Shown here: in pieces, positions 1 through 64,000 of the stretch
Numbering within the stretch: position 1 is the stretch's first letter
How the letters are laid out: every line of letters starts with the position of its first letter
From: Thermus brockianus
GTDB lineage: Bacteria; Deinococcota; Deinococci; Deinococcales; Thermaceae
Assembly: GCF_021462505.1 (NCBI RefSeq)
Contig: NZ_JAKEDV010000004.1
Span: 62,001 to 126,000 of the forward strand
DNA length: 64,000 bases
Reading direction: 5' to 3'
Program-made: the position numbers and the translations under genes
The notes under the pieces: generated by a model
What the model was told of the DNA's origin: nothing
The model's database searches: none
Seen by the model: only the letters and a program-made list of their open reading frames with translations

Positions 1-822
1 GGGGAAGACCATGCTGGCGAGGCGCCTTCCTTTCCTCCTCCCTCCCCTCCCCCGGGAGGCCGCCCTCGAGGTCACCCGCATCCACTCCGCCGCCGGCAAA
101 CCCGTCAAGGGCCTCCTCCGCACGCCCCCCTTCCGCGCCCCCCACCACACGGTGAGCTACGCCGGGCTCATCGGGGGCGGGGCCATCCCCAAGCCAGGGG
201 AGGTTTCCCTGGCCCACCGGGGCGTGCTCTTTTTGGACGAGTTTCCCGAGTTCTCCCGGGACGCCCTCGAGGCCCTCCGCCAACCCCTGGAGGACGGGGT
301 GGTCACCGTGGCCCGGGCCCGGGCAAGCCTCACCTTCCCCGCCCGCTTCCTCCTGGTGGCCGCCATGAACCCCTGCCCCTGCGGCTGGTACGGGGACCCG
401 GAAAGGCCCTGTACCTGCACCCCCTCCGCCCGGCAACGCTACGCCGGCAGGATCTCCGGACCCCTCTTGGACCGCTTTGACCTGGTGGTGGAGGTCCCCC
501 GCCTCACCCCCCTAGAGCTCGCCCGCGCCCCCGAAGGGGAAAGCACCGAGGCCGTGCGGGAAAGGGTCTATAGGGCCCGGGAAAGGATGCTCGCCCGCCA
601 GGGAAGGCCCAACGGGGAACTCGCCGGCAAGGCCCTGCGGGAGCAGGTGCGCCTCACCCCCGGCGCCGAGGCCCTTCTGCAATCCGCCGCCAAGAAGATG
701 CTCCTTTCCGCAAGGAGCTACGACCGCCTCTTGCGGGTAGCCCGCACCATCGCCGACCTCATGGGGGCGGAACGGGTGGAGGAGGCCCACGTGGCCGAGG
801 CCTTGGCCTACCGCAAGAGCCT

Positions 823-826
<4 letters not shown>
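1..826 (+). CDS. comM: YifB/ComM-family AAA+ ATPase, C-terminal part (5' end outside window)
   Basis: The gene is cut by the window start. The first in-frame codons read GKTMLA, the end of a Walker A loop, so base 1 lies inside the ATPase core. Walker B follows (GVLFLDEF), then the family's Cys-rich segment [10 protein letters not shown]...CTC (possible metal site), and the C-terminal Mg-chelatase-like helical domain. ComM is known as a branch-migration helicase that helps integrate incoming single-stranded DNA in natural transformation, which fits a competent genus; prepilin peptidase lies 6 kb away. The stop overlaps the mgsA stop by 4 bp, tail to tail. Family call is firm; the competence role is inferred. 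Confidence 0.9.
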
Positions 827-1203
<377 letters not shown>

Positions 1204-1209
1204 GGGGGC

Positions 1210-1215
1210 ATTGTA
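1210..1215 (-). promoter_or_regulatory. -10 box of mgsA (leaderless)
   Basis: TACAAT on the minus strand, 6 nt before the mgsA ATG. Transcription would start at or next to the A of the start codon. No convincing -35 is seen. Confidence 0.5.
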
Positions 1216-1225
1216 CGCTTGGGGC

Positions 1226-1546
1226 ATGGAGCCCCTCACCTTCAAGGAGGCGCAACGCCAGGTGGACGCCTGGATCTCCCAGTTCAAGGAGGGCTACTTC
1301 CCGCCCCTCCTCATGCTCGCCCGCCTGGCGGAGGAGCTTGGGGAGGTAGCCCGGGTCCTGGCCCACCGCCACGGCAAGAAGCCCAAGCCGGGAGAGGCGG
1401 AAGGGGATTTGGCGGAGGAATTGGCCGACCTCCTTTTCGTCCTCATCTCCTTGGCCAACCGGGAAGGGATTGACCTGGAGGAGGCCTTCCGCAAGGCCAT
1501 GGAGAAGTACCAAAAGCGGGACGCCGAGCGCTGGAGCCGTCCGTGA
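1226..1546 (+). CDS. MazG-like nucleotide pyrophosphohydrolase
   Basis: A 106-residue protein of the all-alpha NTP pyrophosphatase fold. The metal-binding helices show as [13 protein letters not shown] (EExxE-type) and, about 40 residues on, [13 protein letters not shown] (ExxD-type), as in single-domain MazG-like and YpjD proteins. Such enzymes hydrolyse nucleoside triphosphates to monophosphates and pyrophosphate, often as house-cleaning; the substrate cannot be told from sequence. The ATG at 1226 is chosen because upstream codons run antisense through mgsA. The stop overlaps the next gene's GTG (GTGA), so the two are translationally coupled. Confidence 0.82.
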
Positions 1547-2127
1547 GCGACATTCCCGTCTTGGACGTGGGCTACCGCTCCACCCATTACTGGCTCATCG
1601 GCCAAGGACCGGTCCGCCTTTTGGTGGACCTGGGCTGGCCTGGCACCTTCGGCGCCCTAAAAGTGGCGCTAAGACGGGTGGGCGTAGACCTAAAGGAGGT
1701 GCGCTTCGGCCTCGCCACCCACTACCACATAGACCACGCAGGCCTGGCCCAGGAGCTCAAGGAAGCGGGGATGACCCTTTTGGTCATGGAAAGCCAGGTG
1801 GAAGCCATTCCCCTCATGAAGCGCTTCGCCAAACCCCAGGACCGCTACCGCGCGATCCAGCCTGCGGGCAACCGCCTGCTCTCCTTCGCCGAAAGCCGGG
1901 CTTTCCTGGCCTCCTTGGGCATCCCGGGGGAGATTCTCCCCACCCCAGGGCACACGGACCACTGCGTTTCCCTTTTGCTGGACGACGGCCGGGCCTTCAC
2001 CGGGGACCTGCCTCCGGAGGAAGGGGCTTGGAACAACCCCTCGGCTTTACAAAGCTGGGCCTCCCTCCGGGCCAAGGGCGCCCGCCTCGTTTACCCGGGC
2101 CACGGGCCGGTGCGCCCTTTAGACTAG
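1543..2127 (+). CDS. MBL-fold metallo-hydrolase
   Basis: A 194-residue metallo-beta-lactamase-fold protein with the di-metal motif HYHIDHAG (HxHxDH), a third ligand in TPGHTDH, the bridging Asp in AFTGDL, and the last His in YPGHGPV. Members include glyoxalase II-like thioesterases and lactonases; nothing here fixes the substrate. It starts with GTG overlapping the MazG-like stop. The position next to methylglyoxal synthase makes a glyoxalase-type role possible, but that is a guess from neighbourhood only. Confidence 0.85.
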   Translation: MSDIPVLDVGYRSTHYWLIGQGPVRLLVDLGWPGTFGALKVALRRVGVDLKEVRFGLATHYHIDHAGLAQELKEAGMTLLVMESQVEAIPLMKRFAKPQDRYRAIQPAGNRLLSFAESRAFLASLGIPGEILPTPGHTDHCVSLLLDDGRAFTGDLPPEEGAWNNPSALQSWASLRAKGARLVYPGHGPVRPLD

Positions 2128-2131
2128 GGCC

Positions 2132-3034
2132 ATGGAACCCCTCCTCCAGGCCCGGGGGCTCGTGAAGCGCTTCGGGTCCCTAACCGCAGTGCACCACGTA
2201 AGCCTCGCCCTGCGCCCCGGAGAGGTCCTGGCCTTCTTGGGCAAAAACGGGGCCGGCAAGACCACCACGGTGAAGATGCTGGCAAGCCTCCTCCTACCCG
2301 ATGCGGGGGAGGTGCGCCTTTTGGGGCAAGACCCCTTCCAGAACCCTTGGGCCCTCCGCCACCTGGGGGCGGTGCTGGAGGGAAACCGCAACGTCTACTG
2401 GCGGCTTACGCCCTTGGAGAACCTGGTCTATTTCGGCGTGGCCCGGGGGCTTCGGCTTGGAGCCGCCAGGAAGCGGGCCTTGGCCCTTTTGGAGGAGTAC
2501 GGCCTTTTGGAAAAGGCCCACACCGAGGTGCGCCACCTCTCCCGGGGCATGCAACAGAAGCTCGCCCTCCTCCAGGCCCTCATCCACGACCCGGAGGTGC
2601 TCCTTTTGGACGAACCCACCCTGGGCCTGGACGTGGAAACCGCCCTTTTGGTGCGGGCAAAGGTTCGCGCCCTTGCCCAAAGCGGCAAGGCCATCCTCCT
2701 CACCACCCACCAGCTGGAGGTGGCCGAGGCCCTGGCGGACCGCATCGCCATCATCCACCGGGGGGAGGTGGTGCTGGAGGAGGAAAAGGACGCCCTCCTC
2801 GCCCGCTTCGCCGGGGACCACTACGTGCTGGAGGTGGAAGCCCCCCTCCCAGAGGCCGTGCTCGCAAGGCTTCGGGCCTTGGGGGTGGAAGGGGAGGGGC
2901 CTTTCCTCTTCCGGGGGGATGGAAAGGCCCTTTGGGCCGTGCTGGACGTCCTAAAGCCCCTCCCCCTAAAGCGCGTGGCCAAGGCGGAAGCGGACCTCTT
3001 GGAGGTCTTCTTAAAGGTGGTGGGCCATGCTTGA
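2132..3034 (+). CDS. ABC-2 type exporter, ATP-binding subunit
   Basis: A 300-residue ATPase. Walker A (GKNGAGKTT) lies near residue 37, the signature loop reads LSRGMQQKL instead of LSGGQ (common in this exporter class), Walker B is VLLLDEPTLGLD and the switch His is in TTHQ. The last 70 residues form the C-terminal domain typical of CcmA/DrrA-like exporters. It overlaps the following membrane gene by 8 bp, so the two form one transporter that likely exports a lipid, drug or polysaccharide precursor. The substrate is unknown. Confidence 0.88.
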   Translation: MEPLLQARGLVKRFGSLTAVHHVSLALRPGEVLAFLGKNGAGKTTTVKMLASLLLPDAGEVRLLGQDPFQNPWALRHLGAVLEGNRNVYWRLTPLENLVYFGVARGLRLGAARKRALALLEEYGLLEKAHTEVRHLSRGMQQKLALLQALIHDPEVLLLDEPTLGLDVETALLVRAKVRALAQSGKAILLTTHQLEVAEALADRIAIIHRGEVVLEEEKDALLARFAGDHYVLEVEAPLPEAVLARLRALGVEGEGPFLFRGDGKALWAVLDVLKPLPLKRVAKAEADLLEVFLKVVGHA

Positions 3035-3779
3035 ACTTTTCCTGGCCGAGTTTTGGCGAAGCCTCCTCTACCTCCGCCGCTATCCTTTGGAGCTTTTGGG
3101 GGCGGTGGTCACCCTGAGCCTCATCTTCTACCTCCTCTTCCTGGGCGCCCGCTTCCTGGCGGGACCGGGGGCGGAGTTCGGGGGAAGGCTGGAAGCGGTC
3201 CTGGTGGGCTACCTCCTTTGGACCTTTGCCCTATCCGCTTACAACGGCCTTTCCTTCGGCCTCATGGAGGAAGCTCAGACGGGCACCCTGGAGCAGGTCT
3301 TCCTCACCCCCTATGGCCCCATCCCCCTCTTTCTGGTGCGGAACTTGGCGGGACTCCTTTCCCAGGGGCTCTTGGTCTTCCTCATCGCCCTGGTGCTCAT
3401 GGCCCTCACCGGGGCCCGCCTGGCCTTCGCCCCTGGGGTGGTCCTCCCCTTCCTGGCGGTGCTTTTGGGCGGCTATGGCCTAGGCTTCGCCATGGGTAGC
3501 CTTGCCCTCCTCTACAAACGGGTGGGCCAGCTTCTGGGGCTTTCCCAGTTCCTCCTCCTCTTCCTCCTCCAGGCTCCGGGCAAGGGGCTTTTCGCCCTCC
3601 TGCCCTTGGCCCCGGGGGCGGCCCTGGCCCGGGGGATGCTGGCGGAGGGCGCGCCCTTGGACCCCGGGGCCTTAGGCCTTGCCTTTCTCAACGGGCTCGC
3701 CTATTTGGGCTTGGGCGTCCTCCTCTTCCAGGGGGCGGTGCGCCGGGCCAAGCGGCTTGGGCTTCTCCATGGCTACTAA
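3027..3779 (+). CDS. ABC-2 type exporter, membrane subunit
   Basis: A 250-residue membrane protein with about six hydrophobic segments (for example residues 24-40, 60-75, 95-125, 130-155, 165-190, 215-235) and a short basic C-terminus, as in ABC-2 family permeases. The segment MEEAQTGTLEQVFLTPYG is the conserved coupling region of this family (E-x-GTLEQL/VxxTP). It overlaps the ATPase gene by 8 bp and the next MFS gene by 11 bp. The partner is the ATPase just upstream; no substrate can be named. Confidence 0.85.
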   Translation: MLELFLAEFWRSLLYLRRYPLELLGAVVTLSLIFYLLFLGARFLAGPGAEFGGRLEAVLVGYLLWTFALSAYNGLSFGLMEEAQTGTLEQVFLTPYGPIPLFLVRNLAGLLSQGLLVFLIALVLMALTGARLAFAPGVVLPFLAVLLGGYGLGFAMGSLALLYKRVGQLLGLSQFLLLFLLQAPGKGLFALLPLAPGAALARGMLAEGAPLDPGALGLAFLNGLAYLGLGVLLFQGAVRRAKRLGLLHGY

Positions 3780-4839
3780 AGCCCTCCTCCTCGCCCTGGG
3801 GCCAGGGGTGGCCCTGGGCCTTGGGCGCTTCGCTTACGCTTTGGTCCTCCCCCTCATGCAGGCCGCCTGGGGGCTTTCCTACGCCCAGGGGGGGCTTTTG
3901 GGTAGCGCCAACACCTTGGGCTACTTCCTGGGGGCCCTCTTTAGCCACCGCCTTCTGGCATGGCTCGGCTACCGAAGGGGGTTTTTCCTGGCTCTCCTCC
4001 TTCAAGGAGGGGTCCTTGCCCTCACCGGGGCGGGGGGCTACACCTGGGCCTTTGGCCTGAGGCTTCTCCAGGGCGCGCTCGGGGCTCTGGTCTTCGTGGG
4101 CGGGGCTGCCCTGCTCATGGCCCTTGGGGGTACGGGCCGGGCCTTGGGCGCCTACTACGGCGGGGTGGGCCTTGGCATCCTCCTCGCCCCTTGGCTCCTC
4201 CTGGGGGCGGACACGCCGGAAGGGGCCTTCGGGCGGCTTGGCCTTGGGGGCTTTCTCCTCTCCCTAGCCCCCCTCGCCGCCTGGGGAGCGCTCAAGGAAC
4301 CCCCGCCCCCCGCCCGGGGGGAGGGAAGCCTCAGGCCCATCCTCCCCCTCCTCCTGGCCTACGGCCTTTACGGGGCGGGGTACATCGGCTACATGACCTT
4401 CGTGACCACGGCGGTGGGGGACTGGACCCTGCTATTCACCCTCCTCGGCCTGGGGGCCCTCCTCACGGGGGTGGTCTGGGGCCCCTGGGTGGAGCGGGTG
4501 GGGGGGAGGCGGGGGCTATTCCACGTACTCCTGGTGCTCTTTCTGGGAAGCTTACCCCCCTTGGCCCAAGGGCTTCCCGGGCTTAGCGCCTTCCTCTTTG
4601 GCCTCTCCTTCCTGGGGGTCATCACCGCCATCACCCAGGCCTTCCGCGCCCTCCTCCCCCCTTCCGCCTGGCCTAGGGCCATGGGGCTTTCCACGGCAGC
4701 CTTCGCCCTGGGCCAAGCCTTAGGCCCGGCCCTGGCGGGCCTGGGGGCCGAGGCCCTGGGCCGGGGAGAGGGGGCCTTGTGGGTGGCAAGCGGCCTCCTG
4801 GCCTTCGCCCTCCTCCCCGCCTGGCCTCAGAGGCCGTAA
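3769..4839 (+). CDS. MFS transporter, YbfB/YjiJ-like
   Basis: A 356-residue protein with about 11-12 hydrophobic helices. The opening [18 protein letters not shown] and the following [21 protein letters not shown] match the YbfB/YjiJ branch of the major facilitator superfamily, whose transported compounds are mostly unknown. I use the ATG at 3769, inside the end of the ABC permease gene, because the protein begins there with its first helix; codons further upstream are out of character. Its 3' end overlaps the convergent carboxypeptidase gene by 13 bp. Confidence 0.8.
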
Positions 4840-6362
4840 AGGGCGCTGAACTTGCGCTCCAGGTAGGCGAGGAAGGGCTTGGCGCTTGGGGCCTCCCCGG
4901 TCACCCGCTCCACCAGGGCCTTGGGGCGGAGGCGGCTCCCCTCGGCGTGGATCTTGGCCCGGCTCCAGTCCAAAAAGGGGCGGAACTCCCCCCGGGCGAA
5001 GAAGGGCTCCAAGGCCCCAAGCTCCGCCTCCGCCTTCTTGAAGAACTGGGCGGCGTAGAGGTTGCCCAGGGTGTAGGTGGGGAAGTAGCCGAAAAGCCCC
5101 CCGGACCAGTGGACGTCCTGCATGACCCCGTCCTTGTAGTCCTTGGGCGCTACCCCAAGGTAGGCCCGGTACTTCTCCGCCCAGGCCTCGGAGAGGTCTT
5201 CCAGGGCGAGCTCGCCCCGGAAGAGGGCCACCTCGAGCTCCAGGCGCACCAGGATGTGGAGGTTGTAGGTGACCTCGTCCGCCTCCACCCGGATCAGGGA
5301 GGGCTCCACGGCGTTCACGGCGAAGTGGAACTCCTCCAGGTGCACGTCGGCGAGGCTGGGGAAGACCTCCTTCGCCCGGGGGAAGAAGCGCTCCCAAAAG
5401 CCCCGGGAGCGGCCCACCAGGTTCTCCCAGGTGCGGCTTTGCGACTCGTGCACCCCCAAGGAGACCGCCTCCCCCCTGGGGGTGCCCCAGTGCTCCTTGG
5501 GCAGGCCCTGCTCGTAGAGGGCGTGGCCCATCTCGTGCAGGGTGCCGAAGATGCCGGCGTTGAAGAAGTCCTCAAAGTACCGGGTGGTGATGCGCACGTC
5601 CCCGGGGCCGATGGAGATCTCAAAGGGGTGGGCCGTGGGGTCCAGGCGGCCGGCCTCGAGGTCATACCCGCACGCCTGAAGAAGCTCCAGGGCAAAGGCC
5701 CGCTGGGCCTCCTTGGGGTAATGGCGGTGGAGGACCTCCGTCCTGGGCCGCTTGGGGCTACCCTGGATTTGGTCCAGAAGCTTCTTCAATCCCTCCCTGA
5801 GCTCGGCGAAGAGGGGCAAAAGCTCCGCCACGCGCATCCCCGGCTCGTACCCGTCCAAAAGGGCGTCGTAGACCTCCCCGTAGGGCGGGTCCCCAGGAGC
5901 GGGGGGAAGGCTATAGAGGATCTTTGCCTTCTCCTGGGTGAGGGAGAAAACCCGCTTCAGATACGGGAGGAAACCTTGCCAATCGTTGCGGGGCCTCGCC
6001 TCTTCCCAGAAGCTTTCGCTCTCGCTTTCCGCCTGGGCAAGCTCCACGGCAAGCCTTTCGGGAATGGCCCGGGTCCTCTCGTAGGCCTGGCGCCACTCCC
6101 GCACGTTCACCGCCGCATCCGAATAGGGGTCCTGCACCAGGCTAGAACCCTCCACCTTCTCCAGCCACTCCCCGATCCGGGGGTCGGTCATGCGCTGGTG
6201 GAGGAGCCGGGCCAGGGCGGCCATCTGCCTTGCCCGGTGCTCGTGCCCCTTCTTGGGGATCATGGTGCGTTGGTCCCAGGCGGCCAAGGCCCCTAAGGAG
6301 GCCAGGTAGGCGGTTTCCCTTTGGAACTCCAAGAGGTTTTGGTAAGCGGTTTCCGGCGTCAC
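4827..6362 (-). CDS. Carboxypeptidase Taq (M32 metallocarboxypeptidase)
   Basis: A 511-residue thermostable zinc or cobalt carboxypeptidase that trims amino acids from peptide C-termini. All M32 marks are present: DVRITTRY, the metal site HEMGH in [14 protein letters not shown], the HESQSR segment that supplies the third ligand region, and [13 protein letters not shown]. Length equals the family norm. The start is GTG, 6-7 nt after a TAGGAT -10-like box (minus strand 6369-6374), suggesting a leaderless mRNA. The sequence is very close to the T. aquaticus enzyme as I remember it but has scattered substitutions, so this is a related species. Confidence 0.95.
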
Positions 6363-6429
6363 GGAAGCATCCTACACCCGGGCCGTGAAAGCTTGGCAAA
6401 AGGCCTTTCGCCCCCCACCCCAGGGTGCG

Positions 6430-6435
6430 TAGAAT
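6430..6435 (+). promoter_or_regulatory. -10 box of prepilin peptidase gene
   Basis: TAGAAT ends 6 nt before the ATG at 6442, so the transcript should be leaderless or nearly so. The 79-bp divergent gap to the carboxypeptidase gene also holds that gene's TAGGAT box on the other strand. Confidence 0.5.
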
Positions 6436-6441
6436 GCCCCC

Positions 6442-7512
6442 ATGTGGCCCCTCTTCGCCCTGGTCTTAGGCCTCGTGGTGGGCTCATTCCTCAACGTGGT
6501 CATCCACCGCCTGCCCAAAGGGGAGTCCATCGCCTTCCCCCCTTCCCGTTGCCCCCATTGCGGGCATCGGCTTTCCCCCATGGACCTGGTCCCCGTCCTT
6601 TCCTACCTGGCCCTTAAGGGGCGGTGCCGCTACTGCGGCAAGCCCATAAGCCCCCGCTACCCCCTGGTGGAGGGCCTAACCGGGGGGCTTTTCCTCCTCG
6701 CCGCCCTCTTCTACCCGCCCTCGGTGGAAGCCCTTTTGGTCTTCGCCTTCTTGGGCCTCCTGGTGGCCCTTTCCTTCATTGACCTGGACACCTTTGAGCT
6801 TCCCGATGCCCTCACCTACGGCCTCCTCTTCCTGGGTCTCTTCTCCGCCTGGCTCCGCTCCTTTCCCCTTCCCTTCCGGGAAGCCCTGGACGGGGCCCTC
6901 CTGGCGGCGGGGGGGCTTGGGCTCATCGCCGGCTACGCCAACCTCTTCCTGAGGCGCTTCCAAGAGGGCCGGGCGGAGGTGCCCGTGGGCCCCCACCAGG
7001 TGCATATGGCAGCCCTTTTCGGGGCGCTTTTGGGCCCCGGGGTGGGGATGGCCCTGGCCTTCCTCACCTGGGCCCTTTCCGCCCGAACGGGGAAGCCCGT
7101 GGTCCTCCCCGACCGCCTCACCCTGCCCCTCCTGCCCCTCGCCCTCCTCCTCGCCCCCGCCCTGGACCTGGACTTCCTCCTAAGCCTTAAGGGGGCCCTC
7201 CTCGCCGCCGGGGGCCTGGCCCTGGCCGGGGGGCTTTACTGGGCCTTCCGGCCGGTGCCGGAGGGCGAGGAAGAGGAGCCCGTGGCCATGGGCTACGGGG
7301 ACGTGAAGCTCCTTGGGGCCTTAGGGGCTTGGCTTGGGCCCTACGCCTTCCTGGCCCTTTTCCTTGGGGTCTTCGCCGGAGCCGTGGTGGGCCTCCTCTT
7401 CCGCCAACGCAAAATCCCCTTCGGCCCCTATTTGGCCCTTGGGGGGGTGGCGGCCTTCTTCTTTGGAGAAACCCTGTGGCGGGCCTACCTGGCTTGGCTT
7501 GGGCTCGGCTAG
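6442..7512 (+). CDS. pilD: Prepilin peptidase / N-methyltransferase
   Basis: A 356-residue inner-membrane aspartyl peptidase that cleaves leader peptides of type IV prepilins and methylates the new N-terminus. Seen: the N-terminal GSFLNVVIHRLP, the four-Cys segment CPHCG...CRYCGKP that goes with the methyltransferase domain, the first catalytic Asp in FIDLDTFELPD, and the second in GYGDVK. About eight hydrophobic helices follow in order. Thermus type IV pili drive twitching and DNA uptake, so this enzyme is needed for both. It is longer than average because of an expanded segment between the two catalytic Asp motifs. Confidence 0.95.
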   Translation: MWPLFALVLGLVVGSFLNVVIHRLPKGESIAFPPSRCPHCGHRLSPMDLVPVLSYLALKGRCRYCGKPISPRYPLVEGLTGGLFLLAALFYPPSVEALLVFAFLGLLVALSFIDLDTFELPDALTYGLLFLGLFSAWLRSFPLPFREALDGALLAAGGLGLIAGYANLFLRRFQEGRAEVPVGPHQVHMAALFGALLGPGVGMALAFLTWALSARTGKPVVLPDRLTLPLLPLALLLAPALDLDFLLSLKGALLAAGGLALAGGLYWAFRPVPEGEEEEPVAMGYGDVKLLGALGAWLGPYAFLALFLGVFAGAVVGLLFRQRKIPFGPYLALGGVAAFFFGETLWRAYLAWLGLG

Positions 7513-7557
7513 GGGCTTTTCGGGTGGAGGGTGGTGCGGATGGAGCTTCCCTCCAAG

Positions 7558-7563
7558 TAGTAT
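7558..7563 (+). promoter_or_regulatory. -10 box before the nitroreductase gene
   Basis: TAGTAT, 10 nt before the GTG at 7574. It supports that start over upstream in-frame codons that lie inside pilD. Confidence 0.35.
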
Positions 7564-7573
7564 CCTGGCCTCC

Positions 7574-8494
7574 GTGGACCTCTTGGCCGTCCTCGCCCGA
7601 AGGCGGAGCGTCCGCCGCTTCAAGCCCGAGCCCATTCCCGAGGGGGACCTAAATAAGCTCCTTTTCGCCCTGCAGCGCGCCCCCACGGACGCCAGCGCCC
7701 AGCTCTACTCCGTCATCCGGGTGAAAGATCCCGCGCTCCGGGACACCATCGCCAGGCTTTCCGGGGAGCAGGAGCACATCCGGCAGGCGGCGGAGTTCTT
7801 CGTGCTCCTGGCGGACATCCACCGCCTGGAAAGGCTTCTCGCCCACCGGGGCCAGGCCATGGCCCCTTGGCCCCGGACCGCTCTCCACTTCGCCATCCTG
7901 GATGCGGGGCTTGCTGGGGCCTACCTGGCCCTCACGGCGGAGGCCTTAGGGTATGGGGTCTGCTTCATCGGCGGGGTACTGAACGGAATAGAGGCCCTCA
8001 TTGACCTCCTCAAGCTTCCCCCAGGGGTCCTGCCCGTGGCGGGGCTCGCCGTGGGCGTGCCCGACGAGGAGGGCCCGCCAAGGCCCAGGCTTCCCCGGGA
8101 CCTCGTGGTCCACGAGGACCACTACCACCCCTACGCCGAGGAGGACCTGGAAAGGGCCTACCAGGCCATGGCCCCCTATAGCCGGGTGGGGGACTGGAAC
8201 CGGGTGCTAAGGCGCTACTTCGCCCAAGGGGGGACCATGGAGGAGCGGGAAAGGCCCTATGGCCGGGCGGCGAGCCGCCAGGGCTTTGACCCTGACCTGC
8301 CCCAAGGCGCCCCCTTCTACTCCTTCGGGGCCCTTTTGGAGGAGGCCTTGGCCGAGGCCCGAGGGGTCCTCTTCCGCCCGGGCGAGGCCTGGCTGGAGCG
8401 GGAACAGGAAGCCTTCCGGGGCGAAGGGAGGCCAGGAGAAGCCCTCCTCACCGCCCTCAGGAAGGCGCGGGGAGAGGTACCCGACTGGCCCTAG
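7574..8494 (+). CDS. Nitroreductase-family FMN protein with C-terminal extension
   Basis: A 306-residue protein. The first 200 residues carry the nitroreductase fold: RRRSVRRFKPEPIPEGDLNK at the FMN phosphate site, RAPTDASAQ, and GYGVCFIGG near the isoalloxazine pocket. These flavoenzymes use NAD(P)H to reduce nitro compounds, quinones or flavins; the physiological substrate is not evident. About 100 residues beyond the usual end (from YSRVGDWNRVLRRYF) are extra and I do not recognise them. Start GTG 7574 is chosen from family alignment and a nearby -10 box. The end overlaps the NlpC gene by 4 bp, convergent. Confidence 0.8.
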   Translation: MDLLAVLARRRSVRRFKPEPIPEGDLNKLLFALQRAPTDASAQLYSVIRVKDPALRDTIARLSGEQEHIRQAAEFFVLLADIHRLERLLAHRGQAMAPWPRTALHFAILDAGLAGAYLALTAEALGYGVCFIGGVLNGIEALIDLLKLPPGVLPVAGLAVGVPDEEGPPRPRLPRDLVVHEDHYHPYAEEDLERAYQAMAPYSRVGDWNRVLRRYFAQGGTMEERERPYGRAASRQGFDPDLPQGAPFYSFGALLEEALAEARGVLFRPGEAWLEREQEAFRGEGRPGEALLTALRKARGEVPDWP

Positions 8495-9288
8495 CGCCCC
8501 CCCTCCTGGACCACCCGCCTAGCCCCCCGGTAGGCCTTCTGGTAGAAGGGGGCCTCGAGGCTCTCCACCACCACCCGGCTCCCGTAGCTACTGGCGTGGG
8601 CGAAGACCCCTCGGCCCAGGTAGATCCCCACGTGGTCCACCTCCTTGCCCCCGAAGCTAAAGAAGACCAAGTCCCCCGGGCGCAGGGTGTCCACGGGGTA
8701 AAAGGCTTGGTACTGCTCTTTCGTGGTCCTGGGCAGGGACACGCCCAGCTCGGCGTACACCTGGGCCACGAAGGCGGAGCAGTCCAGGGCCAAGGGGGAG
8801 TTCGCCCCGTACTTGTAGGGCACCCCCAGGTAGCGGAATACCACCCGAAGGAGGGGGCTTTCGGGGTCCCAGTCCTCTTCGCCTCCCCCTTCCCCTTGGG
8901 TATCCCCCGTCCCCTGGGCGGGCGGGACCTCCTCCGCTTTGGCGGGAAGCCTAAGCACCTGGCCCACCTTGAGCTCGGGGGAGGCGAGGCCGTTCAAGCG
9001 CATGAGTTCCTCCACCGTGGTCCCATACCGCCGGGCAAGGGAGAAAAGGGTGTCCCCCGGGGCCACGGTGTGGGTCGGGGAAGGGGGGCTTTCCCCCGGC
9101 TTCACCTTCAGGACCTGGCCGGGCCGGATGAGGAAGCTCTCTAGCCCGTTCAGCCGCATGAGCTCCTCCACCGTGGTCCCGTAGCGCCGGGCGATGGAGA
9201 AGAGGGTGTCCCCGGGCGCCACCCGGTGGGTGGCCTCTTGGGCGAAGGCCAGAAGGCAAAGGGCCACGGCCACAAGGAGGCGGGGCAT
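8491..9288 (-). CDS. LysM-NlpC/P60 peptidoglycan hydrolase
   Basis: A 265-residue secreted cell-wall endopeptidase. Residues 1-16 are a signal peptide ending AFA. Two LysM peptidoglycan-binding modules follow (about 21-64 and 72-114), each with VAPGDTLFS and TTVEELMRLNGL; then a polar Gly/Glu linker (120-140) and an NlpC/P60 domain with catalytic Cys170 (LDCSAF), His219 (DHVGIYLG) and His231 (FAHASS). Such enzymes cut peptide stems during wall growth and division. A TAAAAT -10 box sits 6 nt upstream of the ATG. Confidence 0.93.
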   Translation of the reverse strand: MPRLLVAVALCLLAFAQEATHRVAPGDTLFSIARRYGTTVEELMRLNGLESFLIRPGQVLKVKPGESPPSPTHTVAPGDTLFSLARRYGTTVEELMRLNGLASPELKVGQVLRLPAKAEEVPPAQGTGDTQGEGGGEEDWDPESPLLRVVFRYLGVPYKYGANSPLALDCSAFVAQVYAELGVSLPRTTKEQYQAFYPVDTLRPGDLVFFSFGGKEVDHVGIYLGRGVFAHASSYGSRVVVESLEAPFYQKAYRGARRVVQEGGR

Positions 9289-9294
9289 GGAACG

Positions 9295-9300
9295 ATTTTA
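9295..9300 (-). promoter_or_regulatory. -10 box of the NlpC/P60 gene
   Basis: TAAAAT on the minus strand, 6 nt before the ATG at 9288; implies a leaderless transcript. Confidence 0.5.
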
Positions 9301-9337
9301 CCCCACCGCCCCCTTCCCCTTGGCCGCTAGGGTGTGC

Positions 9338-9343
9338 TACAAT
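9338..9343 (+). promoter_or_regulatory. -10 box of the tRNA-Trp gene
   Basis: TACAAT, 11 nt before the mature 5' end, with a weak TTCCCC 18 bp upstream as possible -35. Confidence 0.55.
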
Positions 9344-9354
9344 CCCCAAGGCGG

Positions 9355-9430
9355 GGGCCGTTAGCTCAATTGGCAGAGCACCGGTCTCCAAAACCGGGGG
9401 TTGGAGGTTCGAGTCCTTCACGGCCCGCCA
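9355..9430 (+). tRNA. tRNA-Trp (anticodon CCA)
   Basis: A complete cloverleaf: acceptor stem GGGCCGT pairs with ACGGCCC; D arm GCTC/GAGC; anticodon stem CCGGT/ACCGG with loop CTCCAAA (anticodon CCA); T arm GGAGG-TTCGAGT-CCTTC; discriminator G at 9427 and an encoded CCA tail. It decodes UGG. It has its own promoter and is followed at once by an intrinsic terminator, so it is a single-gene unit that could also read through into the flavoprotein gene. Confidence 0.97.
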
Positions 9431-9434
9431 GCGC

Positions 9435-9460
9435 GCCCTCCTCTCGGAGGGCCTTTTTGT
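9435..9460 (+). terminator. Intrinsic terminator after tRNA-Trp
   Basis: Stem GCCCTCC / GGAGGGC with loop TCTC, followed by CTTTTTGTTG. The downstream ATG (9467) begins only 6 nt after the T-tract. Confidence 0.9.
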
Positions 9461-9466
9461 TGAGCC

Positions 9467-10165
9467 ATGCGCCGCTATCAGGTTCTCATCGTGGGGGCGG
9501 GGTTCGCCGGGGCCGAGGCCGCCTGGCACCTGGCCCGGGCCGGGGTGGAGGTGGGCCTCCTCACCCAGAGCCTGGACTCGGTGATGATGCCCTTCCTTCC
9601 CCCAAAGCCCCCTTTTCCCCCAGAAAGCCTCCTGGAAAAGGCCTACGACCCTAAGGACGAGCGGGTCTGGGCCTTCCACGCCCGGGCCAAGTACCTCCTC
9701 GAGGCCGAACCCCGCCTCCACCTCTTCCAGGCCACGGCCACGGACCTCCTCCTGGAGGGAGGGCGGGCGGTGGGGGTGCGGACCTGGGAGGGCCCCCCGG
9801 CCCTGGCCGAGCGGGTGGTCCTCGCCGTGGGAAGCTTCCTCGGGGCCCGGCTTTTCCTGGGGGAGGTGGAGGAGGAGGCGGGAAGGCTCTCCGAGGCCAG
9901 CTACCCCGACCTCTTTGAGGCGCTTAGGGCCCTGGGCTTCCGCTTCGTGGAAAGGGAGGGCGCGGTCCCGGAAACCCCCACCACCCCCGGCTACCGGGTG
10001 CGCTACCACGCCTTCCACCCGGAGGAGTGGGAAGCGGAAACCTTCCGGCTCAAGCGCCTAGCGGGGCTCTACGCCGTGGGGCTTTGCGTCGGGGAAGGGG
10101 ACTACGCCCGCATGAGCGAGGAGGGGAAGCACCTTGCCCAGCACCTTCTCCACGAGCTTGGGTAG
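9467..10165 (+). CDS. GidA-related short FAD-binding protein
   Basis: A 232-residue flavoprotein resembling the N-terminal Rossmann half of the tRNA-modifying enzyme MnmG/GidA. The dinucleotide motif GAGFAGAEAAWHLARAGVEVGLLT is at residues 9-33; VVLAVGSFLGARLFLGE and a C-terminal GLCVGEGDYARMSEEGKHLA (second FAD contact) follow. It lacks the insertion and C-terminal tRNA-binding domains of full MnmG (about 600 residues). I recall that a protein of this type from T. thermophilus was solved as a GidA-related protein of unknown function. Its last 108 bp lie opposite the mutY 3' end. No Shine-Dalgarno or own promoter is evident. Confidence 0.82.
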   Translation: MRRYQVLIVGAGFAGAEAAWHLARAGVEVGLLTQSLDSVMMPFLPPKPPFPPESLLEKAYDPKDERVWAFHARAKYLLEAEPRLHLFQATATDLLLEGGRAVGVRTWEGPPALAERVVLAVGSFLGARLFLGEVEEEAGRLSEASYPDLFEALRALGFRFVEREGAVPETPTTPGYRVRYHAFHPEEWEAETFRLKRLAGLYAVGLCVGEGDYARMSEEGKHLAQHLLHELG

Positions 10166-11056
10166 GGGCCTCGCCTTGGGGTCCTCCCCCACCCCTTCCC
10201 AAAGGGCCCCGTAGACCTTTACCCGAAGCCGCCGGTGGGTGAGGGCGTGGCGCACCTCGGCGAGGTACCGGGGGGCCACGCCAAAGGCCTGGGCCCTAGC
10301 CCCAAGCTCCTCCTCCGGGAAAAGGGGGACCCCGTAAAGCCCCCGGAAACGCCCCGAAAGCCGCTCCAAATAGACGCCCCCTTCGCCCCAAAGGACCAAG
10401 GCGGCAAGCCGCTCCTCCGGCACTTCCCGCCGCCTCGGCCTCGGGTAGCGCTCCCAAGCCCCCTGGCCCTGGCAGAAGGCCTTTAGGGGGCAGGCGGGGC
10501 AAAGGGGTTTCCGGGGAAGGCAGACCGTGGCCCCAAGCTCCATGAGGGCCTGGTTCCACTCCCCGGGGTCCTCCCCCTCGGGGAGAAGCCCCCCCGCCAG
10601 GGCCAAGAGCTCCTTTGGGGAAGGGCTTTCCCGGGCGAAGAGGCGGGAGAGCACCCGGCGCACGTTCCCGTCCACCGCCGCCACCCGCTCCCCAAAGGCC
10701 AGGGAGGCCACCGCCGCCGCCGTGTAGGGGCCTAGGCCGGGAAGCTTCTGGAGCTCGGCGAAGCTTTTGGGAAGGGCCTCCACCGCTTGGGCCAAGCGGT
10801 GAAGGTTCTCCGCCCGGCGGTAATACCCTGCCCCCTGCCACGCCTTGAGGACCTCCTCCAAAGGCGCTTCCCGCAAGGCCTTTAGGGTGGGGAAACGGGC
10901 CAAAAAGCGGTGGTAGTAGGGGATGGCCTGGGCCACCCGGGTCTGTTGCAGGAGGACCTCGGAAACCAGGATGCGGTAGGGGTCCTTCTCCCCCCGCCAG
11001 GGCAGGGAGCGGGCGTTTTCCCGGTACCAGGCGAGGAGGACCTCCTGAAGCCTCAC
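10058..11056 (-). CDS. mutY: A/G-specific adenine DNA glycosylase MutY
   Basis: A 332-residue base-excision repair enzyme that removes adenine mispaired with 8-oxoguanine. Seen: SEVLLQQTRVAQAIPYY with the catalytic Glu, the helix-hairpin-helix LPGLGPYTAAAV, the catalytic Asp in VAAVDGNVRRV, and the [4Fe-4S] ligands spaced C-X6-C-X2-C-X5-C in CLPRKPLCPACPLKAFC. The C-terminal NUDIX-like domain that reads 8-oxoG runs from about residue 210. The GTG start overlaps the CoA-binding gene stop (GTGA). The C-terminal 35 codons lie antisense to the GidA-related gene, an unusually long convergent overlap. Confidence 0.95.
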   Translation of the reverse strand: MRLQEVLLAWYRENARSLPWRGEKDPYRILVSEVLLQQTRVAQAIPYYHRFLARFPTLKALREAPLEEVLKAWQGAGYYRRAENLHRLAQAVEALPKSFAELQKLPGLGPYTAAAVASLAFGERVAAVDGNVRRVLSRLFARESPSPKELLALAGGLLPEGEDPGEWNQALMELGATVCLPRKPLCPACPLKAFCQGQGAWERYPRPRRREVPEERLAALVLWGEGGVYLERLSGRFRGLYGVPLFPEEELGARAQAFGVAPRYLAEVRHALTHRRLRVKVYGALWEGVGEDPKARPLPKLVEKVLGKVLPLLAHAGVVPFPDAKPHGVEPR

Positions 11057-11478
11057 GGCAAGGGAATGGGGCCCCTAAAGAGGCGCTTGTGCTCCACCAT
11101 GAGGCAGCGGTCCGCCACCACGGGTATGCCGGCCCCCTTCAGGGCCTCCTCAAAGGCCGGGTGGCGGATGCCGGACTGGAGCCAGACGAGGCCGGGCCTC
11201 AGGGCCAGGATTTCCTCCAGGTGCCCCATGAGGGCGGAAGGGGGGCGGAAGACGTCCAGAAGGTCCACGCCCTCCGAAAGCTCCCCTAGGCTCGCCGCCA
11301 CCTTTTCCCCAAAGAGCACCTCCCCGGCGAAGCGGGGGTTTACGGGCAGGATGCGGTAGCCCCTCTCCCACAGGTACCTGGGCACGTAGTGGGCGGGGCG
11401 GGAAGGGTCCTTGTGGGCGCCCAGGACGGCGATGGTCCGGGCCTTCTCCAGGTAAGCCCGCAAGGCCGCGTCCTCCAT
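11053..11478 (-). CDS. CoA-binding domain protein (YccU-like)
   Basis: A 141-residue single-domain protein of the CoA_binding_2 family (Rossmann fold like the succinyl-CoA synthetase alpha subunit). The nucleotide loop is TIAVLGAHKDPSRPAHYVPRYL and the domain continues through YRILPVNPRF, DLLDVFRPP and VWLQSGI. Homologues bind CoA but their role is unknown. I take the ATG at 11478, which overlaps the NERD stop as TGATG, over the GTG one codon earlier. It is coupled by overlap to mutY downstream. Confidence 0.85.
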   Translation of the reverse strand: MEDAALRAYLEKARTIAVLGAHKDPSRPAHYVPRYLWERGYRILPVNPRFAGEVLFGEKVAASLGELSEGVDLLDVFRPPSALMGHLEEILALRPGLVWLQSGIRHPAFEEALKGAGIPVVADRCLMVEHKRLFRGPIPLP

Positions 11479-12128
11479 CACTTCACCTTCCTTTCCAAAA
11501 CCTGGGCTATCCTTTGCGCCTCGGCAAAGCCCAAGCGGGGGGGAAGTCCTTTGAGGTAGGGCACCGCCTCCTCGGGGCGGAGCACGGGAAGCCGGCCCAC
11601 TTGGCGGCCCTCCAACTCCCCGCTCACAAAGACCAGAAGGGGCTCCACCTCCACCCCCAAAAGCTCCCGGAGCTTATGCGCCTGGCGCCAAGCCTGGCGG
11701 ACGAGGTCATCCCGGCGCTCCCCCCGGATCCAAAGGCCCTTGGGGGTGGCCCGGATCTTGCCGGTATAGTTCTTGACCTCCACGTTGAAGACCCCAGGCG
11801 GTCCCACCACCACGTGGTCGGCGTTCTCCCCACCCAGGTCCACGTCATGGAAGACCCGCCAGGTGGAGGGGAGGCCGGCCAGGACCTGGCCCACACGGGC
11901 CTCCCCGAGGTAGCCCCGGGCATTGGCCACCACCGCCCGCTCCACCTCCTTGTCCTGGAGGAGTCTGGCCACCACCAGAACCGCCACGGGTAGCGCCAAA
12001 AACCCCGCCCAGGGGACCAAGAGCTTTACCAAGAGCCAGACCAAAAACCCAAAGCCCAGCAAAACCCCGGCCACCCGCCAGAGCTTTCTAGAAAGCGTCT
12101 TTCCCGCTTTGCCCACTTGGCGCGCCAT
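11478..12128 (-). CDS. NERD-domain membrane protein
   Basis: A 216-residue protein. An N-terminal basic segment is followed by one or two membrane helices (about residues 20-55, rich in L/V/A/W), then a NERD (nuclease-related) domain: ANARGYLGEARVGQVL, FHDVDLGGENADHVVVGPPGVFNVEVKNYTGKI with the Asp and Glu-x-Lys core of PD-(D/E)xK-like nucleases. The N-terminus therefore anchors a putative nuclease-like domain at the membrane. Activity is unproven in most NERD proteins. The ATG at 12128 is preferred to the TTG two codons upstream. It sits in an operon of housekeeping genes. Confidence 0.8.
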   Translation of the reverse strand: MARQVGKAGKTLSRKLWRVAGVLLGFGFLVWLLVKLLVPWAGFLALPVAVLVVARLLQDKEVERAVVANARGYLGEARVGQVLAGLPSTWRVFHDVDLGGENADHVVVGPPGVFNVEVKNYTGKIRATPKGLWIRGERRDDLVRQAWRQAHKLRELLGVEVEPLLVFVSGELEGRQVGRLPVLRPEEAVPYLKGLPPRLGFAEAQRIAQVLERKVK

Positions 12129-12130
12129 GC

Positions 12131-12976
12131 TCAAAGCCTATAGTCCAAGGGCCTCAGGTAGAACTCCCCGATGGCCGTGGAGGAAAGGAGGGCCACGGTG
12201 GGCAGGGCCCGCTTCCAGTGGGTGCGGTTCACCCGCTCCTTCACCCGCTTTAGCTCCTCCTCGGTGTAGCCGAGGCTTAGGATGTAGGCGTCCGGGTAGC
12301 CCTTGAGGTAGTGCTCCAGGATCACGTCCGCCCGCAGGTAGCGCACCCCCAGGTCCGCCTCGTCCGTCTGGCCGGGGATGAGGTCAGCGGTGGGGGGCTT
12401 TTTCACCACCGCCTCCGGCACCCCCAGGTACTCCGCCAGGCGCCACACCTGGGTCTTGTAGAGGTCGCCCAAGGGGTTCACCGGAGGGGTGTCGTCCCCG
12501 TGCCAGGTGAAGTAGCCGAAAAGCCTTTCCGTCTTGTTGCCCGTGCCCAAGGGGAGGGCCTTGTAGGCCTCGGACTTGTCAAAGAGGACGATCATGCGGG
12601 CCCGGGCCATGACGTTCCCCTTCCGGTGGGGGGTGAGGTCGGGGGTTAGGGCGGCGTACCCCTCCACCATGGGGGTGATGTCCACCTCCTCCAGGGCCAC
12701 GCCGAAGGTTGCCGCCACCAGGTAGGCGTGCTCCCGGGAAAGGGGGCTCGAGTCCCTGTGGGGCAGGAAGAGGGCGTGGACGTTCCCTGGCCCCAAGGCC
12801 CTCACCGCCAAGGCCAAGGTGGTGGCGGAGTCCACCCCTCCCGAAACCGCCACGATGGCCTTCCCGTAGCCCCGCCAGGCGAGCTCCTCCCGGAGGAAGC
12901 GGGTGAGGAAGTCCGCCACCAGGGGCCAGTTGAGCTCCAACACCTCGTGCGCCTTTGGGGCCTCAAGGAGCTTCAT
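12131..12976 (-). CDS. nadE: NAD synthetase, ammonia-ligase subunit
   Basis: A 281-residue enzyme that amidates nicotinate adenine dinucleotide to NAD+ using ATP. The PP-loop is VAVSGGVDSATTLALAVRAL; LPLGTGNKTERLFGYFTWHGDDTPPVNPLGDLYKTQV and KKPPTADLIPGQTDE are the conserved substrate-binding blocks. It contains no glutaminase domain, but the gene upstream encodes a nitrilase-fold protein overlapping it by 14 bp, so the pair looks like a two-subunit glutamine-dependent NAD synthetase. Alternatively it uses free ammonia. Confidence 0.93.
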   Translation of the reverse strand: MKLLEAPKAHEVLELNWPLVADFLTRFLREELAWRGYGKAIVAVSGGVDSATTLALAVRALGPGNVHALFLPHRDSSPLSREHAYLVAATFGVALEEVDITPMVEGYAALTPDLTPHRKGNVMARARMIVLFDKSEAYKALPLGTGNKTERLFGYFTWHGDDTPPVNPLGDLYKTQVWRLAEYLGVPEAVVKKPPTADLIPGQTDEADLGVRYLRADVILEHYLKGYPDAYILSLGYTEEELKRVKERVNRTHWKRALPTVALLSSTAIGEFYLRPLDYRL

Positions 12977-13838
12977 GCCGCCTCCCGCTTAGGACCCGGG
13001 TGAGGTCTTGGAGGAGAAGGGGAAGGCCCGCCTCGAGGTCGGAGAGGAGGGGGCTATCGTAGCGCACCGGGGGGATCCGCTCCCGGTCCAGGGCAAAGAG
13101 GAGGGCCGCCTCCTCAAAAAGGGGGGCCTCGGCCAGGATCCGCCCCTCCGGGCCCGCCACCAAGCTCCCCCCGCTCATCCCCTTCCCCGCCTCAAACCCC
13201 ACCAGGCTCGCCAGGACCACGTACACCCCGTGCTCCGCCGCCACCGCCTGGGCCAGGGTCCGCCAGCGGGCCACGTTCTCCGGCCGCTCCCCTTGGAAGC
13301 CCCGGGCCGGGCTCGCCGCCGGCACGTAGATGACCTCCGCCCCGTCCAAGGCGGCGATGGTGGCGGTGACGGAGTGCCAAAAGTCCTCGCAGATGAGGAT
13401 GGCCGCCCGGCCGAAGCGGGTGTTGAAGGCCTCCACCCGCCGGCCCCGGGCCAGGTAGCGCTCCTCGTCAAAAACCCCGTAGGTGGGGAGGAAGACCTTG
13501 CGGTGCACGTGGACCACCCGGTGGGGAAGCTCTAGGTAGGCGGCGCTGTTGTAGTAAGCCCCCTCGTCCCGCTCGTAAAACCCCACCACCACGTCCAAAA
13601 GCCCCTCCCACCCCACCTCCTTGTACACCTGGGAGAGGAGTTCCAATAGCTCGTACCGGGTGAGGGCGAGCTCCCGCACCCCCCCTTGCAGGAAGTACCC
13701 CGTGAGGGCGGCCTCGGGCAGGACCACCACCTCAGGGGCGTGGGGCTTTAGGAGGCGGAGGGCTTCGGCCAGACGGCCAAGGCTCTCCCGGATCCGCCCC
13801 TTTTCCGGCCGGAACTGCACGATGGCATGCCGGACCAC
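12963..13838 (-). CDS. Nitrilase-fold amidohydrolase, probable glutaminase subunit of NAD synthetase
   Basis: A 291-residue carbon-nitrogen hydrolase with the catalytic triad Glu (VVLPEAALTGY), Lys (VHRKVFLPTYGVFDE) and Cys (ILICEDFWHS). YGVFDERYLARG and ICEDFW resemble the glutaminase domain of fused glutamine-dependent NAD synthetases more than general omega-amidases. The gene overlaps nadE by 14 bp and is co-directional, which fits a split enzyme in which this subunit releases ammonia from glutamine and passes it to NadE. A separate amidase role cannot be excluded. Start is GTG. Confidence 0.8.
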   Translation of the reverse strand: MVRHAIVQFRPEKGRIRESLGRLAEALRLLKPHAPEVVVLPEAALTGYFLQGGVRELALTRYELLELLSQVYKEVGWEGLLDVVVGFYERDEGAYYNSAAYLELPHRVVHVHRKVFLPTYGVFDEERYLARGRRVEAFNTRFGRAAILICEDFWHSVTATIAALDGAEVIYVPAASPARGFQGERPENVARWRTLAQAVAAEHGVYVVLASLVGFEAGKGMSGGSLVAGPEGRILAEAPLFEEAALLFALDRERIPPVRYDSPLLSDLEAGLPLLLQDLTRVLSGRRHEAP

Positions 13839-13847
13839 GGCCTTATC

Positions 13848-15410
13848 CTACCCCTCGAGGCCCAGGTAAAGCCGATACTCGGCCTCGGGGAAGGGGTTGT
13901 CCTCTTCCTCCAAGGCCTTAAGCTCCTCCGGGGAAACCCCCTGGAGGAGGCGGAAGAACCGCTCCGCATGGGCCTTATACCGCTCCTCCGCGTACTCCCG
14001 GGCCTGGCCGGTGTCTATGAGGAAGGGCCAGTCGGAGGCCTCCAGGAGGAGGAGCTCCCGCATGGCCTGCTGCAGGACCTTTGGGGGCAAAACCCCGCGC
14101 CGCACCGCCTCCCGCATGGCCCCCTCCGCCCGGTACACCTGCCGCCAGTAGTCCAAGGTGGCCCCGTTGAGCCAGACCCGGTGGTCCCCACCCCGGCCCC
14201 AGGACCCCTCGGGCAAGGCGGTGCGGAGGGCAGGCCCCTGGACCGCCTCCTTGGCCGTCACCGCCTTCACCCCTTCTTCCCGGGCCAGAAGGCGAAGCAC
14301 CTCCTCCAGCCACGCCACCCCCTCGTACCACCAGTGGCCGAAAAGCTCGGCGTCGTAGGGAGCGAGGATCACCCCTTCCGGGTGCCCCTGGGCAAGCCGC
14401 CCCACCAGGCCCACGAAGTGGGCCGCATGCTCCCGCACCTTGGCGAAGGCCGCCTCGGGGTCATAGGGGGCTTTGGCGGCGAGGTCCGCCTTGCGGTGGG
14501 TCACCCGCCAGTGGTGGAGGCCGGACAGGGGGTCCTTGCGGTGGAACTCCCGGTATAGCCCCTCCCCGGGGTAGCCATAGTCGGCGCTCCAGACCTGCAG
14601 GGCCGTCTCCTGGTTGCGGGCGAGCACCCTAAGCCCCGACTCCAGCTCGTGCACGTAAAAGGTGGCTTCCCCGCTCTCCACCGGCCCTGCGCTAGCCTCT
14701 CCGTATGGGGCAAGGGGCCTTCCCCCTTGCACCAGGTGGGCGTCCACAAAGGTGTAGCGGATCCCAGCCCGCATCAAAAGCTCGTCCACCCCGGCCCTGA
14801 GCCCCTCCGGGGGACCCTCCACCGGGGGCTTCCAAAACCCTTTGGGGCGGTAGGCCATCTCGGGCAGCCAAAACCCCGTGGGGTGCTGGGCGAAGTGGCG
14901 GCGGTGGGTGGCCACCCCGGTCTTGATCTGGGCCCAAAGGGCCTCGTCGTAGCCCAAAAGGGGCGAGTAGCCGTGGGTGGCGTTGGAGGTGATGAGCTCC
15001 ACCTGGCCCCGGTCCTGGGCCCGGCGGAAGGCGGGGAGGATCTCCCCGGAAAGGGCATGGAAGTGGTCTAGGGTTAGCTCCCAAAACCCCACCTGGTGGC
15101 GGGCGCTTTTCTCCAGATCCGTGCCCTGGTAGCGGAGGTAGTCCCCTTGGGCCCTTTCCAGGCGGTCGCGGGCGTAGGCGACAAAGCCTTCCCGGATGCG
15201 GGCGTCCGCCAGTTGCTCCGCCAGAATGGGCGTGATGCCCAGGGTAAAGCGGGCCTCCACCCCTTCCTGCCAAAGCCTTTCCAAGGCCCGAAGAAGGGGC
15301 AGGTAGGTTTCGGCCATGGCCTCGTAGAGGGTCTCCTCCCCAAAGGGCCACATCCCGTGGGCCCGCACGTAGGGAAGGTGGCCGTGGAGGACCAGGGCAA
15401 AGCGCGCCAT
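13848..15410 (-). CDS. GH57 1,4-alpha-glucan branching enzyme
   Basis: A 520-residue glycogen-branching enzyme that forms alpha-1,6 branches in alpha-glucan. It opens with [11 protein letters not shown], the GH57 first motif. Counting from the ATG, the nucleophile is Glu184 (WLPEMAY) and the acid/base is Asp353 ([12 protein letters not shown]); these are the numbers known for the T. thermophilus enzyme. WSADYGYPG and the C-terminal helical domain are also in place. Length equals that homologue. Co-directional with the nad genes (9-bp gap) and 4 bp downstream of lysZ. GH57 also contains amylases, but the Trp-rich [15 protein letters not shown] context supports branching. Confidence 0.93.
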
Positions 15411-15414
15411 GGGC

Positions 15415-16224
15415 CTAGCGTACCACGGTGCCTTCCCCGGCCAGGGCGCGCCGGATGGGGTTTTCCACCCGGGCGTCGGCGAAGACCACCCGCTTCACCC
15501 CGCCCCGCACCGCCTCCACCGCCCCCATGACCTTGCGCTTCATCCGCCCCTGCGCCAGGGCCAGGTACTCGGGGTCCTCCACCCGGTCCACGGGGATTTC
15601 CCGCACCAGGCTCCCCTCGTCGGGGTAGCGGGCGAGAAGCCCCGGCACGTTGGAGAGGTACACCAAGGCCTCCGCCTGGTAGGTGGTGGCGAGGAGGGCG
15701 GCGATCTGGTCCCCGTCCGTGTTGATGGCCTCGTTCTCGTAGCTTAGGGCGGGTGGGGTGAGCACGGGAAGGTAGCCCGCCCCCAGAAGGAGGTCCAGAA
15801 GGGCCCGGTTCACCTCCTCCACCGTGCCCGTGTAGTCCCCGCGGTGGATTTTGATTTTGCCGTCTTCCACGTACTTCACCGCGGTCTTCCTGCGGCCCAC
15901 AAAAAGCCTCCCGTCCAAACCGGAAAGCCCAATGGCGTTCGCCCCTTCCCGTTGCAAAAGCTCCACCAGGCGCTTGTTCACCAGGCCGCAGTAGACCATC
16001 TCAAAGATCTCCAGGGTCCTGCGGTCCGTGAGGCGGCTCACCTGCCCCCCGGGGTGGGTGAGGAAGCGGGGCGGGTGGCCCAAGGCCTCCGCCACCTTGT
16101 TGGTCTCGCTGCTCCCCCCATGGACCAGGATGAGCCGCACGCCCTCCCGCCAGAGGGAGGCCGCATCCTTGGCCACCGCCTCGTAGTTGATGCCCTCGGC
16201 ACCGCCCACCTTGACCACGATCAT
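15415..16224 (-). CDS. lysZ: [LysW]-L-2-aminoadipate 6-kinase LysZ
   Basis: A 269-residue amino-acid kinase homologous to N-acetylglutamate kinase. It phosphorylates the side chain of alpha-aminoadipate while this is bound to the carrier LysW. Seen: VVKVGGAEG, the GGSSETN loop in place of ArgB's GGGP-type loop, [25 protein letters not shown] and the C-terminal [14 protein letters not shown]. It closes the run lysT-lysU-ribbon-lysW-lysX-lysY-lysZ. A strong RBS (AAGGAGGC) lies 6 nt before the ATG. Neighbouring lysW and lysX make LysZ far more likely than ArgB. Confidence 0.95.
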
Positions 16225-16233
16225 GGCGCCTCC

Positions 16234-18106
<1,873 letters not shown>

Positions 18107-18113
18107 GGTTCAG

Positions 18114-18142
18114 AAAAGGGGGAAGGCCAGGAAGCCTTCCCC
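18114..18142 (-). terminator. Terminator-like hairpin between lysW and lysX
   Basis: Read on the minus strand: GGGGAAGGC, 6-nt loop, GCCTTCCCC, then CTTTTCTG. A 9-bp stem with a T-run in the only sizeable gap of the lysTU-W-XYZ run. It may act as a partial terminator or as a 3'-end stabiliser that raises lysW over lysXYZ message. Confidence 0.7.
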
Positions 18143-18157
18143 TAGGTCCTCAGGGCC

Positions 18158-18322
18158 TCACTCGCCCCAGTCCTCCGCCTCCTCGGGGGCGGGCTCCAGG
18201 CGCAAGGGGTCTAGCCCCACCACCTCCAGCTCCGCCCCGCAGTCCTCGCAAACCAAAAGCTCGCCAAGCTCCGGGTTCTCCAGGCGAATCTCCGCACCGC
18301 ACTCGGGACAAGTAGCTACCAT
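18158..18322 (-). CDS. lysW: Amino-group carrier protein LysW
   Basis: A 54-residue acidic zinc-ribbon protein that carries alpha-aminoadipate through lysine synthesis. Four Cys form the ribbon (CPECG and CEDCG), followed by the typical [13 protein letters not shown] and an acidic tail ending EDWGE, whose last Glu is the attachment site. The ATG at 18322 overlaps the upstream ribbon gene's stop by 7 bp. A longer reading upstream is not credible because the first Cys normally falls near residue 5. Its gene lies between lysU and lysX, and a hairpin follows its stop. Confidence 0.97.
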
Positions 18323-18633
18323 TCCTCGTCCTCCTCTTCCACCTCGCTCCAGTCGGGGACAAAGCCAAAGCCGCACTCGGGGCACTGCACCTCTTGGCCC
18401 TGGTCCTCCTCGGACACCTCAAAGGTGTAGCCGCAACGGGGGCAGTCCACGAAGAAGCCTTCCAGGCCCTCCTCCGTCACCTCCACCTCCAAGGGGTCCA
18501 GGGAAACCACCTCCAAGAAGGCCCCGCAGGCCTCGCACTCCAGGACGTCCCCCACCTCGAGGGTCTCCAGGTCCTCGGCCAACACCACGCTGGCCTCGCC
18601 GCACACCGGACAGACGATCTCTAGGTCCTCCAT
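18316..18633 (-). CDS. LysW-like tandem zinc-ribbon protein of unknown function
   Basis: A 105-residue acidic protein with two zinc ribbons: CPVC (8-11) with CECEAC-type knuckle (33-36), and CPRC (64-67) with CPEC (84-87). The first ribbon continues [16 protein letters not shown], nearly the LysW phrase after its ribbon, so this is a LysW paralogue fused to a second ribbon. The tail [13 protein letters not shown] is acidic and Trp-bearing like LysW but ends in Trp, not Glu, so it cannot be charged through a C-terminal Glu as LysW is. It is 9 nt downstream of lysU and overlaps lysW by 7 bp, so it is made with them. ATG 18633 is preferred to a TTG two codons earlier. Function unknown. Confidence 0.85.
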
Positions 18634-18642
18634 GCCCAAAGT

Positions 18643-19134
18643 TTACTCCCCCGGGAAGCGCCCGTGCTTCTTGTAGTAGTCCAGGAGCGAACCCTCCTTG
18701 AGCGCCTCCAGGAGGAACGGGGGCGGGGGACGGAGGGCGAAGCTCTGGTCGCCCTTCCGCAAAACCCCCCTTTCCAGGTCCAGGTCCACCTCGTCGCCGT
18801 CCTCTAGCGCATCCACCACCTCCTCCGATTCAAAGGGAACGATGCCCAGGTTCACCAGGTTGCGGAAGAAGATGCGGGCGTAGCTCTTGGCGATGATCGC
18901 CCGTATCCCCAGGCGCTTGAGGGCCTCGGGGGCGTACTCCCGGCTAGAGCCTAGCCCGGCGTTCCGGCCGAAGACCAGGATGTCCCCCGGGCGGACCTCC
19001 TGGGCGAACCCGGGCCTTAGGTGGGCGAAGGCAAACTGGTGGAAGCGGTCCTCCCCCACCATGAAGGGGGCGTACTTCCCGGGAAGGATATCGTCCGTGT
19101 TGATCTGGTCGCCGAACTTCCACACCCTAGGCAT
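18643..19134 (-). CDS. lysU: Homoaconitase small subunit LysU
   Basis: A 163-residue swivel-domain subunit of homoaconitase, which with LysT isomerises homocitrate via homoaconitate to homoisocitrate. Seen: KFGDQINTDDILPGKY at the N-terminus, the GRNAGLGSSREYAPEALKRLG block that binds substrate carboxylates (GSSREHA in LeuD), and IIAKSYARIFFRNLVNLGI. The ATG overlaps lysT by 8 bp. The same fold occurs in LeuD; the lys cluster context decides. Confidence 0.94.
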   Translation of the reverse strand: MPRVWKFGDQINTDDILPGKYAPFMVGEDRFHQFAFAHLRPGFAQEVRPGDILVFGRNAGLGSSREYAPEALKRLGIRAIIAKSYARIFFRNLVNLGIVPFESEEVVDALEDGDEVDLDLERGVLRKGDQSFALRPPPPFLLEALKEGSLLDYYKKHGRFPGE

Positions 19135-20377
19135 GGGCCACCTCCAGCTCCTCCGGGGTGGTGAGGTACCCGGCCACGGCGCTCGCCGCCGCCACCCGGG
19201 GGCTTGCCAGGTAGATCTCGGCGTCCGGGGCTCCCATGCGCCCGCGGAAGTTGCGGTTGGAGGTGGAGACGCACACCTCCCCGGGGGCCAGGACCCCCAT
19301 GTGCCGCCCCATGCAGGGGCCGCACCCCGGGGTGCCGATGGTGGCCCCGGCCTCGAGGAGGGTGAGAAGGGTGCCGTCCTTGGCCGCCTCCTCCAGGACC
19401 TGGCTGGAAGCGGGCACCACGAGGAGCCGCACCCAAGGAGCCACCTTCCTGCCCTTTAGCACCTCCGCCGCCGCCCTCAGGTCCTCTATGCGCCCGTTGG
19501 TGCAGGTGCCGATGAAGACCTGGTCCACCCGCTTCCCCTTCACCGCCGCCACCTCGTGCACGTTGTCCACGTAGAAGGGCACGGAAACCCTGGGGGTGAG
19601 GGCGGAGAGGTCAATCTCCACCTCCCGGGCGTACTGGGCGTCGGGGTCGGGGTAAAGCCACTCGGGCACCTGGTACATCTCCAGGATCTCCCCGCTCGGC
19701 ACCACAAGGCCCGCCTTGGCCCCCGCCTCCACCGTGAGGTTGGCCAGGGTCATGCGCTCCCCACGGGAAAGGCTTTCTGCCCCGTCCACCAGGTGGATCT
19801 CCACCGCCATGTAGGTGGCCCCTTCCGCGGTGAGGAGGCGGACCATCTCTAGGGCGGCGTCCTTGGCCGTGACCCCTTTAGCAAGCTTTCCCCGGAAGAC
19901 CACCTTGACGCTCTCCGGCACCTTTAGCCAGGTGCGGCCCGAAGCCGCCGCAAGGGCGATGTCCGTGGCCCCCATGCCCGTGCCGAAGGCCGCCACAGCC
20001 CCGTAGGTGGTGGAGTGGGAGTCCGAGCCCACCACGATCCAGCCGGGCTGGGCCAGGCCCTCCTCCACGAGGACCTGGTGGCACACCCCCCGCCCCACGT
20101 CAAAGACCCGGATGCCGTGCCGCCTGCCCCACTCCCGGATCTCCTTCTGGGCCTTGGCCACCTCCAGGTTGGCCGCAGGGGCCACGTGGTCTATGACGAT
20201 GGAAACCCGCTCGGGGTAGCGGGGGGTGGCTTCCAGGTACGCTAGGCGCTTGAAGAAGCTCCCGGCGATGGAGTCCACCACCATCACCTGGTCCACCTCC
20301 ACCACCACCAGTTCCCCCGCCCGTACCTGGCGCCCTGCCTTGTGGGAGAGGATCTTTTCCGCTAGGGTTAAGCCCAT
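19127..20377 (-). CDS. lysT: Homoaconitase large subunit LysT
   Basis: A 416-residue [4Fe-4S] hydro-lyase subunit. Cluster Cys are in FIGTCTNGR and PGCGPCMGRHMG; active-site blocks VVGSDSHSTTYGAVAAFGTGMGATD and SNRNFRGRMG are intact. The ATG at 20377 follows GGAGGTGGGC, a good ribosome site; two codons upstream (GTG) is less likely. The gene is separated from lysS by the antisense hicBA pair, so it needs either read-through across about 440 bp or its own promoter, which I cannot find with confidence. Confidence 0.95.
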   Translation of the reverse strand: MGLTLAEKILSHKAGRQVRAGELVVVEVDQVMVVDSIAGSFFKRLAYLEATPRYPERVSIVIDHVAPAANLEVAKAQKEIREWGRRHGIRVFDVGRGVCHQVLVEEGLAQPGWIVVGSDSHSTTYGAVAAFGTGMGATDIALAAASGRTWLKVPESVKVVFRGKLAKGVTAKDAALEMVRLLTAEGATYMAVEIHLVDGAESLSRGERMTLANLTVEAGAKAGLVVPSGEILEMYQVPEWLYPDPDAQYAREVEIDLSALTPRVSVPFYVDNVHEVAAVKGKRVDQVFIGTCTNGRIEDLRAAAEVLKGRKVAPWVRLLVVPASSQVLEEAAKDGTLLTLLEAGATIGTPGCGPCMGRHMGVLAPGEVCVSTSNRNFRGRMGAPDAEIYLASPRVAAASAVAGYLTTPEELEVAHA

Positions 20378-20387
20378 GCCCACCTCC

Positions 20388-20393
20388 TATAAT
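20388..20393 (+). promoter_or_regulatory. -10 box of hicBA
   Basis: A perfect TATAAT ending 6 nt before the hicB ATG, so leaderless. It lies in the 22-bp space between the divergent lysT and hicB starts and touches the lysT ribosome site on the other strand. Confidence 0.6.
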
Positions 20394-20399
20394 GAGGGT

Positions 20400-20624
20400 A
20401 TGCCCAAGTACACGGCCCTCGTCTACGAGGACCCAGAAAGCCCAGGGTACTGGATCGCCGAGTTCCCCGCCCTACCCCAGGCGCATTCCTTCGGCCAAAC
20501 TCCCGAAGAGGCTTTGGCCCGTGCCAAGGAAGCCCTGGAACTGGTTCTAACCTTCCTCCGGTCGGAGGGACAACCCCTGCCCGCCGATGTCCAGGTAGCC
20601 GAGGTAAGCGTGGATGCCGCCTAG
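20400..20624 (+). CDS. hicB: HicB-family antitoxin
   Basis: A 74-residue protein with the HicB partial RNase H fold: [20 protein letters not shown], then [19 protein letters not shown] and a C-terminal [12 protein letters not shown]. It should bind and block the mRNA interferase HicA. There is no added DNA-binding domain, so autoregulation would need another factor or the complex. The antitoxin gene comes first and overlaps hicA by 11 bp. The start is set by a TATAAT box 6 nt upstream; any reading further upstream is only lysT antisense. Confidence 0.88.
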
Positions 20625-20820
20625 GCCAGAGGAGGTGGCTCGCAAGCTCAAACGCCTGGGCTTTACCGAACGGATGGGTAAAGGGAGCCACCGCCTTTAT
20701 ACGCATCCCGATGGGCGTATGGTGGTGGTACCCTTCCACAGCGGAGAGCTGCCCAAGGGAACCTTTAAGAAAATCCTGCAACAGATAGGCCTCACCGAAG
20801 AAGAGTTCCGCCGCCTTTAG
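20614..20820 (+). CDS. hicA: HicA-family mRNA interferase toxin
   Basis: A 68-residue double-stranded-RNA-binding-fold toxin. The family pattern is complete: [36 protein letters not shown] with the catalytic His in GSHRLY, and [21 protein letters not shown]. HicA cleaves mRNA and tmRNA and halts growth when HicB is lost. It overlaps hicB by 11 bp and ends 2 bp from the convergent lysS stop. Confidence 0.9.
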
Positions 20821-20822
20821 GC

Positions 20823-22062
<1,240 letters not shown>

Positions 22063-22076
22063 CTTGCCTGTAAGGG

Positions 22077-22101
22077 TATACGAAGCCCCGCATTTTGTCA
22101 A
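22077..22101 (-). promoter_or_regulatory. lys promoter
   Basis: Minus strand -35 TTGACA (22096-22101) overlaps the uppS stop codon TGA. The -10 is TATACC at 15 bp or TACCCT at 17 bp spacing. The leader peptide starts about 15 nt further on. Confidence 0.7.
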
Positions 22102-22889
22102 CGCCCGAACCGGCGCTCCCGGGCCTGGTAGCTCCTTAGGGCGCGCAGGAAGTCAATCTTGCGAAACTCCGGCCAGAGCACATCGGCGAAGTAGAACTCG
22201 GAGTAGGCGGACTGCCAGAGCAAAAACCCCGAAAGCCTTATCTCCCCCGAGGTGCGGATGATGAAGTCGGGGTCGGGAAGCCCGGCGGTGTAAAGCCTTT
22301 GGGCGATCTCCTCGGGGGTGAGGGAGGCCGCCACCTGGCCCGGGCTAAGCCCCTTTTCCTCGGCCTCGAGGAGAAGCCTCTTCACCGCATCCACAATCTC
22401 TTCCCGCCCCCCGTAGCCCATGGCGATGTTGAGCACCATGCCCTGGTGGTGGCGGGTGCTTTCCTCCAGGCGCTCAAGGGCCCTGAGCACCTCCTCGGAA
22501 AACCCCTCCCGCCGCCCGATCACCCGCACCTGCACCTGGTGCTCCAGGATCCGGTGGTCCTCCGCCATCCTTTCCGCCTCCCGCACGAAGAGGCGCATGA
22601 GCTCCTCCACCTCCTCCGGGGGGCGGTTGAAGTTGTCCGTGGAGAAGACCCAGACGGTAACCGTCCTGATGCCCATCTCCAGGCACCACTCCAGGACCTC
22701 GTAGGCCTTGTGCACCCCGAACTCGTGCCCCTTGGTGGGGGAAAGCCCCAAGGCCTTGGCGTAGCGGCGGTTCCCGTCCAGGATGAGGCCCAGGTGCCGG
22801 GGCATGGGCCCCCCCTTCACCTCCTTCAGGAGGCGGCGCTCGTAGTACCAGTAAAGGGGGCGGGTGAGGGAGAGGAGGCGCCGGAGCAT
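22098..22889 (-). CDS. uppS: Cis-prenyltransferase (undecaprenyl diphosphate synthase)
   Basis: A 263-residue enzyme that builds the C55 lipid carrier for peptidoglycan by adding isopentenyl units to farnesyl diphosphate. Seen: the catalytic Asp38 in LGLILDGNRRYAKALG, TVWVFSTDNFNRPPEEV, and the C-terminal DPDFIIRTSGEIRLSGFLLWQSAYSEFYF with WPEF. The N-terminal 28 residues before the core (aromatic and basic) are slightly long and may touch the membrane. Its stop codon forms part of the lys promoter -35. Confidence 0.94.
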   Translation of the reverse strand: MLRRLLSLTRPLYWYYERRLLKEVKGGPMPRHLGLILDGNRRYAKALGLSPTKGHEFGVHKAYEVLEWCLEMGIRTVTVWVFSTDNFNRPPEEVEELMRLFVREAERMAEDHRILEHQVQVRVIGRREGFSEEVLRALERLEESTRHHQGMVLNIAMGYGGREEIVDAVKRLLLEAEEKGLSPGQVAASLTPEEIAQRLYTAGLPDPDFIIRTSGEIRLSGFLLWQSAYSEFYFADVLWPEFRKIDFLRALRSYQARERRFGR

Positions 22890-22931
22890 ACCTTCCCCAC
22901 CCTACGGGGGAAGGATGAGAAAGGGAAGGCC

Positions 22932-23474
22932 CTACTTGGCGTGGTCCTTGTAGGGCTCGCCCCGCAGGTCGGAGATGAGGTGCACCGCCACGTAGGCCCC
23001 GTCCCCGGCGCTCACGATGGCGTGGCCCGGCACCTTGCCCCGGGCCACCCCGGCGGCGTAGACCCGGGGGTAGCTGGTGCGCCCCCCCTCGTCGGTGTCA
23101 ATGAAGGTGCCCTTGCGGTTAAGGCCCAGGAGGGAGGGGAGGGTGGGGTCTTTGTGGGTGCAAAGGAGAAGCCTTTCCGCCTCCACCACGCCCTCCTCCG
23201 TCTCCACCTCAAACACCCCGCCCAGGTCCCTGACCCCCTTCACCACCCCCCGGCGCACCTCGGCCCCGTAGCGCTCGGCGTGGGCCCTCAAGCGGGCGAG
23301 GAGCTCTTCTCCCGAGGGCTCGTCCAGAAGCCCAGGGTAGTTGGGCACCTGGCTCACCTGGAGGACCTGGGAGCGCCCGCCATCCAGAACCAAGGTCTTC
23401 AGGCCCGCCCGGGCCAGGAAAAGGGCCGCAGAAAGGCCCGAAGGTCCACCGCCCACCACAAGCACGTCCCACAT
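22932..23474 (-). CDS. One-domain thioredoxin-reductase-like flavoprotein
   Basis: A 180-residue protein equal to the FAD domain of thioredoxin reductase. GGGPSGLSAALFLARAGLKTLVLD binds the FAD ADP moiety, and YPRVYAAGVARGKVPGHAIVSAGDGAYVAVHLI is the C-terminal FAD segment. The middle NAD(P)H domain and its redox CxxC are absent; the two parts join directly at LCTHKDPTLPS. Without the pyridine-nucleotide domain it may take electrons from a partner or sense redox state. This does not look like a frameshift product, as the frame is intact end to end. It is divergent from the PASTA gene. Confidence 0.8.
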   Translation of the reverse strand: MWDVLVVGGGPSGLSAALFLARAGLKTLVLDGGRSQVLQVSQVPNYPGLLDEPSGEELLARLRAHAERYGAEVRRGVVKGVRDLGGVFEVETEEGVVEAERLLLCTHKDPTLPSLLGLNRKGTFIDTDEGGRTSYPRVYAAGVARGKVPGHAIVSAGDGAYVAVHLISDLRGEPYKDHAK

Positions 23475-23484
23475 AACCCTTTAG

Positions 23485-23490
23485 AGTATA
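23485..23490 (-). promoter_or_regulatory. -10 box of the one-domain flavoprotein gene
   Basis: TATACT on the minus strand, 10 nt before the ATG at 23474; short or no leader. It faces the PASTA-gene TATAAT 23 bp away. Confidence 0.45.
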
Positions 23491-23512
23491 CGGGGCGGGG
23501 ACAAGTGGGGGG

Positions 23513-23518
23513 TATAAT
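23513..23518 (+). promoter_or_regulatory. -10 box of the PASTA-protein gene
   Basis: TATAAT, 9 nt before the ATG at 23528. Fits a leaderless or very short-leader mRNA. Confidence 0.5.
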
Positions 23519-23527
23519 CGGCGGCGC

Positions 23528-24856
23528 ATGGTCTTGGACGACCGCTACCCGGTGCTGGAAACCTTGGAAAGCCGGGAGGGCATCACCCTCTACCGGGTGG
23601 AGGGCGGGCTCGTCTTTTTCTTTGACGTGAAGACCCCCGAGGACAAGGAGCGCTTTTACCGCTACCGGGCGGCCCTAAGGCGCCTCATGGAGCTGGGGCT
23701 CCTCGAGGCCCACGTCTCCGCCAAACCCGGCCGCCACTACGCCTTCTTCCCGGAAAAGCCCCTTTCCCGCAAGGCCCCGCCCAAGAAGGCCCTGGAGGCC
23801 CTGGCCCCCTTGGGCTTCGGCCGGGAGCACCTGGCCATGGCGGAAGACGGCGTCGCCTACCTCGCCCCCTGGCCCCTGGGGAAAAAGGCTTCCTCCCTCA
23901 CGCCCGGGCGAAGGCCCCGCCTCCTGGGGGTGGCCCCCGGGGTCTTCCTCCTCGCCCTAGGGGTTTTCCTCCTCTCCCAAGGCCTCTACCGCTACTTCAA
24001 CCCCCCCGAGTACACCGTCCCCGACCTGGTGGGCAAAAGCGCCCGGGAAGCCTTCCTCCTCCTGAAGGACACCGGGCTAACGCTCGCGGTGGAAGAGGGG
24101 AACGACCCCACCAAGCCCAAGGAGGTGGTCCTGGCCCAAGACCCCCCGCCCGGCACCCGCTTAAGGGCCGGCCGGACGGTGCGCCTCACCCTCAACCAGG
24201 CGCGGCTGAACCCGGTACCCGAGCTTTTGGGCCTTAGGCGGGAAGAGGCGGAGGCCAGGCTTAGGGCCCTCGGCTTCCGGGTGGAGGGGATAGCGGAGCT
24301 CCCGAGCCCAGAACCCCTAGGCACGGTCCTCGCCGCCTTCCCCCCGGCCGGCACCCCCTTGGCCCCGGGGGGCGGGGTGCGGCTCCTCCTCTCCCAGGGG
24401 GCCCCCTCCGGGCCCACCTGGCCCTTGCCCCGCCTGGTGGGGCTTTCCCGCAAGGAGGCCCTCTTCCTCCTCAACGCCGCTGGGCTCAAGGTGGAGGTGG
24501 AGGAGGTGCCCTCCGGCGCCCCCCAGGACACGGTGATCGCCCAAGAACCCGCCCCCGGCACCCCCATGCCCGAAGGGAGCGGGGTGCGCCTCCGGGTAGC
24601 GGTCCGGGGCGAGGTGCTCCTGCCCCCTTCGCCTCCCCCTGGGGCGGAAAGGAGCGTTTCCTTGGCCCTAGACCTCCCGCCGGAAGCGGAGGGACGGGAG
24701 GTGCGCCTGGTCCTTTTGGACGGAAATGGGGAACGGGTGGTCTACGAGGGGATAGGCCAAGCGGGGCTTAGGCTTGAAGGCACCTACCCCGTGCGAGGGG
24801 AGGCCCGTTTCCGGCTCTACCTGGACGGGGTCCTCTTCCAGGAGTGGGCGCCGTGA
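23528..24856 (+). CDS. Membrane protein with kinase-like N-lobe remnant and three PASTA domains
   Basis: A 442-residue protein. Residues 1-115 ([32 protein letters not shown], then [22 protein letters not shown]) read like the first strands and alphaC region of a PknB-type Ser/Thr kinase, but the Gly-rich loop is degraded and there is no HRD or DFG catalytic loop. A basic patch leads to one membrane helix (131-150), then three PASTA repeats (about 162-225, 229-296, 303-373) with PDLVG, PELLG and PRLVG openings, and a 60-residue beta-rich C-terminal domain. PASTA repeats bind peptidoglycan or muropeptides outside the cell. It may signal wall state without phosphorylation. Followed by yraN with a GTGA overlap. 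Confidence 0.8.
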
Positions 24857-25182
24857 AGGGGCGGTGGGCGGAGGAGGCGGCCTTGGCCCACCTCCGGCAA
24901 AAGGGCTACCGGCTCCTTGGGCAAAACCGCCGCACCCCCTTCGGGGAGGTGGACCTTTTTATGGAAAAGGATGGGGTTTACGTGGTGGTGGAGGTGAAGC
25001 AACGGCGCACGGACCGCTTCGGCACCCCCCTCGAGGCCCTCACCCCTAGGAAGCTTTCCCGCCTCCTCCAAAGCGCCCGCTACCTCCTCGGACGGGACGA
25101 CCTCCCCGTGCGCCTGGAGGCGGTCTTGGTCCACGGAAGCCCCGAAGCCTTCCGGTTGGAGCACCGGGTGTTGGAGGTCTAG
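24853..25182 (+). CDS. YraN/UPF0102 family nuclease-like protein
   Basis: A 109-residue protein of the restriction-endonuclease-like fold. [50 protein letters not shown] contains the PD-(D/E)xK core (GEVDL...VEVK). The role of the family is not settled; a Holliday-junction-type fold has been noted. I take the GTG at 24853, which overlaps the PASTA gene's TGA, giving the usual family start; a GTG nine bases earlier is possible. Confidence 0.87.
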
Positions 25183-25223
25183 GCCCCTTTTGGCCCCTTG
25201 GGGCTTTGGGTAAGCTTAGGGGC

Positions 25224-27011
25224 GTGTTCAGGAACCTGAGGGCCTACCTGGAAGCCCTGGAGGCCCGGGGCGAGCTTAAGCGCATCCGGGTCCCGGTGAG
25301 CGCCGAGCTGGAAATCACCGAGATCGCCGACCGGATGGTGAAGCAAGGCGGCCCTGCCCTCCTCTTTGAGCGGGTTTTGGAAAAGGACTTTCCGGTGGCC
25401 ATCGGCCTCTTCGGCACCCGGGAGCGCACGGCCTTCGCCCTGGGGGTGGAGGACCTGGACGCGCTGGCCAAGAAGGTGGAGGCCCTCCTGGCCCTGAACC
25501 CGGGCAAGGGGGGGCTTTCCGCCCTCATGGGGCTTCTCCCCAAGCTCCCCCTCCTCAGGGGCTTTTTCCCCAGGCGGGTGCGCCGCGCCCCGGTGCAGGA
25601 GGTGGTCTATCGGGGCGAAGCGGTGGACCTAAGCCGCCTCCCCGTCCTCAAGTGCTGGCCCCTGGACGGGGGGCCCTTCCTCACCCTGCCCCTCGTCATC
25701 ACCAAGGACCCGGAGACGGGGGAGATCAACCTCGGCATGTACCGCATGCAGGTGCTGGACCAAAGGAGCACCGCCATGCACTGGCAACTCCACAAGGTGG
25801 GCCGGCGCCACCTGGAGAAGGCCAAAAAAATGGGGAAAAAGCTGGAGGTGGCCGTGGCCCTTGGGGGGGACCCGGTCCTCACCTACGCCGCCACCGCCCC
25901 CCTTCCTCCTCTGCCCGGGGTGAGCGAGTTCCACCTGGCGGGCTTCCTCCGGGGGGCTCCCCTGGAGCTCGCCCGGGGGGTCACGGTGGACCTCCCGGTG
26001 CCGGCGGAGGCGGAGTTCGTCCTCGAGGGCTACATTGACCCGGAGGAGCCCTTGGTGGAGGAAGGCCCCTTTGGCGACCACACGGGCTTCTACACCCCCG
26101 TGGACCTTTACCCCCGCTTCCACGTCACCGCCCTCACCCACCGCAAGGGAGCCATCTACCCCGCCACCATCGTGGGGGTACCCCCCATGGAGGACGCCTA
26201 CCTCATTGAGGCCACGGAAAGGCTCTTCCTCCCCGCCCTGCGCCTCGTGTTGCCCGAGGTGGTGGACTACCACATGCCCCCCGAGGGAGTGGCCCACAAC
26301 TGGGTGAACGTGAGCCTAAGGAAGGCGTACCCGGGCCAGGCCTACAAGGTGGCCTACGGGATGCTGGGCCTCGGACAGATGATGTTTGCCAAGGTCATTG
26401 TGGCGGTGGACGGGGAGGTGCCCGTGAAACCCGGCTTCGCCGCCCTCCTGGAAGCCCTAAAGCACGCCCTCCCCGGCCGCGACACCCTCCTCCTCCGGGG
26501 CCCCGTGGACGTCCTGGACCATAGTGCCCGCGCCTTCGCCTTCGGGGGGAAGCTCTTCCTAGACGGCACGCGCAAGCTCCCCGAAGAAGGAGGAGAGGTG
26601 CCCTTCACCCCCAAGGCCCACGCCGCCCTCCCGGAGGACCCGGAGGCCCTCGCCCAACGGCAGTGGCCGGGGCTTTGGGGGGTGGCCTTGGAGAAGAGGC
26701 GGCCCCACCAGGCCTGGGAGGTGGCGGAAAGGCTCCTAAAGGCACCCCAAAGCGCCGGCATCCGCCTCCTCCTCCTCGCAGACGCCGACACCGCCCTGAC
26801 CCCGGAAGAGCTCCTTTGGGCCGTGCTCAACAACATTGACCCCGAGCGGGACGCCCGGGTGATGCCCGGGGTGGAAGGCCCCGTGCTGGTCCTGGACGGC
26901 ACCCGGAAGCTCCCCGAGGAGGGCTTCCAGCGGGTCTGGCCCGAGCGGATCCGCATGGACCCCAAGGTGCAGGCCCTGGTGGAGGCCCGCTGGGAGGAGT
27001 ACGGGCTTTAA
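25224..27011 (+). CDS. UbiD-family prenylated-FMN decarboxylase
   Basis: A 595-residue decarboxylase family member. Seen: FRNLRAYLEALEARGELKRI at the start, the Arg/Glu/Glu catalytic region EEPLVEEGPFGDHTGFYTP, VVGVPP-like TIVGVPPMEDAYLIEA, and DGTRKLPEEG near the end. UbiD enzymes use prenylated FMN made by UbiX, which is not in the window. Thermus makes menaquinone by the futalosine route, in which UbiD/UbiX-like enzymes do the late decarboxylation, so a quinone role is likely but inferred. I chose the GTG at 25224; a TTG 18 bases upstream is possible. It overlaps the HD-GYP gene by 4 bp, tail to tail. Confidence 0.87.
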   Translation: MFRNLRAYLEALEARGELKRIRVPVSAELEITEIADRMVKQGGPALLFERVLEKDFPVAIGLFGTRERTAFALGVEDLDALAKKVEALLALNPGKGGLSALMGLLPKLPLLRGFFPRRVRRAPVQEVVYRGEAVDLSRLPVLKCWPLDGGPFLTLPLVITKDPETGEINLGMYRMQVLDQRSTAMHWQLHKVGRRHLEKAKKMGKKLEVAVALGGDPVLTYAATAPLPPLPGVSEFHLAGFLRGAPLELARGVTVDLPVPAEAEFVLEGYIDPEEPLVEEGPFGDHTGFYTPVDLYPRFHVTALTHRKGAIYPATIVGVPPMEDAYLIEATERLFLPALRLVLPEVVDYHMPPEGVAHNWVNVSLRKAYPGQAYKVAYGMLGLGQMMFAKVIVAVDGEVPVKPGFAALLEALKHALPGRDTLLLRGPVDVLDHSARAFAFGGKLFLDGTRKLPEEGGEVPFTPKAHAALPEDPEALAQRQWPGLWGVALEKRRPHQAWEVAERLLKAPQSAGIRLLLLADADTALTPEELLWAVLNNIDPERDARVMPGVEGPVLVLDGTRKLPEEGFQRVWPERIRMDPKVQALVEARWEEYGL

Positions 27012-27949
27012 CGCAGGGCGCGGTTTCGCAAAAGGGCGCTCCTAAAAGCCCGCACCACTTCCTGGGAAAGCCGGCCCTGGTCCGCTTCCTTCCTCAGGGC
27101 TTCCAGGGCCTCCTCTGGCCTTGCCGGGTGGCGGTAGGTGCGCACGCTGGTAAGGGCATCGTAGATGTCGGCGACGGCCACCGCTTGGACCAAAGGGGGC
27201 ACCTCGGTGATCCCGTCCGGGTAGCCGGAGCCGTCCAGCTTCTCGTGGTGCCAGCGCACGTAGGGGCGGAGGCGGGGGTAGGCCCTGAGGGGCTTCAGGA
27301 TCTCGTCCCCCTTCACCGGGTGCTCCCGGATAAGGCGCCACTCCGCCTCCGTGAGGGTGTAGCCGCCCCGCAGGATGTGGTCGGGAATGGCGATCTTCCC
27401 CACATCGTGCAGCAAAGCCCCCAGGTAGAGGTCCCTACGCTCCTCCTCCCGGGCACCCAGCTCCTCCGCCGTCCAAAGGGCGTAGCGGGCCACCCTTTCC
27501 CTGTGGCCGGCGGTGTAGGCGTCCTTCATCTCCACCGCCCGCATGAGGGCGAGCAGGGTGCGCTCCAGGTCCTCCAGGCGTTCCTGGAGGCGCCGTCTTT
27601 CCAGGTGCCCCTTGACCCTAAGGCGGAGTTCCGCCAGGTCCACGGGCCGGTTTAGGAGATCGTCCGCCCCCGCCTCAATCCCCTTTAGCCGCATCTCCCG
27701 CTCGCCGTCGGCGGTGAGGAGGATGACGGGAAGGAGCGGGTCTTGGGACTTGACCCGCCGCGTGAGCTCCAGCCCGTCCATCACGGGCATATGGAGGTCG
27801 GTGAGGACCACGTGGGGCAAGCCATCCCTGAAAAGGTCCAGGGCCTCCTGGCCATTCCTGGCCTCCACCACCTCCACCTCCAAGGGGGCTAGGGCCCGCA
27901 TGAGGAGGCGGCGCTGCACCGGGTCATCGTCCACCACCAAGAGGCGCAT
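27008..27949 (-). CDS. Response regulator with HD-GYP output domain
   Basis: A 313-residue two-domain protein. The receiver domain (1-115) has VVDDD and phospho-acceptor Asp51 in VVLTDLHMPVMDG. The HD-GYP domain (from about 135) has HRERVARYALWTAEEL, the metal site LHDVGKIAIPDHIL, REHPVKGDEIL and HHEKLDGSGYPDG. Such proteins hydrolyse cyclic di-GMP (or related dinucleotides) when phosphorylated. No partner kinase is adjacent; a DUF4388 gene ends 2 bp upstream. The ATG at 27949 follows AAGGGGTAGCT, a good ribosome site, and is preferred over a GTG seven codons earlier. Confidence 0.92.
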   Translation of the reverse strand: MRLLVVDDDPVQRRLLMRALAPLEVEVVEARNGQEALDLFRDGLPHVVLTDLHMPVMDGLELTRRVKSQDPLLPVILLTADGEREMRLKGIEAGADDLLNRPVDLAELRLRVKGHLERRRLQERLEDLERTLLALMRAVEMKDAYTAGHRERVARYALWTAEELGAREEERRDLYLGALLHDVGKIAIPDHILRGGYTLTEAEWRLIREHPVKGDEILKPLRAYPRLRPYVRWHHEKLDGSGYPDGITEVPPLVQAVAVADIYDALTSVRTYRHPARPEEALEALRKEADQGRLSQEVVRAFRSALLRNRALR

Positions 27950-27951
27950 AG

Positions 27952-28569
27952 CTACCCCTTTCGGTTCCACAGGCCTCTAAGCTGGGCCATCAAGCCCCGA
28001 GCAAGTTGACCCCTTTCCTGGCCCTCAAGGCGCTCCACCATCCCCAAAAGCTGAAGCCGATATAGGTAGAGGCGCACGTGGTCCAGGGGTAGCTGGAGCT
28101 TTTGCGCGAGCTCCTGCGCCGAGGCGCCTCGCTCCAGGTGGGGAAGGGCTTGACAGAAGAACTCCTTAAAACGGGGGTCCTTGGGAAAGTTTCCCGCCGC
28201 CTGGAAAAGGGCCTCGGGGTGGGGCAGGAATGGCCGGTACCGCTCTAGCTCGTCTTGGAGGGTGATAAAGCCCAAGAGCACCTTCTCCACGGGCAGATTT
28301 AAGCGCACCTTGTGGGAAGGCCTTGCCCCCGGCAGGAACTCAAAGCTCCCCTCCCGGGCGGAAAGCAGGGCTTGAAGGGTTGCCTTGGCCGCCACGGGAT
28401 CCAGGGGCTTGCCGTTTTGGTCCACGGAGCGGATAAAGCCCGGCTTGAGGTACAGGGTGGTGGCGGGCATCCCCTTGAGGTTCCAAATCTCCAAGGCCCC
28501 CTCCTTGTGGGAAAGCATCTGCAAAATTTCCTCCAGGGGCAGGGAATTGAGGCTTCCAAATAGGGCCAT
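27952..28569 (-). CDS. DUF4388-domain protein
   Basis: A 205-residue protein. Residues 1-100 match DUF4388 (PATAN-like): MALFGSLNSLPLEEILQMLSHKEGALEIW, then TTLYLKPGFIRSVDQNG and GSFEFLPGARPSHKVRLNLPVEKVLLGFITL. This domain is found with receiver domains and HD-GYP proteins, notably in gliding or twitching control. The C-terminal half is helical and includes a winged-helix-like segment (ASAQELAQKLQLPLDHVRLYLYRLQLLGMVERL). GGAGGTGCCC precedes the ATG at 28569. Cotranscribed with the response regulator, 2 bp apart. Confidence 0.82.
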   Translation of the reverse strand: MALFGSLNSLPLEEILQMLSHKEGALEIWNLKGMPATTLYLKPGFIRSVDQNGKPLDPVAAKATLQALLSAREGSFEFLPGARPSHKVRLNLPVEKVLLGFITLQDELERYRPFLPHPEALFQAAGNFPKDPRFKEFFCQALPHLERGASAQELAQKLQLPLDHVRLYLYRLQLLGMVERLEGQERGQLARGLMAQLRGLWNRKG

Positions 28570-28627
28570 GGGCACCTCCTCTAGCCTCACCCTAGGCCCG
28601 GCCTGTGAAAGGGGTTTGAAAGCCCTG

Positions 28628-28633
28628 TATAAT
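28628..28633 (+). promoter_or_regulatory. -10 box of trmB
   Basis: TATAAT, 8 nt before the GTG start at 28642; leaderless. A TGTGAA element 18 bp upstream could be the -35. Confidence 0.55.
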
Positions 28634-28641
28634 GCCCCCTC

Positions 28642-29577
28642 GTGCTGGTGCGCCCCGCCCTCCTCCCCACCTGGCCGCCCGCTCCCCGGGACCTCTTCGG
28701 GCGGGAAGGCCCCTTGGCCTTGGAGATCGGCTTTGGGGATGGGCGCTTCACCCTGGAGTACGCCCTGGCCCGTCCGGGTTGGCTCGTCCTGGGGGCCGAG
28801 GTTTCGGCGGCGAGCGTCCTCAGGGCCTACAGGAGGATGCGCCGCTTTGGTGTGGAAAACGTGCGCCTTTATCACGGGGAAGGCCCCTTCGCCCTAAGGA
28901 ACCTGGTGCCCCCGGGAAGCCTGCAGGAAGTCATCGTGAACTTCCCCGACCCCTGGCCCAAGAAGCGGCACCAGGAAAGGCGCCTTCTCCAGGAAGGCTT
29001 TTTCCGCAGGCTTTCCACCCGGCTTCGGGAAGGGGGAAGCCTCCTCCTCACCACGGACCACGAGGCGTACTTCCGCTTCGCCCTCGAGGAGGCGGCCAAG
29101 ACGGGGCTTTACCGGGTGGAGGTGAAGCCGCCCCCCGAGGCCCACCTGAGGACCAAGTACGCCCTCAAGTGGCGGGAAGCGGGGCGCCCCTTCTTCCACG
29201 CCGTCTTCACCAAGGTGGGGGAGGACCCCACCCCTTGGCCCCCCATAAGGAGGTACGCTGTGGCCCACGCCCTCTTGGAAGGAAGCCTGCCCGAGGCCCT
29301 GGAGCTAGGGAAAACCCCCGTGCCGGTGCCGGGCGGGGTGGCGGTGTTTTTGGAAACCGCAAAGGGAGAAAAGGGGTTTTATGTCCTCACCCACCTCGAG
29401 GAGGAGGACCTCACCCAAGACCTCCTCCTGGAGGTGCGGCCAAGCGCCCACGGCGTCTACGCCGGGGTGAGCCGCTTTGGAAGCCCCCTCATCACCGAGG
29501 GGGTGAAAGGGGCGGTGCGGGCCCTGGTGGAAAGGCTAAAGGCCCTGGGGCTCAAGGTGGTCCAGGACCACACCTAG
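28642..29577 (+). CDS. trmB: tRNA (guanine-N7-)-methyltransferase TrmB with C-terminal extension
   Basis: A 311-residue SAM-dependent enzyme that makes m7G46 in the tRNA variable loop. Residues 20-195 hold the catalytic domain: [16 protein letters not shown] (SAM loop), [17 protein letters not shown] (the DPWPKKRH hallmark) and LTTDHEAYF. From about residue 200 the protein adds over 100 residues not present in E. coli TrmB (about 239 residues in total), ending QDHT. m7G46 is important for tRNA stability at high temperature in T. thermophilus. GTG start fixed by the TATAAT box 8 nt upstream. Confidence 0.9.
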
Positions 29578-29585
29578 GCCCCGGG

Positions 29586-29591
29586 TAAGAT
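29586..29591 (+). promoter_or_regulatory. -10 box of the C-S lyase gene
   Basis: TAAGAT, 6 nt before the ATG at 29598. Confidence 0.4.
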
Positions 29592-29597
29592 AAACCC

Positions 29598-30680
29598 ATG
29601 ACGCTACCGCCCCGCAAGGACTCCCTGAAGTGGAGCGCCTACCCCGAGGACGTGTTGCCCCTGTGGGTTGCGGACATGGACTTCCCCGTGGCCGAGCCCA
29701 TCGTGCGGGCCCTGAAGGAGCGGGCGGAGGGGTTTTTGGGCTATCCGCCCCGGGAAGGGGACCCCGAGCTCAAGGCCCTCCTCCTGGAACAGACGGGCCT
29801 GCAAGGGGAGGTGGCCTTCATGCCCGGGGTGGTGGTGGGGCTTTACGCCGCCGTGGCCGCCTTCACCGCCCCTGGCCAAGGGGTCTTGACCCAGCTTCCC
29901 ATCTACCCCCCCTTCCTCGCCGCCATCCGCGAGCAGAAGCGCACCCTTCTCGCCAACCCCTTGCGGGAAACGGAGGAGGGCTACCGCCTGGACCTTCCCG
30001 GCCTAGAGCGCCTCGCCTTCGCCAGCCGCCTCCTCCTCTTCTGCCACCCGCAAAACCCCACGGGCCGGGTCTTCACCGAGGAGGAGCTTGCCGCCCTCGC
30101 CGCCATCGCCCGCAGGCACGACCTCATCGTGGTTTCCGACGAGCTCCACGCCCCCCTCACCTACGAAAGGCCCCACGTGCCCCTGGCCCGCTTCCTCCCC
30201 GAGCGCACCCTCACCCTCCTGGGCCCGGGCAAGGCCTACAACCTGGCGGGGCTACCCCTGGGGGCCGTGGTGGGGCCCAAGCCCCTGGTGGAGGCCCTGA
30301 AGCGCCACCTCCCCCATACCTTCCCCAACGTCTTGGCCATGGCCGCCTGGAAGGCGGCCTTGCGGGAAGGGGAGCCCTGGCTCCGGGAAATCCTCGCCCG
30401 CCTTAAGGCCAACCGGGAGCGGGTGGCGGCCTGGGCCAGGCGGGTGGGCCTAGGGCACTTCCCCCCTGAGGGCACCTACCTGGCCTGGATAAAGACGGAA
30501 ATCCCCAAGGCCGCCGCCTTTTTCCTCCAGGAGGCCCGGGTGGCGCTAAACCCCGGGGAGAGCTTCGGGGAAGGGTACGACCGGTACGTGCGCCTCAACT
30601 TCGCCACCTACCCCGAGGTGTTGGAAGAGGCCCTAAGGCGCCTGGAAGGGGCCTTGAAAGCTAAAAACCCCCAGGACTAG
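29598..30680 (+). CDS. PLP-dependent C-S lyase (PatB/MalY-like)
   Basis: A 360-residue fold-type I PLP enzyme of the cystathionine beta-lyase / aminotransferase class. Seen: [16 protein letters not shown] at the start, [16 protein letters not shown], Asp181 in [12 protein letters not shown] (binds the pyridine N), PLP-linking Lys212 in [16 protein letters not shown], and YVRLNFA with the substrate-binding Arg. MalY/PatB proteins cleave cystathionine or cysteine conjugates to ammonia, pyruvate and a thiol. A plain aminotransferase role is the alternative. The TAG stop sits in the loop of the convergent Hsp20 terminator. Confidence 0.85.
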
Positions 30681-30690
30681 CCTGGGGGTT
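30663..30690 (-). terminator. Terminator of hsp20
   Basis: Minus strand: AACCCCCAGG, 5-nt loop, CCTGGGGGTT, then TTTAG (five T in all with the stem end). The T-tract faces the minus strand, so it serves hsp20. The C-S lyase stop codon lies in its loop. Confidence 0.85.
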
Positions 30691-30704
30691 AGCCCTTTAG
30701 GCCC

Positions 30705-31169
30705 TTACTGGACCACCTGGATGGGGATCCGCTTGGCCCGGGCCTCCGCCACCTTGGGCAGGGTGAGCCGGAGGATGCCGTGGCGGAACTCCGCCTTGGC
30801 CTCGTCCCCCTTGACCTCCACGGGCAGGGTAAAGGTGCGCACGAAGGAGCCGTGGGGGATCTCCTGGAGGTAGTAGCGGCGCACCCCCACGTCCTGGGCC
30901 GGCTTCACCTGGCCCCGGACGGTGAGCTTGTTGCCCTCGAGGCTCACCTCCAGGTCCTCGGGGGCAAGGCCCGGCACCGCCATCTCCAGGACCAGGGCCT
31001 CGTCCGTCTCGTAGAGGTCCGCGGGGGCCACGTAGGCCACAGCGGGCCGGCCCAAGTCGCCCAAGACCTCCTCAAAGAGCCGGTTGGCCTCTTCCAGGAG
31101 GGAGAAGGGGCCCCAGGTCCTAAAGGGCGTGATCTCCAGAGGGCGAGCGTCCCTACGCACCAGGGCCAT
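30705..31169 (-). CDS. Hsp20/alpha-crystallin small heat-shock protein
   Basis: A 154-residue holdase chaperone that binds unfolding proteins without ATP and forms oligomers. The alpha-crystallin domain spans about residues 45-140: PADLYETDEALVLEMAVPGLAPEDLEVSLEGNKLTVRG, then FVRTFTLPVEV and the A-x-x-x-NGVL-equivalent AEFRHGILRLTLPK. The C-terminal RIPIQ is the I-x-I anchor used in oligomer assembly. I use the ATG at 31169, 8 nt after GGAGG. A strong sigma-A promoter and a dedicated terminator make it a single-gene unit. Confidence 0.94.
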   Translation of the reverse strand: MALVRRDARPLEITPFRTWGPFSLLEEANRLFEEVLGDLGRPAVAYVAPADLYETDEALVLEMAVPGLAPEDLEVSLEGNKLTVRGQVKPAQDVGVRRYYLQEIPHGSFVRTFTLPVEVKGDEAKAEFRHGILRLTLPKVAEARAKRIPIQVVQ

Positions 31170-31189
31170 ACGCATCACCTCCGATTACG

Positions 31190-31218
31190 CTTATATCACC
31201 TGCGCCTCCTTTTGTCAA
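31190..31218 (-). promoter_or_regulatory. Sigma-A promoter of hsp20
   Basis: Minus strand -35 TTGACA (31213-31218), 17-bp spacer, -10 TATAAG (31190-31195); near consensus. Unlike most promoters here, it leaves a leader with a full Shine-Dalgarno (GGAGGTG). No CIRCE-type repeat is seen. Confidence 0.85.
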
Positions 31219-31254
31219 GTATCCTCATCCGGAAGCGCCTACCCTTGCGTCCCC

Positions 31255-31260
31255 TATAAT
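31255..31260 (+). promoter_or_regulatory. -10 box of the rhodanese gene
   Basis: TATAAT, 7 nt before the ATG at 31268; leaderless transcript expected. Confidence 0.55.
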
Positions 31261-31267
31261 CAAGGGC

Positions 31268-31960
31268 ATGAAGCTTCCCCAAGGCGCCGTTTTGGTGGAC
31301 ACCCGACCCCGGGCCGCCTACGAGGCGGGGCACCTGCCGGGGGCCCGCCACCTGGACCTCTCCGCCCCCCGGCTCCGCCTGCGGGAGGAGGCGGAGCTGA
31401 AAGCGCTGGAGGCGGGCCTCACCGAGCTTTTCCAAAGCCTCGGCCTCCAAAGCCCCGTGGTCCTCTACGATGAGGGCCTCACCAGCCGGCTTTGCCGCAC
31501 CGCCTTCTTCCTGGGCCTGGGGGGCCTCGAGGTGGAGCTCTGGACCGAGGGGTGGGAGCCCTACGCCACGGAAACGGAGGAACCCAAACCCGAGCGCACC
31601 CAGGTGGAGGCCCGCCTAAGGCGGGACTGGCTCCTCACCGCCGACGAGGCCGCCCGCCACCCCCTCCTCCTGGACGTGCGAAGCCCCGAGGAGTATCAGG
31701 GGAAGGTCCACCCCCCCTGCTGCCCCCGGGGCGGGCGCATCCCCGGAAGCCGGAACGTTCCCCTAGAGCACTTCCTCAACCCTGAAGGCCTTCTAGAGCG
31801 GCTCGGCCTGGAGCCCGGGCAGGAGGTGGGGGTCTACTGCCACTCCGGGGCCCGGAGCGCCGTGGCCTTCTTCGTCCTGCGGAGCCTGGGGGTAAGGGCC
31901 CAGAACTACCTGGGCTCCATGCACGAGTGGCTGCAGGAGGGGCTACCCACGGAACCATGA
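31268..31960 (+). CDS. Two-domain rhodanese sulfurtransferase
   Basis: A 230-residue protein with two rhodanese domains (about 1-105 and 115-230). The C-terminal domain has the active persulfide loop CHSGARSA in VGVYCHSGARSAVAFFVL and LLLDVRSPEEYQG. The N-terminal domain keeps VLVDTRPRAAYEAGHLPGA but has a Cys in LCRTAFFLG rather than a full loop, so it is probably structural. It moves sulfur from a donor such as thiosulfate or 3-mercaptopyruvate. A CCPRGG insertion precedes GRIPGSRNVPLEHF, as in some bacterial TSTs. It overlaps the MBL gene as ATGA, hinting at linked sulfur chemistry. Confidence 0.9.
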   Translation: MKLPQGAVLVDTRPRAAYEAGHLPGARHLDLSAPRLRLREEAELKALEAGLTELFQSLGLQSPVVLYDEGLTSRLCRTAFFLGLGGLEVELWTEGWEPYATETEEPKPERTQVEARLRRDWLLTADEAARHPLLLDVRSPEEYQGKVHPPCCPRGGRIPGSRNVPLEHFLNPEGLLERLGLEPGQEVGVYCHSGARSAVAFFVLRSLGVRAQNYLGSMHEWLQEGLPTEP

Positions 31961-32580
31961 GGGCCCACCGCCTGGTCCTAGGCCCCTTGGCGGCGAACGC
32001 CTACCTGGTGGAAACCCCCGAGGGGGCGGTCCTCATAGACCCGGGGGACGAGCCCGAGAGGATCCTGGCCCTCCTCGCCCAAACGGGCCTCGCCCCAAAG
32101 GCCATCCTCCTCACCCACGCCCACTTTGACCACGTGGGGGCCGTGGCCCCCTTGGTGGCCGCCTTTGGCCTACCCGTCTACCTCCACCCCCTGGACCTTC
32201 CCCTTTACGAGCGGGCGGCGGAAGCGGCGCAAGCCTGGGGCTTCGCCATCCCCAAACCCCCCTTGCCCGTGGAGCCCCTGGCGGAGGGGATGGAGCTTTT
32301 TGGCCTCCAGGTCCTCCACCTCCCCGGGCATAGCCCTGGGCACGTGGCCTTCCTGGACCCCAAAGGCCAAGCGGTCTTTTCCGGGGACCTCCTCTTCCGG
32401 GGAAGCATCGGCCGCTACGACCTTCCCGGAGCCGACCCCCAGGCCCTCTTCGCCTCCCTAAAGCGCCTTCTCGCCCTTCCCCCGGACACCCAGGTCCACC
32501 CGGGGCACGGGCCCTCCACCACCCTGGGCCTCGAGGCCCGCACGAACCCCTTCCTCACGGGGTTAGAATGGGAAGCGTGA
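31957..32580 (+). CDS. Glyoxalase II-like MBL-fold hydrolase
   Basis: A 207-residue metallo-hydrolase with THAHFDHVG (HxHxDH), LPGHSPGHVAF, GDLLFRGSIGRYD and HPGHGPSTTLG. This set, including the GxxGR(Y/x)D loop, is typical of the glyoxalase II / persulfide dioxygenase / YcbL group. Glyoxalase II hydrolyses S-lactoyl-thiols; coupling by ATGA to a rhodanese makes persulfide or thiol-ester handling plausible. A homologue of this small MBL protein has been studied in T. thermophilus as I recall. The start ATG at 31957 is set by the overlap. Confidence 0.87.
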   Translation: MRAHRLVLGPLAANAYLVETPEGAVLIDPGDEPERILALLAQTGLAPKAILLTHAHFDHVGAVAPLVAAFGLPVYLHPLDLPLYERAAEAAQAWGFAIPKPPLPVEPLAEGMELFGLQVLHLPGHSPGHVAFLDPKGQAVFSGDLLFRGSIGRYDLPGADPQALFASLKRLLALPPDTQVHPGHGPSTTLGLEARTNPFLTGLEWEA

Positions 32581-33323
32581 ACGGGCCGGACGCTCCCCAC
32601 AGGGGACAACATGAGGCGCTCAAGGCCCTCTTCGGGCTCCAAGAGAAGGATTTGGAAATAGATAGGCTCCAGCAAGAAGCGGAAAGCCTCCCCGAGGAGT
32701 TGCTTTCCGTAAAGTCCCAGGTGGAAGCCCTGGAAAGGGAACTGGAGGACCTGCTGGAGCGCCAGGCGGAGCTACGGAAGGAGTACAACCGCCACAGCCT
32801 GGACATAGAGGACCTCACCGCCAAGGAAAAGCAGGCGGAGGCCGAGCAGCGCCAAGCGCAAAGCGCCCGGGAGCAGACCCAGTACGAGAACCGCATCCAG
32901 CAGATCAAGGACCGCATCCGCGAGCTCCTGGAGCTCTCCACCCCCATCATGGAGGCCATGGAGAACCTGGAGGCCGAGATCGCCCGCTTGGAAGCCGAGC
33001 TCGCCCAGCTTAGGCCCAGGCTGGAGGAACTCCTGGAGGCCAATCGGGTGCGGGTGGAAGCCCTTAAGGCGGAAATACAGGCCAGGCTAGAGGAACGGGC
33101 GGCCTTGGCCCAAGGCATCCCCGCCCCCGTCCTCAAGGAGTACGAGGCCATCCGCCGGGCCCGCAAGGGCATGGGGATCGTGCGCATGGCCCGGCAGGGC
33201 CAGGTCTTCCGCTGCGAGGGGTGCAACGTGGTCCTCCCCACCCACGTGGCGCAAAAGGTGATCCAGGGGCAGCTCACCCGCTGCCCCTCCTGCGGCCGCC
33301 TCCTCTGGAAAGGGGAGGCCTAG
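32568..33323 (+). CDS. Coiled-coil protein with C-terminal C4 zinc ribbon
   Basis: A 251-residue protein. Residues 20-185 are almost wholly helical heptads rich in E, L, Q, R (for example LERELEDLLERQAELRKEY and LEAEIARLEAELAQLRPRLEELL), forming a long antiparallel coiled coil. The end carries a C4 zinc ribbon: CEGCNVVLP and CPSCGRLLW. This is the architecture of the C4-type zinc-ribbon family (CT398/CdsZ-like), found in most bacteria and linked to flagellar or secretion export in some, nucleic-acid binding in others. The ATG at 32568 overlaps the MBL gene by 13 bp; a GTG three codons later is possible. Confidence 0.85.
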   Translation: MGSVNGPDAPHRGQHEALKALFGLQEKDLEIDRLQQEAESLPEELLSVKSQVEALERELEDLLERQAELRKEYNRHSLDIEDLTAKEKQAEAEQRQAQSAREQTQYENRIQQIKDRIRELLELSTPIMEAMENLEAEIARLEAELAQLRPRLEELLEANRVRVEALKAEIQARLEERAALAQGIPAPVLKEYEAIRRARKGMGIVRMARQGQVFRCEGCNVVLPTHVAQKVIQGQLTRCPSCGRLLWKGEA

Positions 33324-33748
33324 ACCAGCCTGGCCTGAAGGGTAATCTCCTTCACCGCCGCCAGAGCCCGGGAGACGGGGCAGCCTTCCTTGGCCGCCTG
33401 GGCGATCTCTTGGAACTTCTCGGGACTAATCCCGGGCACCTCCGCCTCGGTCAAGAGCTCAATCCGGGTGAGGGTGGGCTTTCCTTCCACCATCTCCAGG
33501 TGCACCCGGGCCTCGGTGGAAACCCGCTTGGGGGGGAAGCCCTCCCGCTCCAGGCTGGCGGCCAAGGCCATGGAGAAGCAACCCGCATGGGCTGCGGCGA
33601 TGAGCTCTTCCGGGTTCGTGCCCTCCCCCTCCTCAAAGCGCGAGGGGAAGGAATAGGGCCCCTCAAAGGCCTGGCTCTGGAGCCGCATGATACCCTTGCC
33701 CTGACGGAGACCGCCTTCCCATACCGCATTCGCTTGGCGCACCGGCAT
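33320..33748 (-). CDS. osmC: OsmC-family thiol peroxidase
   Basis: A 142-residue peroxidase that reduces organic hydroperoxides by a Cys pair. Seen: the redox Cys57 in AAHAGCFSMALAA with the preceding TNPEELI, and Cys123 in KEGCPVSRALA. Length is that of the OsmC subgroup rather than Ohr. Its start ATG follows GGAGGTAAAGCT. It converges with the zinc-ribbon gene (4-bp overlap) and is divergent from the metalloenzyme gene. The gene order MBL, ribbon, OsmC, FbpA agrees with T. thermophilus as I remember it. Confidence 0.93.
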   Translation of the reverse strand: MPVRQANAVWEGGLRQGKGIMRLQSQAFEGPYSFPSRFEEGEGTNPEELIAAAHAGCFSMALAASLEREGFPPKRVSTEARVHLEMVEGKPTLTRIELLTEAEVPGISPEKFQEIAQAAKEGCPVSRALAAVKEITLQARLV

Positions 33749-33810
33749 AGCTTTACCTCCGGTTCCAGAATACCCAAATCCCCCAAGCCCATAGAAAGGC
33801 AAAGCACCTT

Positions 33811-33816
33811 TACACT
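33811..33816 (+). promoter_or_regulatory. -10 box of the metalloenzyme gene
   Basis: TACACT, 6 nt before the GTG at 33823; leaderless. Confidence 0.45.
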
Positions 33817-33822
33817 GGCCTT

Positions 33823-34599
33823 GTGCTCTTCCTCTTCGTGGACGGCCTGGGGCTCGGGGAAGCGCTAGAAGGCCTCTTCCCCCTCCTTTTGGAGCTTTCC
33901 CCTAAGCCCCTGGACGCCACCTTGGGGGTGGAGGGCCTCCCCCAGTCGGGCACGGGGCAGACCACCCTCCTCACCGGGGTCAACGCCGCCCAGCTCCTCG
34001 GCCACCACCAGGGGCCCTTCCCTAGCCCCAGGCTTAGACCCCTCCTCCGGCGAAGCCTTTACGCCTGGGCTAAAGAGGCGGGCCTAAAGGTCCTCCACGC
34101 CAACGCCTACCGGCCGGAATACCTCAGGCGGGCCACGGAAGGGAGGCGGCTTCTCCTTTCCGCCTTCGCCCAGGCGGCAAGCCTGGCGGGCCTCCCCCTC
34201 CTCCCCTTAGGCCACCCCTTGGCCCTTCCCCCCGCCTTCTGGGCAGATCCCTACGGCATGGGCGCGCGGGCGGCCAGCCTGTCCCGGGCCTTTGACCTCG
34301 TGGTCCTGGAATACTGGGCTTTGGACCTGGCGGCCCACCGCGCCCCCGAAACGTTAGGGGAGCGCTTTCGGGAGCTATCCCGCTTCCTAGAAGGCTTTCT
34401 GGCCGAAGGGGGCGAGCTTCTCCTTACCTCGGACCACGGCAACGCCGAAGAGCCCTGGCACCCCAGGCACACCCGAAACCCCGTGCCCCTGGTCTACTCG
34501 GGGGAAGCCCCCTTCTGGCCGCAGGACCTGGCGGGGGTCCTTCCCTGGTTGCAAGTGATTATCGCTTTTAAACTTAGAAAATCCGACCGGAATACTTGA
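33823..34599 (+). CDS. Metalloenzyme of the alkaline phosphatase superfamily (PGM-like)
   Basis: A 258-residue protein with the superfamily's metal-binding ends: LFLFVDGLGLGE with the first Asp, GQTTLLTG with the nucleophile Thr/Ser position, VVLEYWALDLAAHR, and TSDHGNAEEPWHPRHTRNPVPLVY with Asp-His and the later His. This is the compact form seen in cofactor-independent phosphoglycerate mutase-like and phosphopentomutase-like enzymes; the substrate is unknown. The last 15 residues (from VIIAFKLRKSDRNT) come from unusually A+T-rich DNA and look unlike the rest, perhaps after a recombination at the 3' end. Confidence 0.75.
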   Translation: MLFLFVDGLGLGEALEGLFPLLLELSPKPLDATLGVEGLPQSGTGQTTLLTGVNAAQLLGHHQGPFPSPRLRPLLRRSLYAWAKEAGLKVLHANAYRPEYLRRATEGRRLLLSAFAQAASLAGLPLLPLGHPLALPPAFWADPYGMGARAASLSRAFDLVVLEYWALDLAAHRAPETLGERFRELSRFLEGFLAEGGELLLTSDHGNAEEPWHPRHTRNPVPLVYSGEAPFWPQDLAGVLPWLQVIIAFKLRKSDRNT

Positions 34600-34624
34600 C
34601 TTTATAGCTCACCCCCCTTAGAGT
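34596..34624 (+). promoter_or_regulatory. Promoter of fbpABC
   Basis: -35 TTGACT (34596-34601), 17-bp spacer, -10 TAGAGT (34619-34624). The -35 overlaps the stop region of the metalloenzyme gene. Confidence 0.7.
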
Positions 34625-34632
34625 GGTTCCCC

Positions 34633-34648
34633 GAGAGGGCGCCCTCTC
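34633..34648 (+). promoter_or_regulatory. 16-bp perfect palindrome in the fbpA leader (candidate operator or hairpin)
   Basis: GAGAGGGC followed at once by GCCCTCTC, starting 9 bp after the -10 box and ending 5 bp before the Shine-Dalgarno. Its place over the transcription start fits a repressor site for an iron importer. It does not match the Fur box, and no regulator is adjacent. It could also fold as a 6-bp hairpin in RNA. Confidence 0.5.
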
Positions 34649-34663
34649 CTTTTGGAGGTAACC

Positions 34664-35665
34664 ATGGTGCGGAGAAGTTTCCTCGTAGGTCTCCTTGGCT
34701 TGGCAGGCCTTGGTTTAGGCTTGGCTCAGCAACAAACCCTTACGATTTACTCTGGCCGGGGTGAAAGCTTAGTGGGTCCCCTGGTGCAGCAGTTCCAGCG
34801 GGAAACCGGCATCCGCGTCCAGGTTCGCTACGGATCCGACGCCCAAATCCTTGCGGCCCTCCAAGAGGAAGGGAGCCGGTCTCCGGCAGACGTGGTCTGG
34901 CTAAACACATCCGGCGCCTTAGGCCGTGCTGCCGCCTTAAACCTCCTCCGCCCTCTAAGCGAGAACCTCCTCAAGCGGCCGGTGGGCTTCATCCCCGCTT
35001 CCAAGCGGTGGGTACCCGTAACCGTGCGCCTTCGGGTCTTGGCTTATAACCCCCAAAAGTTCAAGCCTGAGGAGTTGCCTCAAAGCCTTCTAGACCTACC
35101 CCGCTTTGTCCAGGAAAAGGGTCTTCAGGGGAGGATAGGTTGGACCCCCACCTACTCTAGCTTCCAGGACATGGTGGCTGCCATTATCCTCCTCCATGGG
35201 GAGCAGGCAGCACGCCAATGGCTCACCGCTTTTAAGGCCCTTAACCCCAAAAGCTACGGCTCCTCTAACGTAGCCATGGTGGACGCCATCCGGGCTGGAG
35301 AAATTGACCTCGCCTCCACCAACCACTACTACGTGGTACGCTTCCAACGGGCAGGCTTTCAGGTGGGCATGGCATCTTTCCGGGACGGAGATGTAGGGAA
35401 TCTCGCCCTGGTGACGGGTGCGGGCATCCACCGCAACAGCCGCAACCTGAGCGCTGCCACCCGCTTCCTCACCTACCTCCTCTCCCCGAAGGGACAGCAG
35501 TACTTCGTGGGCAACATCGGTGAGTACCCCGTGGTTCAGGACGTGGTTCCTGACCCCAGGCTCCTGCCCCTGGAAGAGGCACTCAAGAAGACGCCAAACC
35601 TGGACTTTGAGAAGCTTCCCCTGGAACAGGCGCTGCAGCTCATGCGCGAACTGGGTATCCTCTAG
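34664..35665 (+). CDS. fbpA: Iron(III) ABC transporter, periplasmic binding protein
   Basis: A 333-residue secreted protein that captures Fe3+ for import. Residues 1-24 are a signal peptide ending LGLAQ. LTIYSGRGESLVGPLVQQFQRETGIRVQVRYG is the ferric-binding family start, and NHYYVVRF supplies the adjacent Tyr pair that ligates iron. ATG 34664 follows GGAGGTAACC. Codons here include many A/T-ending triplets (GTA, GGT, CTT, TTA, CAA), rare in the neighbouring genes, suggesting the gene was acquired from a lower-GC relative. Confidence 0.93.
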   Translation: MVRRSFLVGLLGLAGLGLGLAQQQTLTIYSGRGESLVGPLVQQFQRETGIRVQVRYGSDAQILAALQEEGSRSPADVVWLNTSGALGRAAALNLLRPLSENLLKRPVGFIPASKRWVPVTVRLRVLAYNPQKFKPEELPQSLLDLPRFVQEKGLQGRIGWTPTYSSFQDMVAAIILLHGEQAARQWLTAFKALNPKSYGSSNVAMVDAIRAGEIDLASTNHYYVVRFQRAGFQVGMASFRDGDVGNLALVTGAGIHRNSRNLSAATRFLTYLLSPKGQQYFVGNIGEYPVVQDVVPDPRLLPLEEALKKTPNLDFEKLPLEQALQLMRELGIL

Positions 35666-35668
35666 ACC

Positions 35669-37219
35669 TTGAACGTTCATCCGCTAACCCACCGCTCGGG
35701 GCTCCTACCCTTCCTAATCCCCGCCCTCCTCACGGGGGGCGGGGTGGCCCTGCCCCTCGTCTACCTGGTCCTTAGAGCCCTCGAGGCCGACCCTCACACC
35801 CTAAGGGAAATCGTCCTCCGACCCAAAAACCTAGAACTCCTCCTCAACACCTTAGCCCTCCTCGTAGGGGTCCTGGCCCTCACCACCCTCATCGCCCTAC
35901 CTTTGGCCTTTCTCACCACGCGCACAGATCTGAAAGGAAAACGCCTCCTCACCACCCTCCTTAGCCTTCCCCTGGCCATTCCGGGATACGTGGGAGCCTA
36001 TGTCTATTTAGCAGCCACAGGCCCGTCCAGCCTCCTTCCCTTGCCACGCCCAGAAGGCTATTGGGGAGCGCTTCTGATCCTTTCCCTATTTACCTATCCG
36101 TATCTCTTCCTTTCCCTCCGGGCCGCCTTTTTGGGTTTGGACCCCACGCTGGAAGAAGCTGCACGGACACTTGGTCTCAAACCATGGCAAGCTTTCCTCC
36201 GGGCAGCTTTTCCCCAACTCCTGCCCGCTCTGCTTTCGGGTTACCTCGTAGTGGGCCTTCACGTGCTGGGGGACTTCGGTACCGTGAGCTTGTTGCGCTA
36301 CGAAACCTTCTCCTACGCCATCTACCTGCAATACAACGCCGCTTTTGACCGGGTATACGCTGCTTGGCTAGCCCTAATGCTCCTTCTCCTCACAGGAGGG
36401 TTACTCGCCCTAGAAGGGCTCTTCCTCCGACGCCTCACCATAGGGCGTACAGGACGAGGAGCTAGCCGAAAAGCAAAGCCCGTCCACTTAGGCATCTTTG
36501 CCCCTATAGCCTATCTCGTACTAACCCTGCCACTTCTTTTCGGCCTGATCTTTCCCCTCTTCGTGCTCTTCTACTTGGCCCAGCGTTTTCCCATGGAAAG
36601 GCTTTATGGGGTCGGCGAAGCCCTCCTCCACTCCGCCCTTGCTGCCTTACCCGCAAGCCTCCTGGCCGTGGGCATGGCCCTGCCCATCGCTTACCTAGCC
36701 ACGCGGTACCCCCTTGGCCTATCCCGGATGTTAGAACGCATCGCCTACCTGGGGTACGCCATCCCGCCCCTGGCCTTCGCCCTGGCCTGGATCTTCTTCA
36801 GCCTGCGAAGCCTCCCCTTCCTCTACGGCACCCTGCCCCTCTTGGTCCTGGTCCTCGCCTTCCACTTCCTGGCGGAAAGCCTAGGCCCGGTGAGGGGAGC
36901 GCTCCTCCAGGTGCCGAGGCGCCTGGAGGAGGCGGCGAGAACCCTGGGCGAGACCCCCACGGGGGCCTTCTTCCGCGTCACCTTTCCCCTGCTTTGGCGG
37001 GGTGCGGTGGCGGGAGGGGCCTTGGCCTTCATCGGGGCGGTAAAGGAACTCCCCATCACCCTCCTCCTCGCCCCCATGGGCTACGCCACCCTGGCCACCC
37101 GGGTTTTCAGCTACACTCAAGAAGCCATGTTCGCCGAGGCCGCCCCCTTCGCCCTCCTTATCGTCCTCCTCTCGGCGGCCTTTGTTGGGGTGTTGCTGTG
37201 GAGCGAGCGCCGCTTTTAA
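35669..37219 (+). CDS. fbpB: Iron(III) ABC transporter, permease
   Basis: A 516-residue fused permease with about 12 membrane helices and two copies of the EAA coupling loop: TLEEAARTLGLKPWQAFLRAAFPQLLPA and RLEEAARTLGETPTGAFFRVTFPLL. Both halves are thus in one chain, as in FbpB/SfuB. The start is a TTG 3 bp after fbpA. Composition changes inside the gene: the middle (roughly 35990-36720) uses many A/T third bases, while the last 490 bp return to Thermus-like GC, as if two alleles had recombined. Confidence 0.92.
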   Translation: MNVHPLTHRSGLLPFLIPALLTGGGVALPLVYLVLRALEADPHTLREIVLRPKNLELLLNTLALLVGVLALTTLIALPLAFLTTRTDLKGKRLLTTLLSLPLAIPGYVGAYVYLAATGPSSLLPLPRPEGYWGALLILSLFTYPYLFLSLRAAFLGLDPTLEEAARTLGLKPWQAFLRAAFPQLLPALLSGYLVVGLHVLGDFGTVSLLRYETFSYAIYLQYNAAFDRVYAAWLALMLLLLTGGLLALEGLFLRRLTIGRTGRGASRKAKPVHLGIFAPIAYLVLTLPLLFGLIFPLFVLFYLAQRFPMERLYGVGEALLHSALAALPASLLAVGMALPIAYLATRYPLGLSRMLERIAYLGYAIPPLAFALAWIFFSLRSLPFLYGTLPLLVLVLAFHFLAESLGPVRGALLQVPRRLEEAARTLGETPTGAFFRVTFPLLWRGAVAGGALAFIGAVKELPITLLLAPMGYATLATRVFSYTQEAMFAEAAPFALLIVLLSAAFVGVLLWSERRF

Positions 37220-38247
37220 CCCTAGAGGGCATCCGCAAGCGCTTCGGGGAGCACGAGGTGCTTAAGGGGATAGACCTCGCCCTTTACCCCGGGGAGATCC
37301 TGGCCCTGCTCGGGCCTTCGGGCTGCGGCAAGACCACCCTCCTCCGGGTTATCGCCGGCCTGGAAACCCCGGACGGGGGGAGGGTCGTCCTCCAAGGCCA
37401 GGACATCACCCCCCTCCCCCCGGAAAGGCGGGGCATCGGCTTCGTCTTCCAAGACTACGCCCTCTTCCCCCACCTCACCGCCTTGGGCAACGTGGCCTTC
37501 GGGCTTAAGGGGAAAGACCGCCTTCTAAGGGCGCAGAAGGCCTTAGAGCGGGTGGGCATGACCCTCTTCCAGCACCGCAAGCCGGGGGAGCTTTCCGGCG
37601 GGCAACAGCAGCGGGTGGCCTTGGCCCGGGCCCTGGCCCCCGGGCCCAAGCTCGTCCTCCTGGACGAGCCCTTCTCCAGCCTGGACGCAAGCCTCCGCGC
37701 CGCCACCCGGGAAGAGGTGCGCAAGGTGCTCAAAGAGACGGGCACCACCGCCCTCCTGGTCACCCACGACCAGGAGGAAGCCCTCTCCTTCGCCGACCGC
37801 CTGGGGGTGATGCGGGACGGAAAGCTCTTGCAGGTGGGCACCCCCGAGGAGGTCTACCTCCGGCCCAAGACCCCCTTCGTGGCCCAGTTCCTGGGGCGCA
37901 CCAACCTCCTATCGGGCGAGGGAAAAGGCCGTCACGCCGAAACCTGCCTGGGCCCCGTGCCCTTGGCCGAGCCCGCCCATGGGCCCCTGCTCCTCTCCCT
38001 ACGCCCCGAGGCCCTCCGCCTCGCCCCCCCGGAGGAAGGCGGCCCCTTGGGCCAGGTGGTGGCCCGGGAGTTCAAGGGGCACGACCTCACCTACCGGGTG
38101 CGCCTTTTGGCCCCGGAGCGGGAGGTCCTGGTGCAGGAAGGCCCGGAAAGCCCCTTCCGGGTAGGGGACTTGGTGGCGGTGAAGGTGGCGGGGGAAGGGG
38201 TGGCCCTGGACGGCCAAAGCCCCAAGACCCCCGTGGGCACGGACTAA
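37198..38247 (+). CDS. fbpC: Iron(III) ABC transporter, ATP-binding subunit
   Basis: A 349-residue ATPase with Walker A GPSGCGKTTLL, Q-loop FVFQDYALFPHLT, signature LSGGQQQRVALARAL, Walker B LVLLDEPFSSLD, and the switch His in VTHDQEEAL. The C-terminal TOBE-like domain (from about 240) is present. The GTG at 37198 lies 22 bp inside the permease gene and gives a normal N-terminus. Composition is fully Thermus-like, unlike fbpA. Confidence 0.92.
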   Translation: MERAPLLTLEGIRKRFGEHEVLKGIDLALYPGEILALLGPSGCGKTTLLRVIAGLETPDGGRVVLQGQDITPLPPERRGIGFVFQDYALFPHLTALGNVAFGLKGKDRLLRAQKALERVGMTLFQHRKPGELSGGQQQRVALARALAPGPKLVLLDEPFSSLDASLRAATREEVRKVLKETGTTALLVTHDQEEALSFADRLGVMRDGKLLQVGTPEEVYLRPKTPFVAQFLGRTNLLSGEGKGRHAETCLGPVPLAEPAHGPLLLSLRPEALRLAPPEEGGPLGQVVAREFKGHDLTYRVRLLAPEREVLVQEGPESPFRVGDLVAVKVAGEGVALDGQSPKTPVGTD

Positions 38248-38256
38248 GCTGAAGGC

Positions 38257-39024
38257 GTGCGCCGCACCCTCATCCTGGCCGAGTACGACGGAACCCACTT
38301 CGCCGGGCTCCAGCGGCAAAGGGAAGGCCTCCGCACCGTGCAGGGGGAGCTGGAAAAGGCCCTCGCCGCCATCGGCGCCCTTCCCAAGGCGGTGGCCGCA
38401 GGCCGCACGGACGCTGGGGTCCACGCCTTGGCCATGCCCTTCCACGCCGACCTCCTCAGCTCCATCCCCGTGGAACGGGTCCCCGAGGCCCTAAACCGCC
38501 TCCTTCCGGAGGACCTCAAGGTCCTCGCCGCCAGGGAAGTGGCCCAGGACTTCCACGCCCGCAAGGACGCCCTTTGGCGCGCCTACCGCTACCGGGTCCT
38601 CGTAAGGCCCCACCCCTCCCCCCTCCTGCGCCACCGGGTCCTATGGCTTCGGCGCCCCTTGGACCTGAAGGCCCTGGAGGAAGCCCTGCCCCTCCTCCTA
38701 GGGCGGCACAACTTCCTGGGCTTCGCCAAGGAGGAGGTGCGGGAGGGGGTTAGGGAGCTCTTGGAAGCCCGTGTCTTTGTGGTGGAGGGGGAGGGGGGCC
38801 TCGAGGTCCACTTCTATTTCAGGGGCACCAGCTTCCTCAGGGGCCAGGTGCGGGGGATGGTGGGCACCCTCCTGGAGGTGGGCCTGGGGAAGCGCCCCCC
38901 GGAAAGCCTAAAGGCCATCCTGGAAACCCAAGACCGCCGCCTCGCTGGCCCCTCGGCTCCTCCCCAAGGGCTTTACTTCGTGGAGGCGGCCTACCCGGAA
39001 GAGCGCCTGATGCCAAGAAGGTAA
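38257..39024 (+). CDS. truA: tRNA pseudouridine(38-40) synthase
   Basis: A 255-residue enzyme that isomerises uridines 38-40 in the tRNA anticodon stem. The catalytic Asp52 is in [19 protein letters not shown]; the opening [33 protein letters not shown], and [20 protein letters not shown] are family blocks. The GTG start is 9 bp after fbpC, so it may ride on that transcript. A hairpin terminator follows. Confidence 0.95.
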
Positions 39025-39048
39025 AAGGGACCGGCTTTAGCCGGTCCC
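39023..39048 (-). terminator. Terminator between truA and the peptide transporter operon
   Basis: GGGACCGGC, loop of 4, GCCGGTCCC (39027-39048). The T-run faces the minus strand (AAAA at 39023-39026), so it mainly ends the dppBC transcript; on the plus strand it is followed by TAAGCT without a T-run. Confidence 0.85.
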
Positions 39049-39063
39049 TAAGCTCTAAGGCTC

Positions 39064-40251
39064 CTAAAGCCGGCTCCTCGGGTCCAAGGCGTCCCGCAGG
39101 CCGTCCCCCAGGTAGTTAAAGGCCAAGACGGTGATGAAGATCATGAAGCCAGGGGGCAAGGCCAGCCAAGGGGCGGTGAAGATGTACTCCTGGGCGTTGG
39201 TCAGCATGTTGCCCCAGGTGGCCACCGGGGGCTGGATGCCAAAGCCCAGGAAGGAAAGCGCCGCCTCCGTAAGGATCGCCCCACCCACTTGCAGGGTAGC
39301 CTGGACGATGAGGGGGGCCAAGGTGTTGGGCACCAGGTGGCGGAACATGATGCGGGCGTCCGTGGCCCCCAGGGCCTGGGCGGCGGTGGCGTAGTCCTGC
39401 TCCCGCAAGGAGAGGATGTTCCCCCGCACCAGCCTCGCCGTGCCCAGCCAACCGAAAAGCACCAGGATGGTGATGATGATGAAAACGCTCGCCGCATCCC
39501 CAAACACCCCTTGCGCCCACTGCCCCACCTTGACCCCAGGGTCCCGGAGGAGGGCGGAAAGCACCAGGAGCAAAGGCAGGGTGGGGATGGTGAGCATGAA
39601 GTCAATGAGGCGGCTGATGGCCACGTCCAGGTCCAGCCGCATCTGGCCCTTAAGCCCATACCAGGCGGCCCAGAGCACCAGGGCCAGGGTGAGCCCAAAG
39701 CCCAGGTAGCTCCCAACGCTTCCCGCCCGGATGCCGTCTTGGGCCAAGGCCCAGGCGATGGAAAGGGCCAAGTAAAGCACCCCGTAGTAGAGGAACCAGG
39801 AAACCACCCGCCAAAGGGCGAAGCTCCAAGGATAAAACCCCTCCCGCTCCCGGCGCAAGGGCCCTAGGTAAAACCGCAAGGGGCGCCCGGAGAAGTACCC
39901 TGCCAGCGTGCCCATGATGGTCCCCAGGATCACGCTGGAGAAGGCCACGGCAAAGCCCACCAGGAGCGAGATGCGCGAGCCGTAGATGATGCGGGACAGG
40001 ACGTCCCGCCCCAGGTCATCGGTGCCCAAGGGGTGTTCCCGGGAAGGCGGGTTGAAGTAGTACTGGCCCACATCCTCCCCCGTGGGCTGGGCCGTGGGGT
40101 CGTAGGGCGCAAGCCAGGGGGCAAAAATGGCCATAAGGATGAGGAGGGTGATGACCACCAGCCCCGCCATGGCCATCTTGTGCCGCCGCAAGCGGCGCCA
40201 AAAGAGGCTAAAGAAGGTCCTGGGCTTAGCGGATGTGGTTGCGGTCGCCAT
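39064..40251 (-). CDS. Peptide ABC transporter permease, DppC-like, with extra helices
   Basis: A 395-residue permease of the dipeptide/oligopeptide/nickel class. The N-terminal OppC_N segment (LRRHKMAMAGLVVITLLILMAIFAPWLAPYDP), GTDDLGRDVLSRIIYGSRISLLVG, and the EAA loop YATAAQALGATDARIMFRHLVPNTLAPLIV are standard. Between GTLAGYFSGR (about 121) and ISRLIDFMLTIPTLPLL (about 212) it carries roughly 85 added residues with a basic stretch and two further hydrophobic segments, not found in typical DppC of about 300 residues. Partner of DppB 9 bp upstream; no ATPase gene is in the window. Confidence 0.88.
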   Translation of the reverse strand: MATATTSAKPRTFFSLFWRRLRRHKMAMAGLVVITLLILMAIFAPWLAPYDPTAQPTGEDVGQYYFNPPSREHPLGTDDLGRDVLSRIIYGSRISLLVGFAVAFSSVILGTIMGTLAGYFSGRPLRFYLGPLRREREGFYPWSFALWRVVSWFLYYGVLYLALSIAWALAQDGIRAGSVGSYLGFGLTLALVLWAAWYGLKGQMRLDLDVAISRLIDFMLTIPTLPLLLVLSALLRDPGVKVGQWAQGVFGDAASVFIIITILVLFGWLGTARLVRGNILSLREQDYATAAQALGATDARIMFRHLVPNTLAPLIVQATLQVGGAILTEAALSFLGFGIQPPVATWGNMLTNAQEYIFTAPWLALPPGFMIFITVLAFNYLGDGLRDALDPRSRL

Positions 40252-40260
40252 GTTTCACCT

Positions 40261-41271
40261 CTAGCTATAGCGGATGCGGGGGTCCACCACCGCATAGGCC
40301 AGGTCCGCCAGGAGGTTAAAAAGAGCGGTCATTAGGGCCAAGAAGGCCAAGGCGGCCATGGCCACGTTGTAGTCCTTCTCCACCAGAGCGTCAAAGATGG
40401 CCCGCCCCATACCCGGGTAGCTGAAGATGGTCTCGGTGATGGTGGCCCCGCCCAGAACCCCCGGGATGGCCAGGCCCACCAGGGTCACGATGGGGATGAG
40501 GGCGTTCCTCAGGGCATGTTTGTAGAGCACCACCCGCTCGGAAAGCCCCTTGGCCCGGGCGGTACGGATGTAGTCCTGGGAGAGGACCTCCAGGAGAGAG
40601 GCCCGCATAAACCGGGTCCACTCGGCCATCTGCAAGGAGGAAAGGGCGATGACGGGGAGGACGAGGTGCCAGGCCCACTGGCCAAGAAACCCCCAAAGGC
40701 TCACCGCACCCGAACGCACATCCTCCCAAAGCACCCCGGGAACACCCCCCGTGGGGAAGCGGGGAAAGCCGGGGATATGGTCAGGTAGCCAGATGGCAAA
40801 GAGGTAGAGAAGGAGGATACCCAGGAAGAAGACCGGCATGGAAAAGCCCACAAAGGAGAGGAAGGTGATGACATAGTCCGCCAAGGAATACTGACGCACG
40901 GCCGAGAAGACCCCCACGGGAATGGCCACCACCAGGGCCAGGGTCAGGGCCAGCCCCGAGAGGAGGAGGGTTTTGGGCAAGCGCTGGACAAAGATGTACT
41001 CGGCGGCGGGGATCCCATAGGTACGGCTATAGCCCAAATCCCCCTGCACGGCGCGGGAAAGCCACTTGAAGTAGCGAATATGGAGGGGCTTATCCAGGCC
41101 GTAGGCCCGCTTCAGGGCCTCAAACTGCTCCGCCGTCATGCGGGGGTTTTGCCGCCTAAGTTCCTCCAAAGGGTCCCCTGGCTGTAGGGCCAAGAGGGTG
41201 TAAATCACCACGCTGGCCGCCAAGAGCAAAGGGATCATCTGCAAAAGCCTGCGCACCGTGTAGGCAAACAC
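40261..41271 (-). CDS. Peptide ABC transporter permease, DppB-like
   Basis: A 336-residue permease with six helices: the first at FAYTVRRLLQMIPLLLAASVVIYTLLAL followed by QPGDPLEELRRQNPRMT, the EAA loop YIRTARAKGLSERVVLYKHALRNALIPIVTLVG, and LADLAYAVVDPRIRYS at the end, the usual DppB tail. GTG start with GGGAGGTACAACG upstream. It lies behind a terminator-like hairpin after the binding-protein gene, a layout that keeps permease levels below binding-protein levels. Confidence 0.92.
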   Translation of the reverse strand: MFAYTVRRLLQMIPLLLAASVVIYTLLALQPGDPLEELRRQNPRMTAEQFEALKRAYGLDKPLHIRYFKWLSRAVQGDLGYSRTYGIPAAEYIFVQRLPKTLLLSGLALTLALVVAIPVGVFSAVRQYSLADYVITFLSFVGFSMPVFFLGILLLYLFAIWLPDHIPGFPRFPTGGVPGVLWEDVRSGAVSLWGFLGQWAWHLVLPVIALSSLQMAEWTRFMRASLLEVLSQDYIRTARAKGLSERVVLYKHALRNALIPIVTLVGLAIPGVLGGATITETIFSYPGMGRAIFDALVEKDYNVAMAALAFLALMTALFNLLADLAYAVVDPRIRYS

Positions 41272-41296
41272 CGTTGTACCTCCCGTTTATGGCACC

Positions 41297-41327
41297 AAAA
41301 AGCCCGCTGGGGTTAACCCCAGCGGGC
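41297..41327 (-). terminator. Hairpin between binding-protein and permease genes
   Basis: Minus strand: GCCCGCTGGGG, loop TTAA, CCCCAGCGGGC, then TTTTTGG. An 11-bp perfect stem with T-run; likely partial terminator within the operon. Confidence 0.9.
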
Positions 41328-41345
41328 CCCACTATACCACCCGGA

Positions 41346-43226
41346 CTACCGGATGGAAAGCGCGTACTTCGCCTGGTCCCACTTCTTCACGGCGCCGCGG
41401 CTGGCCCAGCCGATCTCCCAGGCGTTCCAGCCGGGGTAGCCGTAGCCGCCGGAGTAGGCGCTGGCCACGTAGTTCACGAGGCCCTGGCGCACCACGTAGG
41501 GGTTGGCGCGGAAGTAGAGGGGCAGGGCGGGGAGCTCCTCGGCCCAGATCTCCTGCGCCCGGGCGAAGAGCTGCTTCCGCTTGGCCTCGTCGAACTCCAG
41601 CACCGCCTGGCTGGTGAGGCGGTCAAACTCGTCGTTCCGCCAGCCGCCGATGTTCTGCCCCTGGTAGTTGTTCTCCTTGGTGGGCACCATGATGGCCCCG
41701 GTGTTCAGGTTCCTGTACTGGAAGAGGCCACCGTCCTCCTGCAGGTTGGAGACCCAGGCGAACTCAAACATCCCCGTCCACTTGCACTCGGAGGCGCGCT
41801 GGATGTAGTCGTCAGCAAAGACCACGGCGGAGGGGGCGTTGTTGATCTTGACGGCGATGCCGATCTTCTTCAGGTCCTCGGCGAAGAACTGCTGCGTGCG
41901 CTCGCGGATGGCGTTGCCGGCGGTGGTCACGTACTCAATCTCAAAGCGCACGGTGCGCCCGCCCACGGTGCGCTGCAGGATGCCATCCGGGCCCTTGCGC
42001 CAGCCCATCTCAGCCAGGAGGGCCTCTGCCTTCTTCAGGTCAAACTCGTACTTCCGGACGTTGGGGTTGAAGAGGGGGTTGACGGGGGCAATCCAGGTGT
42101 GGGCCACGGGCTGAAGCCCGTCAAAGAAGGCCTTCACCAGCCCCTCGCGGTTCAGGGCGTGGAGGATGGCCTGCCGGGTGCGCTTGTCGTTCAGGCCCAG
42201 GTCGCGCACGGTCTGGCAGTTCTCAAACTTGTTGATGTCAATGTGCTCCCAGATGGCCCCGGGCACGAACCAGATGTCAAAGCGGCCGGGGGCACGGGAG
42301 GTGAGCTGGCGGCTCCTGGCCTGGTCAAAGGTGAGGGAAACGCTGGAGGTAGCGTCAATGGACCCGCCGATCACCGCCACCAAAAGGGAGTTGGTGTTCT
42401 GGATGAAGCGGTAGACCACCTTCTGCACGTAGCGGCTCTCCCCACCTTCCGGCTTGATGGGGAAGTTGGGGTTCCGCTCCATCTCCACGGAGTTGCCCGG
42501 CACCCAGCGCTTGAGCTTAAAGGGCCCGGAGTACACCATGGCCCCCCGGTTCAGGGCCTGGGGCGTAGAGAACTTGAGGAAGAAGTTGCGGTAAAGCTCG
42601 TTGAGCTTCTCCGCGTCCTTGTCGGGGTCCAGGTTGCGGGCCGCCGCCTTCACCTTCTCCCACTCTGCGCCCATGATGTGCTTGGGAGCATAGCCGATGG
42701 GGGAGCCGTAGGTGCCGCCGTAGGTGTCGTAGTAGTAGGCGGGCTCAAAGATAACGGTGAAGTTCCGGGCATCCTTTACCTTTAGGCTTACCCGCTCCCA
42801 GTAGTCGGGGTTCAGGACGGGCATCCCCTTGGCCTTGCCCACCTCAAAGTAGAACTGCACGTCCTCGGTGGTGATGGGCTTGCCGTCGGACCAGCGGGCG
42901 TCTGGGCGGATGGTGAGGTCCATCTCCAGCCGCTTCTTGCCCCCGCCGATGTCCGTCACCCGCAAGCGCCCGTTCTGCTGGGTGGGCACCTCGGTGGCCA
43001 GAACGGGGAAGTTCTGGCTGTCGGCGTTAAAGCCGATGAAGGGGGCGAAGAGATAGCCCTCAATCTCGCTCTTGATGGCCTGGTTGGAGATGATGGAGAG
43101 GAAGTCCCCCGCCAGCACCCGGGGTTCCTGGGAAGCCCCGATGACCAAGCTGTTGTCCTGGGGCCCCGCCAGGGCTAGCCCCATGGCGGTTAAACCGAGT
43201 ACAGCCAGTTTGCCTAGTTTCCTCAT
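41346..43226 (-). CDS. Peptide ABC transporter substrate-binding protein (family 5)
   Basis: A 626-residue secreted protein. Residues 1-20 form a signal peptide (MRKLGKLAVLGLTAMGLALA) without a lipobox Cys, so it is periplasmic rather than a lipoprotein. DARWSDGKPITTEDVQFYFEV is the SBP_bac_5 hallmark, with QAILHALNREGLVKAFFDGLQPVAHTW further on. It binds peptides or other large ligands and delivers them to DppB/C. The ATG at 43226 follows AAAGGAGGCAGT. Its own strong promoter and the hairpin downstream fit high expression. Confidence 0.92.
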   Translation of the reverse strand: MRKLGKLAVLGLTAMGLALAGPQDNSLVIGASQEPRVLAGDFLSIISNQAIKSEIEGYLFAPFIGFNADSQNFPVLATEVPTQQNGRLRVTDIGGGKKRLEMDLTIRPDARWSDGKPITTEDVQFYFEVGKAKGMPVLNPDYWERVSLKVKDARNFTVIFEPAYYYDTYGGTYGSPIGYAPKHIMGAEWEKVKAAARNLDPDKDAEKLNELYRNFFLKFSTPQALNRGAMVYSGPFKLKRWVPGNSVEMERNPNFPIKPEGGESRYVQKVVYRFIQNTNSLLVAVIGGSIDATSSVSLTFDQARSRQLTSRAPGRFDIWFVPGAIWEHIDINKFENCQTVRDLGLNDKRTRQAILHALNREGLVKAFFDGLQPVAHTWIAPVNPLFNPNVRKYEFDLKKAEALLAEMGWRKGPDGILQRTVGGRTVRFEIEYVTTAGNAIRERTQQFFAEDLKKIGIAVKINNAPSAVVFADDYIQRASECKWTGMFEFAWVSNLQEDGGLFQYRNLNTGAIMVPTKENNYQGQNIGGWRNDEFDRLTSQAVLEFDEAKRKQLFARAQEIWAEELPALPLYFRANPYVVRQGLVNYVASAYSGGYGYPGWNAWEIGWASRGAVKKWDQAKYALSIR

Positions 43227-43272
43227 ACTGCCTCCTTTCGTGTGTGCGGCACTCTCCTTAGTGGCCGAGGTC

Positions 43273-43300
43273 ATTATACGGCGCCCATTCTGGGGGTCAA
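43273..43300 (-). promoter_or_regulatory. Sigma-A promoter of the peptide transporter operon
   Basis: Minus strand -35 TTGACC (43295-43300), 16-bp spacer, -10 TATAAT (43273-43278). The transcript keeps a leader of about 40 nt with a full Shine-Dalgarno. Confidence 0.85.
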
Positions 43301-43312
43301 TGGGGTAAAGGT

Positions 43313-43335
43313 AAAGGGGCCTGAAACCAGGCCCC
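43313..43335 (-). terminator. Terminator after iscA-like gene
   Basis: Minus strand: GGGGCCTG, loop GTTT, CAGGCCCC, then TTTACCTTT. It sits between the iscA stop and the peptide-operon promoter. Confidence 0.8.
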
Positions 43336-43356
43336 CCAAATAACGATGCGAAAGGC

Positions 43357-43737
43357 TTAGTGGCCGCAGGTGCGGGCCTCGCCCTCCTGGTCCTTGGTGC
43401 GGAAGGAGTGGCCGCAGCCACAGGTGCTGGCGGCGTTGGGGTTGTTCACGGTGAAGCCGCCCCCCATGAGGCTTTCCACCCAGTCAATCTCGGAGCCCAC
43501 CAGGTAGGGCAAGGACATGGGGTCCACCACCAGGCGCACCCCGTGCATCTCCACGAAGGTGTCCCCCTCCAGCTCCCGCTCGTCCACGGCCATGCCGTAC
43601 TGGAAGCCAGAGCACCCCCCGGATTTTATGTAGACCCGGATGGCCGCGTGCTCCTTGCCGTAGCGGGCCAGGATCTCCTTGGCCTTTTCCGCCGCTAGCG
43701 GGGTAATCCGGATGACCGCCTCCTGCGTTTCTACCAT
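43357..43737 (-). CDS. A-type Fe-S carrier (IscA/ErpA/HesB family)
   Basis: A 126-residue Fe-S assembly factor that receives clusters from a scaffold and hands them to apoproteins. The three ligand Cys are present: Cys42 in [11 protein letters not shown] and the pair in [11 protein letters not shown]. The tail after CGCG ([14 protein letters not shown]) is longer than usual and adds a fourth Cys. It is a single gene with its own terminator, away from the suf genes at 55-59 kb, which it may serve. Confidence 0.93.
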
Positions 43738-43823
43738 CCCCCAACCTCCTTGCCCTCCACCTTAGCACAGCAAGGGTAAAGAAAGGTGCCGTAGCTCCCA
43801 TACCCCCCTTCCAAGACCTCAAG

Positions 43824-43829
43824 TACCAT
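43824..43829 (+). promoter_or_regulatory. -10 box of the CDGSH gene
   Basis: TACCAT, 6 nt before the ATG at 43836. Confidence 0.35.
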
Positions 43830-43835
43830 GAAAGC

Positions 43836-44045
43836 ATGCGTCTGGAACTGGTGGAAAACGGGCCCATCCGCCTCGAGGGCACCCGCTTCCGGGTGCGTGT
43901 TGGGGAAAAGGAAGAGGTCTTGGAAAAGCCCCGGGTCTTCCTCTGCCGCTGTGGGGGCTCGGCCAACAAGCCCTTCTGCGACGGCACCCACAAGCGCATT
44001 GGCTTCCAGGCAGAAGGCGGGGTCTTGGAGGTGGAGGGGGACTGA
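43836..44045 (+). CDS. CDGSH-type [2Fe-2S] protein
   Basis: A 69-residue soluble protein with a single CDGSH motif: CRCGGSANKPFCDGTH, i.e. C-x-C-x6-C-D-G-x-H with three Cys and one His as cluster ligands. It resembles mitoNEET-type proteins without the membrane anchor. Such clusters are redox-active and can be transferred. The N-terminal 35 residues form a small beta segment. The role is unknown; it lies divergent from iscA and upstream of an aldo/keto reductase. Confidence 0.9.
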   Translation: MRLELVENGPIRLEGTRFRVRVGEKEEVLEKPRVFLCRCGGSANKPFCDGTHKRIGFQAEGGVLEVEGD

Positions 44046-44073
44046 CCCGCTGGTCAACAGCCGGAGCAAGGGG

Positions 44074-44079
44074 TAAACT
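44074..44079 (+). promoter_or_regulatory. -10 box of the aldo/keto reductase gene
   Basis: TAAACT, 9 nt before the ATG at 44089, with TGGTCA 17 bp upstream as a weak -35. Confidence 0.45.
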
Positions 44080-44088
44080 CCTCTTGCC

Positions 44089-45048
44089 ATGGGCGAGATG
44101 CGCTACCGGAAACTGGGCAAGTGGGGCCTGAAGGTGTCCGAGATCTCCCTGGGGGCCTGGGTGACCTTCGGGGACGTGGTCAAGGACAGGGAAACGGTCC
44201 GAGAAATCGTGAAAATCGCCTACGAAGGGGGCGTGAACTTCTTTGACAACGCCGACGTCTACGCCCGGGGCCTGGCGGAGGAGATCATGGGGGAGGTGCT
44301 TAAGGAGTTCCCCCGGCACACCCTGGTCCTCTCCACCAAGGCCTACTGGCCCATGTCCGAGGACCCCAACGACCGGGGCCTAAGCCGCAAGCACCTCCTG
44401 GAGAGCATCACCAAAAGCCTCAAGCGGCTAAAGACCGACTACGTGGACATCTTCTTCGCCCACCGCTACGACCCCGAGGTGCCCATGGAGGAGATCGTCT
44501 ACGCCATGCACACCATCGTGGAAAAGGGCTACGCCCTCTACTGGGGCACCTCCGAATGGCCCGCCCCCCGCATCGCCGAGGCGGTGGCCTTCGCCCGGGA
44601 AAACGGCCTCCACCCCCCCATCGTGGAGCAACCCCAGTACTCCATGCTTTACCGGGAACGGGTGGAGGGCGAGATCCTGCCCGAGGCCGAGCGGTTCGGC
44701 CTGGGCCTGGTGGTGTGGAGCCCCTTGGCCCAAGGGATGCTCACGGGGAAGTACGACGAGGGCATCCCCGAGAATAGCCGCTTCGCCCGCTACGACCAGT
44801 TCCGGGAACGCTACCTTACGGAGGAGAACCGCAAGAAGGTGCTGAAGCTAAAAGAGGTGGCGGAGGCGCTCGGCCTCACCCGCACCCAGCTGGCCCTGGC
44901 CTGGGTGCTACGGCTTCCCGGGATCTCCAGCGCCATCACCGGGGCCACAAGGCCCGAGCAGATCAAGGAAAGCCTGGGGGCGGCCGGGGTGGACCTGCCC
45001 CAAGAGGCCCTGGAGCGGATTGAGGCCATCCTAAGGGGCGAAGCCTAG
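44089..45048 (+). CDS. Aldo/keto reductase, voltage-gated K+ channel beta-subunit-like
   Basis: A 319-residue NADPH-dependent TIM-barrel reductase. Catalytic Asp and Tyr are in FFDNADVYARGLAEEIMG, Lys in VLSTKAYWP, and His in FAHRYDPEVPMEEIV; SAITGATRPEQIKE near the end binds the NADP phosphate. The block YWGTSEWPAPRIAEA and KYDEGIPENSRFARY is that of the Kv-beta / YghZ-like branch. The natural substrate is unknown. The downstream MFS gene starts right after its stop. Confidence 0.9.
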   Translation: MGEMRYRKLGKWGLKVSEISLGAWVTFGDVVKDRETVREIVKIAYEGGVNFFDNADVYARGLAEEIMGEVLKEFPRHTLVLSTKAYWPMSEDPNDRGLSRKHLLESITKSLKRLKTDYVDIFFAHRYDPEVPMEEIVYAMHTIVEKGYALYWGTSEWPAPRIAEAVAFARENGLHPPIVEQPQYSMLYRERVEGEILPEAERFGLGLVVWSPLAQGMLTGKYDEGIPENSRFARYDQFRERYLTEENRKKVLKLKEVAEALGLTRTQLALAWVLRLPGISSAITGATRPEQIKESLGAAGVDLPQEALERIEAILRGEA

Positions 45049-46293
45049 GTGGCGGGCTTCGCCGCCTTCCGCCTCCTCTGGGCGGGCCAGGCTTTGGCCC
45101 TGGTGGGCCGGGAGATGACCTGGTTCGCCCTTACCCTTTTCGCCTACCAGAAGACGGGCCTCGCCACCACCCTTTCCCTCTTGGGCTTCTTCCACTTCCT
45201 GCCCCTCATCCTCCTCTCCCCCCTGGCGGGGGCCCTGGTGGACCGGTATCCCCGGAAGTGGGCCATGCTGGCCTCGGACCTGGGGGGAGGGGTGGCCACG
45301 GGGACGCTCCTTCTCCTGGCCCTTCTGGGCCGCCTCGAGGTCGGGCACCTTTACCTGGCGTCCGCCTTCACCGGGGCGCTTTCCAGCCTGCACTGGCCCG
45401 CCCTCTCCGCCGCCCTTTCCGCCCTGTTGGAGAAGAAGGACTACGCCCGGGCAAGCGGCATGATGAGCCTGGCGGAGTCCCTGGCCGGGGTGGGGGCCCC
45501 GGTCCTGGCGGCGGCCCTCCTCAAGCCCTTGGGCTTAGAGGGCATCTTCGCCTTGGACCTTTTGGGAACCGCCACGGCGGTGGCCACCCTCCTCCTCGTG
45601 CCCATCCCTAACCCAAGACCCCAGGCCCAGGAAAAGACCTCCCTCCTGGGGGAGGCCCTTTTTGGCTTCCGCTTCATCCTGCAAAGGCCGCCCCTTCTCG
45701 GCCTCCAGCTCATGTTCTTCGGCATCAACTTCCTCACCACCTTGGCGGCCACGGTGATGCCCGCCATGGTCCTGGCCAAGACGGGGCGTTCCGAAAGCGC
45801 CTTGGCCCTGGTGCGCTCCGCCTCGGGCCTGGGCGGGGTGGCGGGGGGGCTTTTCCTCTCCCTTTGGGGCGGTCCCAAGCGGCGCGTTCACGGGGTCTTC
45901 TTGGGCATGGCCTTCTCCAGCCTGGCCTTGGCCCTCATGGGGGTGGTGGAGGGCCCTTGGGCCTGGGCGGCCCTGGCCTTCCTGGAGGCGTTTTTTATCC
46001 CACTCCTAAACGGCTCCAACCAGGCCATCTGGCAGGCCAAGGTGCCCCTCGCCGTCCAGGGCAAGGTCTTCGCCGCCAGGCGCATGATCGCCTGGTTCGC
46101 CACCCCCTTGGCCATGGTCCTTTCCGGGCCCCTGGCCGACCGGGTCTTCGGGCCCCGCTTGGGGCAGGGGGAGGGCATCGCCCTCATGCTCCTCCTCTTC
46201 GGGGGACTGGGGGTCTTCTTTGGGCTTTCGGGCTACCTTATCCGAGGGGTGCGGGAGGCGGAAACCCTCCTCCCCGACGCCAAGGCGGACTAA
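45049..46293 (+). CDS. MFS transporter
   Basis: A 414-residue membrane protein with 12 predicted helices. FRLLWAGQALALVGREMTWFALTLFAYQKTG and LVDRYPRKWAMLASDLGGG mark the macrolide-efflux (MefA/enterobactin exporter-like) MFS branch (motif A D-R-x-x-R-K). Start GTG directly abuts the reductase stop (0-bp gap), so the two are coupled. Likely an exporter; the substrate cannot be told. Confidence 0.85.
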   Translation: MAGFAAFRLLWAGQALALVGREMTWFALTLFAYQKTGLATTLSLLGFFHFLPLILLSPLAGALVDRYPRKWAMLASDLGGGVATGTLLLLALLGRLEVGHLYLASAFTGALSSLHWPALSAALSALLEKKDYARASGMMSLAESLAGVGAPVLAAALLKPLGLEGIFALDLLGTATAVATLLLVPIPNPRPQAQEKTSLLGEALFGFRFILQRPPLLGLQLMFFGINFLTTLAATVMPAMVLAKTGRSESALALVRSASGLGGVAGGLFLSLWGGPKRRVHGVFLGMAFSSLALALMGVVEGPWAWAALAFLEAFFIPLLNGSNQAIWQAKVPLAVQGKVFAARRMIAWFATPLAMVLSGPLADRVFGPRLGQGEGIALMLLLFGGLGVFFGLSGYLIRGVREAETLLPDAKAD

Positions 46294-46302
46294 ACTTTCC
46301 CC

Positions 46303-47652
46303 ATGGACAAGCTGGAAGCCCTAAAAAGCCTCCTGCCCGGCAAGGTGGAAACCTCCCCTTCCGAAAGGCGGCGCCACGGCAAGGACGAGGGCTACCCGGA
46401 GGAAGGGGAGGTCCTGGCCGTGGTCTACCCGGAAGGGGTAGGGGACGTGCAAAAGGCCCTCGCCTGGGCCCGGGAAACGGGGGTGGCCGTCATCCCCTTC
46501 GGGGCGGGGACGAGCCTGGAAGGGGCCCTTTTGCCCGTGGGCGAGGCCATCAGCCTGGACCTGTCCCGGATGAACCGGGTCCTCGAGGTCCGCCCCGAGG
46601 ACTTCCTCGCCGTGGTGGAGCCTGGCCTCACCCGCAAGGCCCTGAACGAGGCCCTAAAGGGCACGGGCCTCTTCTTCCCCGTGGACCCCGGGGCCGACGC
46701 CACCCTGGGGGGCATGGCGGCCACCAACGCCAGCGGCACCACCACGGTGCGCTACGGGGGGATGCGGGCCAATGTCCTGGCCCTCCAGGTGGTCCTGGCG
46801 AGCGGCGAGGTCCTGGAGCTCGGGCGGGGGGTGCGCAAGACGAGCGCCGGCTACGACCTAAAGGACCTCTTCATCGGCTCCGAGGGCACCTTGGGGGTCA
46901 TCACCCGCCTCACCCTGCGCCTCCACCCTTTGCCCGAGCACGTCCACACCCTCAGGGTCTTCTTCCCCGGGGTGGAGGAGGCGGTGGAGGCCAGCTACCG
47001 GGTGATGGCCGCAGGGCTCCCCGTGGCCCGGTTGGAGCTTTTGGACGAGCTCGCCTTAAGGGCGCTCAACCGCTACCTGGGCTCGGACTTCCCCGAGCGC
47101 CCAGCCCTTTTCGTGGAGTTTCACTCCTCCACCAAGGAGGCCCTGGAGGCGGAAAGCGCCTTGGCCCTGGAGATCATGCGGGAAGCGGGGGCCCTGGAGG
47201 TGGAAGCCGCCAAGACGGAGGAGGAACGGAAAAGGCAGTGGGAGGCCCGCCACCAGGCCTACTGGGCCCTGGTCCACCTTTTCCCCGGCCACCGCTTCAT
47301 GATTACGGACACCGCCGTCCCCCTCTCCCGCCTCCCCACAATGGTGCGCTTCGCCCAAGGGCTTCTAAGGGAGATGGGCCTCACCGGGAACATCCTGGGC
47401 CACGTGGGGGACGGAAACTTCCACACCCTGGTCCCCGTGCTCCCCGAGGACTACGGCAAAGCGGAGGCCTACGCAGAAAACCTCGTGCAAAAAGCCCTGG
47501 AGCTTGGGGGCACCTGCACCGCCGAGCACGGGGTGGGCCTGAGGAAGCGGAAGTACCTCCCCTTAGAGCACGGCCCCGCCCTGGACTGGATGCGCAGGCT
47601 CAAGGCCCTCCTTGACCCCCAGGGCCTCTTGAACCCGGGCAAGGTGGTCTAG
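46303..47652 (+). CDS. FAD-linked oxidase, GlcD / D-lactate dehydrogenase type
   Basis: A 449-residue flavoprotein that oxidises a 2-hydroxyacid such as D-lactate or glycolate. The FAD (PCMH) domain shows VAVIPFGAGTSLEGALLP, VDPGADATLGGMAATNASGTTTVRYG and DLFIGSEGTLGVITRLTLRL; the C-terminal domain ends GHVGDGNFHTLVPV and TAEHGVGLRKRKYLPLEHG. There is no adjacent Fe-S subunit (GlcF), which favours a D-lactate dehydrogenase-type single protein. Its linkage to methylglyoxal metabolism is possible but distant. Confidence 0.9.
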   Translation: MDKLEALKSLLPGKVETSPSERRRHGKDEGYPEEGEVLAVVYPEGVGDVQKALAWARETGVAVIPFGAGTSLEGALLPVGEAISLDLSRMNRVLEVRPEDFLAVVEPGLTRKALNEALKGTGLFFPVDPGADATLGGMAATNASGTTTVRYGGMRANVLALQVVLASGEVLELGRGVRKTSAGYDLKDLFIGSEGTLGVITRLTLRLHPLPEHVHTLRVFFPGVEEAVEASYRVMAAGLPVARLELLDELALRALNRYLGSDFPERPALFVEFHSSTKEALEAESALALEIMREAGALEVEAAKTEEERKRQWEARHQAYWALVHLFPGHRFMITDTAVPLSRLPTMVRFAQGLLREMGLTGNILGHVGDGNFHTLVPVLPEDYGKAEAYAENLVQKALELGGTCTAEHGVGLRKRKYLPLEHGPALDWMRRLKALLDPQGLLNPGKVV

Positions 47653-47661
47653 ACTCTAATC

Positions 47662-47934
47662 ATGGTCCAGATGCGCCGCTACCGCCTGAAGGAGGGGGCC
47701 AAGGAGGCGTTCCAAAAGGTTTTTTTGGAAACCATCGTCCCCTTGCGGAAGGCCCTGGGCTTTGAGATCCTGGGGGCCTATTGGCTATCCGACCGGGACT
47801 TCCTCTGGTTCGTGGCCCACGAGGACTTCGCCCAAGCGGAGGAGGCCTACTATAGCCACCCCGAGAGGCAGAAGGTGAACCCCCGGGCCTTCCTGGAGGA
47901 GGTGGACACCCGGTTCGTGGAGCGCCTCCTGTAG
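47662..47934 (+). CDS. Small alpha-beta barrel protein, NIPSNAP/ABM-like
   Basis: A 90-residue protein. The pattern QMRRYRLKEGAKEAFQKVF...PLRKALGFEILGAYW...FLWFVAHEDFAQAEEAYYSHPE resembles dimeric alpha-beta barrel (ferredoxin-like) proteins of the NIPSNAP or antibiotic monooxygenase type. It has no obvious catalytic residues. It starts 9 bp after the GlcD-type gene, so is probably cotranscribed. Function unknown. Confidence 0.65.
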   Translation: MVQMRRYRLKEGAKEAFQKVFLETIVPLRKALGFEILGAYWLSDRDFLWFVAHEDFAQAEEAYYSHPERQKVNPRAFLEEVDTRFVERLL

Positions 47935-47978
47935 CCCCCGCCACCCCCCTCCCGCCTCCTTTGGGTAGGCTCAGGGGT

Positions 47979-49118
47979 ATGGAAGTCCTTCACCTGGTCC
48001 TGCGCAACCTCCTCTCCCGCCCCGTGCGGAGCCTCCTTACCCTGCTTGGGGTCCTCATCGCCACCGCCAGCATGGTCCTCTTTCTCTCCTTTGGCGAGGG
48101 CTTGAGGCGCTCCCTTTTCCAAGAGCTTTCCCGGGTAGGCCCCGCCATCCAGGTGGTGCCGGAAGGGGCCGAGGGCCTGGGCTTTAGCGCTTACCCGGAA
48201 ATCACCCCCGCCCAGGCCCAGGCCTTGGAAAGGGCGGCCAAGGCCCTGGGGGCGGAGGTGGTGCCCACCCTCTTCCTTGCCCGCGGGGGGTTTGACCCGC
48301 AAACGAGCTTCTTCTTTCAAGGCCTTCCCAAAGGGGTGAGCCCGGACCGCCTATACCCGGGGCTAAAGGCCAAAGAAGGCCGGCTCACCCCCTCGGACGA
48401 GGGGGCCGTGGTGGGGGCCAAGTTGGCGAAACGGGCCGGGCTTGGCCTGGGAAGCCCCTTGCGCCTCTCCCCCAAGGTGACCTTGCGGGTGGAGGGCATT
48501 CTGGAGGAAAGCGGGGGGCTAGCGGATAATCTGGTCTTCGCCCCGCTCGCCGCCCTCCAGGCCGTCTTGGGAACGGAAAACGTGGGCGCCCTCCTCGTGG
48601 CCCTCAAGCCGGGGCAGAAGGCGGAGGAAGTGGCCCGGGCCTTGGAGCGGGCGGTGCCTGGGCTCAAAGCCCAGACCACGGGGGAGGTGATGCGCTTCGC
48701 CGAGCGGGCCCTCAGGATCAGCGACCTGGTGCGCTTCGGCATCAGCCTGGTGGCCTTGGTGGTGGGCGGCCTTCTGGTGGCCAACACGGTGATGATGTCC
48801 GTCTACGAGCGCACCCGGGAGTTTGGGGTCATGCGGGCCCTGGGGGCTAAGAGGGGCTTCATCTTCCGCCTGGTGGTGCTGGAAGCCCTCCTCCTGGCCC
48901 TCCTGGGGGGAATAGGGGGGCTCGCCCTGGGGAGTGCGGTTTCCCAGGCCATCAACCTCTACACGCAAAGCGAGGTGGGCTTAGCCCTTTCCGCCGTGAC
49001 GCCCAGGCTCTCCCTTTTCGCCCTCCTGGTGGCCTTGAGCCTGGGGCTCTTGGCCGGGCTCCTGCCCGCCCATCACGCAAGCCGCATCCCCGTGGTGGAA
49101 GCCCTGGGGAGGGTGTGA
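47979..49118 (+). CDS. ABC transporter permease, MacB/FtsX type
   Basis: A 379-residue membrane protein: one N-terminal helix (about 18-40, RPVRSLLTLLGVLIATASMVLFLSFG), a periplasmic MacB_PCD domain of about 220 residues, and three C-terminal helices in the FtsX domain (ALVVGGLLVANTVMMSVYERTREFGVMRALGA and onward to LPAHHASRIPVVEALGRV). This class uses ATP to move proteins or lipids mechanically across the envelope rather than through a membrane pore. The next gene supplies the ATPase, overlapping by 1 bp (TGATG). Confidence 0.92.
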   Translation: MEVLHLVLRNLLSRPVRSLLTLLGVLIATASMVLFLSFGEGLRRSLFQELSRVGPAIQVVPEGAEGLGFSAYPEITPAQAQALERAAKALGAEVVPTLFLARGGFDPQTSFFFQGLPKGVSPDRLYPGLKAKEGRLTPSDEGAVVGAKLAKRAGLGLGSPLRLSPKVTLRVEGILEESGGLADNLVFAPLAALQAVLGTENVGALLVALKPGQKAEEVARALERAVPGLKAQTTGEVMRFAERALRISDLVRFGISLVALVVGGLLVANTVMMSVYERTREFGVMRALGAKRGFIFRLVVLEALLLALLGGIGGLALGSAVSQAINLYTQSEVGLALSAVTPRLSLFALLVALSLGLLAGLLPAHHASRIPVVEALGRV

Positions 49119-49798
49119 TGCTTCGGGCCGAGAACCTGACCAAGCGCTACCGGCAAGGGGAGAAGGAGGTGGTGGCCCTCCAGGGCTTCACCTACGCCTT
49201 TCCCCCAGGGGCCACGGCGGTGGTGGGGCCTTCGGGGAGCGGCAAGACCACCCTCCTCAACCTCCTCGCCGGGCTGGACCTGCCCACGGAGGGCGGGGTC
49301 TACCTGGGGGAAACCGCCCTCCACCGCCTTTCCGAGGACGAGCGGGCGGGGATGCGCCTAAAGCATATGGGCTTCGTCTTCCAGCAGTGGAACCTCATCC
49401 CCACCCTCACCGCCTGGGAGAACGTGGCCTTTCCCCTCCTCCTTGCGGGCTGGCCCCCCTCGAGGCGGCGGGCCCGGGCCCTGGAGCTTCTGGAGCAGGT
49501 GGGGCTCGGGGAGCGGTCCCACCACCTGCCAAGCCGCCTCTCCGGGGGGGAGCAACAGCGGGTGGCCCTGGCCCGGGCCCTGGCCCTGGACCCCCCCATC
49601 CTCTTCGCCGACGAACCCACGGGCAACCTGGACGCCGAGGCCAAGGAAGAGGTGGCGGCCCTCCTCTTCCAGGCGGGCCGGGAGCGCACCCTGATCCTGG
49701 TGACCCACGACCTGGAGCTCGCCGCCCGGGCGGAGCGCATCCTCCACCTGAAGGGGGGAAGGCTTTGGCGGGAGGAGGTACCCCAGAGGGCGCCTTAG
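49118..49798 (+). CDS. ABC transporter ATP-binding protein, LolD/MacB type
   Basis: A 226-residue ATPase. Walker A GPSGSGKTTLLNLLAGLD, Q-loop FVFQQWNLIPTLTAWENV, signature LSGGEQQRVALARALA, Walker B ILFADEPTGNLD and VTHDLELA are intact. FQQxNLIPxLTAxENV is the mark of the LolD/FtsE/MacB subclass. It pairs with the preceding permease; no periplasmic adaptor (MacA) gene is present, so the unit may work alone. Confidence 0.92.
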   Translation: MLRAENLTKRYRQGEKEVVALQGFTYAFPPGATAVVGPSGSGKTTLLNLLAGLDLPTEGGVYLGETALHRLSEDERAGMRLKHMGFVFQQWNLIPTLTAWENVAFPLLLAGWPPSRRRARALELLEQVGLGERSHHLPSRLSGGEQQRVALARALALDPPILFADEPTGNLDAEAKEEVAALLFQAGRERTLILVTHDLELAARAERILHLKGGRLWREEVPQRAP

Positions 49799-49841
49799 GC
49801 CGGGACCCTTGGCCCAAGGCCCCTGTGGCAAAATACCCCCC

Positions 49842-51173
49842 ATGGGCAAGCGCATGGTGGTGGTGGGCGGGGTGGCGGGGGGTGCTTCCGCCGCCGCCAA
49901 GGCCAAGCGGGAAAACCCGGACCTCGAGGTGGTGGTCTACGAGAAATCGGGCTTCGTCTCCTACGGGGCCTGCGGCCTGCCCTACGTGCTCTCGGGGGAG
50001 ATCCCTAGCCTCGCCAAGCTCATCGCCCGCACCCCGGAGGAGTTCCGCAAGCAGGGGGTCTGGGTCCACACCCACCACGAGGTGGTGGACATAAACCCCG
50101 AAGAGCGGGTCCTCACGGTGTTTGACCACCGGGAAGGGCGCACCTTCCAGGACCGCTACGATTACCTGGTCCTGGCCACGGGGGCGAGGCCCACCCTCCC
50201 CCCCATCCCGGGGACGGAACAGGCGGGGGTCTACACCCTAAGGAGCCTGGAGGACGGGGAAAGGCTCCTTAGGGCCCTGGAGGGGGCAAGGCGGGCCGCC
50301 ATCCTGGGGGCGGGGTACATCGGGCTGGAGGTGGCGGAGGCCTTCCGCAAACGGGGCCTCGAGGTGACCCTCCTGGAGGCCAAGGAGCGCCCCCTCCCCC
50401 ACTGGGACGAGGAGGTGGGGGCGCTCCTCAAGGGAGAGCTGGAGCGCCACGGGGTGGAGGTCTGGACCGGGGTGCGGGTCCTGGCCCTCAGGGGCTCGGG
50501 CCGGGTGGAGGCGGTGGAAACCTCCGAAGGGGTGGTGCCGGCGGACCTGGTCCTCATCGCCACGGGGGTAAGGCCCAATACCTCCCTGGCCCAGGCCATG
50601 GGGGTGGCCCTCGGGCCCACGGGGGCCATCGCCACCGACGAGAGGATGCGCACCAACCTGGAGGGGGTTTTCGCCGCCGGGGACGTGGCGGAAAGCTTCC
50701 ACCAGGTCCTCAAGCGCCCCTACTGGCTCCCCTTGGGGGACGTGGCCAACAAGCATGGCCGCACGGCGGGAAGCGTCATCGCCGGCAAGGAGGCCCGCTT
50801 CCACGGGGTGGTGGGCACGGCCATCTTCAAGACCTTCGGCCTGGCGGTGGCCACCACGGGACTTTCCTTAGAGGTTGCCCTAAGGGAAGGGTACCGGGCC
50901 AAAAAGGTCTTCATCCAGAGCCGGGACGGGGCCCACTACTACCCGGGAAGCGGCCCCCTTTGGGTGGAACTGGTCTACGAGGAGGGCACCGATAGGCTCC
51001 TCGGCGGGGCGGTGGTGGCCCACGGCCACGGGGCCCTGCGGGTGGACGTCCTCGCCGCCCTCCTCCACCGAGGGGGCACCCTGGAGGACCTCCTGGCCCT
51101 GGACCTGGCCTACGCCCCTCCCTATAGCCCCGTCTGGGACCCCCTCCTCATCGCCGCCCAACAGGCCCGCTAG
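49842..51173 (+). CDS. CoA-disulfide reductase-like flavoprotein
   Basis: A 443-residue FAD/NAD(P)H oxidoreductase. VVVGGVAGGASAAAKAKRENPDLEVVVYEK binds FAD; the single redox Cys44 lies in VSYGACGLPYVLSGEI, the hallmark of CoA-disulfide reductase, NADH oxidase and NADH peroxidase; NAD(P)H binds at AILGAGYIGLEVAEAF. The C-terminal dimer domain includes YYPGSGPLWVELVY. It reduces CoA disulfide, or persulfides, keeping a CoA-based thiol pool. I use the ATG at 49842 as this gives the standard N-terminus. Confidence 0.88.
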   Translation: MGKRMVVVGGVAGGASAAAKAKRENPDLEVVVYEKSGFVSYGACGLPYVLSGEIPSLAKLIARTPEEFRKQGVWVHTHHEVVDINPEERVLTVFDHREGRTFQDRYDYLVLATGARPTLPPIPGTEQAGVYTLRSLEDGERLLRALEGARRAAILGAGYIGLEVAEAFRKRGLEVTLLEAKERPLPHWDEEVGALLKGELERHGVEVWTGVRVLALRGSGRVEAVETSEGVVPADLVLIATGVRPNTSLAQAMGVALGPTGAIATDERMRTNLEGVFAAGDVAESFHQVLKRPYWLPLGDVANKHGRTAGSVIAGKEARFHGVVGTAIFKTFGLAVATTGLSLEVALREGYRAKKVFIQSRDGAHYYPGSGPLWVELVYEEGTDRLLGGAVVAHGHGALRVDVLAALLHRGGTLEDLLALDLAYAPPYSPVWDPLLIAAQQAR

Positions 51174-51280
51174 CGGTGTAGAAAAGGGCGGCTCACACCA
51201 AAGCCCCGTGTGGGCCTCCGGGGCTTACACACTACACCGAAACGCCTCCAGGCTCCAGACTGGCCCTTGGAGGTGGAAGC
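51174..51280. promoter_or_regulatory. aceA upstream region with paired CGGTGTAG / CTACACCG repeats
   Basis: This 107-bp gap holds CGGTGTAG (51174-51181, right after the upstream stop) and its exact reverse complement CTACACCG (51232-51239), 50 bp apart. Between them AAGCCCC and GGGGCTT form a 7-bp stem. The hexamer GTGTAG recurs at 52671-52676 just before the next gene. A clear sigma-A -35/-10 pair is not evident. The Shine-Dalgarno GGAGGTG is 5 nt before the GTG start. Confidence 0.45.
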
Positions 51281-52597
51281 GTGGAACCCCTCGGCATGCT
51301 GACCCCGGAGATGCGGGAAGAGGCGGAGGCCCTCAGGCGGGAGTGGGAGACGAACCCCCGTTGGAAGGGCGTGAAGCGGGACTACCGGCCCGAGGACGTG
51401 GTGCGCCTTAGGCCCAGTATCCCCATAGAGTACACCCTGGCCAAACGGGGGGCGGAGAAGCTCTGGCGGCTCCTCCACGAACGCCCCTACGTCCACACCT
51501 TCGGCGCCTACACCGGGGCCATGGCGGTGCAGATGGTGCGGGCGGGCCTCGAGGCCATCTACCTCTCCGGCTGGCAGGTGGCGGCGGACGCCAACCTGGC
51601 CTGGCAGACCTACCCCGACCAGTCCCTCTACCCCTACAACTCCGTGCCCCAGATCGTGAAGCGCATCAACAACGCCCTCATGCGGGCCGACCAGATTGAG
51701 CGGTCCGAGGGCAAGGTGACCCGGGACTGGTACGTGCCCATCGTGGCCGACGCCGAGGCGGGCTTTGGCGGTGCCCTCAACGTCTTTGAGCTCACCAAAG
51801 CCATGATTGAGGCGGGGGCCGCCGGCATCCACTACGAGGACCAGCTGGCCTCGGAGAAGAAGTGCGGCCACCTGGGGGGCAAGGTCCTGGTGCCCACCTC
51901 CCACCACATCCGCACCCTGCAGGCGGCCCGCCTGGCGGCGGACGTCATGGGGGTGCCCACGGTGATCATCGCCCGCACCGACGCCGAGGCCGCCACCCTC
52001 ATCACCAGCGATATTGACGAGCGGGACCGGCCCTTCATCCTCAAGGACGAGCGCACCCCCGAGGGCTTCTACCGGGTGAAGAATGGAATTGAGGCGTGCA
52101 TCGCCCGGGCGCTGGCCTACGCCCCTTACGCCGATGTCCTTTGGATGGAAACCTCCAAGCCCGACCTGGAAGAAGCCCGCAAGTTCGCCGAAGCGGTGAA
52201 GCGGGAGTTCCCGGATAAGCTCCTCGCCTACAACCTCTCTCCCTCCTTCAACTGGAAGAAGTTCCTGGACGACGAGACCATCGCCAAGTTCAACCGGGAA
52301 CTGGGGGAGATGGGCTACAAGTTCCAGTTCATCACCCTGGCCGGCTGGCACACCCTGAACTACTACACCTGGGAGCTGGCCAAGGGGTACAAGGCCCGGG
52401 GCATGCCCGCCTTCGTGGAGCTCCAGCAGAAGGAGTTCCTGGCCCAGGCCCAGGGCTTCACCGCCGTGAAGCACCAGCGGGAGGTGGGGGCTGGCTACTT
52501 TGACGAAGTGGTCCTGGCCCTGACCCAAGGAGAAGCCTCCACCCTGGCCCTCAAGGGCTCCACGGAGGAGGCCCAGTTCAACGAGCCCGTTCACTAA
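51281..52597 (+). CDS. aceA: Isocitrate lyase
   Basis: A 438-residue enzyme that cleaves isocitrate to glyoxylate and succinate, the entry to the glyoxylate shunt for growth on acetate or fatty acids. The catalytic Cys195 is in [52 protein letters not shown] and [11 protein letters not shown] are conserved. The start GTG at 51281 follows GGAGGTGGAAGC. Malate synthase is not in this window. A terminator follows the stop, and inverted repeats lie upstream, so it looks like a regulated single-gene unit. Confidence 0.96.
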
Positions 52598-52612
52598 AGG
52601 ACGCCTCGCCTG

Positions 52613-52637
52613 GCCGCCCCCCAAGGGGGCGGCTTTT
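52613..52637 (+). terminator. Terminator of aceA
   Basis: Stem GCCGCCCCC / GGGGGCGGC, 3-nt loop, then TTTTGCTT. Confidence 0.9.
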
Positions 52638-52639
52638 GC

Positions 52640-52683
52640 TTGTAAAAAACAGACACACCAAGTTAAGATAGTGTAGATACTAT
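52640..52683 (+). promoter_or_regulatory. Promoter and inverted repeat at the start of the TPR-protein gene
   Basis: -35 TTGTAA (52640-52645), 18-bp spacer, -10 TAAGAT (52664-52669). An inverted repeat ATAGT-N6-ACTAT (52668-52683) covers the expected start of transcription and the start codon, and includes the hexamer GTGTAG seen upstream of aceA. It would suit autoregulation. Confidence 0.55.
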
Positions 52684-55444
52684 GGCCGAGGCACCTACAC
52701 CCTGGCTCCGCTACCTGGAGGAGCTAAGGCCCCACCTCCGGGGCCGGGACCACCGGGGCAAGCGGGGTTCCTTGCGCTGGCTGGAAGCCCTCATGAGCGA
52801 GCGGGGCGGCCGGGCCGGCACCGTGCGCAACATCCTCTACAAGGACCTGGGAAGCCCTGAGGAGAAGGAGCGCCTCTACGGGGTCATCGCCGACCTCTAC
52901 CGGGAGGCGGGCCTCACCCCCCCACCTCCCCCGGCGGAGCTCTTCTTGGAAAGCGCCCGCAAGGCTCTGGGCCGGGACAAGCGGCGCATCTTCCGCCGCT
53001 TCCTCAAGGAGCTGGAGGCGGGAGGCAGGCCGCAGATGGTGGTGGTGGGAGGCCCGGCCACGGGCAAGGGGGTGCTCCTTTCCGCCCTGGCCCGGGCCCT
53101 TTCCGCCTTGCCGGGCAAGGAACCCATGCTCCTCAACCTAGGGGGCGAGCTGGCCCAGGCCCTGGTCCCCTTGGCGGAAACCCTGGGGGTAGGGGAGGAG
53201 GTGCGGGGGCTTTTGGCCCAGCTTTCCCCCACCCAGCCCTACATCCTCCAAGGAGCCTTGGCCCAAGAGGTCCTCACCCTCCTGGCACGGGCCCTGAACG
53301 GCAAAGGCCGCCCCCTGCTCCTCCGGGCCGAGGCCGAAGGCACCTTGGAGGGCCTCCCCTTACGGGGCCCAGACGGAAGCAAGCGGAGCCTGGCGGCCTG
53401 GCTTGAGCCCTTTCTAAAGGCCCTGCAGATCCCCTACCTAGCCGCCCTTTCCGAACCTCCCCCCACCCTCCCCTACCAACCCCTTTCCCCGCCGAGCCGG
53501 GAGGAGGCCAGGCGTTTCGTGCGGGAGAGGCTTCCCCACCTGCCCCCCGAGCGCCTCGAGGCCCTGGTGAACCAGGCGGGCCGCAACTTCGGGGAGCTTT
53601 CCCGGCTCGTCCTCCTGGAAGCCGCCAAGCACGACCCCAAAACCCCTCTCCAGGACGACCCCACCCTGAGGCCTCTCCTCCAGGCCCTCTCCGCCTTCAG
53701 CCCCGAGGCCGACCCCGCCTTCCCCCTAGAACTTTTGGAAAAGGCCCTGGGCCGCTCCCTGGAAAAGCTTTCCCAGGCGGAAAGGGCCCTTTTGGACTGG
53801 GTAGGGGAAGGCTTGGTGCGCCCCTCCCTGCGCACCCTCCTCCCCGAGGAGGCGCCCAAGGAGCTCCACCGCCTGGCCCTGGAATACTTTCCCAAGGAAA
53901 ACCTCTTCCGCAAGCTCTACCACGCCCACAAGGCGGGGGAGCGCCAAATCCTTTTAGAACTGCTTCAAGAAGATCCCGCCCGCCTCGCCCTCCTTCCAGG
54001 CCTCTGGCAGGAGGCCCAAGCCTGGCCCAAGGAGGACCTGGAAGCCCTGGCAGCGGTGGTGGTGCGCTACCGGGCCGTCCTGGGCCAGTACGCCCACCCC
54101 GAGGCGGAGGAAGCCCTTAAGGTGCTCTCCCAAGCGGATAACCCCACCTTGCGCACCTGGGCCCGCATCAAGGGGGCGGAGGCCAAGGCGGACGCCGCCC
54201 TCTACCGGGAAGCGGAGGAGCTTCTCCCCCCCAAGGAGGACCTCCTCCACCTGGACGAAACCGCCCAGGCGGAGGGCCTTTTGGTGATGGCAGCGGTGGA
54301 GCGCTGGAAAGGGGACTACGAAAGGGCAGCCAGCCTGGTGGAGGAGGCGGAGGCCCTGCCCGTGGCCCCCTTCCTCCGGGACCGGGTGCAGCTTTGGCGG
54401 GGCCTGGTGGCCAAGGACCTGGGCCGCTACGAGGAGGCCCTAGCCGCCTTGGGCCAGGTGGGCCACGACCCCCTTCTCCTAGGCCGGGCCCGCTACCAGA
54501 TGGGCGACCTCCTCATGCGCCTCGGGCGCTTGGAGGCGGACGAGCGCATGGGGGAAGGGCTTCGGCTTCTGGAGGAAGCGGGGGCCCCCAAGGACGAGGT
54601 GGCCCGGGTGCGGGCCCGGTACGCCACCCTCCTCCGGCGCCTTGGCCGCTACGGCGAGGCCGAGGCCGCCATCCAAAAGGCCCTGGCGGAGGCGGAGGAC
54701 CCCTTCACCCGGGCCCGGGTGGAGAGCGAGGCGGGGATCCTCGAGGCGGCCCGGGGCCGGGCCTTTGAGGCCTTGGGCTACCTCCGGCGGGCCGAAACCT
54801 ACTTCCGCGCCACCCGGGAAAGGCCCAAGGAGGCGCGCTACCGCCACCTACGCACCCTTTTTCGCCTGGGAGCTGCCTACCTCCTCCTGGAGGCAGGCCA
54901 GCCCTACCGCGCGCCCTTCCTGGGGGGGCTATCCGCCCCCACCGCTTTCCGCCTCCTCCAAGACCTCCTTCGGGAAATCCCCGAAGAGGCCACGGACCGC
55001 TACACCGCCTTGCGCTTGGATACGGCAAGCCTCCTGGCCCTCCTCCTCCCCCCCGAGGAAGGCGCCCTCATGCTCAAGCCCTTCTTGGCCCTGGAAAACC
55101 CCTACCTCCGCGCCCAGGCCCGCCTGGGCTACGCCGAGGCCCTGGCCCGGGGCGGAGGCTATGGAGAGGCCCTAGCCCAGATCGTGGCCCTTCCTCCCTT
55201 GGAGGATCCTGGCCTTTTGGCCCAGGCCCGGGCGGTGGAGGTGCTAGCCCTCCTGGGCCTGGGGGAGAAGGAGGCCGCCTGGCAGAAGCTCGAGGAGGCC
55301 CGCCAGGGGAGGCTACCCGAGCCCTTCCGCTTCCAACTGGGCCGCGCCCTGGGCCGCTTCTGCCCGGAGTTGGAGGCCCGCCTCGCCCCAGGCCCCTTGG
55401 CCCTGCCTGAGGCCCTGGGCTTCCACCTGGCAAATCCCGACTAA
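52682..55444 (+). CDS. Large helical-repeat (TPR) protein with ATPase-like N-terminal region; unassigned
   Basis: A 920-residue protein I cannot name. Residues 1-80 form a compact charged domain ([31 protein letters not shown]). Residues 90-290 look like a STAND/AAA-type NTPase: the P-loop is [13 protein letters not shown], where the usual Ser/Thr after GK (129) is Gly130. A winged-helix-like stretch ([23 protein letters not shown]) follows, then from about 410 to the end some 500 residues of paired helices with TPR character ([68 protein letters not shown]). The overall plan is that of MalT/STAND-type regulators, but no LuxR-type C-terminal HTH is present. It lies between aceA and sufCBD with its own promoter. 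Confidence 0.75.
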
Positions 55445-55472
55445 ATCACTATACTTTTGGAGGCGAAGGGGC

Positions 55473-55478
55473 TATACT
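55473..55478 (+). promoter_or_regulatory. -10 box of the suf operon
   Basis: TATACT, 1 bp upstream of a 9-bp inverted repeat; an identical TATACT lies 17 bp earlier at the -35 position, which may itself be a second -10. Confidence 0.6.
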
Positions 55479-55479
55479 C

Positions 55480-55502
55480 TTACTGCGAACGGGTCGCAGT
55501 AA
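55480..55502 (+). promoter_or_regulatory. Perfect inverted repeat TTACTGCGA-N5-TCGCAGTAA before sufC (candidate operator)
   Basis: Two exact 9-bp arms around ACGGG, set over the expected transcription start and 31 bp before the sufC ATG. The position suits a dimeric repressor of Fe-S assembly genes. As RNA it could fold into a stable hairpin, but no T-run follows, so it is not a terminator. Confidence 0.65.
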
Positions 55503-55533
55503 GGGTGCGGCCCGGCCTTTGGGAGGCAAAAGC

Positions 55534-56286
55534 ATGAGCCAGCTAGAAATCCGCGACCTCTGGGCTTCCGTTGACGGCGAGACCATCCTAAAGGGCGTGA
55601 ACCTGGTGGTCCCCAAAGGGGAGGTGCACGCCCTCATGGGCCCCAACGGGGCGGGCAAGAGCACCCTGGGCAAGATCCTGGCCGGGGACCCCGAGTACAC
55701 CGTGGAAAAGGGGGACATCCTCCTGGACGGGGAGAGCATCCTGGAGCTTTCCCCCGACGAAAGGGCCCGCAAGGGGCTCTTCCTGGCCTTCCAGTACCCC
55801 GTGGAGGTCCCCGGGGTCACCATCGCCAACTTCCTGCGCCTCGCCCTCCAGGCCAGGCTTGGCCGGGAGGTGGGGGTAGCGGAGTTCTGGAGCAAGGTGA
55901 AGAAGGCCCTGGAGCTTCTGGACTGGGATGAAAGCTACCTCTCCCGCTACCTCAACGAGGGCTTCTCCGGCGGGGAGAAGAAGCGGAACGAGATCCTGCA
56001 GCTATTGGTCCTGGAGCCCACCTACGCCGTCTTGGACGAGACGGACTCCGGGCTGGACATAGACGCCCTCAAGGTGGTGGCCCGGGGCGTGAACGCCATG
56101 CGGGGGCCCAACTTCGGGGCCTTGGTCATCACCCACTACCAGCGCCTCCTCAACTACATCGTCCCCGACCGGGTCCACGTGATGATGGACGGCCGGGTGG
56201 TGGCGGAAGGCGGCCCCGAGCTGGCCTTGGAGTTGGAGGCCAAGGGCTACGAGTGGCTGCGGGAACGGGTAAAGGAGGGCGTATGA
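55534..56286 (+). CDS. sufC: Fe-S assembly ATPase SufC
   Basis: A 250-residue ABC-type ATPase of the SufBCD scaffold that builds Fe-S clusters in the cytosol. Walker A is [16 protein letters not shown]; the signature is [15 protein letters not shown] (the SufC-specific SGGEKKR); Walker B is [16 protein letters not shown], with Glu-Thr-Asp as in Suf[12 protein letters not shown] holds the switch His. ATG at 55534 follows GGGAGGCAAAAGC. It overlaps sufB as ATGA. Confidence 0.96.
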
Positions 56287-57689
56287 GCCAGGTTGACCTT
56301 AGAACCCTGGGCGAAGAGTACAAATACCATTTCATTGACGAGGTCAAGCCGGTCTACGTGGCCGAGCGGGGGCTTAGCCGCCGGGTCATTGAGGCCATCA
56401 GCTACCACAAGGGCGAGCCCGAGTGGATGCTTAAGTTCCGCCTGCGGGCTCTGGAGATTTTCCAGAAGAAGCCCATGCCCACCTGGGGCCCGGACCTTTC
56501 CGGCCTGGACCTGGACAACCTCGTCTACTACGTGAAGCCCACCGAGGTGCGGGACGCCAAGAGCTGGGAGGAGATCCCGGAGGAGATCCGCAAGACCTAC
56601 GAGCGCCTGGGCATCCCCGAGGCGGAGCGCAAGGTCCTGGCCGGGGTGGGGGCCCAGTACGACTCGGAGATGGTCTACCACCGGGTGCGGGAAGAACTGG
56701 AGCGGCAGGGGGTCATCTTCGTGGCCATTGAAGAGGGGATGAAGAAGTACGAGGACCTCTTCAAGGAGTACTTCGCCAAGGTGGTCCCCCCGGAGGACAA
56801 CAAGTTCGCCGCCCTGAACTCCGCCGCCTGGTCCGGGGGCTCCTTCGTCTACGTGCCTCCCGGGGTCAAGGTGGAGCTCCCCTTGCAGGCCTACTTCCGG
56901 GTGAACACCCCCGAGTTCGGCCAGTTTGAGCGCACCCTTATCATCGTGGACGAGGGGGCGGAGGTGCACTACATTGAGGGCTGCACCGCCCCCATGTACT
57001 CCACGGAAAGCCTCCACACCGGGGTCATTGAGATCGTGGTGAAGCGGGGGGCGCGGAGCCGCTACACCACCATCCAGAACTGGTCCACCAACATGTACAA
57101 CCTGGTGACCCAGCGGGCCTTGGTTTACGGGGATGCCTTCCACGAGTGGCTGGACGGCAACCTGGGCTCCAAGGTCACCATGAAGTACCCCTCCAGCTAC
57201 CTCCTGGAGCCGGGGGCCCGCACGGAGATCCTCTCCATCGCCTTCGCCAAGACGGGGCAGCACCAGGACACCGGGGCCAAGATCATCCTGGGCGCCCCCC
57301 ACACCTCGGGCACCATCGTCTCCAAGAGCATCTCCAAGGGCGAGGGCCGGGCGAGCTACCGGGGATTGGTGAAGGTCCTGGAGGGGGCCAAGCACGCCAA
57401 GGCCAACGTGGAGTGCGACGCCCTCCTCATTGACCCGGAAAGCCGCACGGACACCTACCCCTACATTGAGATTGAGGAGGACTCCGCCCACGTGGGCCAC
57501 GAGGCCACGGTGTCCAAGATCAACGATGAGCAGATCTTCTACCTCCAGACCCGCGGCCTCAAGGAGGACGAGGCGGCGGCCCTCATCGTCCGCGGCTTCA
57601 TTGAACCCATCGCCAAGGAGCTTCCCTTGGAGTACGCCGTGGAGCTCAACCGGCTCATTGAGCTGGAGATGGAGGGCTCCGTCGGCTAA
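56283..57689 (+). CDS. sufB: Fe-S assembly scaffold SufB
   Basis: A 468-residue subunit of SufBCD on which the cluster is assembled. Seen: [42 protein letters not shown] with a conserved Cys, [21 protein letters not shown] with the Cys used as sulfur acceptor, and [23 protein letters not shown]. Length is the family norm. The ATG overlaps the sufC stop. The cysteine desulfurase SufS and SufU/E are not in this window. Confidence 0.96.
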
Positions 57690-57745
57690 AGGCCAGACGT
57701 GTCTTGGGAAGGGGCCAAGGGCCTCTTCCTTTTTGAGGAGGCAAG

Positions 57746-59041
57746 ATGCAGGTACTGGACAAGACGCAGGTGGAGGCCATCTCCCAGACGCTGGGCGAGC
57801 CCGCCTGGCTCTTGGAGAAGCGGCTTAGGGCCCTCGAGGCCTTCGCCCACCTCCCCTACCCCAGCAAGAAGGACGAGAACTGGCGCTACACCGACCTTTC
57901 CGAGGCCCCCTTGGAAGAGGCGGTGGAGGCCCCAAAGGGCCTAAGGCTTTCCCGGGATGCGCTTCCCGAGCCCGTGAAGCGCCGCCTGGAGAAGACGGAC
58001 GTCTCCGGCTTTTTGGTCTTCGTGGGGCCCGACCTCGTCTACGCCGAGGTGCCCGAGGAGCTCACGGCCCAGGGGCTCGTCTTCACCTCCTTGGCCGAGG
58101 CCCTGAAGGCCCACCCCGCTAAGGTGGAAAGCGCCCTCTTCCAGGGGGTCTACACCGAGGACAAGTTCGCCGCCCAAAATAGCGCCTTCTTCACCCATGG
58201 GGCCTTCCTCTACGTGCCCGCAGGGCTAGAGGTGGAAAAGCCCCTAGGGGTCTTCAAGGTGCTCTTGGAAGGGGGCAAGGCCTCCGCTGGGCGGAGCCTC
58301 CTCGTCCTCGAGGACAACGCCAAGGCCGCCTACATTGAGGAGTACCTCTCCCCCGACCTCGCCCCCACCCTGCACCTCTCCGCCACGGAGATGGTCCTCC
58401 GCCCTGGGGCCCGGCTCCGCCACGCCCACATCCAGACCTTCGGGGAGGGGGTGTGGCACTTCCACCGCCAACGGGCCCTCCTGGAGCGGGACGCCGGGCT
58501 CAACGACCTGGTGGTGAACCTGGGGGGCGCTTACGCCCGAAGCGAGGTGGCCTCCGAGCTCCTGGGCCCCGGGGCCGAAAGCGAGATGCTCGGCCTCTAC
58601 TTCGGCCACGGACGCCAGCACTTTGACCACTATACCCTGCAGCACCACGTGGAGCACCACACCCGAAGCGACCTCCTCTACAAGGGGGCGGTGAAGGACG
58701 AGGCCCGGGCGGTCTTCTCCGGCCTCATCAAGCTGGAACGGGGGGCACAGAAGACGGACGCCTACCAGGCCAACCGCAACCTCATCCTCTCCCCCACGGC
58801 CCGGGTGGACTCCATCCCCCAGCTGGAAATCGGGGCCAACGACGTGCGCTGCACCCACGGGAGCACCACCGCCCCCGTGGACGAGATGCAGCTTTTCTAC
58901 CTCCAGTCCCGGGGCCTGCCCCGCACCCTGGCCCAGGAGCTCTTGGTGAAGGCCCACCTGGCGGACGTCCTCACCCGCATCCCCTTGAAGGCCCTTAGGG
59001 CCCACCTCGAGGCGGTCATAGAGGAAAAGGTACGGCTCTAG
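57746..59041 (+). CDS. sufD: Fe-S assembly protein SufD
   Basis: A 431-residue paralogue of SufB that completes the SufB-SufC2-SufD complex and helps iron entry. The N-terminal SKKDENWRYTDLSEAPLE, FFTHGAFLYVPAGLEVEKPL, the His-rich GHGRQHFDHYTLQHHVEHHTRSDLLYKG, and DVRCTHGSTTAPVDEMQLFYLQSRG are characteristic. A 56-bp gap with GAGGAGG before the ATG separates it from sufB. A strong terminator follows. Confidence 0.95.
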   Translation: MQVLDKTQVEAISQTLGEPAWLLEKRLRALEAFAHLPYPSKKDENWRYTDLSEAPLEEAVEAPKGLRLSRDALPEPVKRRLEKTDVSGFLVFVGPDLVYAEVPEELTAQGLVFTSLAEALKAHPAKVESALFQGVYTEDKFAAQNSAFFTHGAFLYVPAGLEVEKPLGVFKVLLEGGKASAGRSLLVLEDNAKAAYIEEYLSPDLAPTLHLSATEMVLRPGARLRHAHIQTFGEGVWHFHRQRALLERDAGLNDLVVNLGGAYARSEVASELLGPGAESEMLGLYFGHGRQHFDHYTLQHHVEHHTRSDLLYKGAVKDEARAVFSGLIKLERGAQKTDAYQANRNLILSPTARVDSIPQLEIGANDVRCTHGSTTAPVDEMQLFYLQSRGLPRTLAQELLVKAHLADVLTRIPLKALRAHLEAVIEEKVRL

Positions 59042-59052
59042 AAGCGCCTTTG

Positions 59053-59086
59053 GGCCGGGCACCTTGAGGGTGCCCGGCCTTCCCTT
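59053..59086 (+). terminator. Terminator of the suf operon
   Basis: Stem GGCCGGGCACC / GGTGCCCGGCC (11 bp), loop TTGAG, then TTCCCTTAT. The T-run is poor but the stem is strong. Confidence 0.85.
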
Positions 59087-59098
59087 ATCCTTAGGGCT

Positions 59099-59401
59099 AT
59101 GTGGACGCCCGTGGCCAAGCTCAGCGAGTTCCAAAACGGGCGCCTGGTTCTCCGGCGCCCCGAGCACAAAAAGCCCATCCTCCTCCTTTACACCGGGGAG
59201 GAGGTCTTCGCCTTGGAGGACCTCTGCACCCACGACGACGGCCCCTTGCACGAGGGGGAGGTGGAGGAGGGGGCCATCGTCTGCCCCCGGCACGGGGCCC
59301 GCTTTGACCTGAGGACGGGCCGGCAAACCCTCCCCGCCCCCAGGCCCATCAAGGTCTTCCCCGCCCGCATAGAAGGGGATACCGTCTTCCTGGACCTTTA
59401 G
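59099..59401 (+). CDS. Rieske-type [2Fe-2S] ferredoxin
   Basis: A 100-residue soluble Rieske protein. The ligand boxes are LCTHDDGPL (C-x-H) and VCPRHGARFDL (C-x2-H), giving two Cys and two His. Its size and lack of a membrane anchor resemble dioxygenase-type ferredoxins and NirD, which pass electrons to an oxygenase or reductase; no partner enzyme is nearby. It starts 13 bp after the suf terminator, within possible read-through range, so it may be an Fe-S client expressed alongside suf. Confidence 0.92.
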   Translation: MWTPVAKLSEFQNGRLVLRRPEHKKPILLLYTGEEVFALEDLCTHDDGPLHEGEVEEGAIVCPRHGARFDLRTGRQTLPAPRPIKVFPARIEGDTVFLDL

Positions 59402-59423
59402 GCCCTAGGGTGGCGTTTGTCCT

Positions 59424-59452
59424 TGACGGAAGGGGGCGGGCGGATTAGGGTG
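59424..59452 (+). promoter_or_regulatory. Promoter of the copper operon
   Basis: -35 TTGACG, 17-bp spacer, -10 TAGGGT, directly upstream of the CsoR-type palindrome. Confidence 0.65.
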
Positions 59453-59455
59453 AGG

Positions 59456-59480
59456 ATACCCACCCCACCTGGGGTGGGGG
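59456..59480 (+). promoter_or_regulatory. CsoR-type operator
   Basis: A pseudo-palindrome of the form ATACCCACCCC ... GGGGTGGG lies over the expected transcription start. CsoR repressors bind G-run/C-run pseudo-palindromes of this kind and let go when Cu(I) binds. csoR is the second gene of the operon, so this is autoregulation. Confidence 0.75.
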
Positions 59481-59490
59481 GAGGTGTGGA

Positions 59491-59691
59491 ATGCTGAAGC
59501 TCAAGGTGGAAGGCATGACCTGCAACCACTGCGTGATGGCGGTGAAGAAGGCCCTTTCCCAGGTGCCCGGCGTGGAGAAGGCCGAGGTGTCCCTGGAGAA
59601 GGGCGAGGCCTGGGTGGAAGGGAAGGCGGAGGTGGAGGCCCTCATCCGGGCGGTGGAGGAGGAAGGCTACAAGGCCTTCCCCCTGGCGTAA
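59491..59691 (+). CDS. copZ: Copper chaperone CopZ
   Basis: A 66-residue heavy-metal-associated (HMA) domain protein with the Cu(I) site VEGMTCNHCVMAV (Cys11, Cys14) and the beta-alpha-beta-beta-alpha-beta pattern through VEEEGYKAF. It shuttles Cu(I) to CopA or CsoR in the cytosol. First gene of copZ-csoR-DUF305-copA; its TAA shares an A with the csoR ATG. GGGAGGTGTGGA precedes the ATG. Confidence 0.95.
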   Translation: MLKLKVEGMTCNHCVMAVKKALSQVPGVEKAEVSLEKGEAWVEGKAEVEALIRAVEEEGYKAFPLA

Positions 59692-59972
59692 TGAAGGGCC
59701 ACCTCCACCTGGACCCCAAGGTGCGGGAGGAGGCGAGAAAGCGCCTCCTCTCCGCCAAGGGGCACCTCGAGGGCATCCTCCGCATGCTGGAAGACCCCCA
59801 CGTCTACTGCGTGGATGTCCTGAAGCAACTGAAGGCGGTGGAGGGGGCCTTGGACCGGGTGGGGGAGATGGTCCTAAGGGCTCACCTCCGGGACCACGTG
59901 GCCACGGCCCACGAGCGGGGGGACGTGGAGGAGATCGTGGAAGAACTCATGGAGGCGCTGAAGTACCGCTAA
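59691..59972 (+). CDS. csoR: Copper-sensing repressor CsoR
   Basis: A 93-residue all-helical repressor (DUF156) that blocks the cop promoter until Cu(I) binds. Helix 1 starts DPKVREEARKRLLSAKGHLEGILRML; the metal ligands are Cys40 (DPHVYCVDVLKQ), His65 and His69 (RAHLRDHVATA). Most CsoRs have Cys as the third ligand; the C/H/H set matches the T. thermophilus protein, whose ligands are offset by one residue as I recall. An N-terminal GHLHL adds two more His. It starts on the copZ stop codon. Confidence 0.94.
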   Translation: MKGHLHLDPKVREEARKRLLSAKGHLEGILRMLEDPHVYCVDVLKQLKAVEGALDRVGEMVLRAHLRDHVATAHERGDVEEIVEELMEALKYR

Positions 59973-59982
59973 GGAGGAGCCC

Positions 59983-60486
59983 GTGCGGTTTTTGACCCTG
60001 CTTTTGCCCCTACTCCTAGGCCTGGTCCTGGCCCAGCACGCCCACCCCACCCCCCAGGCCACCCCGGAGCGGGGCTTCCTCTCCGGCATGATCGCCCACC
60101 ACGAGGGGGCCTTGGAAATGGCTCGGTACGCCCTGGAGCGGGGGAAAGACCCGGCGGTAAAGGCCTGGGCCCAGGCCATCCTGAAGGACCAGGCCCAGGA
60201 AATCGCCCAGATGCGCACCTGGCTGGTGAGCCTGGGCGGCTTGGACCAGGGAGCCTACGGGGCCATGCAGAAGGAGATGGCTGCCATGCTGGCCCAACTG
60301 AAGGCGGCCCCGGACCCTGACCGCGCCTTCGTGGAGCTCATGCTCCTCCACCACAAGGGAGCGGTGGAGATGGCCCTCGAGGCCCTTACCACGGCCAAGG
60401 ACCGCCGCGTGCTGGACCTGGCCCGGGACATCCTCCGGGCCCAAGCCCAGGAGATGCACGCTTTTAGGCTATGGCTCTTGAAGTAA
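59983..60486 (+). CDS. DUF305 periplasmic protein (probable copper-binding)
   Basis: A 167-residue exported protein: signal peptide 1-17 ([15 protein letters not shown]), then two DUF305 four-helix repeats, each opening with a His-Met motif: [20 protein letters not shown] and [19 protein letters not shown]. His-His and Met spacing of this kind binds copper in CopM-type proteins. Located between csoR and copA, and overlapping copA by 16 bp, it probably takes Cu(I) released outside by CopA or buffers periplasmic copper. GTG start with GGAGGAGCCC upstream. Confidence 0.85.
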
Positions 60487-62846
60487 AGGTTGGCATCAAG
60501 GGGATGACCTGCGCCAGTTGCGTGGCCCGGGTGGAACGGGCTTTGAAGCGGGCGGAAGGCGTGGAGGAGGCGCGGGTCAACCTCACCACCGAGGAGGCCT
60601 TCCTGCGCCTCCAAGAAGGGGTAGACCTCAAGGAGGTGCTCAAGCGGGTGGAGGAGGCGGGCTACGAGCCCGTGGTGGCCAGGAGCGAAATCCCCGTGAA
60701 GGGGATGACCTGCGCCAGTTGCGTGGCCCGGGTGGAACGGGCCATAAGGAAGCTTCCCGGTATCCTTTCGGTAAGCGTCAACCTGGCCACGGAAAAGGCC
60801 TTCGTGGAATACCTGCCGGATACGGTAAGCCTTTCCCGCATCCGCCAGGCCATCCGCGAGGCGGGGTACGAACCCTTGGCGGTGGAGGAAGAGGGGAAGG
60901 AAGAGGGCGCCACCTACCGCAAGGACCTCCTCCTTGCCCTGCCCTTCGCCCTCCTCACCCTCCTCCTGGCCATGGGGCCCATGCTCCTATCCCTCCCCCA
61001 CCTCTCCCCCTTCCTCCAAGCCCTCACCGCCCTTCCCGTGCTCTATGCCGGGAGGCGGTTCTTCCGCCAAGCCCTCTCCGAGGTGCGCCACCGGGCCCTG
61101 GGCATGAGCACTCTGGTGGCCTTGGGCGCAGGGAGCGCCTACCTCTACTCCTTTTTGGTCCTCCTCTTCCCCGGGCTTTTCCCGGAGGAGGCCCGCCACC
61201 TCTACTTTGAGGCCGGGGCGGTGATCCTGGCCCTGATCCTCCTGGGCAAGCACCTGGAGGAGGGGGCCAAGGGAAAGGCTTCAGAGGCCATAAGGCGGCT
61301 CCTCGCCCTGAGGCCCAAGACCGCCCGGGTCCTCCAGGACGGGGAGGAAAAGGAGATCCCCGCCGAGGCCCTGATCCCCGGGGACCTGGTGCGGGTTCTG
61401 CCCGGGGAGCGCATCCCGGCGGACGGGGTGGTGGTGGAGGGCAAGAGCCACGTGGACGAGTCCATGCTCACCGGGGAGCCCATCCCTAGGGCCAAGGGGC
61501 CGGGAGACGAGGTGGTGGGGGGCACCGTGAACGGGGAAGGCCTTCTCCTGGTGCGGGTCACCCGGGTAGGGGAGGCCACGCTCCTCGCCCAGATGGCCCG
61601 CATGGTGGAGGAGGCCCAGGCCCACAAACCCAAGGTGCAGGAGGTGGCGGACCGCATCGCCGCCCTTTTCGTGCCCGCTGTGCTTGGGGTAGCCCTTTTC
61701 ACCTTCCTCCTCTGGCTCGCCTCCGGCTCCCTCTCCCACGCCTTCGTGGCCGCCCTGTCCGTCCTCCTCATCGCCTGTCCCTGCGCCATGGGCCTCGCCA
61801 CCCCCGCGGCCATCGCCGTGGCCACGGGGCGGGCGGCCCAGCTCGGCCTCCTCTTCCGCAAGGGCCAGGCCATCGAAGGCCTCGCCCGGGCGGATACCGT
61901 GGTCCTGGACAAGACCGGGACCCTGACCCAAGGGAAGCCCACCCTCACGGAACGCCTGGGGTTTGCCCTAAGCCCTGAGGAGGCCTTGCGCCTCGCCGCC
62001 GCCTTGGAGCGGGGAAGCGAACACCCCATCGCCAAGGCGGTTCTGGAGGCAGCCAGGGATCTCAGCCTGCCCGAGGCCCAGGCGGTGCGGGCTCTTCCCG
62101 GGGAGGGGATCGAGGGAGTGGTGGAGGGGAAGAAGCTTTACCTGGGGGGTCCAGCCCTGATGGAGAGGCTTGGGGTGGCGCTTCCCAAGGAGGCCTGGGA
62201 GCTATCCGAAAAGGGCTACACTCCCCTTTACCTGGCGGATGGGGAGAGGCTTTTGGCCGCCTTCGGGGTCTTTGACCCCCCCAAGCCCGAGGCGCGAAGG
62301 GTGGTGGCCGCTTTAAAGGCCCTGGGCCTCAAACCCGTCCTCCTCACCGGGGACCACCCCATCCCGGCCAGGCGGGTGGCCGAGGCCTTGGGCATAGAGG
62401 AGGTGCTGGCCGGGGTGCGCCCTGAGGGTAAGGTGGAGGCCATACGGCACCTCCAGGCCCAGGGGCGGAAGGTGATCTTTGTGGGGGACGGCATCAACGA
62501 CGCCGCCGCCTTGGCCCAGGCCGATGCGGGCATCGCCCTGGCCACGGGCACGGACATCGCCGTGGAGGCAGGGGATGTCATCCTGCTTTCTCCGAGCCTG
62601 GAAAGCTTGGTGGACGCCATCCTTCTGGCACGGCGTACCCTTCGGACCATCTACCTCAACTTCTTCTGGGCCTACGCCTACAACATCCTCCTCATCCCCG
62701 TGGCGGCCGGGGCTCTTTACCCCTTCACCGGGCTTCTTCTGAACCCCATGCTGGCGGCCGGTGCCATGACCCTCTCCAGCCTCTTCGTGCTCAGCAACTC
62801 CTTGAGGCTAAAAGGGTTCCAGCCAAGGAGCTTTACCGTAGCTTAA
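60471..62846 (+). CDS. copA: Cu(I)-exporting P1B-type ATPase CopA
   Basis: A 791-residue copper pump. Two N-terminal HMA domains carry GMTCASC (Cys14/17 and Cys81/84); they share an exact 44-nt repeat. Then come eight membrane helices including the CPC site ([18 protein letters not shown]), the A-domain loop SMLTGEPIP, phosphorylation motif [10 protein letters not shown], the HP locus SEHPIAKAV, and hinge [11 protein letters not shown]. The tail shows [15 protein letters not shown] and [21 protein letters not shown], the Met/Ser sites of the Cu(I) class. It overlaps the DUF305 gene and is under CsoR control. Confidence 0.96.
60498..60742 (+). repeat. Exact 44-nt direct repeat within copA
   Basis: Bases 60498-60541 and 60699-60742 are identical, 201 nt apart and in frame; they encode the [15 protein letters not shown] segment of the two HMA domains. 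The flanks have diverged, so this is local gene conversion or selection on sequence, not a recent whole-domain duplication. Confidence 0.9.
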
Positions 62847-62883
62847 TCCGCCGAGGCTAAGCTGGAACTAGGAGGTGAAAGGT

Positions 62884-63096
62884 ATGTGGTGGTGCGACCA
62901 CGGTGGGTACCTGGGCTGGTGGGGGCCCCTCTTAAGCCTCCTTTGGTTCGCCCTCCTAGGCCTCTTGGTCTACTGGATCGTCAGGACCTTAGCCCCTGAG
63001 CGGCGGGACCGGGCCTTAGAGGTGCTAAGGGAGCGCTACGCCAGGGGGGAGATCGACAAGGAAACCTTTGAGCGGATGAAGCGGGACCTGGCATGA
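62884..63096 (+). CDS. Small SHOCT-domain membrane protein
   Basis: A 70-residue protein: a Trp/His/Cys-bearing N-terminus (MWWCDHGGYLGWWGP), one membrane helix (about 17-37), then a SHOCT motif RALEVLRERYARGEIDKETFERMKRDLA. SHOCT modules are short helical pairs linked to oligomerisation or membrane targeting. The N-terminal Cys-Asp-His could bind metal. GGAGGTGAAAGGT precedes the ATG, 37 bp after copA, and its stop overlaps the response-regulator ATG, so it belongs to the copper operon and may modulate the two-component system. Confidence 0.8.
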   Translation: MWWCDHGGYLGWWGPLLSLLWFALLGLLVYWIVRTLAPERRDRALEVLRERYARGEIDKETFERMKRDLA

Positions 63097-63770
63097 AGGT
63101 CCTCCTGGCGGACGACGACCCGGCCCTCCTCGAGGTCCTGGGGGCCTACCTGAGGGGGGCTGGGTTTGAGGTGCTGGAGGCAAAAGATGGGGAAAAGGCC
63201 CTGGAGCTTTTTCCCCGGGCCGATCTCATCATCCTGGACCTCATGCTGCCCAAGCTGGATGGCTTCCGGGTTCTGGCGGAGGTCCGCCGGGAAAGGCCCG
63301 AGCTACCCATCCTCATGCTGACGGCAAGAGGAGAGGAGGAGGAAAGGGTTAAGGGGCTGGAGCTCGGGGCCGACGACTACGTGGTCAAGCCCTTCAGCCC
63401 CAAGGAGGTGGTGGCCCGGGTCAAGGCCCTCCTCAGGCGGGCTGGCCTCAAGGAAGAGCTCAACTATGGCCCCTTGCGCCTTCTTCCCAAGGAGCGGCAG
63501 GCCTACCTGGAGGGCAAGCCCCTTCCCCTTTCCCAGCTGGAATTTGACCTCCTCCTCACCCTGGCCCAGCATCCGGGGATGGTCTTCACCCGGGAAAGGC
63601 TCTTGGAAAAGGTATGGGGGCCGGATTTCCCGGGCATAGACCGGGTGGTGGACGTGCACATCGCTGCTTTGAGAAAAAAGCTCATGGACGATCCGGAAAA
63701 CCCCCGGTTCATCGAAACGGTGCGGGGTGTGGGATACCGCTTCCGGGAAACCGATGCGCCTCTTCGCTAA
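63093..63770 (+). CDS. OmpR/PhoB-family response regulator
   Basis: A 225-residue regulator. The receiver domain (1-115) has LADDDPALL, phospho-acceptor Asp in LIILDLMLPKLDGFRV, the Thr in MLTARG, and Lys in DDYVVKPFSP. The C-terminal winged-helix domain has PLPLSQLEFDLLLTLAQHPGMVFTRERLLEKVWG and VVDVHIAALRKKLMDDPENPRFIETVRGVGYRF. It starts on the SHOCT gene's stop (ATGA) and overlaps the kinase gene by 17 bp. Its place behind copA suggests it responds to copper or envelope stress. Confidence 0.94.
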   Translation: MKVLLADDDPALLEVLGAYLRGAGFEVLEAKDGEKALELFPRADLIILDLMLPKLDGFRVLAEVRRERPELPILMLTARGEEEERVKGLELGADDYVVKPFSPKEVVARVKALLRRAGLKEELNYGPLRLLPKERQAYLEGKPLPLSQLEFDLLLTLAQHPGMVFTRERLLEKVWGPDFPGIDRVVDVHIAALRKKLMDDPENPRFIETVRGVGYRFRETDAPLR

Positions 63771-64000
63771 GCTCTTCCTCAGCCATCTCCTGGTGGCCCT
63801 CCTGGCCCTTTTCCTGTTCTTCCTCCTGGCCGAAGCCCTGGCTCCCTCCTTCTACCGGGGACACGTGGAGCGCATGTACCACGCCCTCTCCATGATGGGG
63901 GGGCTCATGATGGGCGAGGCCTTGAGGCGGGACCTCGAGGCGGGCCTGCGTTCCACCCTCACTACCGCCCTCCTCGCCGCCCTTCCCCTCTCCGTGGCCG
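63754..64000 (+). CDS. Sensor histidine kinase, N-terminal part (3' end outside window)
   Basis: Only the first 82 codons are present. RLFAKLFLSHLLVALLALFLFFLLAEALAP is a cytoplasmic basic start plus first membrane helix. The extracytoplasmic stretch FYRGHVERMYHALSMMGGLMMGEALRRDLEAG is rich in Met and His, and a second helix begins at TTALLAALPLSV. This is the classical sensor-kinase plan; the HAMP and kinase domains lie beyond the window. Overlap of 17 bp with the response-regulator gene and the Met-rich sensor loop fit metal sensing, perhaps of periplasmic copper, which is inferred. Confidence 0.85.
   Translation, partial: MRLFAKLFLSHLLVALLALFLFFLLAEALAPSFYRGHVERMYHALSMMGGLMMGEALRRDLEAGLRSTLTTALLAALPLSVA

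Follow-up and report, generated by a model that had tools for sequence, protein, structure and literature searches.

In Gram-positive bacteria, PASTA kinases couple the state of the cell wall to the control of growth; PrkC and Stk1 carry an Ig-like domain at the extracytoplasmic end. A pseudokinase is also found in MviN, a MurJ-like flippase. One review describes PASTA domains as restricted to Firmicutes and Actinobacteria (PMC6273383). A 2025 review of bacterial pseudokinases described the catalytic motifs of MviN as degraded and its activation loop as deleted, and its host as a membrane protein required for the synthesis of peptidoglycan (PMC12599244). MviN recruits FhaA once phosphorylated by PknB, and L750 and D793 were named there as interface positions (PMC12599244). 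The sections of that review consulted here contain no mention of a PASTA layout for MviN and do not name the family described here; the text of the review uses 'PASTA' once and 'Deinococc-' three times, each time within its references. Among the open-access titles listed, none described a truncated PASTA pseudokinase family; subscription papers were mostly outside this search, and absence is unproven.

The gene studied here lies in a window of 64,000 nucleotides of Thermus brockianus DNA, which was the whole stretch analysed. The open reading frame starts with ATG at 23528 and stops with TGA, whose last base is 24856. A preliminary description had placed a PASTA protein here, with a membrane span followed by three PASTA repeats. 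The reading frame, Pfam and hydropathy agreed with it, and the motifs it quoted were present. The features were assigned as follows, with the evidence in brackets.

23528..24856, + strand: whole gene, 442 amino acids, with predicted pseudokinase, membrane span, three PASTA repeats and C-terminal domain (reading frame; full-length Thermus relatives)
23540..23872, + strand: predicted truncated pseudokinase domain, residues 5-115 (AlphaFold2, Foldseek, VIA-align, dN/dS)
23546..23752, + strand: N-lobe equivalent, residues 7-75 (DSSP on the model; elements named by analogy)
23783..23863, + strand: putative C-lobe remnant, residues 86-112 (DSSP on the model; MPS1 alignments end at MPS1 666-687)
23915..23989, + strand: single predicted membrane span, residues 130-154 (hydropathy, K/R balance)
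24011..24196, + strand: PASTA repeat 1, residues 162-223 (Pfam PF03793; aligns to PknB PASTA)
24206..24397, + strand: PASTA repeat 2, about residues 227-290, bounds estimated (Pfam stretches; phmmer to PknB and 3m9g/3py9)
24425..24601, + strand: PASTA repeat 3, about residues 300-358 (Pfam PF03793)
24662..24847, + strand: conserved C-terminal domain, about residues 379-440 (alignment of 25 proteins from five families)

Pfam detected PASTA alone in the 442-residue protein, in three stretches (E = 3.6e-39). The NCBIfam model for PASTA kinases, NF033483, matched residues 136-357, corresponding to the span and the PASTA part, and the kinase part was outside the match. The score was 92.5 bits against a curated cut-off of 450, which left the protein outside this equivalog family. 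The PASTA part was similar in sequence by phmmer to PknB chains and to the kinase chains 3m9g/3py9, which we take to be from Staphylococcus. Only residues 130-154 exceeded the hydropathy threshold (19-residue windows above 1.6); five K/R lie in the 21 residues that lead to the span and two in the 20 after it. Since this was the sole hydrophobic stretch and K/R were in excess on its N-terminal side, residues 1 to about 125 are probably cytoplasmic. The protein thus had the layout of PASTA Ser/Thr kinases, kinase fold, one span and PASTA, in a predicted topology. With the Ig-like end domain of PrkC and Stk1 in mind, the profile of the conserved C-terminal domain was compared with solved structures and gave no significant relative.

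AlphaFold2 was run on residues 1-125 with 21 homologues. The model had a pLDDT of 91.0 and a pTM of 0.84, with a low-confidence end. DSSP assigned b1 (7-16), b2 (19-24), b3 (27-32), aC (37-55), b4 (62-66) and b5 (69-75) to the N-lobe and, beyond it, aE (86-95), b7 (102-105) and b8 (108-112); these names follow the established anatomy of kinases. In the model, the order b1-b2-b3-aC-b4-b5-aE-b7-b8 follows the b1-to-b8 part of a protein kinase. Residues 1-125 are predicted to be slightly larger than an N-lobe, with a stump of the C-lobe kept and the end near the place of DFG. From the last strand (108-112) to the span (130-154) there were only 17 residues, so a full C-lobe, which includes the activation segment and aF-aI, was not present.

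The model was compared with solved structures. The best 50 of 1075 Foldseek matches in the PDB were all kinase-fold domains, namely 49 protein kinases and one lanthipeptide-synthetase kinase domain; the best E value was 3.3e-3, with none at E<=1e-3. VIA-align placed MPS1 first with Z 8.7 and 3.5 A over 120 residues, reaching MPS1 residue 686. This Z value is close to what the program terms a common arrangement, and by its own guide a Z near 8 is no more than suggestive. Stronger matches were obtained with a distant homologue, L092, from family f2 of the Deinococcales, whose N-terminal domain was 25% identical to that of T. brockianus. Its AlphaFold2 model (pLDDT 85.6, pTM 0.79) contained two extra helices, 86-91 and 141-157. 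Foldseek gave 199 matches at E<=1e-3 for this model, the best at 3.8e-5, and the best 50 were protein kinases and the MviN pseudokinase. Among the 50 VIA-align matches listed were AAK1 (Z 11.3), MviN (Z 11.1, 166 aligned residues, 4.3 A), PknB (Z 10.7) and Stk1 (Z 10.1); differences of less than 1 in Z are treated as ties. Because their alignments have sequences in common, the two models do not give independent evidence. Taken as predictions, they place the domain in the protein kinase fold superfamily. The preliminary description had claimed a kinase N-lobe likeness for the N-terminus and had set structure prediction beforehand as the check on which this claim could fail. The predicted fold of residues 1-125 matched kinases, and the claim was upheld, more strongly so by L092.

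The catalytic residues were monitored in an alignment of 54 homologues. The alignment left out L002 (same species), the L026 fragment, L034 (N-terminus missing), nine duplicate loci and four PASTA reading frames lacking the domain (L058, L059, L064, L065). The b3 Lys position held Lys in 0/54 sequences, and the aC Glu position held Tyr in 50/54 and Phe in 4/54. The strings HRD and DFG were found in none of the 54 domains, the copy in the window's genome included. A loose D-[FLYIVM]-G, at whatever place in the sequence, occurred in 6/54, and among residues 1-40 a GxGxxG was present in 1/54. At the HRD Asp position, where alignment through the shortened loop makes the assignment less certain than elsewhere, Asp was found in 20/54, other residues in 8/54 and His in all 26 Thermus-type rows, including T. 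brockianus. Thus the b3 Lys, aC Glu, HRD Asp and DFG of an active Hanks-type Ser/Thr kinase were not retained as a set. The preliminary description had reported that there was no catalytic loop. This was correct as to function; however, the domain exceeded the N-lobe, as aE and the b7-b8 hairpin were kept. With a predicted kinase fold, no catalytic motifs and selection on the sequence, the domain qualifies as a pseudokinase whose catalytic death is predicted.

Other positions were invariant. Three features recurred in 54/54 sequences: a Phe or Tyr where the aC motif starts, an Arg or Lys at one position within aC, and a Pro-Gly pair between b4 and b5. The strongly conserved segments were F-x-R-Y-R-x-A-L in aC and S-A-K-P-G-R-Y-Y in b4-b5. 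These fixed non-catalytic positions suggest a conserved surface that may serve for binding. We also considered a back-to-back N-lobe dimer. The b2-b3 loop was shortened in Thermus in the 54-sequence alignment, at what we take to be the place of the interface Leu in PknB.

No kinase was matched by the N-terminal domain in HMMER searches of Pfam and the PDB. Its weak HMMER matches, which included Ras, thioredoxin reductase and transporters, were attributed to chance. Profile-profile comparison was performed between sets of homologues and 41 kinases of the order, with 100 column shuffles as the control; only columns with <50% gaps were shuffled in the final control. The profile of eight f2/f3 homologues scored 46.4 against the kinases (best shuffle 23.2), and that of all 54 homologues scored 33.1 (best shuffle 18.4). 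The Thermus-only profile, at 17.3, was below its best shuffle of 26.8, and the f4/f5 profile, at 23.9, fell short of the 25.8 reached by the highest of its 100 shuffles. An earlier run, which used all columns, had given 29.3 for f4/f5 and 21.8 for the highest of 60 shuffles. That earlier control also gave three of 240 scores near 130, far above the real scores; they were put down to gap columns because none of 400 exceeded 60 in the control with <50% gaps. A kinase signal was therefore present in two of the four profile sets (f2/f3 and all 54), and where it existed, the alignment started near the beginning of both domains. No MviN chain was among the rows listed for two profiles, 14 for profile A2 and the best 60 of 275 for profile A1. 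One homologue matched Pfam APH over residues 11-154 with E = 0.0011, under the cut-off, and APH was also matched by three of the four kinases of the T. brockianus genome.

The N-terminal domain was matched in 47/50 genomes of the family, and the protein or parts of it in 48/50. The three genomes without an N-terminal match were G018 and G020, with no match, and G042, which is 65% complete and gave C-terminal fragments only. PASTA was matched in 101/111 genomes searched as the phylum, all in one order. In selected genomes, the N-terminal domain preceded the span in the sampled PASTA reading frames of every family, f1-f5, which we infer to be Deinococcota from matching named records. A peptide-pattern scan of the genomes of 84,980 species matched 28 stretches; the 21 that could be confirmed all came from records titled Thermus, Meiothermus, Thermaceae or Deinococcales, and absence elsewhere does not follow from this one pattern. 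No Deinococcus record was among the named loci of the scan, from which no claim is made for that genus. The linker after the N-terminal domain varied widely in length among homologues. In four Thermaceae genomes (G004, G006, G007, G021), the N-terminal domain was matched and PASTA was not; in G006 and G007 the match was near a contig end. The f5 loci L058, L059, L064 and L065 encoded another PASTA protein in addition; it had some four PASTA-like repeats, judged by eye, a similar C-terminal domain and almost nothing before the hydrophobic stretch.

In the 54-sequence tree, f1 (99/95), f3 (100/99) and f5 (100/100) formed single branches, f2 had values of 67/81 and f4 was in two parts. The grouping by family was as expected of vertical inheritance. 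Among 22 Thermus sequences (231 pairs), the median dN/dS was 0.20 for the N-terminal domain, 0.15, 0.30 and 0.22 for PASTA repeats 1, 2 and 3, 0.45 for the linker and span, 0.40 for the second linker and 0.25 for the C-terminal domain. The N-terminal domain is being kept, under purifying selection near that of PASTA repeat 3. A pseudogene reading was rejected on the grounds of equal size and purifying selection across the genus. The gene was frameshifted in two Thermus genomes (L005, near 2600; L026, minus strand, frames 0 and 2), in PASTA repeat 3 or the GC-rich linker after it, where a sequencing error and a real frameshift are indistinguishable. The preliminary description had suggested that the protein may be a pseudokinase stub. 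The dead kinase fold was borne out by prediction, but the one-off relic that 'stub' implies was not, as the domain belongs to a widespread family under purifying selection. This is a maintained pseudokinase family and not a decaying gene.

We looked for candidate partners in the genomic setting. Downstream of the PASTA gene was a UPF0102 (YraN) gene, whose possible GTG start overlaps the PASTA stop at 24853-24856, followed by a UbiD-family gene. Upstream, on the opposite strand, were a flavoprotein (Pyr_redox_2) and undecaprenyl diphosphate synthase. In the Meiothermus loci L083 and L088, a similar short reading frame began directly where the PASTA gene ended. In the f2 loci L046, L048 and L092, a cysteine desulfurase-like gene was seen by eye after the PASTA gene, directly or past a short reading frame. 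Reading by eye picked out no kinase or phosphatase in the neighbourhoods covered, those of the gene in the window and of 14 loci.

Four kinases were above the Pfam cut-off in the T. brockianus genome (G000; C12:69253, C19:216580, C12:262086, C19:142616). One has a hydrophobic N-terminal part, by eye, and NHL, one a PQQ propeller, and two consist of the kinase domain alone. None of the four had a PASTA match at E<=0.001. The genome gave three PASTA matches, of which the two listed lie in this gene; all three presumably do, since Pfam gives three stretches in its protein. Among the PASTA matches listed for 14 genomes of f2-f5, no kinase row was at a PASTA place. Two PP2C phosphatase matches were found in the same genome, one of them ending about 390 bases upstream of the domain match in kinase-1. 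This PP2C and kinase-1 (L149/L144, G000 C12:68246-70032) are a likely kinase/phosphatase pair without PASTA. A search for a stand-alone kinase had been suggested in the preliminary description; it yielded four such kinases in the genome, and none was recognised at the loci read. These four kinases and two phosphatases are candidate partners.

The layout, predicted fold, loss of catalytic residues and conservation were established by computation. On balance, we consider it probable that the protein is a receptor of PknB/PrkC/Stk1 layout in which a truncated, dead pseudokinase works as a binding platform. Outside the cell, the three PASTA repeats and the C-terminal domain would bind peptidoglycan or its precursors. 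Inside, the N-lobe with aE and b7-b8 would most likely form the platform through its aC and b4-b5 segments. The platform might dock or allosterically control a partner, such as a separate Ser/Thr kinase or an envelope-growth protein; of these we find a separate kinase the most attractive. Bacterial pseudokinases of known role include scaffolds, among them MviN and EssB/YukC (PMC12599244), and the proposal is made by analogy with these. Since PASTA is joined to a shrunken, predicted dead kinase fold, wall signals are likely passed by partner binding and not by phosphorylation, as the preliminary description had suggested; ligand, partner and signal direction are inferred. A more specific form of this proposal is tentative: in the Deinococcota the PASTA kinase may be split, with a sensor whose dead fold of about 110 residues controls separate kinases through aC and b4-b5. 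Such a kinase fold would be, to our knowledge, among the smallest.

Other explanations were weighed. The PASTA ectodomain might do the work by septal or wall anchoring, with the kinase remnant as a folded cytoplasmic plug that has no partner. This would agree with the lack of a recognised partner nearby, by eye, and with the second PASTA protein of four f5 loci, which does without the domain. Against it stand the purifying selection like that of PASTA repeat 3 (0.20 versus 0.22) and the invariant non-catalytic positions across five families, such as the Pro-Gly and the aC Phe/Tyr, and we regard this explanation as rather unlikely. We give still less weight to an MviN-like scaffold, in which a cellular kinase would phosphorylate the pseudokinase tail and a reader would be recruited for control of peptidoglycan synthesis. 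Its mechanism has a precedent in MviN (PMC12599244), and MviN was among the best structural matches of L092. However, the reader type of MviN is FHA, and no FHA-domain match was found in the T. brockianus genome, so an FHA-based pathway lost weight; the variable length of the linker after the domain also counts against this explanation.

It was also asked whether the N-terminus could be an unrelated alpha+beta domain that merely resembles a kinase N-lobe. The missing HMMER match, the Thermus-only and f4/f5 profiles that did not exceed their shuffles, and a T. brockianus model with no Foldseek match at E<=0.001 are consistent with this. On the other side, two models with partly shared alignments agreed in topology and matched kinase folds only in the 50 rows listed for each, two of four profiles beat all 100 shuffles with alignments that began close to where the kinase domain starts, and the order kinase, span and PASTA was kept. 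This explanation was already disfavoured and is very improbable. An enzyme re-purposed on the kinase fold, for AMPylation or glutamylation, is the least probable of all and is hardly to be expected. Such activities occur in other pseudokinases, SelO and SidJ (PMC12599244), but here the b3 Lys and DFG were absent, the HRD Asp was not general and GxGxxG was found in a single sequence. The binding platform is the preferred reading.

If the split arrangement is true, wall sensing and phosphorylation would be performed by different proteins throughout the phylum. A phylum outside Firmicutes and Actinobacteria keeps the receptor layout with a predicted dead, cut-down kinase, and the four kinases of the genome are without PASTA. 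This might provide a natural test of the pairing of PASTA with a kinase fold in which catalysis is removed. The four kinases belong to the same superfamily, but have full Pkinase domains, with NHL or PQQ or alone. EssB/YukC of T7SSb is likewise a degraded, membrane-anchored pseudokinase for scaffolding, whereas it belongs to a secretion machine (PMC12599244); it was not among the structural matches listed for the T. brockianus or L092 model, which does not speak against similarity. MviN (Rv3910, ActPs3 family) is similar as a membrane-linked bacterial pseudokinase, with the likeness seen in the predicted fold of L092, but its domain comprises 233 residues, 710-942 (PMC12599244). PknB, PrkC and Stk1 share with the protein the order of a cytoplasmic kinase-fold domain, one span and PASTA, and the PASTA part resembles those of PknB and 3m9g/3py9. 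Unlike the kinases described by NF033483, however, the protein has a kinase domain shortened to about 115 residues, from which the catalytic residues are gone.
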